Source of the DNA: Pegea sp. RAD2-039
Lineage: Eukaryota; Chordata; Thaliacea; Salpida; Salpidae
Assembly: GCA_034620365.1 (NCBI GenBank)
Contig: JAQGEQ010000363.1
Span: 248,001-312,000, forward strand
DNA length: 64,000 nt
Direction of reading: 5' to 3'
Shown: positions 1-64,000 of the stretch, in pieces
Numbering within the stretch: the first letter of the stretch is position 1
Layout: each line of letters starts with the position of its first letter
The notes under the pieces: generated by a model
Told to the model about the DNA's origin: nothing
The model's input: the letters and a program-made list of their open reading frames with translations, nothing else
Database searches by the model: none
Made by a program: the position numbers and the translations under genes

Positions 1-2322
1 CTTTTCCATTTTTTAAAACCTCCAACTTTTACTAAGAAGAAATGATGAACAAATTTAACTTGTTGATAGATTTGATGTCCTTAAGAAGGAAATGTGAGAG
101 CAAACCACCAGTGAAATGAAAATGAATGATGAGACACAGCCGGAGGCTGTTAATGAATTTCTCTTCTTCAGTTTGTCCTTTTAACTCTACTTATTGAACC
201 ATTTAATTTGATTTACGATTTTTTATTTGATAACTTTATTATTTCAGTAAATTACTTCTTAGCCATACAAATATAATCAAATTTATTTTCCTCAGTATAA
301 AACGCTTGTCATAAAATGCCTTTTTTATTTTATGTCTCGTCTACCTAAACATTTTCAAATGATTAAATCTTCGCATTATCTACAGATTCAATTTTGTCGA
401 TAAAATTTGGTGAAAAACATTTAGATAATATTTGTAGTTAAAACAAAATCAACTAATTTACTCCTAATGTAACCACTACAACGGCGTCCAAGCTATTCTT
501 CATCTGATTAGCAAGTATTCATGATTTTGTTGTTCACACTGACATACTTTCAACATAAGCTTCGTCTTTATTACTTTTCTAGTTGTCTTATACAAGTTGC
601 TAAGTAAATAAAGAACAAATATGAAATGTTCGAAAGGAAAAATTAGTAATATTAGTTTGTCGTTTTCTACAGTTTAATTAAATGATCGTGAAAATATTTA
701 AATATCACAAAAGTATGTAAACGTTTGCTTGTTAGAACATTATTATTTTATGTTAAATCTTTGAACTAAGCAATTAGTTTGAAAAGTTTTATGGGATTAG
801 TCTCAAAATATGGTGTTGATCTAGAAATTGTACACATAAAAATCAATCTTAACGAAAAAGAATCTTAAAATTGTAGTAATCGCAAATTGTATCTTCGATT
901 TCTAGCAATTATCTCTAGGTTGCAGCAGACAATTTTAAGATGACAGATATAGATAAATAAGATTAAACAATTGTTGAAAGCAGTAAAATAAGTTACTTAA
1001 TAATATTGAAAGCTATAAAATAAAAAATAACATTTCATCTCATTTATGTCATAACTTGTCATTCAGTTATCTGAATCTTTAAAGCGTTTTTAAATTTATT
1101 TTATATTTTAAATTAACACAGCTGAAAAATGTATAAATGAAGCTATTATTCAAAAATGGAGCATTTAAAATTAGAAAAAATTTAAAAACTTTCATTTTTT
1201 TTGCCTACTATAATGAAAAGGCATTTAATAGCTTCAACACAATCTTTAAATCATATCATTGAAGTGATAAAGGTTTCCTTTAAAATTGTTGTTCCCAGAC
1301 TTTTAAGTTTACAGTTTTAGCATAGTTTATGAAAATGAATCATAATGTCCTTTTCTTATCTTAATTGTTTTTTTTTATGCAGCAAACGATAATATTGATT
1401 AAAATATGTTCAAATTGATATCTGTAAAGCCTGTAGTGAGGATATATTAAAAATTGTGAAAATACTTCTGTTGGATATATTTATAAAATGTTTCTTAAAC
1501 AGTGAATTTAACTTATGAATGCAATTCTTCACAAAGCTCTTCATTGTCAAAAGAAATATGTCTCGCACAATCCTTTAACTTGTAGACATCTAGAAGGCTT
1601 CGAAAAAGTAAAATTGATTTTATATAAATCTACAAATTTCTGTGTACCTACTTTATCTATTATTACACATTTAACTTAAAACAAAACGCATTTATAAAAC
1701 AACTATGCAACAAGTGAAGGAAATCTTGTATATTTAGTAAGTATGTTGAAACTAATCAGATTAACAAATTGTTTAAATGATTTGCTTTTATGTAAACCCA
1801 AAATTTACTCATGTTGTTAGCTTGCATTTTTTAATCGGTAAAACTTTGAATAAACTCTCCATTATGTTTGCTAGAGGCGAACAATAAACAAAACAAACTA
1901 GTTTAAACGTATTTGTTTCAATGATAAACTTTAATTAGTTTTCTAAGAAAATATTTCAGATCAATGATTTTTTAAATTATAGTAACCAGGTTTACTAAGT
2001 TTTCAGTTTATAAAAGAATTGAGCACAACACTTAAATAAGCTCTAACTAGCAAAACACTATTTTGTGTATAAAACCAAACTTAGTTGAGATATAAAAATC
2101 TTCCTGCATACTACAAGTAACTTCTTGTTTTTATAATATTTCTTTAACTATTTACTTTTAAGTTGTTATCTAATTGTTTAGCAGCTTGTAATTAAGTTTG
2201 TAAAGAATATCATGAGAGGATTTATTATCACAAAACAACGAAATGATAAAAACAAGTGGCGAAAAAAAAATTGTTAAAAACGGTCATTAGATATTGGCAC
2301 TATTTTCATTTTCTAACATTAT
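1..2322. other. AT-rich intergenic stretch, no gene seen
   Basis: No open frame with family resemblance and no RNA gene was seen. Poly-A and poly-T runs and short AT-rich words dominate. It lies 3' of the RADIL-like gene, whose stop codon is at 2323-2325 on the minus strand. Confidence 0.5.
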
Positions 2323-5300
2323 TCAAAAGGTTGTTGAAGTCACTTTCAAAGAGACATCTGCAGCACATCTAGCCACTAGAAGGCGCAGTTTCTCGCCAGC
2401 TTTTCGAAACCTTTTCATCGCTCTGAATAACAAATTGGTCGAATTTATTTTGGCATTCCACTTTTTCATTTAGTCACTCAAAATGTTGTTGTTAAATAAA
2501 CAGTTTTTAAAAAGCTTAATTGAGAAAGCTGTTTTCTAAACAAAAATAGAGATAATTGTATTTTTAAAATTTCTTCAACAAAACTCACTCTGAGTACTTC
2601 ATGTTTACTAAACTAATTCCATTCACGGTAAGAATCCGGTCACCAACTTGTAAACGTCCATTTTGTAAGTTACACTTAATCACATATCGATGTCGTGACC
2701 GATGACTCTAAAAGTAGATTGATTAAAATCGTTTCAATTAAAAGCTTATCTTAAGAAGAAGAAATCATATTTAGACCAGATAAGATGTGATGATGGCTTC
2801 ACCAACGACCACTAGGTGTAATCACAAATCATTCGACCCATATTTAAAGAATGTAAAAAGAATAGATCAAAATAAACTTTTAAAATCCTAAAAACGTCGA
2901 AAAATCTTCAAATTACTTTGAAATTTGAATTGTCTGGAAGTAGGGACCTGACGAAGACTCCTTGCTGATTACAAACGGTCACTAAACCATCTATCAGTCC
3001 CACACATAAGCCGTTTCGCCCAATCTCAATATCAACCACAAAAACTTCAGCTGGTGAACTAGCTGCATCCACCAATGACATCGTACTGATCGAGACACTG
3101 TTGGCGACAGGTAGTTTCCATTCTGCAAGAATGAAAGTCAATAAAATGATGTATGAAAGAAATAAGGACCTTCAGTAGAGATCTTAGAGATCTTAGATGG
3201 AAGAGTCGTTGTTTCAGTGACTGGGAGGACAATTCCTTCATCACTATCATCTTCTTCCTGAACTCTCACAGGATTTAGCTTCGGCTGCTGATTGGCTGTC
3301 AGCTCAGTGCGATCAGATACTGATGAACAAGATGATGACGTCACGAAACGTCCTTTGCCTCCTCGAGATGCAACTTCAGCTCCAACTCGAATCTCTGCTG
3401 ATTCGGTTAGTGACGTCACTTCGATAGATTCGTGGATGTCCAGGGTACAAGAGGGATTTGCATCAGTGGTTTTTTCACGTCCATCTGGCTGCTCACGCAC
3501 GCCAACCAGCGGAAATGCAAATGTAAGTCCAAAGAGCTTGTAGTTAGAAAGAAGCTGCTGAAGAGTTTGACTTTCACTGTAGAAGTTGATCCTAGAACCA
3601 GATCTCGGCAGCATCAATGGAGGATGATTTTCACAACTTTCCAGAAGTTTATCTGTAAAATCCGAATGAGAAAGATGCTTTTTAAGTATATGAAAGACTC
3701 ACTTGCTGAGGATAAATCTGGAGTACCAGGAGGTGGCTCCCAGCATCCGGGAGTCGGTGTTGGAAGCGAATAATGTTCTAAGATGTACTTCAATTGAACA
3801 GGAAGCAACTGATGAAAATTTTCCGAGAAATATTGCCAGGAATACTTTAAACAATTAAAAACTTGTTGATATTTCTTCAAATTAATTTCAAATTTGAACC
3901 AACTTTAATAATTTGGTTTTTTGGAGTGGACAACAACTCAGCTAGAGCAGTTGTTTTACTCAAAAACATGTCCCACTGCGCTCTACAATCATTCTCAGTA
4001 GCCCAGTGCTCCAACTTCTCAAGATTGCCAGCTATGATCACTCCTTTTTGCCAACAGAAGTATTTGTATTGTGAATCTACAAACAAAAATGGTTTAAGTT
4101 CAGTGAATATGATGAAGACTCCCTACCTGCTTCCATGATGGTGTTGAAAAGTGAAACATTCGTGAAAAAGAAGAGATAAGAAAAGAGCTGAGTTGTGATG
4201 TCATCATTGACTGCAAATGACGTCATAAGCTCTCGAGCAAAATCAAAAACTCTTAAGACTCCTCCAACATTTTCAATTCCGTCTCTTGAGTCTTCCATGA
4301 AAGGATTTGATTCAAGGACAGATTGAAGAGAAATGTAGAGGACCTTTCGATGATTAAAAGTTAAGAGAAGATTTGTGTCTTAAGATTTCCTCACTTTTGT
4401 CAGATGATAAACAAGGTACTGAAAAGCAAACATCACAACTTCTTCGAATCGTGACGTCGCTTGAAGACTCAAACAGAACTTCTCTACTTTAGGAAGATGT
4501 TTTGAAGGATTTTGCTTTCTGAAATATGTTGTTGAGTCAGACGGAAGTTAACTTTCAAAAATCATCCAATTGATTCTTTCTTACCTTTTTTCATCGGCAA
4601 TCTTTTGCTGAATCATTTCATTAAGATCATTACGAAGAAATTGGAATAGTTTTAATGCAGTCTCCATCCAATAGACGAGCAAACTGATCGACTGTTTAGT
4701 TTTTGTGTCTTGTGATGAACTGAAATGATTTTAATCAATAATTAAACAACCTCCAAAGGTCAAAGCTCAACATTTGATATCAAAACCCACTTTTTTAATT
4801 CTTCTTCATTAATCTGTTTCATTGTGCGCTGAAAAAAACAAAAAAAATCAGCATCCTAAGATCTTTAATCTTTACATCCAACTTACTGTGATTACTTTAT
4901 GAATCGACTCTGAAATCTTTTCGATGAAGCAGTTGCTTTGATCTGTCAGATTAACAACAGAATGAACGATGCACATTGCTAATATCAGTGAAGGACTTTC
5001 TTTCTCTATCATCAAATCTTTTTCGTTCTTCTCATTAAAATGATTAAAGATCTTTTCTAAGGTCTCGTCTTCTCGACCCCCATCATACATCACGTCACAA
5101 GGGATGACGTCATCATCTTTTTCTTCCACTTGCTGGTGTTCTACTCCCGGAGAAACAGTTCTACGAAGTCTCGGAGAACTTGGACCACTTTTCTTCATAT
5201 TTACAACTACTCCTTTAGTTTTGACAACTTCTAAAGAGCTAGGGTCCTTATACATGACCACATATTTGTCTGCGATAGTGATGACGTCACCACTGGTTAG

Positions 5301-8300
5301 TTCTACGTCAGTTTTCACCACTTCGTTGTTGACCAGGACCTTGGAGTCATCTCCCAGTGACGTCACACACACTCGCCAGCTCTTATAGACAGCGAAATTT
5401 TCACTTTCGCGGAAAAGCGTTTCCAAACGTCGTCCAATCACACAATGCTTCTGTTGTAGTTCGGAAAACAAACTTTCACCAGAAGATTCGATTCCGACCA
5501 CTAGCTCAGAAGTTTGTAGATGACGAAGAACATCTGCTCCTTGACCTCCTTGCAAGATGATCAGGAATGGAAGAGGAGGATTTTTACTCTTTTGCTCTTT
5601 AGAATCTTCAAGTATCTTCTTCTCATCTTCTTGTTTTAACTCTTCAACTTTATTTTTTGATCTTTGTTCACTCAATTGATCCAATAAGCTCATCTTTGGA
5701 CCTTCTTCTTCGTTTGATTTGTCCTCATTTTCTTCTTGTAAGGATTCTACAGAGCTTTCGCTATGTAGCGTTAGATTTGCGATTGATTGAGTCTTTGTAA
5801 GTCCAAGACAAGATCTGAAGAAGATCAGATGATGCAGATGTACAAATGAGATCATATTTACCTTGATTTATGCATCAACAACTTTCTTGCTTGCATGTTC
5901 ACTCCCCTGGTTTCGTTTTCTTTTGAATTTTGCTCTAAAATCTACACATGATCATTTTTAGCTCAAATTTTGAACAAAACTTCAAATTTTCTCACTGAAG
6001 TTTTTCTTCTGATTTCAAATCTTCTACAGTGACCTTCAAGGGGTTTCCATAGCGATTGTAGAACAAGAGGTTTTTCATAATCCGATAGAGGTCGCACGCA
6101 CTCCTCAATAAAACTACCCACGTCAAAGATATTTGATGAATCGCTGCTTAAGTCGACTTTTTGGGAAATTTCTGAAACAAATAAACTTTTGACTTTTCTG
6201 AACAATCTTAGAATTGAATGAAAAATTTTTGCTGAATAATCAATTCAATCTACAAATAAGTTTCTGATGACTCGGCGATTTTCAAATAGAAATGAAAAGA
6301 TTAGTTTAAGAGTCAATTCTTCTACAAACCTTTTCTTTTCTTCATGAACAAATTCTTTGAAGGTTTCATTTGTAATAAAGTCCCGACGACTTCACACAGC
6401 ACGTATTGTTTGGCATCTTTACTACTTACTCCATACCTCTTTAAAGCAATTTTACAAAGCTCTATAGCGGTCGAGTTCCTGGTTGCCATGATACTCTTGT
6501 AATTAGCTCCTGGATTCAATTCTCCTCCAAAGATCTTCATAATCCCAGGTAGATTTGCATCACTTGATAGTTCATTATTTTTCTCGCCTCCTAAGTTATC
6601 TTCAAAGATCTTTGAGACATCAGAAGAGCTTGTGAATGAGGGTCGGGTGCTCAGTTTCTTTCCGCGGAGACTTGAGAACAAACTCTTGGCGGTGAGGCTC
6701 TTTTCTCGCTCGATGTTGTTTCGTTTAACTGTGCGCGCATTTCCACGCTTACGCATTGTAGATCCTAAGTTGGAACCATCAAACATGTCAGAAGTGATCT
6801 TGTCTGCTGCATCTTCAGATTGGAAGTAGCCAGTTTGATGCTGATTGAGATCGAGAACTGATTTAGAGAGATTAGATCTCCGATCATCTGAAAATATTTT
6901 CTAAATTAATGGTCACTAATCACGTGTTGTTTTTACTTTGATCTGATTGGACGATTTTTAATTTTTATGATTAACACTATAAATAGTTTTATTTTAAATA
7001 TAATTAAGTCGACTTCGTTTTTGTCGGCTTATGATCGCATTCTGTCAACAATATTTTGAATACTCAGTGAAAGTTGAGAACTTTAGTGCTTGTTGCTCTA
7101 TCTTTGAAAATTTATAAAATTCCTTGAAACACTAGTTTGCCAATAAAGACCTTTGACCAGCAAACGTAATTTGTCCTTCTATTAATTGGGGGATATTTAC
7201 AGTCAGCTTGTATAAGTTGCGTAAACTCTAGCGTCAATTAATTGGAACTGACTTGTACTTACTAACCTTGTAAAAACCCCATATAGGTAATTTATTGTAA
7301 AAATAAAAACTTTTTTGAAGTAAAAGCTCTTTTAAAATTTAAAATTTCTTCAATGTATAATATTGTATTTATTGGAAACAAATTCTTTACAAATTTGTAA
7401 ACCAAAAAAACTTTCAGAAAGATGCTTTGAAAGAAAATAAAATCTTCTGTCGAAATATTTTACTTACTTTTAAAATGTTTTTTCTTTTTTATCATGTTCT
7501 TTTTGGCAGGATTAACAGGTGAAGAGGTAATCTTGGATGTTTGTTTGGAACTGAAATTATTTGATAAATCATCTTACTTATAAAAATATTTATTTACAAT
7601 AGCCACCAACAAAACATTCAATGTTTATAAACTTATTTATTTATTTGAATATTATATAAAAATATCATTAATACAAAATCAAATTTTCTAAAACCTCTAT
7701 CAATATTGAATGAACTGAACTTACAAAGCTTCTTTCTCCTTACCCTCCATTCGCAGTAAGTTTGAATTTGAAGTGAAGACTTGGTAGGGATCAGAGGTCG
7801 GAGACGTCATAGATAACTCCAAAGGCTTGTCACTAGGATACAAGATAACTCCATCTAATGGACACATAACGACGTTTGATTATTTTAAGGTTACATTAGC
7901 AAATTCATTTCATCATAATTAGTTAAAAGCATTTTAAAGTTTTGTTCAATTATCAACTTACTAGTTTCTTCAAACTGGCCAGGCGAGAAAACTGTGGCAA
8001 AATCGATGTCATTATCAATAGAACCAAACGACCTATACGTTTGTTCCATCACAACTTGCTTGCCTTTTTTCATGAAAACTAAAACGGCTAAAATTAACTA
8101 ACAAAGTTTAACCTTAGCGTCAAATAAAAACATCAATTAACTTTCCTGAACAACTTCATTTATCCTATAATATCAGTTGACAATTTTAAGAACTTTAATA
8201 AAAAATTGTTAATTGCAAAATAAATGAAACAAATTCTAATTTAAATTCTGTTATAAAAGTGACTACTATACAAGGTTAATTTAGACTTCAAATAAAACTG

Positions 8301-11300
8301 TTATTCTGACTAAAAGTTAAAATAAAACTTATGATTCTCAATTTAGATCATCTTATAATCATAGTTCCTAACCTTAGTTCTACTCAATAAAATAGTTATT
8401 TATACTATGCACATATTTCTTATTGCAAGATAACTAGGCTAGCACTGAAAACTTGAGAAAAATGATTATATCGTTTCAAGTTTATACTTAGTAATACTGT
8501 AGAAACACTAAACTATCGTTTTAGTAAATATTTTTTTTAACTGTGATAAAAACTATTTTTCTAAGCATCTTTTAATAAGCGCAAAACACAAACTTTTCTT
8601 TATAATTATAAAACTGAATTGACATTTTCTTATTTAAAAAATCTTTTTTTTTTATGTCTTTAGATAACAAAGCTGAAATATACAATTATATTGTATAGTT
8701 ATTAACTACTTACTAACTATTGTAAAAATTGTCTTAAAATAATCTTAAAAGACCAAAAAGTTTGTTTACATTTGTTTATACTATATATATATTTTGTTTA
8801 GGTTGTACATACTATGTATATATCAGTTTATATTACATATAAATAAAATATATATTCAAACTATCTACTTGAAACTAAATTTAAGTTAAAAGCATTTCTA
8901 ACCAAAAAGTTGCTGAATATTTTTAAATAATTTTTCTTCCAGTTTTAGAACTATCGTATAAAACAAATAAATTAAATAGAATTAGTAAAAAAATTTTCAT
9001 AAGATATAATAAGATCTCTCAAACACATAACAAAGTAAAATAGATTTAAAATTGTTACAATTTTTCTCAAAAACAATTTAATTTGATTATCATTCAATTT
9101 ATTGTAAATCGGTACTTTTTGTTCATTTTTATCGTAAATCGTTTAAACAAATGCTTATTTTTAATTTTTTAAAAAGATTTTCAAGAAAAAATGATTAAAA
9201 CTACTAATTAGCAAAGAAGTAAAAGCAGCCTAATTTATAACAAATGTAAAAAAATGGTTTTTTACGAATAAAGTATTGATTCTTTAATTATATAAAATCT
9301 AACTGACTTTGAAATATATTTTATGATAGTTTTAGCAGAAGAAAGGTTGTATGATACTAACCTTAGCTATTTAAGTTGTTAGTAGAAGTCAAAAGCATTA
9401 ATTTTAAAGATTTGATGAAATTAAACCAATTTAAACCAGTTTCTACTTATTGTCCTGCTTTTTTTGTTAAATCTTTTGCAGTAATTATTCATTTTGGAAC
9501 TTTAATCAGCTATTACTCAATTTATAAGATCAAATTTAAGTTCAAATACTTATAAAAGTTACTTTGAAAAACAAAAAGATATTTACATGCTATAAGCTTT
9601 TCAAAGCTCTTATTTGTCCATAAAATTAGCTGAAAACATTCATAAAATTTTTTTGATTAAAAAAGAAAACTAAACAAAGTAAAGCTTTACGCAGAACAGT
9701 TCCATTATTATAAGTAAAATAAAACATAAATAAAAATATTGTTTAAAGTTTATTGTAAATACTAAAAAGATTTAATAAACAATTTTCGTTTATTAATGCT
9801 AAAAAAATAAAAAAAGAACAGTTTTTATAAGTAAGCCTTTAAGTGTTTAAGGGTATTTAAGGTATTAATTTTAAAACTTTTCTAGTCACGCCAATCTTAT
9901 AATTTTCAAAATTAGTTTGATAACTTCAATTTATCTCTGAACATTACAACATAATCATGAAATTCTCTAAATGCTTCAATTCTATACAAAATATTATTAT
10001 TTTAGTTAAACTATCAATTTTAACTTTCAGAAAACTTGAAAAAAGCCAAAATAGGCTACTCAGGAAATAATCATTACGTCAATTTCCAAATTATCGATAC
10101 TTTATAAATGTTTCGTAACGCTTTAAATAAATCTTTTAGACTAGCTCATTTAACAAATAAAAATAATTCCAAAATACAAAATATTATTCACTCTAAAATC
10201 TGATAAAAAGTTTTCACTATATTAATTAATTAATTAAACATTAAGAACACAAAAAATGACTGTTCCATGCAAACACTAATGTTATTCATGCAATAGAGCT
10301 TTTCAATTAATTTCAAATAAAAGTTTATGACAAGACTACTCATCAACTGAATAACGAATATTTAATATATTTTAGTAAAAGAAATGAATTCCTTTTTTTC
10401 ATATTTGCATCTTAACTAGAATGAAAATTTTTAGTATAATATTTATATTAAGATACTTTTAAAAGCGAAAAAAATTTTTTCTATAGATTTTTTTACCCAT
10501 TAGCTCAAAAACTTAAATAAAATCACTTTTCTCACAAAAACACTTCCTTCTTCATTACAGTCGATACTTATATTCTAATTTAGAACAAAACTTTTCAAAA
10601 TTGTCATCATAAATCGAAGCCACAACCTATAAGGTTTTAAAAATAGCATTAAGGACTTATGGTGAAAATAACGTACTTATATCAGCTCATCATCATTCTA
10701 ATACTTACAATAAAAACTTTCTGCACTATATCAGAAATTTGAATATTTTCTATTTCATTTTTATAATTTCTATAAGATGATTAAAAGCAATATAAGGATA
10801 TCAGTGACTAGAAAATTAATCTGCTCAAAATACTTGCTATCCTTGTTCAAAGCCACGAAAGGTTTTTGTGAGGCTACAAAATAGAAAACAAATCATTTTA
10901 AGAGTTATAAGATGAAATAGGAAGTTATTAAGACTGTATACCTCCTGAAAATGGAAAATACTATTAATTTAGTTGAATAAATATTTTCCACCAAGATAGA
11001 AAAAAAGAATGAAGTAATAACTAAATAAACTAAAAAAAACATTGAACAGTACATCCAGAATGGTTTTTATCTAATTATATCTAACCCGATTTACGAAAAT
11101 AATTTAGCTCCATTTTCGTCATATTTATAACAATTTTAACTAAGCTTTTTAATTATGTTTAAATTAAATATTGATTTTATTCATCAGGTGCGATTAAGAT
11201 ACTTTTAAACCTTATTTAAAACGCCTTAATTAGATTAAGGTAATGAAGTTCGTTTAAATTTAAAAAGAATTGATTTTAAAAAATTTACTATTTATATTTT

Positions 11301-11643
11301 TACATACCTTTTCATTTTTATAGAATTAATTTTGTAGAAATTAAATTAGAAATTAATTGTTATGATAGAAGTAATTTACCTTCGACGTTAGGTAATGTTA
11401 ACTAAAGCCGAAATTGCTCATTTAAAACAATTAGGATTTTTTCAAAAATAAATTTCCAGAAGCTTGTTACTCAATAAAAAACATTTAAAAAGAAAATAGA
11501 AACTTTCAACTCACTGCAAAATACTCACTACTCACATTTACCTAAAACTTAATCAGCAAAAATCAAATAATAAAACTTTTGCTACCTTTACACAAAGTTG
11601 AGAGCTTTTCATCACAACTTTTTATCTCTAATTCAATTGTCAT
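2323..11643 (-). CDS. RADIL: RADIL/RASIP1-like Rap effector (RA, FHA, DIL, PDZ)
   Basis: Predicted Rap-GTPase effector acting in adhesion and migration (family knowledge). I infer 18 exons: 11586-11643, 7962-8087, 7725-7854, 7468-7550, 6330-6887, 5996-6171, 5862-5932, 4887-5814, 4791-4828, 4585-4719, 4395-4518, 4127-4343, 3904-4076, 3703-3844, 3170-3652, 2917-3122, 2589-2707, 2323-2422. All phases join, giving about 1288 residues. Domain order: Ser/Lys-rich N-terminus; Ras-association domain about residues 250-375; FHA-like domain about 470-590, beginning with the motif PFLIILQGG; dilute (DIL) domain about 660-985, ending LKYILEHY; C-terminal PDZ with RNGLCVGL and GDRILTVNG, ending in the EKLRLLVAR strand. 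This order is that of RADIL/RASIP1. The first exon, across a 3.5-kb intron, is the least certain; otherwise translation would begin at the ATG at 8073. One donor (after 3170) is the unusual GTCCTT. Family assignment is firm; RADIL versus RASIP1 is not resolved. Confidence 0.88.
8088..11585 (-). other. Long first intron of the RADIL-like gene
   Basis: About 3.5 kb of AT-rich sequence between the proposed first coding exon and the exon containing the ATG at 8073. No further exon, RNA gene or recognisable transposon was seen in it. The donor is GTAGCA at 11585-11580 and the acceptor is TTTTAG ending at 8088. Confidence 0.5.
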
Positions 11644-12335
11644 CGTCACAACAAGAAAAACTTCACACTCTTTCAACGCAGTCAAGCGGGACGCTTCAAA
11701 TTCTGACCCAGTGTTTCTATATGGGGTTTGTTAGTTTCTATATTTCTATTATATCGTTATAGCATGAGTGCGTGATAAGAGGAAACAAATTCATTGAAGC
11801 ACTTCAACTACTTTTGAACATCGAATTTAACCTTTTTCTTGCTTTATAGTTTTGTTATCTTAAAAGAGAGAACAACTGATAAAAAAGGACTGAAAACACG
11901 TGTTTATTATCGTTGTGTTTAATAAACAAATTACGTGAATACCGCCCTTATACAACGGCTGGTTTAATGAGTACATCAATCACTTATGCTTTAAATTCAT
12001 TATATTTATGAAAAATAAAGGTTAAGAAATCTAATTATGGCAAATCTGTTACATCCTTACGTGTCACAAGCTTATTTGAATTGTGCAAATTTATTAGTAC
12101 AGTGATGTTGTTGTAGCTGGGCTACTTCAAGCTAATTTAGAACTAAGTTTTTTTAAGTCTTTTTTTTTGTTACCTTACTCGTAATTTTGTAGGCGAACTC
12201 ATTTCAAGATTTCAAAGAACACAAATTTTTTTAACTTAAAAATCTTCGAAACTATTTCTTGAAACACCACCCACATCGTGAACGAAACAACTTCCGTTGT
12301 CATGGTGATTAATTCACAATTGAGAAAGGCTTCTC
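11644..12335. other. Intergenic region, possible promoter of the RADIL-like gene
   Basis: The stretch at about 11645-11720 is less AT-rich than its surroundings. It lies immediately 5' of the proposed first coding exon of the RADIL-like gene, so it may hold its 5' UTR and promoter. No TATA box or other convincing element was identified. Confidence 0.35.
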
Positions 12336-13027
12336 TCAACAACTTTTAGTATTGATAGCAAAATACAAAAAACGTTTCCATTTCCGCAACTTGTTAATCA
12401 CGTGACTCGAGGGCAGTGTCGAGCATTTAATCGTTGTTACAACGTGAAGTGGAAGCTTTAAAGCTTCGCTCAAAATATCTTAATAAGATTAGAAACTTAC
12501 TTTTACTGATGGTAAGGTCCACTGTTGATGGCAAAGAAAATTTCTCCTTAAGTACAGGTAACAAATTTCGCAAGGTGTCACTGCTGCTCACAATTAGCTC
12601 TTTGCTAATTCCAACTTCTTTGAAATAGAAGTTAAGGGGTCCAATGTACAAATATCCGTCTTCAGTTTCCTAAAATTGGAATAAATTAGACAGTTTTTTG
12701 TCAACATTCAAATTATACAAATGAAAATTGTTTGTTTCATTAACATACATTATCTTAAAATTTATTATAACTTTTTGTTTTTAAAAATGCTATCAAACCA
12801 ACATCTTTATAAACAGTGTTCATGAGTATAATTTTTCTCAACTAAAATAGAACAAAATAAGTAAATGGTTTGGACAATAATTGAAACAACAGTTTTTAAT
12901 TGAACAAAAACTAATTTGTTATTACCTCAACTAACTTGATGCTGCAAAATTTCATGTTGACTTTTTTGTTGTAATCTTCTATCTTTGAGATTATCATTTC
13001 TCTTTTTTCTTGCAGTTTCTTGCTCAT
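12336..13027 (-). CDS. Small unknown protein, three exons
   Basis: I do not recognise this gene. Exon 1 (12926-13027) starts MSKKLQEKREMIISKIEDYN. Exon 2 (12501-12669) carries the motifs YLYIGPLNFYFKEVG and LRNLLPVLKEKF. The join between them is clean (GAG|GTAATA; TTTTAG|GAA). The third exon is ambiguous. Acceptor choice AAG|CT at 12463 gives a 42-codon tail ending at 12336 across a 37-base intron. The acceptor at 12455 gives a short tail ending at 12427 across a 45-base intron. Total length would be about 100 to 132 residues. The first 35 residues look coiled-coil-like and charged; no signal peptide or membrane segment is visible. The 3' part lies in a less AT-rich patch that may also be regulatory. 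Confidence 0.5.
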
Positions 13028-14395
13028 CTTTCAATAAAACTAAACTGAAATTCTTTTAAGTCAATAAAAGTTCAATCTCACTTTTGATTCACCTGGTCTA
13101 ATGTTTTTCTAACCAACTAACTAAATAGATTGAACTAACTGCTATTCACAAAATTTCTTTTTTGATTTTAAGTTGCAGTTAATAGCTAATAACCAAAAAG
13201 TTATATTACTCTAAAAAAATATGGAAATCAAACATTTAACTAAGCAAATAATAAAATAAAAACTTAGAAAAAGCTTTTGTAGGTAGAACAATATGCATAT
13301 GTACTTAACTTAATGTTTGTATAATCCCTTTTCAATTTTTCACAACTTATAATTTATTAGATATACCTTAAGATCCAAGGTAGGTAATGTTACTTCTCTT
13401 TTTTTTTTTTGAATGAATGAAGCAACCTTTTTGAAGTCGAAACTTTTTAAACTGTTTTTTTAATTCAACAGGTCAATATTTGATTTTTCAAATATTCATG
13501 TTAAATGAAACTGAATTATATTAGTTTCTCAAATAAATAATCAGTTTTTTATTTCTATGTTTAGTCTTTTAAGTAGATTTCAAGAGATAGTTGTTAAAAG
13601 CTTCTATAAAATAAGAAAATTAGATGAAATTTGTTTAAATATTTTATTGATATGAATACTTTTACATTAAATAATTTTACTCTACAATAAGTATGTATCT
13701 TCAAATTAGTTGAAAACACTTTTGCAACTAATAATACCAACAAATTAACTATTTAACACAGACATGTTTTCTAACAGCACAGAATGCAAACAATTTTTCT
13801 ATCAGTACAAAAGTAATTGTAAACAAAGTTGAAAATATATAAATGTCTTTCCTGATTTTCGTACAAAATCTAATGTTACAGCTAGTCTTGTAGTTTATAT
13901 TATGTTCAACTTCAATATTTTATGAATTTTCCATACTAAAGGTATTGTAAAAACATTTATTTAGGGTTTGTAATAAACAGTTAGTTTTTATGATGAGTAT
14001 CAAACTAAATGATTACTAAACAATCACTTTACTTTATTAAAAACCCAAATTAAGTTTTATGTTGTTCTTTATTTAGTTCACTTATCAATTAGCTTAATTT
14101 GTTTATTCACAGTATGCTAAATCAATTTAAAAGCTTTACCAAGTCAAAAACAAATTTCAAGTAAACTCAATAAATCTTATTTTTTATTAGAAACTGAAAA
14201 CGTTTGATCATCAAAAACCAGAAATTGAACTAATAGTCGACCCACAAATTCATTCTTGCAGGTGCCTTAGCTGTTTTCAATAGATTAAGATATTAGTATC
14301 GTAAATAAGTAAAGCTATAACCAAAGGTCAAAATCATAAATGACACCAACTAATATTTTTCAAACTTTTACTCAACCTTATTGAATATCTGAATA
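13028..14395. other. AT-rich intergenic stretch, no gene seen
   Basis: No gene was recognised between the small unknown gene and the transposon at 14396. A run of ten or more T near 13400 and general AT-richness are the only visible structure. Confidence 0.5.
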
Positions 14396-14437
14396 CATCC
14401 TCGCTATAACGGCCGCCGCTAATCCGGCCGGTTTTAA

Positions 14438-14512
14438 TTAATTTAATTAATTAGATTTAACTAATTTAATTTATTAGATTTAATTATTTTAATTTATTAG
14501 ATTTAATTGGTC
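14438..14512. repeat. 23-bp AT-rich tandem repeat, about three copies
   Basis: Three consecutive units of about 23 bp with the core TTTAATTTATTAGATTTAA lie just inside the left end of the pogo-like element. They probably belong to that element's subterminal region. Confidence 0.6.
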
Positions 14513-14536
14513 AAGCTAAAATCAACGTTTTCCTGA

Positions 14537-14798
14537 ATGGAAAATACTGGAAAAGACAACGAAAAAGAGACGGACGAGGAGGTTGAAGACGAAAATGATG
14601 TTCCACAATCATCAAAGTGTCCATTCTCTCACGGTGAAGCCATGCAGAAAATGGTTGATTACTTTAGCCTACTATCGTTGTCAACCAGAAGCCAAACCAG
14701 AAAGTATGTCACAACTTGTCCAATTCCGTGAGTTTTCTGCTAAGAAACGAGAAAGCAAACCTTCATTCTTTCCTTTTTCAGCAGGAGTTTCGATATAA
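14537..14798 (+). pseudogene. Remnant of a pogo/Tigger transposase C-terminus
   Basis: An acidic opening (EKETDEEVEDEND) is followed by SHGEAMQKMVDY. After a frame change near 14655-14667 comes RCQPEAKPESMSQLVQFREF, then SAKKRE and a stop at 14796-14798. This matches the known Tigger/Jerky transposase C-terminus: an acidic region, SH-EAL, a short helix ending QPEA, then a LLLRR-like helix ending AAKKR. The reading frame is shifted once and the DNA-binding and DDE domains are missing. The piece is a relic inside the 668-bp element and not a host gene, although the 5' part alone has an ATG and 64 open codons. Confidence 0.7.
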
Positions 14799-15418
14799 AT
14801 TAAATTGTTTACGATGTGATTTATTTTCGTTTTAACTTTATCAAAGTTTTGTTTCGTTTACTTTTTATCTATTTGGTTCGTTGAAAAAATGAAAATAAAT
14901 TAGATTAACGGAAAATTTAGTGTACTTTTTATTAGATGCATTGCATAATATAAAAGAGGTAGATTGTTTAAAACAACGATTTTTTTGTTCTTATCCGGCC
15001 AAAGGCTAATCCAGCCATAATTATAAAAAAAGCTTGCCCAACATGGCCGGATTAGCAAGGATGTACTTTAATTAATTTTAAGCAACTAGAATCAATCTTT
15101 ATTCTATTTCATTTCCTTAATTTTGCTTTTATAATTTAATTGACTTCATGCAATCCTTTGAAAACATCTTTGTATAAAAATTTGATTGAATATTTTTTAA
15201 ATAATCAAAAGTTAAAAAAAAAACACAAATTTGAGTTTTGCAGCCTTTTTTCAAAATAAAAGTTTTTATAATAAACTCGATTAAAAATCAATTACAAACT
15301 ATTTTCTTAAACCATTTAACAAATCTTAAAAAAAAGTTCTTTTAAAGCAAAACAATGTTGAAGAATTCAATACAAATTTATTTAAGAATTATTAGTTTTA
15401 TAATATTTAAATACAAAA

Positions 15419-17026
15419 TCAGATAATGTTTCCGACAGTCTCTTTTTCTATCTTATCTGGTCTACTAAAACTTTCGGTTAATACCATAAATATCAACGGA
15501 ATAGGAACAAAAGCCAGAAAAGGAAGATTTTCATTCAATGTCTGCAAAGTTGGATCAAAACCACTTCCAACTGCTAAAATTGAATAAGCCAACGTCAAAA
15601 AATGAAAAATTATAAAAATGAAGTGCTGATAGCATTTGCTTCCAGTAAAAATCTTCTTGAAACTCTGAAAATTGAATAAATAAGATACAAAAATGAAAAG
15701 TAAACACATCTCACCAAAATATTTCGCCTCACAGAGTAATGGACTAAGCCAAAAAGTGAAGAAAGAACGATGAGATAGGGGTAAGAGTAGACTAAACAAA
15801 AATAAAGATTATTGAAAAGTTACATCTTCAGATGTCTACTTACAGATGAGTCCAGCTCCAACACCATGAATGGCTGCTAGTATGGGATAAAGATATAGTG
15901 TCTTATAAAGAACAGACGTTCTTTGTTTTCGATGAAGAGAGATTTTTATTAAAATGTTTGAAAACCAAACTCGTATAGAAATCATTAGTATAAGAGAAAC
16001 CAAATACATCACAAATATGATTGAATAACTGTAAAATATTCAAAATTCTACTTAGTAATAAAAACTAATATGATAGACTACCTTTAGAGGTATTTTTAAT
16101 AGTAAACTAAAACTAATAAAACACTCTTATTCAAGAAAACAAGTTTTTTTAAATAGTTATTCACAATTTATAAGATAATATTTGAATAAACTTTTAAATG
16201 ACATTTTTGAGGTACTTTAAAGAAATTTTGAATGTCTTAAAGAAAAAGTTATGTAAAAAAGATATCTTAAAGTAATTAAGCTTGTTTTAAAATGGTTTAG
16301 CTCTACAAATAAACAAAGACTTACAAGGGATAGACTGCTTCTTGTGCACAGTGCACTACTTGTGTATGATTAATTTTAGGATTATAAAAAACTGTGTACC
16401 AATCAGAAAGTTTATCTGTATCACAGCATATTAAATATAGTTTTCCCATTGGTTCAAACAGAAGTACTGTTGCTATTATAGCAAACAAGTTTTCAAATAA
16501 GCACGACAACAATTGTATCAATGCTTCTTTCCTGAAACAAATAACATTTCAGATAAATTAAATTAATCTTAGAATTACAAGTTTTGTTAGAAAAAAATTT
16601 GATAGTATCTAATTATGTGATAATAATATTATGATTTTACTGATAAGAAAATCTTTCAAAAGACTCACTTCCCATTTTCATATTTTTCTAATATCCAAAT
16701 CCATTGTTTGATGATAGGTAACATTGCCATGAAACCCAGATATAACCACTGATATATATTTGGATTTGAACTACATTTCCTACACTTTGAATTGATGTCA
16801 GCTCGAAATCCTGATGAGCAAGATCCACATGGATCCCAGACTAATTTATTTCAAATAAAAGATAAGAAAAAAATCTTTAAGTTCATAAAAAATGATAGAC
16901 ATTTTTACAGCAATTTTTAGCAAACTAATCAACAACAAAAAAAGAATATAATTAAAAAAACTTTAGATACAAACCTGAATCATTAAATTTCATTTGACCA
17001 CAATATAACCCTAAACATTTATCCAT
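15419..17026 (-). CDS. JKAMP: JKAMP, JNK1/MAPK8-associated ER membrane protein
   Basis: Six exons join in phase: 16975-17026, 16669-16840, 16325-16531, 15844-16028, 15715-15791, 15419-15664, giving 312 residues, close to the roughly 310 of human JKAMP. The family is a multipass ER protein linked to ER-associated degradation and JNK signalling. Diagnostic motifs visible: the N-terminal CLGLYCG; a Cys-rich lumenal segment (CGSC, CRKC); WLYLGFMAMLP; LSDWYTVFYNP; the HCAQEAVYP segment; and LYPILAAIHGVGAG. At least six hydrophobic helices follow the Cys-rich start. The start ATG at 17026 gives MDKCLGLYCG, matching the family N-terminus. Neighbours are unrelated: the pogo-like element lies 0.36 kb downstream and the decayed LINE 0.8 kb upstream. 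Confidence 0.92.
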
Positions 17027-17837
17027 TTTAACTTAAAGTGACTTAATTTGATTTTGAAAAGTTTAAGTTTGTTTTGCCACAAAAACCAACAATATTTAGT
17101 AAATAATGATAAGAGTTATAAAACCTATACAAATTGAAAAAATAACTTGTTTTAACTGAAAAAAGTATTAAATTTATTTGCCAAATTTCACTTTGCATAA
17201 ATGAAAACTAAATATTTGATTTAAATCAATAACAAAAAAGTATTTTGATACATTGCATATACTTATAAGCATGACCAAAATTATAAAATATTATTTCTTT
17301 TATTTCTCTTGAAAAATAGCTATGTATTATTATTTGGAATTTTTTGTAAGATTTATTTAACAACAGCTTTTAAAATTCACTTTTGTTGATACAAATATTT
17401 CAATAACTAAAAAATAAATAAAGTAAAATTTGATACTATTTTTAAAAGTATCATTTTGTTGAAATATGGAAGAGGTCACAAAGTTTTAATTAAAAGTTAT
17501 AATTATTTATTCTCCAACTTAAATATTATTTGTTTATAAAAAAAAACGAATAATAAGTTTTTGATAAAGAGTAAAATTTAAAAACTTGTTATTAAAGGAG
17601 GATAATTTTTTGATAAACGTCAAACAGTTTATTCCAACAACAACAACAAATTAATTAAAGTAAATTATAAACAAATAGAATATCAAAAAGTTACTCATCG
17701 TGTTTGTTTTTGTTGTAAAAATATTGTTCAAGTATTTCGATTATACAAAAATGTACCATACTAAGTTGGATTTAAAGATCTACCTTTTATTAAAATAAAT
17801 TCGATTTTTTGTCAAAATAAATAAATGGTTATTTAGG
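17027..17837. other. AT-rich intergenic stretch, no gene seen
   Basis: Sequence 5' of JKAMP with no recognised gene. It presumably contains the JKAMP promoter, but no specific element could be supported. Confidence 0.45.
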
Positions 17838-18180
17838 GGTGCCTGAAGAAAGCACCTCTCGCTAACACACATTCTCACAAATAACATGTATTAAGTCAAA
17901 AATATAGAAAGAAAAAAAGTAATACATGGCATTTCGGTAGTCCTTAAAGCATATAATAGTGAGCATTTACATAGAATGTTAATAATATAAAAAAAAGGCA
18001 AAATTCACAATCTAAAAATGGCAATGTTGGCAATGTTATAACGGCTCAACTTCTGCTTAAACAACGCGAGTGATTCTAACATGACAATGTCTGATGGCAG
18101 CTGGTTTCATGTATTAATTGTGCGGTATAAGAAAAAAATCGCTCTGATTAACGTACTAGGTGATATGGGCTTATTAAGTT
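17838..18180 (-). mobile_element. Decayed LINE 3' end (RT C-terminus plus 3' tail)
   Basis: Reading the minus strand from about 18175 to 18010, one frame gives FFLYRTINT, a stop, then NQLPSDIVMLESLALFKQKL. This is the C-terminal signature of many non-LTR reverse transcriptases (FF-R-WN-LP-V-FK-L), with the usual Trp turned into TGA. Downstream on the same strand (17893-17838) is a tail containing GTGAGAATGTGTGTTAGCG and a GGTGC/GCACC hairpin. The tail is also found at 32757 and, with a tRNA-like head, at 35291. The piece is 5'-truncated and mutated. The clade cannot be told from this fragment. Confidence 0.65.
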
Positions 18181-19876
18181 TGTTTCAACTTGTAAATAAA
18201 TACTGGAAATAGACAAGGAAGTGAAAAAAAAAACTGACTCTGTTTGGATACTTCTATATCCTTGAAACATTTAATTTAGGCAAAATTTTTTTATGATTAT
18301 CCAAAAACTTTTATCCAAAAATAAAATTGTAAAACGCTTTTAGTAAGATGTACTAGTTATCTTTTTTTATTTTGCACTAATATGCCTTACTTCGTCTGAT
18401 TCTTATTTAAAAGAAAGATGAAATTAATTGAAGAAATATAAAAATAATTTGCGTATCAATGAAAGAAAAGTTTATTATTTGAAATCAGCAGATGACATAA
18501 AAAGATACAAGAAATCAATTTATAGAGAGGATAAAAGATCATAAGCCTATTATTGCAAAGCGCAAAAAACTCAGTAATCTAACACAATAACTAAAAAATT
18601 TAAGGTTGTTAAAAAAAAGCATTATCCTGAATAATCTATCCCCTAGTTCGTTATCATACGTTTTGAACGATTATAAGTAGAAGTACGCAATCAAATTATT
18701 TGATTACTAACTTTGTTATTTGGGTTGTTGAAGCAATTAAAATTTAGTAATATTGAAGTACTTATCTTTAGTAGAAATTGAATATTTATTTTAATCGTCT
18801 GAAGTGCTCAATTTTCGCTAATAATTTGGAAAATCAATTTAAACTGCGAAACGACTTTGGCAAAGACAAATTTTTATTTGAACATATGTTAACAAACAAT
18901 CATTAAAATTAGCTTTTAAATTGTTAAACAAACTTTGTTAAGATTAACATATTACCGGTTTATTTTTTACGTATGGCTGCAAATAGTAAATAATAAATTA
19001 ATGTAAGTGAACTCTACTTAAATGAGTTTTGTAAACTATTTTCCATAAATTTGAAAGTAATGTTTTTTTCATCAACTTTTATTGACTTCGTAATTTGGTA
19101 ACTTTTTCAAAACATTTTTGTTTAATCATTTAAGCAAAATGATTTTAAATTTGATAAAAGTTTTTGTTGGTGTAAGTTTTCACAAAATCTTATGGTTTTT
19201 TGTTGATTTTATTTATCTTTATGTACTTAAGGAAAAAGTATGAAACGGTTAAAAGTATGAAACTTTTTAAATATTATATATATATTATAATTGAAAAAAA
19301 TGTGAAGCAATGACTTGTTTATATCAATACTAATCAGATGAGATTTATTTTATACTTTTAATGCTACCTTTGTCTTTTTTGTTTGATGTTTTCACACTTC
19401 CAAAACTTTGTTTGTTTTAAATACAGTAAAGTTAAATATTTTTTAAACTTATATATCATATATGATTAGCTGTTATGCCTACCTAGTCAATTTTATTAGT
19501 TAAATGAAAGTTATAGTTACATATAAATAAATAAAGTCATACTTTTGTTTAAAAAATTTCTTAAAATTTGAACATTTTAAAGTTATAACTTGTGACACTA
19601 AAACGACTTTCTTTTCTTTTAATCATCAAGTATATTTAAGGTATCATTTTAAAATTTATTCTATTAGGATTAAAGTAACATCTTGTTTTCTACAGATCAT
19701 GAAATGTAGAATCTTAAGATTTTAAACCCAATGAAATTACCCCTTGAACTTTTTTATTGATTATTATTTTTTAAATTTAGTTTTTATGAAATATTTTTGC
19801 TTAGTTAAATTCAACTAATTTTGTTTTTAGGTGACTTTAATATAACTTACTTAATACCTGACTTTAGATATTAGCT
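18181..19876. other. Intergenic stretch upstream of the FKBP6-like gene
   Basis: No protein-coding signal was seen. A pyrimidine-rich acceptor (TTTGTTTTTAG) at about 19820-19830 suggests a non-coding 5' UTR exon of the FKBP6-like gene just before its ATG at 19877. Confidence 0.4.
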
Positions 19877-21112
19877 ATGACTGACATTTCTAAAAAAGAT
19901 GTTGAAAATATTCTTTCTGTAGCTAACTCTACTGTTAGATTAGAAGATGATGTCAGTATAAAAAGCCTACAGACTTCAGGCTTTCATTTTTCAGTTGAAA
20001 CTGAACATTCAGAAAAAGAGAATGAATTTGAAGATTCAAATTATCCTTTAAATCCTTTGATTGATGACAGCACTGAAATATCAGAAAGTGATGAAGGCTT
20101 ATTTGCAAAAATTGCAAAGAAAATGGTTAAAATTACGGAAGATAGTGGAGTAAAAAAGCTAATCAAGCGTGAAGGTACAGGTGCAGCAGTATTTCAGAAT
20201 GCTGAAATAACTGTTCATTACAGTGCTTATTTTGAAGACCAATTTGAACCTTTTGATTCTACTTATTTGCGAAAAAGTCCATTAAAAGCTATAGTAGGCT
20301 CTTGTAGTTTAATAGAGGGTTTTGATATAGCTGTACTTTCCATGAAAAAAGGAGAAATCTCTCAGTTTATTATTCAGCCTGATTATGCTTATGGTAAGCT
20401 TGGGTGCCCTCCGCGTATATTACCAAATGCTGAAATATTTTATGAAATTGAAATACTGTCAGTTAGTAAAAATGCTGAAGAAAATTTTGGTACAATTAAA
20501 GATTTACCATTATCAAAGGTAAAGTTTAAATCTAAATTTAACAACTATTGAAGTTTAGTTATATTTAAGATATATGTATTTCAGTTATTATCAAAGTTAG
20601 TTTAGTTTACTAAATTACCAAGATATTTTAAAATTGTATTTTTTTATTCGGGTATTTTTATTCAGGTTAAGGAGATAATGACGACGTTGAGAGAAGAGGG
20701 AAATGATTTCTTTAAAGAAGATAGAATTAAGGAGGCCTCGGATAAGTTTAATAATATAATCAAAATGGTTGAATCTGAAACAATCAAAGAAGATGAAGAT
20801 TTTGTTGAAATTCTTTGCAAAACTTATTGCAATCTTTCATTGTGCTACATGAAACTTGGATACTTTGGCAAAGCAATTTCCAATTCAAAAAAAGTGCTGG
20901 TACGAAGACCAGATCATTTGAAAGCCCTTTATTTGCTGGGCAAATGTTTTCGATGTACTAATCGGCTTGTAGAGGGCAAAGAGGTTTTGATGCGAGCTCA
21001 TGATTTATCTCCTAATTCAGAAGATATCTCTAAAGAGATTCATCTTCTTGTAGAACAAGAGATTAAAACTGCTCATGATGAAAAAGCGATGTGTAAAAAA
21101 ATGTTTAGTTAA
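19877..21112 (+). CDS. FKBP6: FKBP6-like immunophilin with TPR domain
   Basis: Two coding exons, 19877-20518 and 20666-21112, join in phase to about 362 residues. An acidic N-terminal stretch is followed by an FKBP domain (about 95-205) and a TPR region (about 218-340; NDFFKEDRIKEASDKF, YCNLSLCYMKLGYFGKAI, HLKALYLLGKCFR). The segment AYGKLGCPPRILPN closely matches the FKBP6 signature and favours FKBP6 over FKBP4/5. The FKBP pocket is degenerate: the position of the FKBP12 active-site Trp is Phe (IEGFDIAV), consistent with the catalytically weak FKBP6 family. FKBP6 and its fly relative Shutdown are HSP90 co-chaperones in the piRNA pathway of germ cells, so a germline role is inferred. Human FKBP6 is 327 residues; the extra length here is at the N-terminus. 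Confidence 0.87.
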
Positions 21113-22472
21113 GAGTTTTTATGCACCTTTTATATCGTTGACATATTTTTACCACATACCCATGATATATTTGAATTGTGAATAAAAATCTCTATTCATT
21201 TGTCTGCTTTTATCTCTGTTACATTACAGAACCAGAATAGCTTGATTCATTCATTCAGCCTTATCTGATCACGCCGAAACTTGTCCAATAATATTTTTCA
21301 AGAATTCGTGACGTCATTTTTGTAGATTATTACATTACTGACTAAGAAACCAATTAGGGTCATTTAAAACTTTTAGATCTTGGCAACTAATCAAAAGTAC
21401 AAAAACGAAATCTTGACTCCTTTGAGATATAACTGACTTTTTATTAAAGTTTTATTGTTTTACGGAAAACTTCCAAAGTTGATTGTTTATAAAATTAAAC
21501 CTTTTTCTCGTTCTACAAGAAAGAAGAACACAGAAATATTATTTTAACATTTCACTACTGATCACTGGTATTTGTAGAGAATGTATAGGCACGGGGTATG
21601 CATTTCTATAAACTAAAACTCAACTAAATAAGTAAGCACTAGATGATTCTCAAAATGGAAAGGTTTTAAGATGTTATTGAAACCGACGTATTTTATCTAT
21701 AAAATGGTTTTCAAGTAACCCAATTGCCATTAAGGAACTCTAGATTACCGAAATCTTTCGAGCGCATTTGTAAATCCCCTAATATGATAAAAAAGCTTTG
21801 AATGAAGTTAGTATTGTAATGCTTTCAGACTATATAAAGACTGAAGATAGTTAAGTGTTCCATTATAGAAAAATTAAATAATTGTTCTCTCTCTTTTTTT
21901 GCTTATAATTTATAATTGCTTGTTTTTTCTAACTTAATAAATTAAATATTTATAATATTATAAAACAAGTTATTTACAATGTTTGACCTTAAAATAATTC
22001 TTTATCTAAAGAGTAAAATGTTATTTATAATTATTACATCAAATTGCCTTCATATATCATATTATACTTATAATATGAAAATTACTTATTATTAAATGTT
22101 AATTAATCATAACCTATCATAGTTATCTTTCTTCATATTTTCTTATAGTAAAATATTTATTACTAAAAACTCAATATCTTTAGTTGCTTACAAAATCATT
22201 TGACTTTTTAATCTTAATATTTTTCACAACTAACTGATATTATATGCTTCTTTTTTATTATATTCTAGTTTACTCATTAGAATTAATTTTTTTATGTTGA
22301 CATTAAGTCATTAAAAAAATGATTTCAAATAATTAGTTTGTATTTTTTGTTTTATAAATTTAAATATTTTCTAACATAATAATTTAACTTTTATTCATTT
22401 TAAGTTATAGGTAATTGAATGACTTCTTTATAAGTTAATCTTAACTAAAAATAAACCATAGAATTTTCAAGA
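21113..22472. other. Intergenic stretch, no gene seen
   Basis: Sequence between the FKBP6-like and CCDC43 genes, both on the plus strand. A single TGACGTCA lies at 21309-21316. No further gene or RNA was recognised. Confidence 0.45.
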
Positions 22473-24277
22473 ATGGAAGAGCCTGCTGTTCCTTCAGAGT
22501 TTTCTGATTGGTTATCTAAGAAACTCATCTCACTTGACATTGATGACGATGTTTATGGAAGTTATATCATCAGTATTTTAACTGATGATGAAGATAAAGA
22601 TTTTATTCCTGAACTTTTAAAAGAGACCTTAGGATCTATTCTGGTAAAGTTTATTTTTTATTCTATCTGACATATTTTAGTTTATAACAAAAATAAAATA
22701 GTTTTAAAGCATTTATTTTTTCTACAATTTTAAATTAGATAATATATTTTGGTGAATATTAGAGATATTTTTTTCTTAATGAAATTATTATTATAAAAGT
22801 TAAAGTATTTTCTTTGAATTTGTTATTTTAGTTTCAAGGAGTTTCTACTTTTTAAAAACAATAAGTTAAAAAATAATCAAAACAAAATTCTTTTTAAATT
22901 GTCAATATGATTTTTTTGGTTTGATTTTTCAACCAAGTTGTATAACATTTCATAAAATTGTTGATATTTTTCTTAAATCTTCAAGTGATTTTAAATATTC
23001 ATAATTAGTTTCTATCCTGAAACAATTTACTGCTAAACTCATTGAATACAGCTTCAGAAATTTAATATTAAAATAGGATTAGTTAGTTTTGTTGTTTTGA
23101 TACTTTAAAAATCAAATTGATTTTAATAAAAGGATGAAAATGTGGATGGTTTATGTGATGAAATCCTTAAGAGTTGGAATGAGTCTTGTAATAACAAAAT
23201 TGAAGAAGAATTAACTACAATTGGTGAGCTGTTAAACATATAATTTAGTAGATAAACAGGTTTCAACTATCTATACTTAGAAGCAAACTATTTGTAATTT
23301 GTTTTTATGTCATTATCCATAATTTCTTTTTTATTTCAGAAAAAAATAACAATTTGAATGAGATGTTAGCGACTCATTTGACTCTAGTATCAAAGCAAGA
23401 TGGTTTTAAAAAAACAGGTTTTTGCATCTGAATTTTTATCTAATAATTGGCACTATAGAAAATCAAAAATAATGAAGGAATAAATCTTGCTAATCAGTTT
23501 TACTTGACTGAATACAACGTAAAATGTATTTTCAATGATTTAAAATTTTCTACATCATCATCAATCTTTGAAAAAAACTTTTGTTTATTTCTTTGAACAG
23601 AGAAACCTATCTGCCAGGAACAAGAGAGTTTGAAGAAGTCTGTGATGGCTCTTTACAATTCCATGCAGTCAACTGAACTATATCTTTTCTTTATTTTTAT
23701 TTAATTAAATTTTATTTAATTTGAAATATTTTTTTTCTTAACAACTCGTCACAATTGATGGCAAACTAGATTTAGGAAATGGTAATCAAATCCTTGATCC
23801 TGCTCTTCTTCTTTCTAATCAGATGGAATTCTTTCAGATCGTGATGACGATGATTCAGCTCTTTTCTGCAATACAAATGCTCAATCAGTTTCAAACGCTG
23901 AAAAAGAAGATCGCGTGAAGCGAAAGGAGGAATCAATCCGTAAAAAAGAGAAAGATAAGGTTTGGATGTTTTAAGAGATTCTAACTTCTATTTACCATTT
24001 GAATAATTCCTTCTTTTTTGTTTTTTTTTTCACAAAAGTTTTATTTTAGACAAAGTGTTTATTTTTTAAGTTCCATTTCGTTCTACTTCTAATTCGAATA
24101 AATATTTTATCAATTTGTAGTTAGTATTTAAAAGATGTTTTATTAAACACCAAAGTATTTCTTTAATTTTTTCACAAATTGTATTTTTAGATGGATTTGG
24201 AATTACAAAAGCTGAAAAAAGTTGAAAGAAAAGAGAAAGAAAAAAAGCGAACTCAAAAACGTGACCGGGTGAAATAA
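22473..24277 (+). CDS. CCDC43: CCDC43 family protein
   Basis: Seven exons: 22473-22643, 23133-23223, 23340-23417, 23601-23679, 23753-23781, 23823-23959 and 24191-24277 give 223 residues, essentially the length of human CCDC43. Conserved features: N-terminal WLSKKL with VYGSYIISIL (human WLDGRL and VYGAYILGIL); the central DDDDSALFCNTNA, like the human LLFRNTN block; and a highly charged C-terminal helix ending KKRTQKRDRVK. Function is poorly known; it is a predicted coiled-coil protein. Exon 4 has no usable GT donor, and the frame closes only if the intron 23680-23752 is an AT-AC intron. Exon 6 has two in-frame acceptors 15 bases apart (exon start 23823 or 23838), so two isoforms differing by five residues are possible. 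Confidence 0.88.
23680..23752 (+). other. Probable U12-type (AT-AC) spliceosomal intron in CCDC43
   Basis: The intron begins ATATCTTTT, one mismatch from the U12 donor consensus ATATCCTTT. It contains TTTCTTAAC, one mismatch from the U12 branch site TTCCTTAAC. It ends CAC about 11 bases after the branch adenosine. Splicing here joins CT to A and keeps the CCDC43 frame open (STELIDGKLDLGND). No GT-AG alternative gave an open, full-length product. Confidence 0.75.
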
Positions 24278-27200
24278 AATCCGATCTTAAATGATATTCG
24301 ATCTTTGATGATGGCTCTTTCATAGGGAACCATTTGTTTTTTTTCTGACTCCTAATTTAAAATATTTGTTAAAGATTTGAACGACTTTGAGTTGATTTTA
24401 CAAAGATTGCATCTTAAAACTTCTTAGGTTGTAATTTAATTTTTAACAAGTATTTCTAATAAATAATAGATTGAATTCACTTTCTATCTGATCAATTTCT
24501 TGTTTGTATCAAGTTTCTTTAAATCAAATGTTTCTTTAATCTTCTTTCTAAAAATTAATTTGAATGTAGTTCAAATATTTAAAGTATATCATCCTGTTTC
24601 CTCATAAGTCTTTTAAGCAACAAACCTTATTATGAAATAGTTCAGAATTTTTTTGAGGTTTTTTATAAACTTTTCAAAAGATTTTATGTTCACCATTAAA
24701 TATGAGTGAATCTCTAACAATCTAAAATTAAACTTTTAAACATAAAAGTTAAACTTTGTATCTATAAACGAAATTGTTAAACTCAAGATAATTACATTTT
24801 TTAGCTTTGTTAACGATTTTCAATAAATCATTTTTGATAGAAAAATTTGTATAATTTCTTTTGGCTTTATGCTCAAATAGTTTGAACACTTTTTATTTGA
24901 CAAATTTATTGATTGTGGTTTCTGTAAATCACCGTATGTTAGTAGAAACTCAGTTATAGATCTAATAAATTTGAGTAATTTTCTTAAATGTTGAACAGAA
25001 TTTTAGGTTAAAATAACAAAATGAGTCTTATGCTTCTAACTTAATTTTAACTTTTTTGTTTATTTTATGTAAATAATTTTTAATATTCAGCTGCTCTTTA
25101 AAATATAAAATGTTATCTACTTTTGTCGAGATATTTATAATGAAGTTTAAAATTTGTTGCTGTAATTATTTCATTAAGATGTCCAACAAGAAGTAATACG
25201 CTCATACAACTGAATTATGAGCCAGAGAGCTGTAGATACATAATAATTGTTTTTAAAAATTTTTCGGTAAAAATATAAAAAAAAATTTTAATTTTACATT
25301 AATGTTTGAAAAAAGCGTAATTTGAAAATTGTGCAGTAACAAATACTCAAAGTACAATTTGATTTGTCAAATGAATTAAACCTTGAAAGCTAGAACTAGA
25401 TTATTTATAAAAAATATATTATAAAAAACTTATAAAAAGTTGAACTCAGAAATCTTATGTTTTATGAAGTTTAATTTCTTGTTTACAATATTTACAGTAA
25501 AACATATTTTAGTAGCAGATTGATATTAACAAATCGAAGCTACGGTGTTACTTTTGTTGAGAATTAACTTTTAAACTAATATGAGAAATCACTATAAAAA
25601 GATATTTTGTCAAGTTTAATTGAAAATGGCTTAAAGGCTTTAAAATACAATGGAAAATTCAGGTTTATTCAAGAGGAACTCTATTTTAAAAACCTATTTT
25701 TCTTAATTGAAAGATGTTCAAATCTTTAGTGCTTTAATTAACCTTTAATTTAGGAATTTAATCAAATACATACTTGTTGTTTCAATTACAAAATTTACTT
25801 TCTCAATTCAGATTGTATTCTAATTATTTCTTTAAAGCTAACTACTGCCACATTTGAATAAATTACAATATTTTCCCAAGTTCCCCACATCGTTTTATAT
25901 TGAGCAGGCAGTATAATATTGAAATTTGATATTTTAATTTATTAAGATGCTGTTTTGATTTTCATAAAAATTTAGTTGAAGCTTAGAGGAAGTTAATTAA
26001 TTTATCAATTGATTGAGTAAATAAAAATCCATTTTGAAAGATTTTGAAACAATTAAATATTCAGTCAAAACCTATTTCTCAATTTTTAAAAACAATTTGT
26101 ATTTCTTATCAGCTCAAAATCATTACTTAATCATGAATTTAACTTTGATCTACATAGATTTTTTTAATATTCTAACATTTTTGCTATATAATTTCTATTA
26201 ATTTAACTTATTTATTGTTTAGAAATCATTAAACATTAATTTGCAAATTATAAAGTTTTTGAAACATAAAGGAAGTTATTGCATTTCAAAAACAAATACC
26301 AATAAAATGTGGATAGCTTCACAGCAGAAGTACCTTGTAAAAAAAAAGTAATAAAAATTTCGAAGTTAATCAGTTATTGGTTCAAATCATTCAGTAATTT
26401 AACAACAGTCTGTTATAACAAATGTTTTGTTTATTTTAATAGACTTAGTCAGATCTATAAGTGTAAGTGATAGTTATTTATTATATTATTGATTTCAAAA
26501 TAATATTTACTAATATAATTTACTATCGTTTTTTCTAATTTTCTATTTTATTTTTTCACATCCAAGCAGCAACCAATTTAACCTTAAGGTACTTGTTACA
26601 AATTTCAAACAGCTGTTCTATTTATTTGCAAAACATTTGCATTACGTGATGTTATAAATTGTGCATGGGATCCACACTTGATTATTTCATTAGAAAGCTT
26701 TACGGTGCATTTGCTAATTGTTTTGTTTACTACTTCAAGTACACAAAAACATTTCCAGATGTTCGCTATAGAAAATATTTTTGTAAGCTTATTTTGTGAT
26801 TGTAGTTATATTTAAATAAATATATGGTTTTTCAGTTGACATTTGTTTTTAAAAATTTTGATAAGTTTTCAAACATTAATTAAATTTTGTAATTAATTAA
26901 TTATGATTTAGGTTTACTTTCCAAACGTTTTCATTTTTACGTATAAAACAATTATTTAAATAAACGTTAATAATTTTAAACTATTTTTATCTAATTTTGA
27001 TTGCTGATGAAGCTATTTATAGTATTATTTTGAATTTAATCTTTTCTATCCAGTATTTAAAGTTTAAATAGTCAGTGTTTGAAATCATAAAATAATTAAA
27101 GTGGTTATTAGAAACATTTAATCTGTTTAAACTTGACTTAAAAGTTTGATCTTTCATTTTTACTTCTATAAAGAGCTTTTATATTTCATCAAAATATTAT

Positions 27201-28146
27201 GGAACTTATTGTGAACCTGGTATCAATAGTTTTATCTTTTTTATCAGATCTTTATAGATATGCTTATCTTAAAGTATGAACTCTTGTTATCTGTAACTAT
27301 ATAATTTAATTGTTTTGAAATTCACCATCAGTATGGCACAGTGTTTGATATATAATTTCTTTGAATATAATTTAAGTCATAATATCAATTCAGTGCCTAC
27401 TATATGCTTAGCCAATGACACTATTTACAATTAAACTTTATTTGTTCAAAATAAAAGACTTACAATGATGAAAGAAGATTTATAAATTGATTCGTTATCT
27501 TATAGTAAAGTTTTCTTAATGTCAGTGTAGGGTTTTTCTCTATTTTTTGAAAGCTTATTCTTTTTGGCTCTTATTTTTCTACCTATTATGTTTATAGTTA
27601 TAATTTGAGAACTTTTTAATTTAATAAATGTAAATGTATTTTGATTATTTTGAAAAATGTTTGCCTCATCTTAGTTTAAACTCATTTTTATGAAAACATA
27701 CATTTATATTTACTTTTATAAGTAAAGATATCATTGCTATATGAGTACATTAACTACAAATTCATTATATTTCAATTAAATTTATAAAGATTTAGATAGT
27801 GAAATCAAATTATTGGGGTTATTATTTGCTAAATAGTGAAATTAATTCAGAATAATTTTTTAACATGAGCATTTAAGATATATTTAGCAATACTTTCTAA
27901 CATTTATGTGTCATAAAATAAATTCATTTTTAGAATTGTAGTAATCAGCAAAACTTGATACCATATCCTAAAATTAGGTTTCAAAGTTTTTTTCTTTTAT
28001 ATTCCAATTATAAAATTACTAATTTTAAACTTGATTATTTAATTTTATAAAAGCTTACATCTATCAATTTATGTCTAGTTATGTTTCAACTAAAATTAAA
28101 ATCTCTTGCAGCGTTTATGTTATAAAGTTTACTTAATTTTCCAAAC
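24278..28146. other. 3.9-kb AT-rich intergenic desert
   Basis: No coding exon, RNA gene or transposon was recognised on either strand. Short runs of A or T and TTAATTAA-type words are common. Confidence 0.45.
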
Positions 28147-31100
28147 ATGAGACTGTTTTTTCTGCTTGCCAAAGAAAGCAAAGCATATTTTTCTGTTAGT
28201 AAAAAGAAAGCTTTAAATAATTCGAAATTATTGGGTTTAATTGATGAATACTCTCAATACTCTCCAAGCCCTTTGTCATTAAGGCAGTTCTTAGATTTTG
28301 GTAAGTAATTATTTGAATAAAAATTCAAAAAATTATTCTAAAATAAAACCATTTGTAATTTCAAATAAGTTTTCAAGATAGTTTTGTTAATGAGATACTA
28401 CAATTTCCTAGAAAGTTTTTGATAGAATATTTTTTCAAATTTCTTGTATTTAAATCAGCTCAAAAAAGTGGAGATGAAAAAGCTTCTTATATTTTCCTTA
28501 GACAAGAAGTTCCAACCAGATTAGCAAATATGGTTAAAGTAGGTTTAGAGATTTTGATTTGCTTAAATAAGTGAAGTAACAAACGATCACACTTTTAACC
28601 TAAATTGCATTTATTCTAGGAGATGAATCGTCTGCCTGATTCGTTGTTAATGATGCCGTCAACAAAGTTAGTGACTTCTTGGTACGTGAAGTCTTTTGAA
28701 GAAGTTATTTCATTCCATAAACAGAAACCAGACTTCAAAAATCTGTCAAAGTATGTTGAAGGTCTTTCTGATCAAAAGTAATAAAATATTTCGTTCGAAT
28801 TTTAGGTTTATAGAAACTATGGATGGTGTTATAAGAAGACATCAAAATGTAGTTGAAACCATGGCACATGGTATTATTGAATGGAGAGAAGCATCATCTA
28901 AACATTCTGTTGATAAATATCGAGAAAAAGTTCAATATTTTCTTGATCGTTTTTATACAAGTAGAATTGGAATCCGTATCCTCATCAACCAACACAGTAA
29001 CTTCTCAATTTATTCTAAATCTTCACCAACATTAATAATTCAAGAAAAAAAATAAAACGATCTTTTAATGCTTTCAATCAATTTTATCGGCTATTTTGAT
29101 CATATATGACGTCAATACTCCTTCTGCTTTCGTCATTCATTATTTTTAGTGAAGATTATTTAATTAAGTCACCAAAAGCAAGCTGTAAACAATAATATTT
29201 CTGTAAAATTGAAATTCCATTTTTTCTTTCTTCATCACAACTTGAGCAACTTTTTTTTAGCAATGTTGTTTAGTGAGGGAAGAAAGACTGGTGTTTCCAC
29301 TTATGGAGCAATTGATCCTAACTGTAATGTAGCCGAAGTCCTAGAAGATTCATATCAAACTGCTAAATACTTATGTGAACAATATTATCTTTCAGCACCA
29401 GAAGTAAATATCAAAGTTCAAAATTGTGAGTTTATTTCTATCAAATATTAGTTTAGTGTTTTTCTATTTGCTTGTGATAAATATTTTTGATAAAAGCAAC
29501 AGTGAAAAAGCCTTCTGCTTAAAAATTCATCATTTTTTAATGAGATCGATTCCAATTTTGTAGAAATTATTTTGTTTTGATTATGTTTGCTACGAGTCAC
29601 TTTTGTGTTTCAAACTTTTTGCAAATTTCTATTTCAATTAACTTTTTGTAAATATTTCTCCTAATCTGTGATATTTGAGGCTGATCAAAGGTCGGTCGTA
29701 AAGATTGCTTACTGATAAGCTCACAAAAACCTCCTTTTTCATTTATTTGTTTTTTAAACTTTAAACTATTCTTGTTGATGAGAACTTCGCGATAATATAA
29801 GAACCGTTCCGCCTGACTAATTTCTGTTTAGACCGATCTAAACTCTGCTTGATAGTCACCTAACTTGCCACGTGTTCATATTCAGCAATATTTTGGTTGA
29901 AATTGCAACAACAAGTTTTTGAGAAACCAAAGAAAACAAATAGTACATACCCTAAAAATCAACCAATCAGAACGCTTTGTTTAAAAATCTGCTTAACTGT
30001 ATTTCTACATCAGGTTTTTTATCGGCAAATACAAAAAAAAGGTTTTTTATTTCTATTTTTAATTTCTATGCAAAGTTTTTGATACTAAAAACGTTGTTGC
30101 TAAACAATTTTCCGCCAAATTTCAGCCAATTAAATTGCAGCTTTTCATTTTAAATTAAATTTCAAATATCTATTTCAAGATTAAAGATTAACGTTTAGCA
30201 GGTAATCAGCTGATCCACTAATACTTTCGATGTTGGATTAAACACGTCTTGCATGAGAAGATTGCAACTAATTTTGAATTTCTACCAAATAGTTAATCGA
30301 TAAATTTCAAATTAAAAAGTTCTGAAAATTTGGTGAATTTCAAATTGTCATAAAAATCCAGAAATTCAATTCAATTGATTTTTGAACTTCCAATGAAAAT
30401 CTCAACGATTCAAATAAATCTTCATCTTCCACCAGAAAACTTATTCTTGAGTCTTATATTAATTAAAGAGTTTATATCAGTGTTTAAGATACTAACTTGA
30501 ACTGATGTTGTGTCTCACAAGACCTCACTCGAATCTCTTCTATTTGCGCTGATTGGATGCAAGCAGTTGATGACTTTTCGTCCCTTACTTTCCTCTGCAA
30601 ATCACCTTTTTAAGGTCATTCGACCTTTTCCTCTTTTCTAGTTGATCAATCAATTTATAAAAGCAATTTAAGTAGGGGGGTTGGTTGTACATCTGTATCT
30701 ACTGCTTCTGTGCCAGCTCGATTCACTAAATATTTGTTATTTTCCTTCTTCAGTCTCTAAACTTCAACTTCGATATTTTTTATTCAGCTGTCGACGACAC
30801 TAATGATAAAGCTGTCGACATCATCTATGTCCCATCTCATCTTCATCATATCTGTTTTGAGTTATTCAAGGTATTCAACATCCTCAAATCTTATAATTAC
30901 TCTTCAAATCAATCTCTTCCCAGAACGCGATGAGAGCTACTATGGAAAGCGTCCCTGATGACGTCATCAAGATCCCTGAGATCAATGTGACAGTGACGAA
31001 AGGCAAGACTGATTGCTGCATCCGCATCTCAGATCACGGACACGGAGCTTCCAGGAAAGTATCTAGGAAATGGTTTGAATACTTGTACAGTACAGCACCT

Positions 31101-31541
31101 CGACCTCCAAGAAGCGAAGATGCGCGAGTCACACCTCTGGTTAGTTCTTCTCTTCATCACTCGACAAATTTGTAAAATATTTGATTGTGTATAGGCTGGT
31201 TACGGGTATGGGCTACCTCTGTCCAGGCTATATGCCCGTTATCTAGGCGGTGACCTTTTTTTGCAGTCTATGGAAGGTTATGGGACCGATGCATTTATTT
31301 ACTTAAAAGTGAATTGAATTTTTTTATTTGAATCTTGATTAAAAAAAGTGAAATTTTAAGAAATCAAATCCATTTACAGACTTACTCAAAAGAAGCTGTT
31401 GAAACTGTTCCTGTATATAATGCTGCTACTACAGAAAAATACAATCGACCAGCATTAGGAGACGATTGGGTTATACCAGCTGGTAGTAGTAGGTCTAGGG
31501 AAGACAAATCCTTTGTAGAATCTTGGAAGAGAAAATCTTAA
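28147..31541 (+). CDS. PDK: Pyruvate dehydrogenase kinase (PDK), mitochondrial
   Basis: Mitochondrial kinase that phosphorylates and inactivates the pyruvate dehydrogenase E1-alpha subunit. Nine exons (28147-28300, 28459-28538, 28620-28750, 28806-28996, 29261-29425, 30788-30870, 30924-31139, 31195-31308, 31380-31541) join in phase to 431 residues. Visible landmarks: [11 protein letters not shown] at the start of the regulatory helical domain; [12 protein letters not shown] box ELFKNAMRAT; G1 box DHGHG where DxGGG-like is usual; YSTAP; G2 box [30 protein letters not shown]. Near the C-terminus is DDW followed by VIPA, the Asp-Trp motif of PDKs that is used to separate them from BCKDK. The N-terminus is basic and hydrophobic, as expected for import. 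The intron at 29426-30787 is the only long one, and no gene was seen in it. The vertebrate paralogue (PDK1 to 4) cannot be assigned. Confidence 0.93.
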
Positions 31542-34001
31542 GTGATTATTTTCATTTCTTTTATTCGATGTACATTAATTAATTGTTGTTGTGTTCTGAC
31601 TTCTTTTCTCTGATATCAGCTGCTGATTATTAAGTAGGTCACGTGATAACTTCAAATCATCTTTAACAATTTCTTTTTAATTTTCGAACATTTTTTATTT
31701 GACTATTCGTTCTGTATACTTCAGCTACTTGTTTTGATGTCAATTGTTCCTCCCAAAACTTCTCAATTAGTTTTAGTTTGAAAATCTGAATCTGAAAAGA
31801 AGTCTTTAAAGATCTTCAAGCTATATCACAATTGTTTATTCTTTTTTTTTCTGTTATTGAATTATTCTCAATTTTTATTTTCAAGCAAATATATTTTTAA
31901 CAAAAATCAATTTATTTAATTTATTGGCAGCTGTAAATTAATGATTTAAATTCTTAAAAAATCTTGAAAAGTACATTGGTCTTAAATTTATCGCAAAACA
32001 TTTATTTGAAGTCTAAGATCTATTATTTTTAGCTAAAAAGACCCAAGACTGCTATTATTAAGCACTAATGACCAGTTGTGAAATTTTTACGATTATTTTA
32101 TATACCTTTTCGGCTGACTCGTTATTAAAATGTAAAATAAAAACAGCTAAGTGTTGAAGACTAAGCTAAAGATACTGCTGGTGATTTTTAAAGTTTTCAA
32201 AATTAGAAAGTAAAAAAGCTTTTGGCATCAACTACAAGTAACTGAAATTTAATAACTCAAAACCTAATAATACATTAGTTGTATAAAGCTAACATAAAAT
32301 CAGTATGTTTTTAGGAAGCTGTTTGAATTGAATGTTCTCTAAGAATATTTACTGAAGTGTTGAAAAAATGCAATTTTAATATTTAAAAGTAAAACAAAAG
32401 TTTAGTTTTTAATGACATCTTAATATTTATTTGATGTAAAACATGATTTTGGGCAAATAAAACTTGTTCCAATAATTATGCTATTCACAAAAATCAATTT
32501 AACCAAAATTACTTTATCAAAATTATTTTTAACTAATAAATTATGTCCTAAATTACTAACTAAAGTTTATAAACAACAATTAAATGTTAAATTAAGATGA
32601 ACCTAAAATATTTATTAATACATAATTACTCGAAAGACATATTGCAGTAAACTGACATTTAGTTTTATGAAAACGTTTTTAGTTAAACTAAAAGATTTAT
32701 AAAAATATTTTAAATTATTGATGATTTTTTAAATGTCTTTAAAACAATTCAATCACATTATTTGTGAGAATGTGTGTTAGCGGGAGGTGCTTTCTTCAGG
32801 CACCCTCCTTCGCATTTATTGTAATAAATCAATTAAAGAAATCTAAATAAAGAAACATTGTATTGTCTGTGGGTTTTACATTTGTTATCAAACTAGTTAT
32901 AAAATTAACGGTGATTTGTTTTACACATAAGAGAGATTACGACGAATATTTTTTAACATTTAAAAATGTTTAGTGTCTGGTGTTGAGATGACTCGTAATA
33001 GAAACATTTTTAGCTGATACAGAGCTGAATTATTGAACTAATGACCCTGCGTTATTTGTTGTTTAAAGGAATATATCAATTATTATGAAAATATCAAGTA
33101 TATTTCTAGATCTATTTAATCTAATGTAGGTTACTAAAAGATTTAAGATGGTACTTGATAAAATAACCTGTTGATGCAATTACTGTATAAATGCAGTAAA
33201 TTCAAAACATCCATTTACAGTACTTATATTTAAGCATATATTTCTAGTACTTATTAATTTAAAAAATTTATTGCGACATAATTCATCGGTAGAAAATACT
33301 TCTAAAACTTTAAAATTAAAGTTTTGTTTAAAATATTATTATGCTCCGTTAGTAGAGCTTTCATGAATTTGATTTAAAGTATTAGTTTAAATAATTCTAA
33401 TTCTTTACGAGGCTCAAAGTTTAAACGGAAAACCATTTAAGTAGATTTATGATACTGACAATTCTTACGTTTAGTGATCGAAAGTGCTTAGGACTAGTCT
33501 TGGCTTAGCCTAGGTTTTTTTTCTAATATTTTCACTTTCTTTAAAAATATTCGTGTAAGATTGACAAATTTAAATGCAAATTTAGATGTGAAACAAATTT
33601 GTCAAAACTTTGAAATTGAAGAAGGTTAAATATATGGATATGGCTCCTAGATCTTCAATTTAAGTAATTTCAGTTCTAATTTTTAAAAAGACCAGTACAT
33701 CTTAAAGATTGTATTTTGTGATTCTATTTCAATAACAAAACTTTATATTTATTTTTTTTTATCTACAAATATACATTTTAAGTCATGTTATATACATCTT
33801 AACATTAAAATAACAAACTCTTTATAAAATAAGGATGAGTTGTCAGTTTACATCTATCATATATGAAATAGCAGCTTAAAAAGTTTTTATTTGATAAATG
33901 AATTAAAAAGTTGTTACTTAATATATTTGTAAATTTTAATTTAGGAAACTTCGGTAAAAACTTAATATAGTTTTAATAAAAGCAAGTATATAGATAAAAT
34001 T
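31542..34001. other. Intergenic stretch with one LINE/SINE tail copy
   Basis: PDK and the MEA1-like gene converge on this region. Apart from the repeat tail at 32757-32820, nothing was recognised. A TCACGTGA palindrome lies near 31639. Confidence 0.45.
32757..32820 (+). repeat. LINE-type 3' tail copy (5'-truncated)
   Basis: Contains GTGAGAATGTGTGTTAGCG, then GGAGGTGCTTTCTTCAGG and CACCCTCCTTCGCA. It matches the tail of the LINE fragment at 17893-17838 (minus) over about 47 bases, including the TTATTT just before it. That makes it closer to the LINE copy than to the SINE copy. No tRNA-like head is visible upstream, so it is probably a severely 5'-truncated LINE insertion. Confidence 0.65.
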
Positions 34002-34580
34002 TCATGATTTTTGAACTTTTTCCACAATTTCATTCCATTTTGTGTCAGACAAGTCCTTCGCCCAATGTGGAATTGAAGACTCTTTTAAAGTGATTTTCTG
34101 CATTGTACTCAAAATCAAATCTGCAACAACAAATAGTTAAAATTAATTGATATTTAATCAATTTCTACTTGGATCTAATTTCAACTCTCTTTTGGTTGAA
34201 TCTTTTCCATCATCTTCAACAGAGTCTTCTTCTGCATCCTCCTCTTCAGAGCTGATCATAAGATCAAGTTCACTATCATTAGTAGGAAGAGGTTGATAAC
34301 TGGAAAAAGAATCATTTTAACCATTTGATTTATCTCACTGAAATTTAAATTTTTTATAAAATAATGAAATATTTATTAACTTTTAACAAAAAGACATTTT
34401 TCAAAAAAATGATAATTTATGCTAGTTGCTATAAAAATGTTTATTTATTTTTAACCTATTTATTTCTATTTCATCTTCTGATTCTTCTTCACTACTTGGT
34501 AAATTTGAAGCAATTTTTTCAACAGTTTTTTCAGTAGGTTGTTTAGGTTCAGGCGTATGGCTTGTAGAAACTACCATCAT
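34002..34580 (-). CDS. MEA1: MEA1-like protein (male-enhanced antigen 1 family)
   Basis: Three exons (34456-34580, 34169-34299, 34002-34120) join in phase to 124 residues. The protein is acidic and mostly disordered (SSEEESEDE, SSEEEDAEEDSVEDD) with two conserved spots: SYQPLP, matching the family YSYQPL, and a C-terminal block IPHWAKDLSDTKWNEIVEKV, matching the MEA1 PAWAREISDAQWEDVV. Between them LDPNLILSTMQ fits the family MDP-x-VELVKRTM. The order and spacing of these blocks is that of MEA1, which is longer in human (about 185 residues). The start at 34580 follows an in-frame TAA in the upstream sequence. Function in this organism is unknown; MEA1 was described from mammalian testis. Confidence 0.8.
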
Positions 34581-35290
34581 TGATTTCAAAGCTTAGAAAT
34601 AACAATTTGGAATAAAAATTAGAATTAGAGATTTAACTTTTATATAAAGCAAGCTCATATTTAAAAAATATAGAAAATTAAAATAATCACAAAAACAAAA
34701 GATTTTTAAAATTTGGTTTATTATAAAATTAAAAAAAGAATAGTTTACTTAAATTAGTCGTTATCGGTCTTTTTTAAATTTAATTACATTTTTCAAAAAC
34801 TGATATTACAACTAAATCCAATCAAACCACAATATATATTTTATTTATGTAAAGTGTCAACAGCTTTTTTAGTATCCCCTATTCTGAATTATGCAACAAT
34901 TTGGCTTTTTACATATTAATACTGACTTTGCACAAATTTATAAAACTAACTTTTTTACATAATTATTATAAAGATTATTAAGTAAGAATATGTTGTAAAT
35001 TTTTATTTTCTATTCTTGATTATGAAACTTATTTTTAATTTTTGTAGCTATAATTTATATTGTAACATAAATTCAAAAAGTTGTTTTTAGAACTTATTTG
35101 TGTTGAATTTTTGTACAATGTAAGGCTTTGCCCTAACAATAGCTACAAAAACACCAATGTTATTTTTATGTAAATATCAAAATCTAATATAGCTCGTTAG
35201 TCGAAATGTTCTTAAATAGGACAGATGAAAATAGATATACAAATAATGTAGTATTAACTTATTAAATACTTTTACAAACATATTTATTAA
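34581..35290. other. Intergenic stretch upstream of the MEA1-like gene
   Basis: AT-rich sequence between the MEA1-like gene and the SINE. No coding or RNA signal was recognised. Confidence 0.4.
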
Positions 35291-35462
35291 GTCCTGCTTG
35301 GTGGCGAAGAGGTTACTACACCTACCATATAGCTAGGAAGTACTGGGTTCGACCCCAGGTGGAGAAATATTTATAAACTCCTTAGAAAAAAACCATAAAA
35401 AACTCGTGAGAATGTGTGTTAGCGAGAAGTGCTCCCTTTAGGCACCCTCCTTCGCATGTATA
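35291..35462 (+). mobile_element. tRNA-derived SINE
   Basis: The head resembles a tRNA gene. It has an A box TGGCGAAGAGG at 35302-35312 and a perfect B box GGTTCGACCCC at 35346-35356, the internal RNA polymerase III promoter. The cloverleaf is not a functional tRNA. After a short linker comes a tail (from about 35404) with GTGAGAATGTGTGTTAGCG, a GTGC/GCAC hairpin and CACCCTCCTTCGCA. The tail is shared with the LINE fragment at 17.8 kb and the copy at 32.8 kb. Target-site duplications could not be defined by eye. Confidence 0.8.
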
Positions 35463-36292
35463 TAAAAATGATCTAATTGTTCTAACTAATTTTTCTCGAG
35501 CTATCCTATCAAATTTGTTTTCAAAAGATTCATCATTTTTCTAACTACGAAATCATGTGTTAAGCTGTATCATAATCAACCACTTAACTAACATTTTCGA
35601 TTTACTAAGTGACCAGCATCTTTAATAACCCATTATTAGAAATAAAGTATTTGGTATATAAAGTTTGTCACTGCAACTTCAAACTTATCTAATTGCAGTC
35701 CTGCTTTATTCATCATTTTTAGTCTATTATATCACTGTCAACCGAATCTTTTTGGACGAAGATTATAAATCACGCGTACAACCCACAACGGATTAGAAGC
35801 CAATTGACTTGACCGCTCGTAAACAGAATTATATGTGCTAAGTAATTAATTATTATAGTCTATGTATGTTAGTTTCTGTTTCTCATTTAGCTACTTGAAA
35901 GTATTTTTAGGTAAAAGTTGAAAATCCATTATCACTTTAATTGGCAGTTTACAAAATTATATTAACTTTTCTTTCAGCAAATTTGATAAATATGTTTAAA
36001 GTTAGATTTAAAACTTTTAGATAAAATTTGGACAATTTTGAAATATCGCCATTAGATCACCTTTTTAAGACTTTAAAACTTAAAGTTATATTTACATATC
36101 TTGAAAGAAGTTAAATATAAGTTAAGCAGACAGATAAAAATAAAACAGCATCAGCGCATTGCAGCTCAAGGTGACTTTAAACTTTAGGTTGTGTGGCTTC
36201 TAACCTACTTTGCAATGAAAAATCTTAATGTAATTGATAATAATTTTCTTATTCTGTACAAAATTATTAGAAATAATATAATATTCCAAATC

Positions 36293-36297
36293 AAAAA
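36293..36297 (-). terminator. RNA polymerase III T5 terminator of the tRNA gene
   Basis: On the minus strand a run of five T begins four bases after the 3' end of tRNA-Thr, the usual position and form of a Pol III stop. Confidence 0.75.
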
Positions 36298-36301
36298 GTT
36301 C

Positions 36302-36373
36302 TGCCACCAGTGAGGTTTGAACTCACGACCCCTGGTTTACGAGACCAGTGCTCTACCACTGAGCTATAGCGGC
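36302..36373 (-). tRNA. tRNA-Thr (anticodon CGU)
   Basis: A complete 72-base cloverleaf. The 7-bp acceptor stem pairs GCCGCTA with TGGTGGC (three G-U-type pairs). The D arm is GCTC/GAGC with loop AGTGGTA. The anticodon arm is CTGGT/ACCAG with loop CTCGTAA, anticodon CGT at 36341-36339. The variable loop has five bases. The T arm is GTGAG/CTCAC with loop TTCAAAC. The discriminator is A. There is no intron and CCA is not encoded, as expected for a eukaryotic nuclear tRNA gene. The internal A and B boxes look intact. Confidence 0.95.
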
Positions 36374-39300
36374 TTTTATGGCGGATCATTCAATTTTGTA
36401 ATTTTATTTTTTTATATATTCATGCAAAAGTAATACAATTCAAAAATTCAAACAGGTATTTTATAGTAATTGAGCTTATTAAATAGATAAACAAATATTA
36501 AAACTTAAGCAAATAGGTGCATTTGGTGATTAAATACTGCAGATAATTATTAATCATTTTATTAAACCTTATTATTCATAATTATATTTGACGGTTTTAA
36601 TCTACAATTAACATTTTTAATATTTAATCATAATTTTGGTAAATTATTAAGCATTATTTCTTATATATATTTATAAATTAGTAAATAAACTAATTTTGTA
36701 AGATTAATTAAAATTCCATTTCTTTAAAACCATAATTTTCTATAATTATCACAAAAAGTTTGAAATTATTAAGATATTTGAAGCCGTTTTGATGATAAAG
36801 TGAAAAAATAGAAAAATTGATTTGTATAGTAATAAAAAGTTAGATTTAATTTAACAAAAATTCAATTTATGTTCATTTTAAAGTAATTAATAAATAAAGT
36901 AATAATAAAATAAATTTAAGTTTGTCTCAGTTGGTAAAACGACAAGTGACTTGTCAATATTTTGTTTCAAGTAATTCTGCAAAATAAGTTTTATTAAGAA
37001 TTCACTTCCTGTAATTAAAACTCGTTTTAGAATTTATCATGAAATTCTTTACATAGTATAAATTTAATTAAAAATATTTTTACAAATTAGTCAAATAATT
37101 TTAATCATTATACTACAGAATAAAGTAATAGATAAAATTAAAACAGTTGTAAAATTCAGAAATAAACAAAAATAGTTCATTTTATTTACTATTCTATCAG
37201 CTATTTGTTATGTTTAAAATATAACATAAATAGATTAAACAGGAGAAAGCTTACTTTGACTCTGTATACATAGTAAACATAAAAATACCTTTTTAAATTT
37301 TATTACTACTTTTTACTGATACCAAAAGCCCGACACAAACTTTCTCATTTACTTAAGAGTAATTTTTTCTTCAATCAAAACAATATTTTCTTTTCTTAAT
37401 ACACCTAACTTTCGGTAAATACCAAAGCCAGTTTATTAGCCGGTGATGACATCAATAAGTATATGACGTGGTGATAACAAATCTGCTAGATACTGACTAT
37501 AAATATAATTGGAAAGTGCTACATAAATATGACATCTGCATTGCAATTGAATTCAAGTTTTATTCAATGAAATACATATTTTGTTATATGCCTGTTGTCT
37601 GAAGTTGTTTATTGCTATCATGAATAATTTACATGAAGTAATATTATCAGGCAAGTTATAAATAGTGCAAGTGGTAGAAACTAAAGCTTCTGCTGCCTGT
37701 CAGAGTTTGCATTCTTACCAGATAGTAAAAGTAATATTTGAGAATAAAAAAGAATGAAGTTTTTCATTGTGAGTTAGATAGCCAATTCTTTCATTAGTAA
37801 AGAGCAAACCAAAAGGTTTTTTTTTAATTGCCATTTAAGTTATAATTTTAGCAAAGGTTTATGTCCAGTCAAGCATAAGACATAAAAGCATTTAAAATGA
37901 GTTTGTTAAATTTTGAGATATAAAATCGTTGCGTTATTAAAACTCTTCAAATTAATGAAATTGAATGTATACAAGTTTAAATTATCAAATAAATTAAAAA
38001 TTTGTTATAAGATATTAGATTTGAGTAAATTTTATAATAAAAATGATATTAATTGTTGAAATAGGTATAATTTGACAATAAATTATTATTAAAAGCGGAG
38101 AAGTTAACAAAAAGAGAAAAAAATTGATAAAGATGCGAGAATAAAGCCAGAAATAATTCATTTCAAATTCAAAGCTATTCAAATACCTTTAGTCACGCAT
38201 GAGTAGGTTAGAGAGGAAATCGATGTTTATGAGAAAATTGGTCAAGTTATTAAAATGTATTTTGCTTAATAATTAACAGATTGAATTTACTAGAATATCA
38301 CGATCAATAATATAATTATAAATTTCAACAAAAATAGAATTGCTTCTCAAGTAATGTGTAGTTGTTATTCTTTTTAAATTAAATGATGCTTATTTAAACT
38401 CTTTAAGTGTCGAAGTGAAATTTAACTTGATATGTTGGCAGAGTAGCAGTTCGAGTTTAGATTTATGGTTTGGACCAAAGCAAAAGCTCTTTATCATAGT
38501 CAGTCAATAACAGATAGTAGCAACTTTATTAATAATTCTAATCTTCATCAATATAGAAACTGATCAGCTAATACTTTTCTATTTTCAATGAGATTATTTT
38601 CTTTTTTAATAAATATTATTTATAAGTTTTAGTTTGACTAAACTAAACTTAAATCAATCAGTTTAATTATGAGTAATTATCTATTAGTAGTAATCTATTA
38701 GCTATAATTACTACTAAGCTTTTAATACATGTTGAAACTTTTGTAAGAAGCAACTTTATTTCGATTACAAGTTTGAAATGATTATATTAAAGTTCTGTTT
38801 TGGAAAAAAATTAATCTTAAGAATAGAGCATCTTAGCTATTTTATATCCAACTATTTGCAGATGTAAGTTTTTAAGCACGAAATCATGTTAAATCATAAA
38901 ATATTTATTAATATTTTCATTTAGATGTATTTGAAATCAATTTTATAAGCGTGATAGTTTAAGTTTGTGGATAAAAATTACAATTGATAAACATAAGTAA
39001 AACACATGACATTAAAAGCTGGTTTGATAACTTTGAAAAGAATACTTGAAACAAAGCTTTGTATATAAGTGTTTGCTTACTAAATATGTCAAACAAACGT
39101 AGTATCTCATGTAAAGATGTTAATACAACAAACAAACTGTTAGATTTAGTTGTGGTGGTGTAGAATTTTTTTTTAATAGTATCTTGCTAATAATAATAAA
39201 GATTGAAGAATATAAGAAGCATCAAGTACATTTTTAATTGTATAAATAGATATGTATTTTAGCTCACAATACAAACTAAAATTTGAAAAGGCTAACTGAA

Positions 39301-39965
39301 ACTAAATCTAAATATTTACTCGTCAAAAGGTTAGAAAATATCACAAATAAAGTGCCGTGAACTAAACAAATTTGTTTTGATTATTTAAATTGCTACCATG
39401 GTAACAGACAGTTGATGGGTATGTATTAAAGGTATTATAACTTATATTTAGTTCTTATTTAATTAAACCATTTAGTTGAAGGTTGAATGATAGTATTAGG
39501 TGGTTGAAGATGGCTATGTATAAATAGTTTACTAGTTTGTCAGTTAATCAGTGTATAAAGAAAAGTTTGAAAATGTAAAATCATTCATAAGAGCAATTAC
39601 TTCTGCAAAAGTCGAACTTCAGGTAGAAAGGAAGTTGTTTTTAAGCTCAGTGAAATAGAAAGAAATTTCGGCAAATGTCTTAAAGTTGAGTAAATATAAA
39701 GTTTGTTTTTCGATATCATGTATTCAGCAAAACATGGCTACATTATAAAGAAGTATTTATAGTCAAACTAAAATGTGATTTCAATATTTTGTAAACTCTG
39801 TTAATTAGATTTTAACATTTTGTATTACAACATATTTTTGCAAAATTTAAAAAGTTTGAAAAAATTGGAAAGACAATCTGCTAATATTATTCAAATAAGA
39901 ATTATAGTTAACATTTTTATAGTAAAAGATAAGATAGATCTATTGAGAGAAATTTTGTTGGCCGA
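36374..39965. other. Large AT-rich intergenic desert
   Basis: No gene was recognised over about 3.6 kb between tRNA-Thr and the CRE-rich stretch upstream of the SSUH2-like gene. One X-box-like palindrome (39392-39405) is the only distinct short motif. Confidence 0.45.
39392..39405. promoter_or_regulatory. RFX X-box-like palindrome
   Basis: GCTACCATGGTAAC differs from an ideal RFX X-box (GTTRCCATGGYAAC) at one or two positions. It lies 1.1 kb upstream of the SSUH2-like gene. Binding is inferred from sequence alone. Confidence 0.35.
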
Positions 39966-40370
39966 TGACGTCATCACCAGACTTAATAAATTATAGATGA
40001 GGCGAAAAAATTTGACTTTGACAGTTGAAACTGAATTGTTTTATGCTAGTACTAAAATCAAACTTTATTGTAAGTTTATTAAATGATGACGTCATTTGAT
40101 GACGTATAGTAAGATCTTGAATGTCTGAACAAGGTAAAAATATTTCATTATTGGAAAAACTTTCATTTTTAAGAAGTATCTACGTTTTGGATATTTGAAA
40201 TTATGTTTAGCATTTTGATATTTCTTTAAGATTATAATTTAAATTTCTATTTTAGATGTAACAACTCATTTTAGAGTTTTTGAAGTTTATATTTGATTTT
40301 TCAGAATGATTCTAAAGTATTTCGAAATTAAAATAATAACTCATATATTACTAATACAATTATGACGTCA
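39966..40370. promoter_or_regulatory. Cluster of three CRE palindromes upstream of the SSUH2-like gene
   Basis: Exact TGACGTCA (full CREB/ATF site) occurs at 39966-39973, 40087-40094 and 40363-40370, with a near match GATGACGTAT just after the second. All lie within 560 bases of the ATG at 40525. Given the general excess of this word in the window, their regulatory role is inference. Confidence 0.45.
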
Positions 40371-40524
40371 TAAAACAAATTAGCAACTTTGTTAAAAATC
40401 TAAATCTCTAATAGGAGTTTTTAAAATGATAATTTAAAACAAAACTATTAAACCTGTTTTTCTAAAACTAATATTGCTTCATGTTCAAAGATAGTTCTTA
40501 CATTTCAATTTAAACAATCTTTTA

Positions 40525-42932
40525 ATGGATACTCTTAATAATGATGAGGCTCCTCCTAAATATGAAGAGCTTTTTAAAGAGATGACTTCCTACAAAAAGA
40601 TGTCCTCATCAGTAAAAAGAAGAGCTTCTTGTTCTTCAATTCATCATCATTATCCTCATCGTCATAAACATAATCATCAACATCAGTCTGAAAAGCGGTG
40701 AGTAAGGATTGAGAGTATTTGTAAGATAAAAAAAGAATTTAACAAATTTATCTAAAAGTCAAAAAATTAGATAGAATATAAAAGTTTGAAAATAAAAAGA
40801 ACTTGCTACAGAACGTTTTGACCAAAAAAATTAAAATATTTCCTTTTTAGACGACCAGTGCTAAGTAAAGAAGAAGCTTTAGAAATTTTAAACGGATTAT
40901 CTATAAAAAATGGCTGGAAGCATTTTCCAATCGAATCGCTTTCCGTTGACAGAGTCAAATCGTGTTTTGTTCGAAGAGTATGTCACGTGATTAAGTCATG
41001 CAGTTGTAAATTTAATTCCGATAACTTTTATTTTGCTTTTTAGAAGTTGATTATTTTAAACATTTAATTTAATAATGAAATATTAAAAGGTTTAAAAGAT
41101 ATTTGATAAATTCAATTTGTTTGTATGCATCAGATTATGAAGATTAAAATTTATTAATCATAATTGAATTTGACATTAGTACAAGGTCAACCTGTAATAA
41201 GTCCTTATAAGTTTGTTCAAGGATACAAGTTAGATAGGTGATACCTTTGAAGGTGTTACTGACTCAATTTGTCTGAAAGAACTGATAAAATTCGTTTATT
41301 GAGGCTTTTGACTCAAATATTTAATTTTTATTCTTTTTTGGAACATTATTTTGAAATAAAAATATTTCTCAGCTCAAGCACGTGACCTATTTTGAAGAGC
41401 AAAACACCGTTGACGTAAAAAAACCGATTCCATTATCATATCACAAAGTCTATACGAAAAAGCATCATCAAAATCACCGTGACAACGGCAGCGATTCGCA
41501 AAAAACTTCCGAAATCCTAGAAGAAAGTATACAGATGTGTGAATCGTAAGTCAAAGAAAACTCGAATTTACAAGATTAAAGTTTCTACAATTTTAAAATA
41601 GTAATTATTAGTAACCTTTTCTTATAAAAAATAAATATTTTAATTTGTTTAATTATTTAATTTTTAGGCAATTTAGAAGTATAAGTAGCTAACAACAGTT
41701 TGATATTAGAAATTAAAGATTAAAAGTTTTAAAGAAATCATTTTAGTTCTAATCAATACTTTAGAATTTTTGGTCAGCAAAGTTGACATTAATTTTATTT
41801 TTGAGTTTCTATTCAATATATGAAGTAACAAAGATATAATGTTGATGATAATTTCTTTTTATGAGATTAATGTAACATTAATTTGTTTATCAAATATCAA
41901 GAACTCGTATATGATATTGTTGAACATGAAGAAAAATTAATATAAATAGATCATCTTCAACCCTTGATAGATTAACTAAATTTAGACTCTTTTGTCGGAT
42001 AATCTTTGGTTAATCATAAAATGGCAATTTACCAACTTGTGCATTGTTTGGTTACAGCTGTGAAGGGAAAGGTTTCAATAACTGTTCAAAGTGTAAAGGA
42101 GCTGCTACAGTAACTTGTTGGAATTGTGAAGGACTTGGTGTTGAGGTAAATGTTGATAGCTTTCATCCTGAAACATTAAACATTTTTACAATATTGTAGA
42201 GTTTTCATTGCACCAATAAAAGTGGAACTTGTTGTTGTATCTGCTCTGGTTCAGGAAGAACAAGGTATGAATAGAACTGTCAACTATTTAAACAATATTT
42301 TATCATAAATATTATGATTTGTAGTTTTGTATCAACTTGAAATATAATCTTGTTTTTAGCTGTGGAAAATGCAATTTACTTTCTCGTAAAGAATGTAAAG
42401 AATGTAGCGGAAAAGGAAAAATTCTGAACACTAAAGTTTTGGAAACATTTGTGTTAGTAATAAGCAAGCTGAATTTGAAATTGTTTACCGTCTTTCTACT
42501 TGTTTACAGCCACAAAAAAATAAAAATAGAGTATGAGTTTGAGGAATTAATTCTAGTGCCACGTAATATTCTGGATAAATGTATTGGAGTAAAATGTGGA
42601 ATCCCAAAACGTAGCAGTGGATCAAATCTATCTCATGATGACAGACAGGTCTGAATATTTTACCAAGCAACTTTTTTTAAGAAATCCAAAATTTGGTGTT
42701 TTATAATAGAACTGCAAACAAAAACTAATTAATTAAAATAATCCTTAGAAAATTTGAATCGAATTATTTTATTTTTCAGTCAATTAGAATAGAAGAGATT
42801 CCAGTTCATGAAGTCACTCTTTCATGTCATTTTACCATCTTCAAATATTGGATTATTGGTGTTGAAAACAGTATTTACTTTCCAGATGCTTCGATGATCA
42901 AAAAACCTTCATCATCTTGTGTCATTTGCTAA
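40525..42932 (+). CDS. SSUH2: SSUH2-like protein (ssu-2 homologue)
   Basis: Eight exons (40525-40697, 40851-40977, 41373-41545, 42058-42145, 42200-42264, 42360-42452, 42510-42648, 42780-42932) join in phase to 336 residues. The N-terminus has a PPKYEEL motif and a His-rich stretch. The centre carries a DnaJ-type zinc-finger-like array of Cys motifs: CESCEGKGFNNCSKC, CWNCEGLG, CCCICSGSG, CGKC, CKECSGKGK. The C-terminal domain (VRK-like HKKIKIEYEFEELILVPRNI) resembles SSUH2. In vertebrates SSUH2 has been linked to tooth development; its biochemistry is not established. The protein ends CVIC, which has the form of a CaaX prenylation box. The intron after 42648 uses the weak donor GTCTGA. L2HGDH is convergent, 1.0 kb downstream. 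Confidence 0.87.
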
Positions 42933-43931
42933 AGATGCTTCAAATCTTCTTTCATCTGACTCTGTTTGATTGTCATAATGTTTTATCTATTTAACTTTTG
43001 TTATTTATTTCATTTTGCATTTCTTGAATATTTCTGACTTATAAAAGTTTACCTAAAAGTATAAAAAAACCAAGTCGTCTTGTGGAGCCTGTTTATGTTT
43101 CTTAGATGTTTTTCAATGTCTATTTACATTTGTTCTTTTATTTTTAACAAGTAAAATGTATTCACATAATAAATGAGTTTTAAAAACCAGACTGATTTCT
43201 TCTTATTAGGTATTATATTGAAGATTGTTTGTTGAACAATTAAAAAAAAAGTTCTTAAAATTATTTCTTATTAAATCGTTATTAAAATCGATTCCTGAAA
43301 ATCCACCAAAGAAGTTTTTGTTATCTGTGAAAATTTACAAATTTCATCTTCAACTTGTAAAAGTGAAATCTGCAGCATTTGCAGTTGGCAACCTTCACTT
43401 AGTTGAAGCTTCACTAATATATTGGAAAAAGTCCAACTAATGCTGCAAAGAGAAGTAAAACGGATGAAAAGGTCTTATAAGTGGCAACACATGGTTGGAG
43501 TTTGATTTTCGGTTGACATAAAAACATTTCATCAAAAATTCTTTGATAATTTGCCAAAATAACAAAGTTTGAAGTGTCAATGAAAGATGAACCACTAATT
43601 TGTGGGATAAAAATCATTTCAAGTTTCGTATTTTTCAGTTTTATTTGAAAATAATTTGATATGATTAAAATTCGATTTGGTTAAATAATTGGCTTTAAAA
43701 TAATTTCACAATAAATAATATTCAGATAATTCAGTTAGTTATAAATAATTAAACTATTTAGCATCTAGTACAGAGCTGTTTAGTTGATCAGGAATATTTA
43801 AGGCAAAAGACAAATAAATGATCATAATTAGAAAAAATAAATAAAATTTATACAAAAGAATAACGAAGAATTATTCACTGAAAGAATTGAATAAATGAAA
43901 TCAATTGCAAATATTTGAAGTTAGATGGAGT
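42933..43931. other. Convergent intergenic region, no gene seen
   Basis: Contains the 3' flanks of the SSUH2-like gene and of L2HGDH. An open frame at 43225-43440 has no family resemblance and AT-driven composition, and was not accepted. Confidence 0.45.
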
Positions 43932-45839
43932 TCAAAGATCAAATCTTCTTTCAATCTCATCAAATATCATTTGAGAGATGGCTAGTGATGATGTAGCAGC
44001 TGGTGATGGAGCATTCCTCACATGAAGTGTCCTCTTCCCAATCAAACTCTCTCCTGAGCTGAATATGAAATCATCTACCAAGTTGCCGTCCATATCAAGG
44101 GCCTGGGCTCGTACACCAGCAGGACCACTTTAATAAAAATGTTTAATGTCAATATGGTTCTTTTATGACCCACCGTTCGACGTCATGTTTCGTCAGTTGT
44201 GGAATAAATTTCTTTAATTTGCTAATTTGAGCGTTTTTGTTGATCATATGATAAAATTCAGTTACACCCGCTTGTAAGTTGTTCAAGACCAGTTTTCTTA
44301 ACCCTCTGAAATTGCAATTGAAGTTAAATAGAAATTAATTTGCTGATTGCAGTAAAGAAACCGAAAAAAAATAGCTTCAGTAAAATCTTTCGTACTGAAG
44401 TCGAAAAACTTATAACCCTCTCTCTTGAAAGCAAGAACAGCATTTGGGCCAAGCCAAACGCTTCCATCCATACGAGGAGTGTAATGAACCCCAAGAAAAG
44501 GAAATCTTGGGTCAGGAACCTATAAAGATTTGTGGATTTTATATCAAAATCATCACAAAGTAGATTTGTTACCGGGTAGATGTTGCCTTTTACAAGAAAT
44601 TCTTTGCCAGGTTTTAAGATTAAATAATCGCCTCTAAATGGAACGATCTTAGGAAGAGGATCACATCCACACTTCTGAGCTAAGCGATCTGAATAAAGAC
44701 CTCCACAGACAACTACATATTTTGAGTTAAGAGTTTTCTGAAATTGAAAAAAATTACTTTAAAATAAATAGAAATTCAGAAGTTTTACCCCAGATTTAGT
44801 TGTGATTGAAACTGGATAAGATGAATCTAAAAAAAGATGTAGTTTGATAAATTTCAGAAAATATTTCAACTTTTCTTGTGTACCTGAGCTTTCATTAAAG
44901 TCATCAACTTCAAAGTTGGTATGAATGGCTCCTCCCAATTTTAAGAATTCATCTCCATAAGATCTTGCTACAACAGCATAATCCACAATTCCTGTTAAAG
45001 GTGAATGAATTGCTTTCAAACCCTACAAATAAAACAATCTTAAATAATAATCTAAAAAATATTTGATGGTTATTCTGATCATCACTTACTTGGCAAAATG
45101 GTTCAATTTCTTTTATTTTATCTTTTTCAATCATTTCAACAGTACATCCATTTTCAAGAGCTCTTTCATAAAGTCCTTCTAATCTTTCTACTTCATTTTC
45201 TTCAACAGCAACAATTAACTTAAAAATAATTATAAATAAAAATGATTAATATTAAGTTGATTTGAAAAAAACAAAATTGTTAGCTTCAAAGAACTAACTT
45301 TTCCACATTTCTTGTAAGGGATGTTTTTCTGATCACAATATTCATACATCAACTTCAATCCTTTAACACAGAGCTTAGCTTTTAAGGAGCCTGGTTTATA
45401 GTAGATACCAGCATGGATCACACCACTATTATTCCCACTTTGATGTTTACCTTCACATATTTCCTTTCAACATCAGAACAAAGATCAATAAAATAAATAC
45501 TTAACACATCTTCTTTCTCGACCAGAGCATAAGATAGATGAGGTTTTCTCATGATCAGCTCCCGAGCTGTAGCAAGACCCACAATACCTCCACCAACAAT
45601 GGTGACATCATAACTATTCTCATTTCTATATAAGCAACAATACTTATTAATTTAATTATTTGATAAACAAATTATCATAATAAAATCTAGTAGTTTAATT
45701 AGAAGAATCTTTTACTATTAGAAGATATTACTTACTTTAAACAAGAATTATTTAATGAAAAAAAACGACATGAATTGTAAGATGTTGGATATTTAATTAT
45801 TTTAGGAAAACAATTCCTTAATAATGATATTGAAAACAT
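43932..45839 (-). CDS. L2HGDH: L-2-hydroxyglutarate dehydrogenase, mitochondrial
   Basis: FAD enzyme oxidising L-2-hydroxyglutarate to 2-oxoglutarate in mitochondria, a metabolite-repair reaction. Ten exons (45736-45839, 45508-45625, 45299-45463, 45090-45218, 44884-45022, 44789-44826, 44573-44737, 44362-44519, 44174-44305, 43932-44127) join in phase to 447 residues. The N-terminus is Arg/Lys/Ser-rich and lacks acids, as an import signal should. Then come the FAD Rossmann motif [111 protein letters not shown] and [13 protein letters not shown]. Similarity to human L2HGDH is high throughout, and the length is only slightly shorter. It is head to head with FOXRED1. Confidence 0.96.
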
Positions 45840-47057
45840 CTAATTTTTAAAACCTTTTAAATTTGTCTAAATTTATTTTAAGTTCTTTCTTTTAAATATG
45901 AATTTTTATATGAGCTAGCAGCTTATTGATATTGACAATTATATTTCCACAAAACTTGTTTACAAAAGCTGCTAATCAAGTTTACGACTAGTTTTGTAAT
46001 CGTTATTCAAAGTTTCAATATCTGTTATCCATAATTTTTGGAAAAAAAACTTTACAAACAAGTTTAACTTCACAATTCATAAAAAAGGAAAAAAAGTAAA
46101 TAGTAAATGTTGTTTAAGTCAATTGAATCTAAATAAAAAATATAGAATTTTGAAAGATTAAAAATCATTTACAAGTTTGAACAACGACTAAAACTTATTG
46201 GGAATTAAAAAAGAAAAGGAGAAGATTAGTTACTTAGTAAGGTTTATTATAAAGTATAAAATAGATAAACTACGTTATTCTAATATTTTTTTTATATTAA
46301 GAAAATGCTTAAACTTATTAAAATAATATAATGTCTATTTATATTTTATGCTTTCCATTAAAGACTTCTAAGATTTGAAGATGTTAAATATCAAAGTCCA
46401 TAATGCATTCTAATACTGTTTGTCATTGATTACACCAAAAACTCAAAGTTTAATTAAAAAATTTAAAATACTTATACCTTTAAAAGAGTTATTTTGCTTT
46501 TTCAGCTTAGGGGATTATGTTATATTGCTGTACATTTTTCGTGTGCATGTGAAATATCAACATTTCAAACAAAGCTTGAAAATAACTGAGTTACCAAAAC
46601 TGTTCTTGGAAATTTTATGTGGATTGCTTTTAAAATTTGTCTTCAAGTATAAAAATTTTGATTAGTTTTGGCTTAAAATTGTTTGTATACTTTTTATTAC
46701 ATTTTTCAAAGCTATTTAAAGTGATTTTCTGACTTTTAGTATATAAATCAACATTTTGAAGAAATTATTTGATAATAAGCTTTTTAAAACAATTAAATAA
46801 ACTTATTTAAGTGAAGTTTTACTACTCTTATATATAAATTATATATATTTTTATTATTTTGATTTATACTTGATTATATAGGTTAATTAAGTAAAAAACT
46901 TAATTTAATTTATATATATTTATTTTAAAAGATGTAAAATTCTAAGCTGAAAAATTATTATAGCTAATTTAATGATAACTTTGATTTATGTGAGTAATTT
47001 CTATTGTTATTTTGATGATTTGTTACACAGAATAATTTTGTAACTAATCTAAATCAA
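45840..47057. promoter_or_regulatory. Shared intergenic region of L2HGDH and FOXRED1
   Basis: The 1.2 kb between two divergent start codons (45839 minus, 47058 plus). It must hold both promoters unless unseen 5' UTR exons extend further. It is very AT-rich, and no specific binding motif could be supported. An open frame at 46420-46665 has no resemblance to a known family. Confidence 0.45.
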
Positions 47058-50000
47058 ATGATTTTAAGAAGAAACCCGTTTCATTGTTCTTCAAAATTCA
47101 TTAAGTTATGGAACTATATTGGAAGAAGAAATTTATATCAAACAGGAGATTTTGAATGGTCATCTTTTTTACCTGAAGACACATATGATAGTTTCTCAGA
47201 AAAATCCTCTTATGGGCCAAAGTTATGTGAACGTAAGTCTTCAAGATTTTCAAGTGTATCATAAACTATTAATAATTAAGTGTTAACAAACTCAGTTATA
47301 AGTCTAAAAAAGTTTGTTTTTTAATTATATTTTCAAATGTTGTATTAATAAATGATTTATTAGAATTAAGTAACATCTTTTTATAAATCATGTTAATATT
47401 TCTTATCATATAACTGACTTATAAAATATGTTTTAGTTTTATAAATTTATCAATAAAATAAAAAAACAAATAAAATTTCTGATTTACTTAGAAAATAAAT
47501 GTGAGTATTTGATTGTTGGTGGAGGTATTATGGGACAGACTCTTGCTTATAATCTCTGGAGGACTCTGGAAAACTCAACACCAGTAGTAAAAGCAGCCCA
47601 TGAACACGCAGCTCAAATCTTGCTTATTGAGAAAGATCCTACTGTAAGCATCAAATATTTGAAGATTATTTGTGATGAAAAATTTAATTTTAAATTTTAT
47701 AGAAACTTTTAAGTTAAAAGCTTAATTCAAAAACACATTTCAAAGCTTTCAATTTAAGAAAAATTATTTACTTAATACCCCCAAATTTGTATTGTTGCAA
47801 CGAATATTTGTTTACTTTAAGAGTTTTTTTATCAAACTGTTTTGTTTGCTCTAGTTTAAAAGTTTCTAAAAATTACTCAGGTAAATCTACTTTCATTTAC
47901 TCCAATTAATATTTCATAAATCACTTTGTATAGATAATTAAGAATTTTGTTTATTTATATTTTAAACATAATTTTTGAATTATTTATTTATAATTAGGAT
48001 ATTTTGAGATTGTAATTACTTCTTTGATTTAGTTACAAGATTCATCTACTTTACTCTCTGTTGGAGGGATTAGAACTCAATTCTCACAATCAGCCAACGT
48101 TCAATTGTCCATGTTGACTGCTGATTTTATGAAGAATATTAATCAGGTTGATTGACACTTGGACATTTTAAGAAAATATTTTATATTAAAGTTTATTTAC
48201 TTTTACTTCTAAAAACTCTCCCCCATAAAATAGAGTTTGAAAACTGAAATTAAAAAAAGAAGAAAATATAGTTGATTATTAAGTAAAGAAACATTTAAAA
48301 AGTCTTTTGAACAACAAGTATCTCAATTTCAATCTTATGAAACCTAAAATGGGTCAAACAACAAATTAATCAGAAAACTTTCAACATTTGATAACACAAA
48401 AGTTATTTCTTAATCTCTTATTTACAAACTTTTATTTAGACTTTTTATTCAAATGAAGTTGTTCAAACCTTATGAGTTGTAACCACATCAAAATGACTAT
48501 AAGTAGGTCAAAAGTCATCTTGATAGATGTTAAAGTATACACTTGCTAAACTGAAAACAAACAGGATAAACTATCTACAAAACTGATAAAGTATTTCACT
48601 ACTTAAAGTTACATTACCTAACTTTCTATTTTTATAAGTAACTGAAGTTCATTCTGTAGTTGATACTTACACAATATATGTGGTTCTTAACTGTTTTAAT
48701 TGTACCATCATTTTGAAGTTACCAACCTTCTTTGTTTAGATAAAACCTAACAGACATAAAGTTAATTTGAAAAATAAATTATTTTATGTTTAAAACTCAG
48801 CAAACTGTTTAATCTTAACGATTCAGCTTTTCTTCAGCTTCTGTTTATTCTGAATTGTCAACAGATTTTTGAATCAACATAAAATCCAGCCTCATTAATC
48901 GATCATTCAGTTTTTCTTTAAACATACCTTGTAACTATCAATTGTGGATTTCAGCATCTACAAGTTGCTGGAGGAGATGAAGTTGATATACAACTAAATC
49001 CTCGTGGTTACCTGATGCTTGCTACTGAGAACGGATGCGAACAGTTGATGAAAAATTACGAAACTCAAAAGTAGTTTCAAGTTCCCCTTTTTACTGGTCG
49101 TAAAACATCTGACTTACAGAGAAGCTGGAGCCAAAATTCAACTTCTTAATCAGGAAAGATTAAAACAGATCTACCCTTGGTTAAACACAGAAGATATTGT
49201 ACTGGGTTCTCTTGGAATTGAAAATGAAGGATGGTTTGATCCAAGTCTTTACGTGAACGCTTTTAAAGTAGGAAGCTTAAACAGTTCTTACAACTGACTA
49301 AACGAAGTGAAAGAATATTTGTGATTTAATTTTTGTAATTTTCAGAACAAATTAAAAACATTTCCGGTGAAAAGTATCACAGGAAAAGTAGTTGGTTCCA
49401 AGTTAAAACAAGAAGAAGTTGGTGAACAATATACGCAGATGGTTGTAGATGGTGTTTATGTAAGTAGATGGTTGTAGATGGTGTTTATGTAAGTAGATGG
49501 TTGTAGATGGTGTTTATGTAAGTAGATGGTTGTAGATGGTGTTTGTGTAAGTAGATGGTTGTAGATGGTGTTTATGTTGGATGGTTGTAGATGTTGTTTG
49601 TGTAAATAGATGGTTGTAGATGGTGTTTATGTAAGTAGATGGTTGTAGATGGTGTTTGTGTAAGTAGATGGTTGTAGATGGTGTTTGTGTAAGTAGATGG
49701 TTGTAGATGGTGTTTGTGTAACTAGATGGTTGTAGATGGTGTTTATGTAAGTAGATGGTTGTAGATGGTGTTTATGTAAGTAGATGGTTGTAGATGGTGT
49801 TTGTGTAAGTAGATGGTGTATGTGTAAGTAGATGGTTGTAGATGGTGTTTATGTAAGTAGATGGTTGTAGATGGTGTTTATGTAAGTAGATGGTTGTAGA
49901 TGGTGTTTATGTAAGTAGATGGTTGTAGATGGTGTTTATGTAAGTAGATGGTTGTAGATGGTGTTTATGTAAGTAGATGGTTGTAGATGGTGTTTGTGTA

Positions 50001-50953
50001 AGTAGATGGTTGTAGATGGTGTTTGTGTAAGTAGATGGTTGTAGATGGTGTTTATGCTGGATGGTTGAAGTAAATTGCCTTCTTTGATGTTTCAGATAGA
50101 ACTTCCTGATGTTGACAAACCTGTGTTTGTGAAAAGTCGTAAAGTAATCAATTGTGCCGGAGCAGATGCAGCGAAGTTTGCTGAGTTCTGTGGAGTTGGT
50201 TTAGAAGCTGAAAATGGTGATCCTCTGCTAGTTAATCCGGTCAGGTTTCCTTCATCCACATACTTGCTCATTTGTTGCTGACAATTCTTTTCAATTTTAG
50301 CTTCCAGTTGAACGCAGGAAGAGGTATGTATATGTAGTCCACTGTCCCGATGCACCAATGATGGACATACCCATGGTTTGTGATCCGTCTGGTTTCTATG
50401 TGAGAAGGGAAGGATTTGGAGGAAAATATATTTGCGGCAAATCGCCACAAGAGGTAAAACTAGATCCCAAAACTTGTTCATGATCTTCTAATGTTGTCAG
50501 GACTGTGAACCAGCAACTGACGACCTAAGTGTGGACCACGATTATTTTCAGGAAGAGATATGGCCCAGTCTCGCTCATCGGATTCCAGCATTTGAGAAAT
50601 TAAAAGTAAATTTGTAAATTTTTCTCCTCACAACTAAATACCTCATCAAAGGTGACGTCAGCATGGGCAGGTTACTATGACTATAACACATTCGATCAAA
50701 ACGCCATAATAGGTCCGCATCCAGTTGTTCCTAACTTATTTTTTCTCAACGGCTTCAGGTAACTAGTTGTTGTTTCTATCTTGAAACTGACTTCACTTAT
50801 GATAGCGGACACGGAATCCAACAAGCTTATGGAGCGTCTTTAGCTCTCAGTGAGATTCTAGTGAAAGAAGAAGCCAAGAGTGCTGACGTCAGCGCTTTTA
50901 GTTTCAATCGGATTCCTGCTGAAGTCCGTTTTCTGGAGAAGAACATCATCTAA
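47058..50953 (+). CDS. FOXRED1: FOXRED1, FAD-dependent oxidoreductase of complex I assembly
   Basis: Mitochondrial DAO-fold flavoprotein needed for assembly of respiratory complex I in vertebrates. Eleven exons (47058-47232, 47492-47643, 48033-48146, 48955-49070, 49120-49267, 49346-49459, 50096-50239, 50301-50453, 50501-50605, 50652-50758, 50806-50953) join in phase to 491 residues; human FOXRED1 has 486. Basic N-terminus; FAD motif [104 protein letters not shown]; final residues NII as in human. Exon 6 ends inside a 29-bp minisatellite that repeats its own splice donor through the intron. Confidence 0.96.
49438..50070 (+). repeat. 29-bp minisatellite carrying the FOXRED1 exon-6 splice donor
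   Basis: About 21 tandem copies of a 29-bp unit. Each unit contains GATGGTTGTAGATGGTGTTT followed by (A/G)TGTAAGTA. The first copy is the last 22 bases of FOXRED1 exon 6 plus its GTAAGT donor; the rest fill nearly the whole intron. Variants include GTAAATA, GTAACTA, a few shortened units and a last unit reading GCTGGATGG. Most units keep an intact GTAAGT. Confidence 0.93.
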
Positions 50954-53900
50954 AACCTTCTTTCGAAATTTCTTTTATGCTACGATAAGTAAGATGGTTT
51001 GTAGTTTGTCGGTGACGAAATAATTCTCTTAAATAATAGAAAAGTTGTCAAGTACATGATCATGCTGAAGATTCAAGAGTTGATCTTTTCAATGAAGAAG
51101 AGAGAATGAGGTTTTATTCAACAACATTTCAAAAATGTTCTTCTCTTTTAATGGCTCTGCTGAAACTATTTTAGTTTGATGGAATTTTAACACTTCTGTT
51201 TAAGTTTAACTAAAACACATTTTCAACTAATCTTGTTTTATAATTCTCTAAAAATGTTAAATCATAATCTGCTAAATCTTCCTTATATTAAAACTTTGTT
51301 TTTAACTTTATTAAGTCGTTTGTCTACATTGGCTGATTTGTATTTTTTAAATCAAGTTGTTAATTGCAGCTTTTTTTAAATAAATAGCCAGAAATAAATG
51401 GCATTAGTTTAAACAAGTAGTTGATGTAAATGTAAGTATTTAGCCTGTTTGGAAGAGATGTACTTGTAGATAAAAGCTTTGTGATTTTAACAAGTGTTCA
51501 ACAAAACAACGTAAATAAGTAATAAAATACTCACAGCTTAAAATATAATATTTCATATTTGATTTCAGTATTAATTATAAATCTATTATATCAGTGAAAA
51601 GTTCAAATAAATCAGTTTAAAGCTCAACTTTTTTAAAAGTTGCTTTATCTTATTTGCTCAAAAACTTGTTCAAGCAGAAAATATGAAAAACCAACATCAA
51701 TTTATCACTTACATAAAGAATTTGATTACATTAAATAGTTCTTACCCAGTATTTTTGAAATGTAAAGATTAAGATAATCGTTAATTAATGAAGATCTTGT
51801 GGTTTGCTGCTGTAAATCCACCTACAAAATAAAAATAAAACTTTTATATATAAGATTTCAGTTGTCATTTTTAATCGTTAAGGTTGATGGAGAAAATAAA
51901 TAATTACAAAAAATAAAATCTTTTCCTGGTACTTTTGATAAACAGAATTTTTTAAATTACATTTTTCTTGTTATCTTTAAACATCAATAATATGTTTAAT
52001 AACAGAAATGAAAAAAATTCACTTATCAGAGAGTTCATCAATAAAATTTCTATGGTAAACATTTCAATAGAATTAAAATAAAAACTAAATCAAGAGATTT
52101 ATTTCATATTCTTTTCTCATGATGTAATCGCACATACCTTGAAGCAATCAACTTGTTTGTTGAACATTTCATTTTTAATCTAGAGTCTTTTACTTGCTGG
52201 ACTTGACATTACTATCAAACAAGCAACAGCTCATGTGAAAGTTGTTTGTTGTTTGCTTCCCTCAAACTATTTCTCTACAGATTTTTTACTCTGAATTTAG
52301 CGACAAATTGAAGCTCATTTAATAATTAAAACCACCAACAAGTCTATAGCCAGGAAATATCACGAGTTCATTTTTGAGTAATTTCTTTATAGACACAAAT
52401 TTATACTTTGAGTCAAAATCGGTTTTGAAGTTTTTCTGTCTTTATTGACTGTAAAAGTTTAAACTTTTATCAAGAACTTTTCTTATAAAATTACATATCA
52501 ATTTAACAAAGAATATTTTCTGTTTACTTTCAGTAAAATTATACTAAGAAATATTTCAAATTAGATTACTTCAACATCATCTAATATTTTTTATCGTTCT
52601 GTATCTGAAATAGATTGTATAAAATTTCATTTTTAAGTTAAAATGCTTTTTGGAAATGTGATAGAAACTTCGTTAAAGTTATTTTATGATAATTTATTGA
52701 AATTTTAGTTTGTAATGATTGATATAAAGTTTAATAAAGTCACTTTTAAGCACTTGAATTTCGAAGTCGATGAGTATTTGTAAAACTATTTTCAATCTAA
52801 TTAATCTTAAATTGTTTGAATGAAAGAGTCACTTGCTTAAGTTGATCCGTTTAACTTCTAGCTAAATAATTATGGAAAAATGAAACCATTTCTTTAAAAT
52901 GTATAATTGTCAGTAGCACCAGAAAGATTGGTGATTTTTGGCTAATAAATGAGAAAGAAGTTAGTTGAGAAAGTTTCCAAGGTTTGTTATCTGAAAATGT
53001 TCAGCCTCAACCTTGAGACAGCGAAACTATTTAGAACAGGTTTTCGGTAATTCCCTTAACTTCTCTTTAACATATACATCAAACAACCTACTTTTTTAAG
53101 GTATTACTTATTTAGAAAAAAAAAACATTCAAATTTAAAATATCGTCATGTTTTATGAAGGTGATATAAAAATATACAAAATTAGGTGAAAGTTCACTGT
53201 AAATTAAGCATTAGAAAAATCGAATAAATTCTGAATCAAATAATAATCATTTGAACTTACCGCCATAACTAAATGAAACTTATAGATTGGCTTGTATAGT
53301 TTGATAGTTTGATATAAGAAGCAGCTATATGTAAGTTACAATGATAATTACATTTGAAAACAGTAATGAGTTGTAGTAATAAAGCTTTAGTGTTCTAGAT
53401 AAAGTTATAATATGACGAAAATTAACAAAAAACTAATCGGTAATTAATTATCACTGAACATATTACAAATGTTTTTAAGTTTTGATCAATTTAATCGTAA
53501 GGTTTGTTTTGCATAATTAGAAACGCTTTTTTCAGACTCCACTATGTAAACGATTTAAATTCAAAATAAACTTAACGAACTTAATCACTAAATAAAAAAA
53601 TATTTTATGGTTTGACACTTAATAGAAAATTTAATTTAAAAAGTCAAATAATTAATAATTTGAACAATATTTTTGGTTATTTCATCATGTTTACGTAAGA
53701 GATGAAGATTATTATAATTTATCTTTAAAACTAAGAACAATTGAGTATTGTTCAGGAAAGAAATTTCTCATTAAATACTGAAGATATAGAAATCAATAGA
53801 ATATAGCTTCTGATGAATAACACGTAGAAACCCCGGGGCAATATCTGTAGAAAAAAATAGTTTAAGATCTGTAGAAGAATTATTCAAACTTATTCATTTT

Positions 53901-54221
53901 AGATTATGAGCTGAAAGAGATATCTGCTGATAGTTTCTAGAACTGATACTTTAAAAATTAAAAGTTTATATAAGTGAAAAAGAAAAGACTTCAGTTATTA
54001 CTATCAGAGATAACTCATTATTTTAAAAGTTTTTTTATTTAGAAATATAAAGTATCAATATTCTTTTTTTATGAACGCTTTTCAAAACTTTATAAGTATA
54101 TCTCTAAATTAGCTAGGTATAGAGTAAGATTAAATTTTTTAAACAAATATTTTATCAATTCATGAAATTTTAAGACATTCACAGAAATTATTTCGTTAGT
54201 TTAAATCAAATACTGATAGTG
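50954..54221. other. Intergenic stretch, no gene seen
   Basis: Between FOXRED1 and the intermediate-filament gene, both on the plus strand. AT-rich, without a recognised exon, RNA or transposon. The part just before 54222 presumably holds the filament gene promoter. Confidence 0.45.
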
Positions 54222-57081
54222 ATGGATCAATCAAAGCTTAGATCAAGTTATAGAAAGACTTTTGGCAGTCAGGCTTCGTATTCAACTGCTGGAACAAATA
54301 TGTTTACTAGTTCCACGCCCCAGAAAGATATGGTCTCAAAACGGACCAGTTACTCCTACTCATCAAGCTCAGGTGAAGTCTCAGATCTTTTTCGATCTTT
54401 ATAACTGATTATGATGCGACTATTTCAGGTGGATCTGGAGGTCGAGGAGCTTCTGGAGGTGGTACTGGAATGGAACGGACAATGATGAATATGAAATTGA
54501 ATGAGAAGGAAGTATTAAATGGATTGAACTCTCGAATGGTGTCTTATATTGATAAAGGTTACTTTGATACAATTAAGAAGTGACTCAAACGATAATAATT
54601 ACAAAAGCTAAAATTATAATATAACAAAAATTATAAATTCAAAATATAATAAAAAACGAAAGTTTAGAAATGACCAAAGATTCTTAATTATTTTCTTCTA
54701 ATCATTAGTTTTTCTATTTTTGTTATTTATATCCACCTAAATATCAATGTTTAACCACAGAAAAGTGAAATGTTTTATAAATTTTCGTCATGAAGCTTCG
54801 AATATATTTATCAAACTTTATTAAGAAATTCTCATTTAAAAATTTCAAGCAAATTATTTACCAAAACTCTCCAGAAACTTATTACAATCTAAAATCCTTA
54901 AAATACAATTTGTAAATCATAAAATATAAATTTGAATTTAATTTTCAAAGCACTTCCATCAGTACAACTATCAACTTTGCTTGACTGTCATCTTTTCTAC
55001 AGTTCGTTACTTGGAGGAACAGAATCATCTACTGGAAAAGAAAATAAACGAAGGAAAGATTAAAGGAAACTCCAACCTAACTGCTGAACAGTGGGAGGAG
55101 TTGAGTCGACTCCGACAAGGAGTCAATGATGCAACTCTTGAAAAAGTGAAAGCGGAAATTGAACGCGACAATCTATGTGGTACAGCCTCTGAACTACGTT
55201 TCAAGTAACTTCAAATTTCATATCATTTACTTTTAAAGAACTTTATTCAGTTTTGATTTTAGAGGTTTAGATTTAAATGCAAATGAAAATCTTTAAAACA
55301 ATTTTGTCAGCTAATTTCGAAGAGACTTTTCGAAAAAAATCAATTTAGATATTTTTTTTTACTAAAAAAACAAAATAATTTAATGATGAAATTTGAACAA
55401 AGGTTCTTTGATATTTTCTTTAAAATCCATTAATGTTAAACGAGCCAAAAAAATAAATAAAATCGAAGAAAAGATGAAATTCCGTTACTACGTCAGCAAA
55501 CAGATGACACGCTAGCAAAAGAGCCTGCGGCTAGCAAACCAACAATATCAAAATCGACAACAGAATTCAAGTTGAAATCCTTTTACCAGACTGGATCACG
55601 AAGCAAAACTTCGCGCTGATCTCGATGACGAATTAGGAAGACTACGTAAAGATATCGATGATGCTAGCGTCGTGAGATTCGATCTTGAAACAAAGATCGA
55701 GACTCTTCGAGAAAAGATCGATTATCAGAAGAAGATTCACGAAGAAGTAAATGATGATTCGTTGAAGATCTTGTAAACTCATAAATATAATCTTTCAGGA
55801 AATCGAAGAACGAGAAGCTCAAATCAGAGAGCAAGGATTTAATGTGGAAGTTGATGATATCACTCCTGACATCTCAGAGTTGCTCCGACAAATCCGTGCT
55901 CAGTATGAACAGATGGTCTTGAAGGATCAAGATGAGACTGAAAATCTCTACAAGGCTAAAGTACATCTATTTATTTTAATTTCTAAATTGCTATTGTTGT
56001 CTGCTTGTTAGTTTGATGAACTCGACAACAAGGCGAAGATGAATGCTGCAGAGCTGGAGCGTGTCTTGGGTGAAATTAGTGGATACAGAAAGCAAGTAAC
56101 TCAACTTGAGATGGAACTAGAATCACTTAAAGGAACTGTAAGTTACTTCAATTTCAATAAAATTATTATTCATGGAAATTTAAAACTTTAATGAGAATGT
56201 AAATTTAAGGATTGTAATATAATTTTATAAATTGAAGAAACCTGACAGCTAATGGTGTAAAACCAGCTTTTAACGAACTTTTTAAGACTATATTTGGAGA
56301 TTTGATGTGAAATAAATCTCAAAACGAAACTATACACGATAGAAAAATTCTAAATTTAATAAATATGAAGCTTGTGGTTTTTTACAAGCAGTTGTAAGCT
56401 GCCTCAGGCTTTTTTCTTGTTTTTAAAAACCTTAACTAAAGCTTCATGTATGAAATTATTGTTATGCTTGAACACCAAACATCAAATTTTATCTTCTGCA
56501 TCAAATACAGCTTCTAAAAAGACTAATTTTCAAACTTTTTTTAGAATGAATATTTGGGAAGAAACTTGGCTGATGTTGAGAAGAGATACGAGTTTGAAGC
56601 TCAAAGGTCTCAGACTCGAATTGCAAGTATGACTGCTGAGTTGGGATCAGCTAATGCTGATATGAAGCGACATCTCTCTGAGTATAAGCGACTTATGAGC
56701 CAGAAGATATCTTTGGAGAAAGAGATTCAAACTTATCGACATTTGTTAGAAGGAGAAGAGAAAAGGTTTGAAAAAAATTAATCTAGATAGTTGAAGATGA
56801 TCTTATTAAAAATTGTTTTTAAATACTTAGAATTAGCAGCTCAGACAGCGAAGATGAAAAACGTTCAACTCGAACACGAACAACAAAGAAAGTGATTGTG
56901 AAAACCATTGAGACCAGGTCTAAAAATGATACTGCTAAAAGAATCATAATTAACTCCTTCAATCTGCAGAGATGGAAAAATTGTGTCTTCATCCGTTGAT
57001 GAGAAAACTCTTTCTATTGATGGTAATACAAGCGACAGTAGCAGCAGTAGCGACAGCAGCGATGGAAAATCTAAGAAGTAA
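54222..57081 (+). CDS. Cytoplasmic intermediate filament protein (short coil 1B type)
   Basis: Structural protein of cytoplasmic 10-nm filaments. Nine exons (54222-54372, 54429-54557, 55003-55204, 55590-55746, 55799-55960, 56012-56137, 56545-56765, 56831-56917, 56970-57081) join in phase to 448 residues. A Ser/Tyr- and Gly-rich head (about 1-80) is followed by the rod start motif LNSRMVSYIDKVRYLEEQN (about 82-100). The rod runs through RAQYEQM, and the rod end motif is TYRHLLEGEEKRI (about 371-384). The tail is short and Ser-rich (SDSSSSSDSSDG). From VRYLEEQN to IHEEEI the spacing is the same as in desmin, so the 42-residue coil 1B insert of lamins and protostome filaments is absent. There is no nuclear localisation signal, lamin tail or CaaX box. 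Whether it is desmin/vimentin-like or keratin-like cannot be settled here; the charged rod slightly favours a type III relation. Confidence 0.94.
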
Positions 57082-59322
57082 ATCTTTTGATGAGGAACCT
57101 TTCAAAATATATGTAATCTATATCTGTGCATCATTCACATATACTCATTATTTACCACTTTAGCATACCAACTTTAATGTTTTGTATTTCATAATACTTT
57201 TTTCGGTATTCTTTTTACATATTTTCTAAATAGGCACTTTATTTCATAGCTAATGTTGTATGTAAGTAAATACTAGAAATCGTGAACTGTTTTTAGGTAA
57301 TTTGGTAATTTTTCAAATAATTATAGAAATATTTCAAAAAGTTGGTTCAGTTAAAATGCTCATATCTTTCTGATAGAGTTTCACATTAATTTCATGTAAA
57401 ATCAGATATCAACCCAAAAAATGAAAAGTATTTAGCTCATACATCTGTCGTTGTTCCAGTACACTTCCCTTGCTTAACAGTGTTATAGAATTTTGTAAAT
57501 ATAAAAGTGATTTAAATATAAAGTTATTACAATAAAATGATGATGCACCAGCAATTGTTGAAACTAGTTTTAAGAAAATATTGTTTGATATTTTCAGCCT
57601 CATGTAACAATTAAGCAAGTTTTCTTATTTTCTTTTCATTAGAGTAAACATATTTTCTGCTTAATAATTCATGGTAAAAACTAAATTATGGTAATTAGTA
57701 AAAGCTAATAATATATTTTCTGAAATTATTTGTGTATTAGTTAAAAGATTTTTTTTATTAACAAATAATTAATATTTTTAATAACAAAAAAAATCTTATT
57801 AGACAATAATATAAAAATTTTTGGAAGCAGTTATTTGTGTAAAACGTGATATAATGTAAAATGTAATAGAACCAGAATTCTTGTGAAAAATTGCCCATTA
57901 AAAATGTTAAGCTGATAAGATGAGAAAACGAGTATACAAAATCAATAAAATTGAGAAAAAAAGAATTTTAGAACAAAAACAGTTTTTTGTAGAAAATTTT
58001 TTGCTTAGCGAGCAGAAACAGGATTTTCTAATTTTCTAAACATCTTAATCAAAACGACTTTTCTATTTCAAAAATGTTTATAAAGGTTTTCTTGAAGTTT
58101 TAAATTCCTTCACGAAATAGTCTTCCAATTAAAAACAAAATTTTGCTGAAATTTAAAAACAAAATAATTAAAATACAATTTAAAAAAGTTTGCCAGAATT
58201 AAGCTAATAACTTGACATCACTTTTATAAAAAACTTGAAATAATTCTCTATTCTATTTTTCTTGTAATTTACACAAATTATTAAGTTACTAAAAAAGACT
58301 GAATTAACTTAATCATTAAGATAATTTTTCCTAAAATTACAGGAAGCTTTTACTTTAGAAATATCAAGCCAAAAGATTTTTCAGAACAAATAAACTAATA
58401 TTCTAAAGTTAAAAAATTTTTGTGAGATGATTGCTCAAAGTTTTCAATATTAATAAAACTCAAAAATTGCTTATAAAAATAAAAGCGATAAAGATTATGT
58501 GAAAAAAATGAATTATTAAAATGGGATAGTATTAACCTGAAAAATCAACTTAGTGTTTGTATATCGATTTTTTAATGTAATTTTTCTACTGTTCAGTTTT
58601 CAACATGAACTTAAAAAAAAATAAAGTTATAAAATTTTGTTACCTTGAACTTTGTATCAACTGAAAATAAAAAGATGTTATTTAATGATAATTTTTAAAT
58701 ATGTATCATAAATATAGAAATGACTGATATACAGAGCTCAATGCTTTTTTAAATTATTGAACTTTATATTTTGATGTACAAACTCTTTATAACCTGGTAG
58801 ATAAAATCATTTAAAAAGTTTTAATTTATGGAAACTAATTCAGTTAAAAATATATTAAGTTTTAACAATTTTCTAATGAATCATTAATTTAAAACGAGTT
58901 TTTTTTACAAATTTTTAAAAAGATTTTTACAAAATAATAATAATTACAATAAAGAGATGATTAAAAGAATTTACTGAGTTCTGGAAAGTTCTTATTTCAA
59001 GCATTTTATCATGAATTATTTAAAAAGTGGTAAAATTCCTGAAGTATCACGTGATACAGTAGCAACTGTAAAAGCGATTTATGAAGTTACAAATTGAAAA
59101 TGTAAATTGATGACAGTTTTCTGATAACAACTTTTATTACAAATTAAAACGTATTCATGGAACTCAAACTATTCAAAAAACAAACTAAAGCAAAAATTTC
59201 AAGAAAAAAAAAACATTGAATACAAACAACTACTATCAACTCATGTTCAAATCTAAAGAATATACTTCATGAAAGAAATAGCACCAGCAATCAAGATGAA
59301 TAAAACTAAAAATCTTCAAAAT
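57082..59322. other. AT-rich intergenic stretch, no gene seen
   Basis: The filament gene and the unknown gene converge on this region. A perfect palindrome GTATCACGTGATAC lies near 59044-59057; nothing else was recognised. Confidence 0.45.
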
Positions 59323-62300
59323 CTACTCCCGGTTAAGATCGTAAGAAAACTCAGCATATGTGGAGTCCTCTAAGCTGTATCTCCATCTTTCCATGTCAGC
59401 AAGCTCTGAACAAATCACATCAGCTCGATAGTGATTGGATGATTGAAGTACCTTCAACTGCTGGGTAGAAGGCATCATGCTGTTGCGTAGCAACAGGAGC
59501 TGCGCGACGCCCTTCATTTCGACGATTAGAATCTGATGGACTCTTGGAGTAGTGATAGAATCCTTCATTTGAGCTTTCTGTGACGTCATCAGCGCGAAAG
59601 TTATGAAGATCAACGCGACTTTATAACTCACTATCACGACTCCTCCACTCTCCATCAGTATCAGTGGATCTGTGTCTTTTTGAGGAGCTGTTTTGTCGTG
59701 ATCGATGACTCCCGGAACTTCTTGAACTCAATCTTCTTCTTTCTTCAGGAAGATTATTCCTTATTCTCGTCTCTTCTCCCTCTGACGTCATCCTTCGCGT
59801 CGGACTCTCGTCAAAAACACTCTCATAATCACTCAGAGTGTGTCTTCTTCGCGATCTTCCTGAAGATCGATCCTGTTCTTCTCTCCATCTTCGACCGTTT
59901 CGCGATTGATTTTCAAAGAAGTCTTCGAATCCGCGACTCGTCGCTCTCCGAGTTAATCTCAAAGATCTGCTCATCGGTTGGTGATGACGTAATCGCGTAT
60001 CCTCATCCTGAAGATCACGTGTAGTGCGCTCAGGAAGAATGTCGGTGACATCATCAACAATGATATAGTTGTGATCTGCTTTGACGTCACATTTACCGCA
60101 GCTGTGTGGCTGATCTTCATCACTAAAGATCAAAGACATCAGATCGATAGTTACCATAGCAACAATTGACCTGATCTTTCGTGGTGGGTCTCTTCCTACT
60201 TCAGACCTCATCTGACTCCAACCTTTTCGTCCCAGTTCCAAATACTGAAAATAGAAATCTTAAGAAGAGTGGATGTGGAAGCGGATCTGTTTACTCGAAG
60301 CTTCATATTCAGCTCACGTTCTTCTTGATCTAGATCTTCGAGAGTCTGACGTAAGCGGCTGCTGACGTCATTCTTTCCACTAATTTTGGTATCTACGGAT
60401 GAAAATAGGTTTTGAGTTCAAATTTATGAATAATTAATGGACTTATCTCATTTTAATTTACTGTTTTAACATCAATCACCGAATGAAATCGATTTGAAAT
60501 ACTGAAAAGGTTTGTAGGGCTTCCAACTGAAAGGTTATATAACAAAATGAAATTAATCAATAATTCGCACCATGTAAAGTAGAAAGATCCTGATTTGAAG
60601 ACCACGAACTGTAAGCAGTTGTCGAACTTTCATAGATTGAATCTTCATCTGTAACAGGAGGCGGCGGGAGTCGACGTTTTGATCTCTTGCTTTCAGGGAT
60701 TAGTTTTGTTGAGTATGAGTTATCAGAAGCAAAAGATCTTGTGGATAGATTGGACCTACTACTATCTAAAAATCGACCACTGTTATCATTGCTTAATGGA
60801 CTTGTTGTGACACTATTGGAAGATCTGGACATCTGTGAGGCAAGTGGAGAGGAAACTGAGTTATAAGGTCCTATTAGTGATTTACTTTCTATGGAGCTTG
60901 GAGATAAATTTATTGTATTTTTTAAATAATTGGAGTATAACGAATCTTTCATGTTGAGAAGATATGTGTCTGTTGCTGTATACTCTGTTTTTGTGAGATT
61001 TGGTTCCTGAGTTGTCTTCTTATTTGTCTGACTTCTACTGTTGTCATTAGTTTGTATTAAGAGTTTGGTTTCATTTATCTCTTGGAGTTCTTGTTGGTGA
61101 AGTTGGTTAGAATCAAGTAGCTTATCATTATGTCGAGTTTTTAGGAAAGGAGTGTTTACAGATGGTGTTGAAATTGATCTTCTTAACTCAGTTTGCTTCT
61201 CGTGCAAGCAATCCATACTCAACGAGTCTGTAAACATGAAAATATTCACTGAAAATTCTGACTATATCTACAGACTAAATTCAGAGTTAGTTTTCAAAAC
61301 AATATTCCTACACAGCTTTTCAAATGAGTTTAAAATCAATACAATAATTTCAAAATGACATCTGGATAAAAATCTGTTTATGCCGGAGAGATAAAATCGT
61401 GAAATTATGACTTTTTACCAATACATTTGATATATTTCACCTCATATGGTTTTATGCTTGGCATGGCTGTCAGTGATTATTCGAACTTATGCCCAATATG
61501 AACAAAAATATTTTTAGCTTTAAAGGATTCTATAAATGAGTTTTGCACACAGTGAAAAAGCCGAGATAAGATAACATTAAGGCATCTAAAATTAATTTTA
61601 TATAAACTTACTGCCAGGTGTAATATTTGGTTCAACTTCTCTTGTAAGTTGAGTATCACGTGAAGTTGTTTCACTCAATTTGGATGAAGATGTCGATTGA
61701 TTTGGTTTCATTTGACGATCATAAGTTGCTACGCAAAGTATGGGTCGTTTAGAATTTGTTTGCTCGTTGCTGGTCACTGGTTGAGACTCATTTGAAATCA
61801 GATTATCTAATTGACTGTTCAGAATCGTGTGATTACTTCGGTTTGGATGGTAATTGTAGTAGGAAGGCAACTTTTGGGTACATTGGGAACAAATTGGAGT
61901 GTTGAGTCCCGTAGAAGTCTTCAAAGAGAAATAATGAGAGCAGGGGTAAGTTGGGATGTGATTAAAATCGTGATAAGTTGGTTGTGGATGATGGTAATGA
62001 GGTGACCAATTGATACATTCTCCACGATTGGAAACTTGGTTGCAAACAGAGGATTTGTGTGAACATAGAGTGTAAGGACACAGGCAACTGCATCTTCTAT
62101 CTATATGAGAACTGCTGGTCAGATCATTGTCCAATAGCTTGTGTCGACAATAAAGACCTTCAAATGAAGTTTGAGCTGAAGTATCAACTTTGAAAAAAGA
62201 GTTTCTAGCTGACTTATGAGAACCAGCTTCTGACACTATGGATGTAAAACTGGTGATTTTGTGTCGCTTACTCTCTTCTAAACTTTCTTTACTCTTCATT

Positions 62301-63835
62301 AAGACATTTTTTTCAACCTCCGTTTGCTGCTTGTCGGAACCTGCTAACAGATCTCTGGCTCCTTTTAAAGCGTCTATTAATGCATTTAGCTGACATAAAT
62401 CGATGATATTTTTCAGACTTCCTCCTCCAACCTTCTCAGAGCTCTCTTGTTTGGAGATCGACTGAGTGGGCGAGTCCCCTAATGAGCTTTGTTGTGAACT
62501 GGAACTTGGTGAGGTCACCACTGCGTTTTGTCGCCGAGGTTTGACGTCATTGGAAACTGAAGTCATCATTTGATCCTTAGTCAAGAGACCATCTGTAAAG
62601 GTCAGACTTTTACGCGGACTTGGTATAGAAGTGGTTTGGAGATCAATCAGATTATGACGACTTGAACTGCTGCCTAGATGACAGGTAGATGGGACATTTC
62701 TGCGTGGCCTGTCTACCACTGTCTCATTTCCACTTTCTAAACTTTGGGTTTTTCTATACAAAATAGGAGCTGTGAAAGACCCGGACCTTTTTTGAGTCAC
62801 ATTGGATTCGGGCAGAGACCTAAAGTTGGCTGCTTTTCGAGATCCAGCTTCAAGTCTTGGTAATGGAGATCGAAGAGTCTGTGAACTGAGGAGCTCATCG
62901 AAGTTACTTGTTGATAAAGTCCTTCGGAAGAAGAAGCTAGAACCTAATGACGATTGTTGATCAGATTTATCTTCATCTTCATTCCAGTTCGGTTCTTCCA
63001 TGTCTTCTGGATAGATTGGAATAGAAGATGTTGCTCCTTCTAGCATCAGCCTTTCTTCATCATTCTCAGCAATCTTTTCTTCAGTTAATGAGCTATCATC
63101 TTCATCTTCATCGTCGTCATCATCGTAATAGTTCGACCCGTGAACCGCATACACACATTTGTCCTCAGTTTGTATATTGTGTTCCTTTTTGTCTTCGTTA
63201 CTACTTTGTTTTTCCACAAAAGGTTTGAAGAGATGGGGAGGTCTTTTATCATTTGTTGCTTTAAGATCAAGGTCTTCTACTTCTTCTTCTTGACTCTTTT
63301 CGTCTTCATCTTCTGTGGATCTCTCATATGCCTCAGTCTTTTTTAAAGATGCAAATTTGCATGAAGAGGATTTCAACTCGAATTCTAAATCATCACAACT
63401 CTCCGAGATTACATCTGATGGTTGATCTTCTAATTGGGAATCAACTGTAGATTGATTCGCTTTAATCACTTTTTCTGCAAAGTAATTAAATTTAGAGAAA
63501 AAGAATAACTCATAGATGTCAGGAACCACCATTCAGATCTTTCTGCTTATCAAACATTCCAGCATCAGTTTGTTTCTTGTTTAGCGAGATATTTTCTTCG
63601 TCGTAATGCTTACTCCGAAAATTAGCTTCTTCTATTTCTACATTTGGATCATCTTTTTTAATTTCTTTTATTAATTCATCTGTAGATTGTACAACATTTT
63701 CATATTCTTTATTTCACGCTGCGGTTTTACCTTGACGTGGTGAGCTTTCATTTCGATTAGCTTCAATTTTATTTTTTGAGACTTCTTCAAATTGTTCTCT
63801 TTCTGGAAAGTTTTTCAAAATGTCTTCCTCTTCAT
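59323..63835 (-). CDS. Long, largely disordered unknown protein (5' end outside the window)
   Basis: I do not recognise the family. Eight exons join in phase: 63731-63835, 63530-63679, 61612-63474, 60571-61227, 60295-60392, 59632-60244, 59452-59577, 59323-59405, giving at least 1231 residues. The first visible exons are acidic (for example YYDDDDDEDEDDSS). A long Ser/Arg-rich middle follows, then a Cys/His-rich stretch (CRHK, CSCLCPYTLCSHKSSVC, ICSQCTQK). Next is a short coiled coil LRQTLEDLDQEERELNMKLR, then HSCGKCDVKADH, then an Arg/Ser-rich segment with SRRRHTLSDYES. The C-terminus is ADMERWRYSLEDSTYAEFS. The first four visible exons are all phase 1 at both ends, so each could be skipped without shifting the frame. 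It looks like a scaffold or cytoskeletal/synaptic adaptor, but that is only an impression. Confidence 0.75.
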
Positions 63836-64000
63836 CTAGAATTAACAAAAGATGAAAATACTTAACTTTGTGGCAACTTTACAGAACAATTTATTAAACA
63901 CAAAACAAAATCAAAGAAGTTGTTTGTCGTTAAACATTTTATACAAATATCAGCTAAAAAGTTATCAGAAAAAATTAGTTTTGTTCTAAAGATTCCATGA
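63836..64000 (-). other. Intron of the unknown gene, running off the window
   Basis: Sequence upstream of the acceptor TTCTAG at 63841-63836. No further exon is visible before the window ends. Confidence 0.5.

Follow-up and report, generated by a model that had tools for sequence, protein, structure and literature searches.

A candidate LINE/SINE pair sharing a conserved 3' tail in the salp Pegea sp. RAD2-039

The analysed stretch of contig JAQGEQ010000363.1 from Pegea sp. RAD2-039 (64,000 nucleotides, hereafter the window) holds old, worn copies of two retroelements, younger copies of which are present elsewhere in the genome. Judged by sequence, these are very probably a CR1/L2-like LINE and a tRNA-derived SINE that parasitises it and carries the same 3' tail, forming a candidate pair. 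Sequence comparison supports a stringent-type LINE with a partner SINE, and pairs of this kind have been described in other organisms.

Copies of both elements in the window

The LINE copy on the minus strand (17837..18178) is an older, 5'-truncated one that comprises the end of ORF2, the 3'UTR and most of the tail, as revealed by alignment and the C-terminal RT reading. From 18178 to about 17837 it shares 86-90% identity with 39 other scored copies. Frame 3 of this piece reads LNKPISPSTLIRAIFFLYRTINT, an internal stop, NQLPSDIVMLESLALFKQKLSRYNIANIAIFRL and a final stop, and corresponds to the C-terminal end of other LINE copies in the genome (L025 and C1), in agreement with the non-LTR RT C-terminal signature proposed in the earlier note. 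The piece is regarded as decayed because of the one internal stop in this reading. Its tail (17838..17878, minus strand) was defined by an exact 19-mer and a single-sequence fold with a GGTGC/GCACC hairpin, and is without the usual CTCCTTCGC stretch 3' of GCACC.

The SINE copy on the plus strand (35291-35462) is one of 41 aligned rows, with just 40 of the 1,586 candidates scored. It starts with an older 77-nt form of the tRNA-derived head (35291..35367), assigned by matches to the family head, the tRNA layout and a tRNA-Arg(TCT) match, in which the A box region reads TGGCGAAGAGG and the B box GGTTCGACCCC. The body (35368..35405), delimited by alignment of L001-L008, leads into the tail common to the LINE (35406..35462), assigned by the exact 19-mer, alignment and fold. 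The GGTGC/GCACC hairpin described earlier is present in the LINE piece, but the SINE copy reads AGTGC/GCACC. In addition, a headless copy on the plus strand (32764..32826), assigned by the exact 19-mer and its sequence, consists of a complete tail with a TAATAAAT end. It is present as previously noted, but the tail proper begins at 32764 rather than 32757, and the ~7 nt upstream may still be LINE 3'UTR.

The three copies were said to carry the same tail, and indeed the 19-mer GTGAGAATGTGTGTTAGCG, which opens the ~60-nt tail, occurs exactly at 17860-17878 (minus strand), 32764-32782 and 35406-35424 (both plus strand). A search of the window allowing up to three mismatches retrieved the same three sites only, with none in 100 shuffles and none expected.

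Structure and young copies of the LINE and the SINE

One complete LINE copy spans about 4.4 kb. It encodes a PHD-like ORF1 followed by an endonuclease-RT ORF2 of 1,024 codons, and closes with a short 3'UTR, the tail and (AATA)n. The N-terminus of ORF1 has a Cys4-His-Cys3 PHD-like pattern that none of 20,000 shuffles reached; it scores 15.8 bits against Pfam PHDvar_NSD, below the cut-off of 27, and a search of the finger against the PDB yielded weak hits on MLL-type fingers (E-values of 1.9 to 4.6). Downstream of the finger, coiled-coil-like and then RNA-binding-like stretches were recognized by eye. ORF2 contains an AP-type endonuclease and an RT, with three Pfam domains above the cut-off: PF14529 (3.2e-11), PF03372 (6.3e-6) and PF00078 (5.7e-39). 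RNase H was not detected, even at a threshold of E 0.1. Matches of the RT in the PDB were restricted to R2, L1 and more distant RTs, and the RT piece had no match in a viral-contig collection from which host-related records are possibly excluded.

As part of the joint reading, and with the same high probability, the LINE is provisionally assigned as a CR1/L2-like non-LTR retrotransposon. The PHD finger is one of several ORF1 types in the CR1/L2 group. Compared to the PHD-ORF1 LINEs of the CR1 and L2 lineages described in PMC4120745, the present LINE is similar in its N-terminal PHD-like finger, the coiled-coil-like and RNA-binding-like stretches after it, its ORF2 with endonuclease and RT and the lack of an RNase H match, but differs in a PHD score under the Pfam cut-off.

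Both elements have near-identical copies, and therefore both have probably moved recently. About 40 of the 127 scored RT places retain an open frame of at least 1,000 codons and match without a stop, and the 5' regions of young LINE copies are 97.5-100% alike over the shared part in most pairs. In each of the 11 young copies with both ends readable, the tail lies behind an intact RT frame, which excludes the possibility, raised earlier, that the tail never follows an RT ORF. The genome contains 359 matches to the SINE head; SINE copies lie at a median of 1.2% from their consensus, four of 32 being identical to it, and often end in A-rich sequence rather than (AATA)n. Among the 39 readable copies with an exact head, the tail is full in 34, partial in three and absent from two.

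The SINE head carries TGGCGAAGCGG and GGTTCGACCCC, read directly and recognised as the A and B boxes by the general box consensus, in the layout of an internal type 2 pol III promoter. The tRNA layout of the head was reached by 18 of 5,000 shuffles, and by 600 of 5,000 once the acceptor stem was added; a gap-free match to tRNA-Arg(TCT) was equalled by two of 2,000. Although ARAGORN called no tRNA in the head at four of four loci and the Rfam tRNA model did not call it at six of six, the layout and the match agree with the tRNA head seen at the outset and indicate that its ancestor was a tRNA, with tRNA-Arg(UCU) the most likely one. A rod-like fold prompted us to consider a vault-RNA origin. 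Rfam RF00006 detects two vault genes over its cut-off in the genome, but these align with the head over a short stretch and with gaps, an alignment equalled by 49 of 2,000 shuffles. The vault-RNA origin was accordingly discarded and tRNA-Arg preferred.

The 36 SINEs inspected show hardly any long target-site duplications. Shared flanking words of at least 6 letters are not in excess, with 13 of 36 compared to 22% of mismatched flank pairs, and words of at least 9 occur at two of 36, one of them an A run, compared to 2.2%; duplications of 3-5 bp are inseparable from the A-rich ends. Target-site duplications in the CR1/L2 group are described as short, 3-5 bp, in PMC4245944.

The shared tail and its fold

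Across the genome, the 19-mer occurs exactly 1,224 times and the reversed control not at all; with up to two mismatches the matches rise to 2,937, again with none for the control. The exact 19-mer was not found in the text of the literature searched, and the first 22 letters of the tail had no exact match in genome-contig or viral-contig collections, from which host-related records are possibly excluded. Searches for COX1 and for the Chitin_bind_4 domain, the latter run with no positive control, likewise gave no match. We inspected 100 exact tails and about 60 others out of the 2,937 individually. The 100 are the first listed exact-19-mer copies, a sample short of young SINEs, most of which are without the exact word; they are preceded by LINE 3' sequence in 70 cases, by SINE body in two and by no element past 45 nt in 28. 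The genome-wide search suggested in the earlier note thus separates one class in which the tail follows LINE/RT copies from another in which it follows the tRNA-headed SINE. The tail is common to several LINE lineages, between which it is better conserved than the variable 3'UTR: the 3'UTRs drifted and the ~60-nt tail stayed. Unselected tails agree at 97% over the first 19 letters.

When single tails are folded, the bulged hairpin GGTGC/GCACC forms. Its stem has double changes in seven cells over three pairs, five of which are G-C to A-U at one pair, so that the compensatory changes sought do exist but provide modest covariation support, and a rival fold remains. RNAalifold on 66 tails prefers this other fold (GUGAG/CUUCRC, GUGUU/GGCAC and GAGAG/CUCUC), which pairs 95.4% of cells in 19 unselected LINE tails, compared to 93.4% for the hairpin. 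Moreover, double changes turn up in slid versions of the hairpin too, in up to three pairs or six cells. These observations, together with the near-uniform first 19 letters, leave some room for the less probable view that the tail acts via another fold or its primary sequence. However, double changes are missing from every pair of the other fold, the slid hairpins pair in just 44-62% of cells, and 23 SINE rows pair better in the hairpin (91.3%) than in the other fold (87.8%). Overall, the hairpin and the other fold pair to a similar extent.

The LINE/SINE partnership

We propose that pol III would transcribe the SINE, and that the LINE ORF2 protein would bind the tail RNA, probably at the bulged hairpin. 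Target-primed reverse transcription would then begin at the 3' end of the tail RNA, in LINE and SINE RNA alike, and frequent early stops of the RT may leave truncated and tail-only copies. The earlier note took the shared 3' tail as the mark of a LINE/SINE pair, a reading supported by the 34 of 39 head-selected SINEs with a full tail and the 11 of 11 young LINEs.

Counting against the joint reading, besides the RNAalifold preference for the other fold, the scarcity of long target-site duplications and the SINE ends that are often A-rich, the tails of the young SINE and the young LINE differ at four of 54 places. Of the 23 distinct SINE rows, 22 have a hairpin stem pair left unpaired by one of these differences. 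These differences, the A-rich 3' ends of the SINE and the presence of the tail in several LINE lineages might indicate that another lineage with a closer tail moves the SINE, or did so until lately, and that the young LINE is merely a relative of the partner. We consider this improbable: the rest of the tail, including the apical loop CTCTTTA, is identical between the young SINE and the young LINE, and no other element type recurs upstream of the 100 tails sampled by the exact 19-mer, which most young SINEs lack. Chance nesting of SINE heads beside LINE tails, to which the frequent tail-only copies, 28 of the 100 sampled, might point, is refuted with hardly any doubt by the identical joining of head, body and full tail in 34 of 39 SINEs with different flanks.

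The pairing of this SINE with this LINE resembles known systems. In PMC4176376 and PMC3747384, eel UnaL2 with UnaSINE1 and UnaSINE2, and zebrafish ZfL2-1 and ZfL2-2, likewise combine a LINE and a tRNA-headed SINE with one stem-loop tail, short 3' repeats and a single bulged stem nucleotide, which is reported there as needed in the UnaL2 stem. The stem-loop of the present tail is a candidate one; the tail differs in its letters, and from UnaL2 in its repeat, (AATA)n instead of TGTAA, and its recognition by the LINE enzyme is a prediction. SINEs of tRNA origin whose tails are of CR1-clade or L2 type, listed in PMC3747384, also have a tRNA head, a short body and a LINE tail, and the present head differs in its likely origin from tRNA-Arg(UCU). 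In the portion of its table consulted, protostomes are represented by Gecko of Aedes alone, which goes with I-clade LINEs. The present pair is young on both sides, with its ~40 open ORF2 copies and ~360 SINE heads in a compact 106 Mb genome. It would be a useful natural setting in which to ask how tail RNA is recognised by a LINE protein, and how much divergence from the partner's tail a SINE tail tolerates before copying is lost.

It is also conceivable, but doubtful, that the ~60-nt tail is itself mobile, with some tail-only copies derived from short tail RNAs protected and copied by the LINE protein; if true, the tail RNA would be a LINE client more reduced than the SINE. A sharp truncation preference exactly at the tail start is not supported, as the 5' limits of the 100 loci, sampled by the whole 19-mer, fall off gradually: 16 at 0-10 nt (including two SINEs), six at 10-20 nt, seven at 20-30 nt, two at 30-40 nt and six at 40-60 nt.

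Distribution of the tail in the window and genome

The first letters of the ~60-nt tail, taken as a 19-mer, match the window exactly at 17860-17878 (-), 32764-32782 (+) and 35406-35424 (+), where no match is expected. These sites belong to an older LINE piece (17837-18178, -), a headless tail-only copy (32764-32826, +) and a tRNA-headed SINE (35291-35462, +), respectively. Search of the genome (105.7 Mb in 387 contigs) revealed 598 exact matches on the forward and 626 on the reverse strand, and 2,937 matches with up to two mismatches, compared to none for the reversed 19-mer at either setting. The tail lies behind reverse transcriptase (RT) frames in 11 of 11 young LINE copies read at both ends (the complete copy and ten more), and in full behind the tRNA-type head in 34 of 39 readable SINE copies, which supports the earlier note's proposal of a LINE/SINE pair with a common 3' end. 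One young LINE copy, C10, has a single mismatch within the 19-mer.

The LINE piece of the window shares 86-90% identity with 39 other copies scored, of 2,904 candidates. All 39 alignments begin at one position, the truncation point of the window copy, and many of the 19 copies fetched stay alike far upstream of it. Loci L025 and L027 have 1,571 bp in common that encode RT; with this piece as query, 127 places were scored, 40 of which, counted from the matches listed, possess an open frame of at least 1,000 codons with no stop within the match. A complete copy at about C1:2926087-2930449, pieced together from two overlapping stretches of the contig, has a first frame of 334 open codons with a PHD-type Cys4-His-Cys3 pattern (0 of 20,000 shuffles; PHD score below the Pfam cut-off) and an overlapping second frame that encodes endonuclease and RT in 1,024 codons, followed by a ~85 nt 3'UTR, the tail and (AATA)n. 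In the PDB, the RT is related to R2 proteins and L1 ORF2p (E as low as 8.2e-17) and to more distant RTs. Truncation gives the young copies unlike 5' ends, and their 5'UTR is of two kinds: L066 and L061 start with ATTCTATTTGAATA, a word repeated 29 nt further on, and other copies have a different 5'UTR. By eye, the 3' flank of the young copy L063 (C249:719750-720150) matches the 3'UTR of an older copy in reverse complement, as if the young element had inserted into an older LINE.

For the first 100 exact tails listed (L029-L058 and L082-L151, taken in order from contigs C1, C2 and C3), we used anchored extension and BLAST to assign the element in the 300 nt upstream. LINE 3' sequence extends at least 46 nt upstream of the tail in 66, and lies past an indel or inversion in another four (L043, L058, L082 and L129). 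Two are SINEs, L116 and the head-worn L144. The other 28 stand alone, preceded by no more than 45 nt of LINE sequence and by no recognisable element past that limit, and no other recurrent head was found among them; the 5' limit across the 100 loci falls off gradually. Among these 28, L056 and L113 have the same flanks and represent a single duplicated insertion, and L138 has a 46-bp stretch matching a LINE copy in reverse. The letters at 32757-32763 before the headless tail of the window (TTATTT) are the same as those preceding the tail in older LINE copies, thus this copy probably starts a few bases before the tail itself.

The SINE and the origin of its head

The SINE head has 359 genome matches at up to three mismatches, compared to 0 for the control. 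Our sample comprised 40 exact-head loci in listing order, one skipped, of which L187 is incomplete. Besides the full tails, one of which (L156) has a short loop gap, three copies carry a partial tail (L171, L188 and L189) and two none (L176 and L179). The copies differ from their own consensus by a median of 1.2%, with four identical to it (n=32, leaving out L155, L183 and six incomplete copies). An older form, including the window copy, has a 77-nt head without the 10-nt insertion of the young form. By eye, the SINE body carries the opening letters of the tail again (ACTCCTGAGAA twice), the stretch between the two repeats has been lost from L178 and L191, and the young SINE and LINE tails differ at 4 of 54 places.

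ARAGORN called no tRNA in four of four SINE loci, and the Rfam tRNA model called no SINE head among six loci, its match at L001 being a neighbouring tRNA-Thr gene only. Most of 30 distinct heads fold as a single rod (-32.8 kcal/mol, against -5.0 for the three tRNA stems alone). Anchored on the T loop, the 77-nt head has D, anticodon and T stems spaced as in a tRNA, with 12 of 14 pairs, a layout equalled by 18 of 5,000 shuffles; the anticodon loop sequence CUUCUAG gives the anticodon UCU. Adding the acceptor stem makes the fit unremarkable (600 of 5,000). A pattern built from a tRNA-Arg sequence has no exact genome match, and with two mismatches hits 113 places, compared to one for the control. 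The 100 listed of these comprise nine apparent tRNA-Arg genes and 91 old SINE heads, which fit the pattern in the same frame without gaps, and three of the nine genes, when fetched, were called tRNA-Arg(TCT). The head matches tRNA-Arg(TCT) over 37 nt without gaps, with 2 of 2,000 shuffles as good, compared to 49 for this genome's vault RNA and 1,256 for tRNA-Thr. tRNA-Arg is the likely source, short of proven because the head was compared with the tRNA-Arg, tRNA-Thr and vault RNA genes only.

Four tRNA-Arg gene strings lie within ~56 kb at C208:2781-59013, with two more on C200. A true tRNA-Thr(CGT) gene sits at 36302-36373 (-), ~0.8 kb from the window SINE. Two near-identical vault RNA genes, L192 and L193 (C11:2055675-2055776 and 2058310-2058411, +), lie ~2.6 kb apart and score 46 bits against an Rfam cut-off of 34.

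Structure and conservation of the tail

The predicted fold of single LINE tails has an apical stem GGUGCU/GGCACC, a bulged A and GAG/CUC beneath; two LINE readings have z-scores of -2.6 and -2.2, and the SINE reading (-1.0) folds best with an apical stem GUGCU/GGCAC. Over 66 distinct LINE and headless tails, 95.5% of the hairpin cells are paired, compared to 44-62% if slid by 1-3 columns, and double changes occupy seven cells over three pairs. In 500 shuffles, the five measures of the hairpin were matched 5, 9, 1, 15 and 4 times. Other results count against it: slid versions reach double changes in up to three pairs or six cells, and RNAalifold prefers a different fold, without double changes. 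One pair, changing from G-C to A-U, holds five of the seven cells; it also has five unpaired rows and nine G-U rows, likely intermediates of this change, and these five cells may trace to a single event in one subfamily. Among tails not picked by the 19-mer, the hairpin and the RNAalifold fold are 93.4% and 95.4% paired in 19 LINE tails, and 91.3% and 87.8% in 23 distinct SINE rows, one in fact from a LINE tail. Altogether, the GGTGC/GCACC hairpin suggested earlier as a candidate recognition structure is a likely predicted fold of the tail, with a rival in the fold that RNAalifold selects.

Between young and older LINE lineages (128 pairs), identity is 80% at the coding end and 91% in the 56-nt tail, compared to 71% over the aligned columns of the 3'UTR, which has 39% gap columns besides. 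Because tails were picked by their first 19 letters, the free part counts more: over the next 31 letters, agreement has a median of 84% and a mean of 77% (ungapped, 440 pairs). The 19 unselected tails agree with the young tail at 97% over the first 19 letters and 87% over the rest.

Proposed mobilization and novelty

In stringent-type LINEs, as described in two papers (PMC4176376, PMC3747384), the ORF2 protein binds its own 3'-tail stem-loop via the region between endonuclease and RT, SINEs bearing the same tail use this machinery, and in UnaL2 a bulged nucleotide in the stem matters. The present pair fits this plan, in which the SINE would be transcribed by pol III, bound through its tail and copied by target priming. 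Long target-site duplications are lacking in the SINE copies examined, save for a clear 19-bp duplication at L175; this lack is compatible with the 3-5 bp given for CR1 and L2 in PMC4245944. The exact tail letters were not found in the literature searched; as far as this literature shows, the elements form a new LINE/SINE pair of known type, which may already have a repeat-database entry.

The window also holds two other open frames, at 19868-21112 (+) and 44324-44758 (-), which resemble, respectively, an FKBP/TPR protein and an exon of L-2-hydroxyglutarate dehydrogenase.
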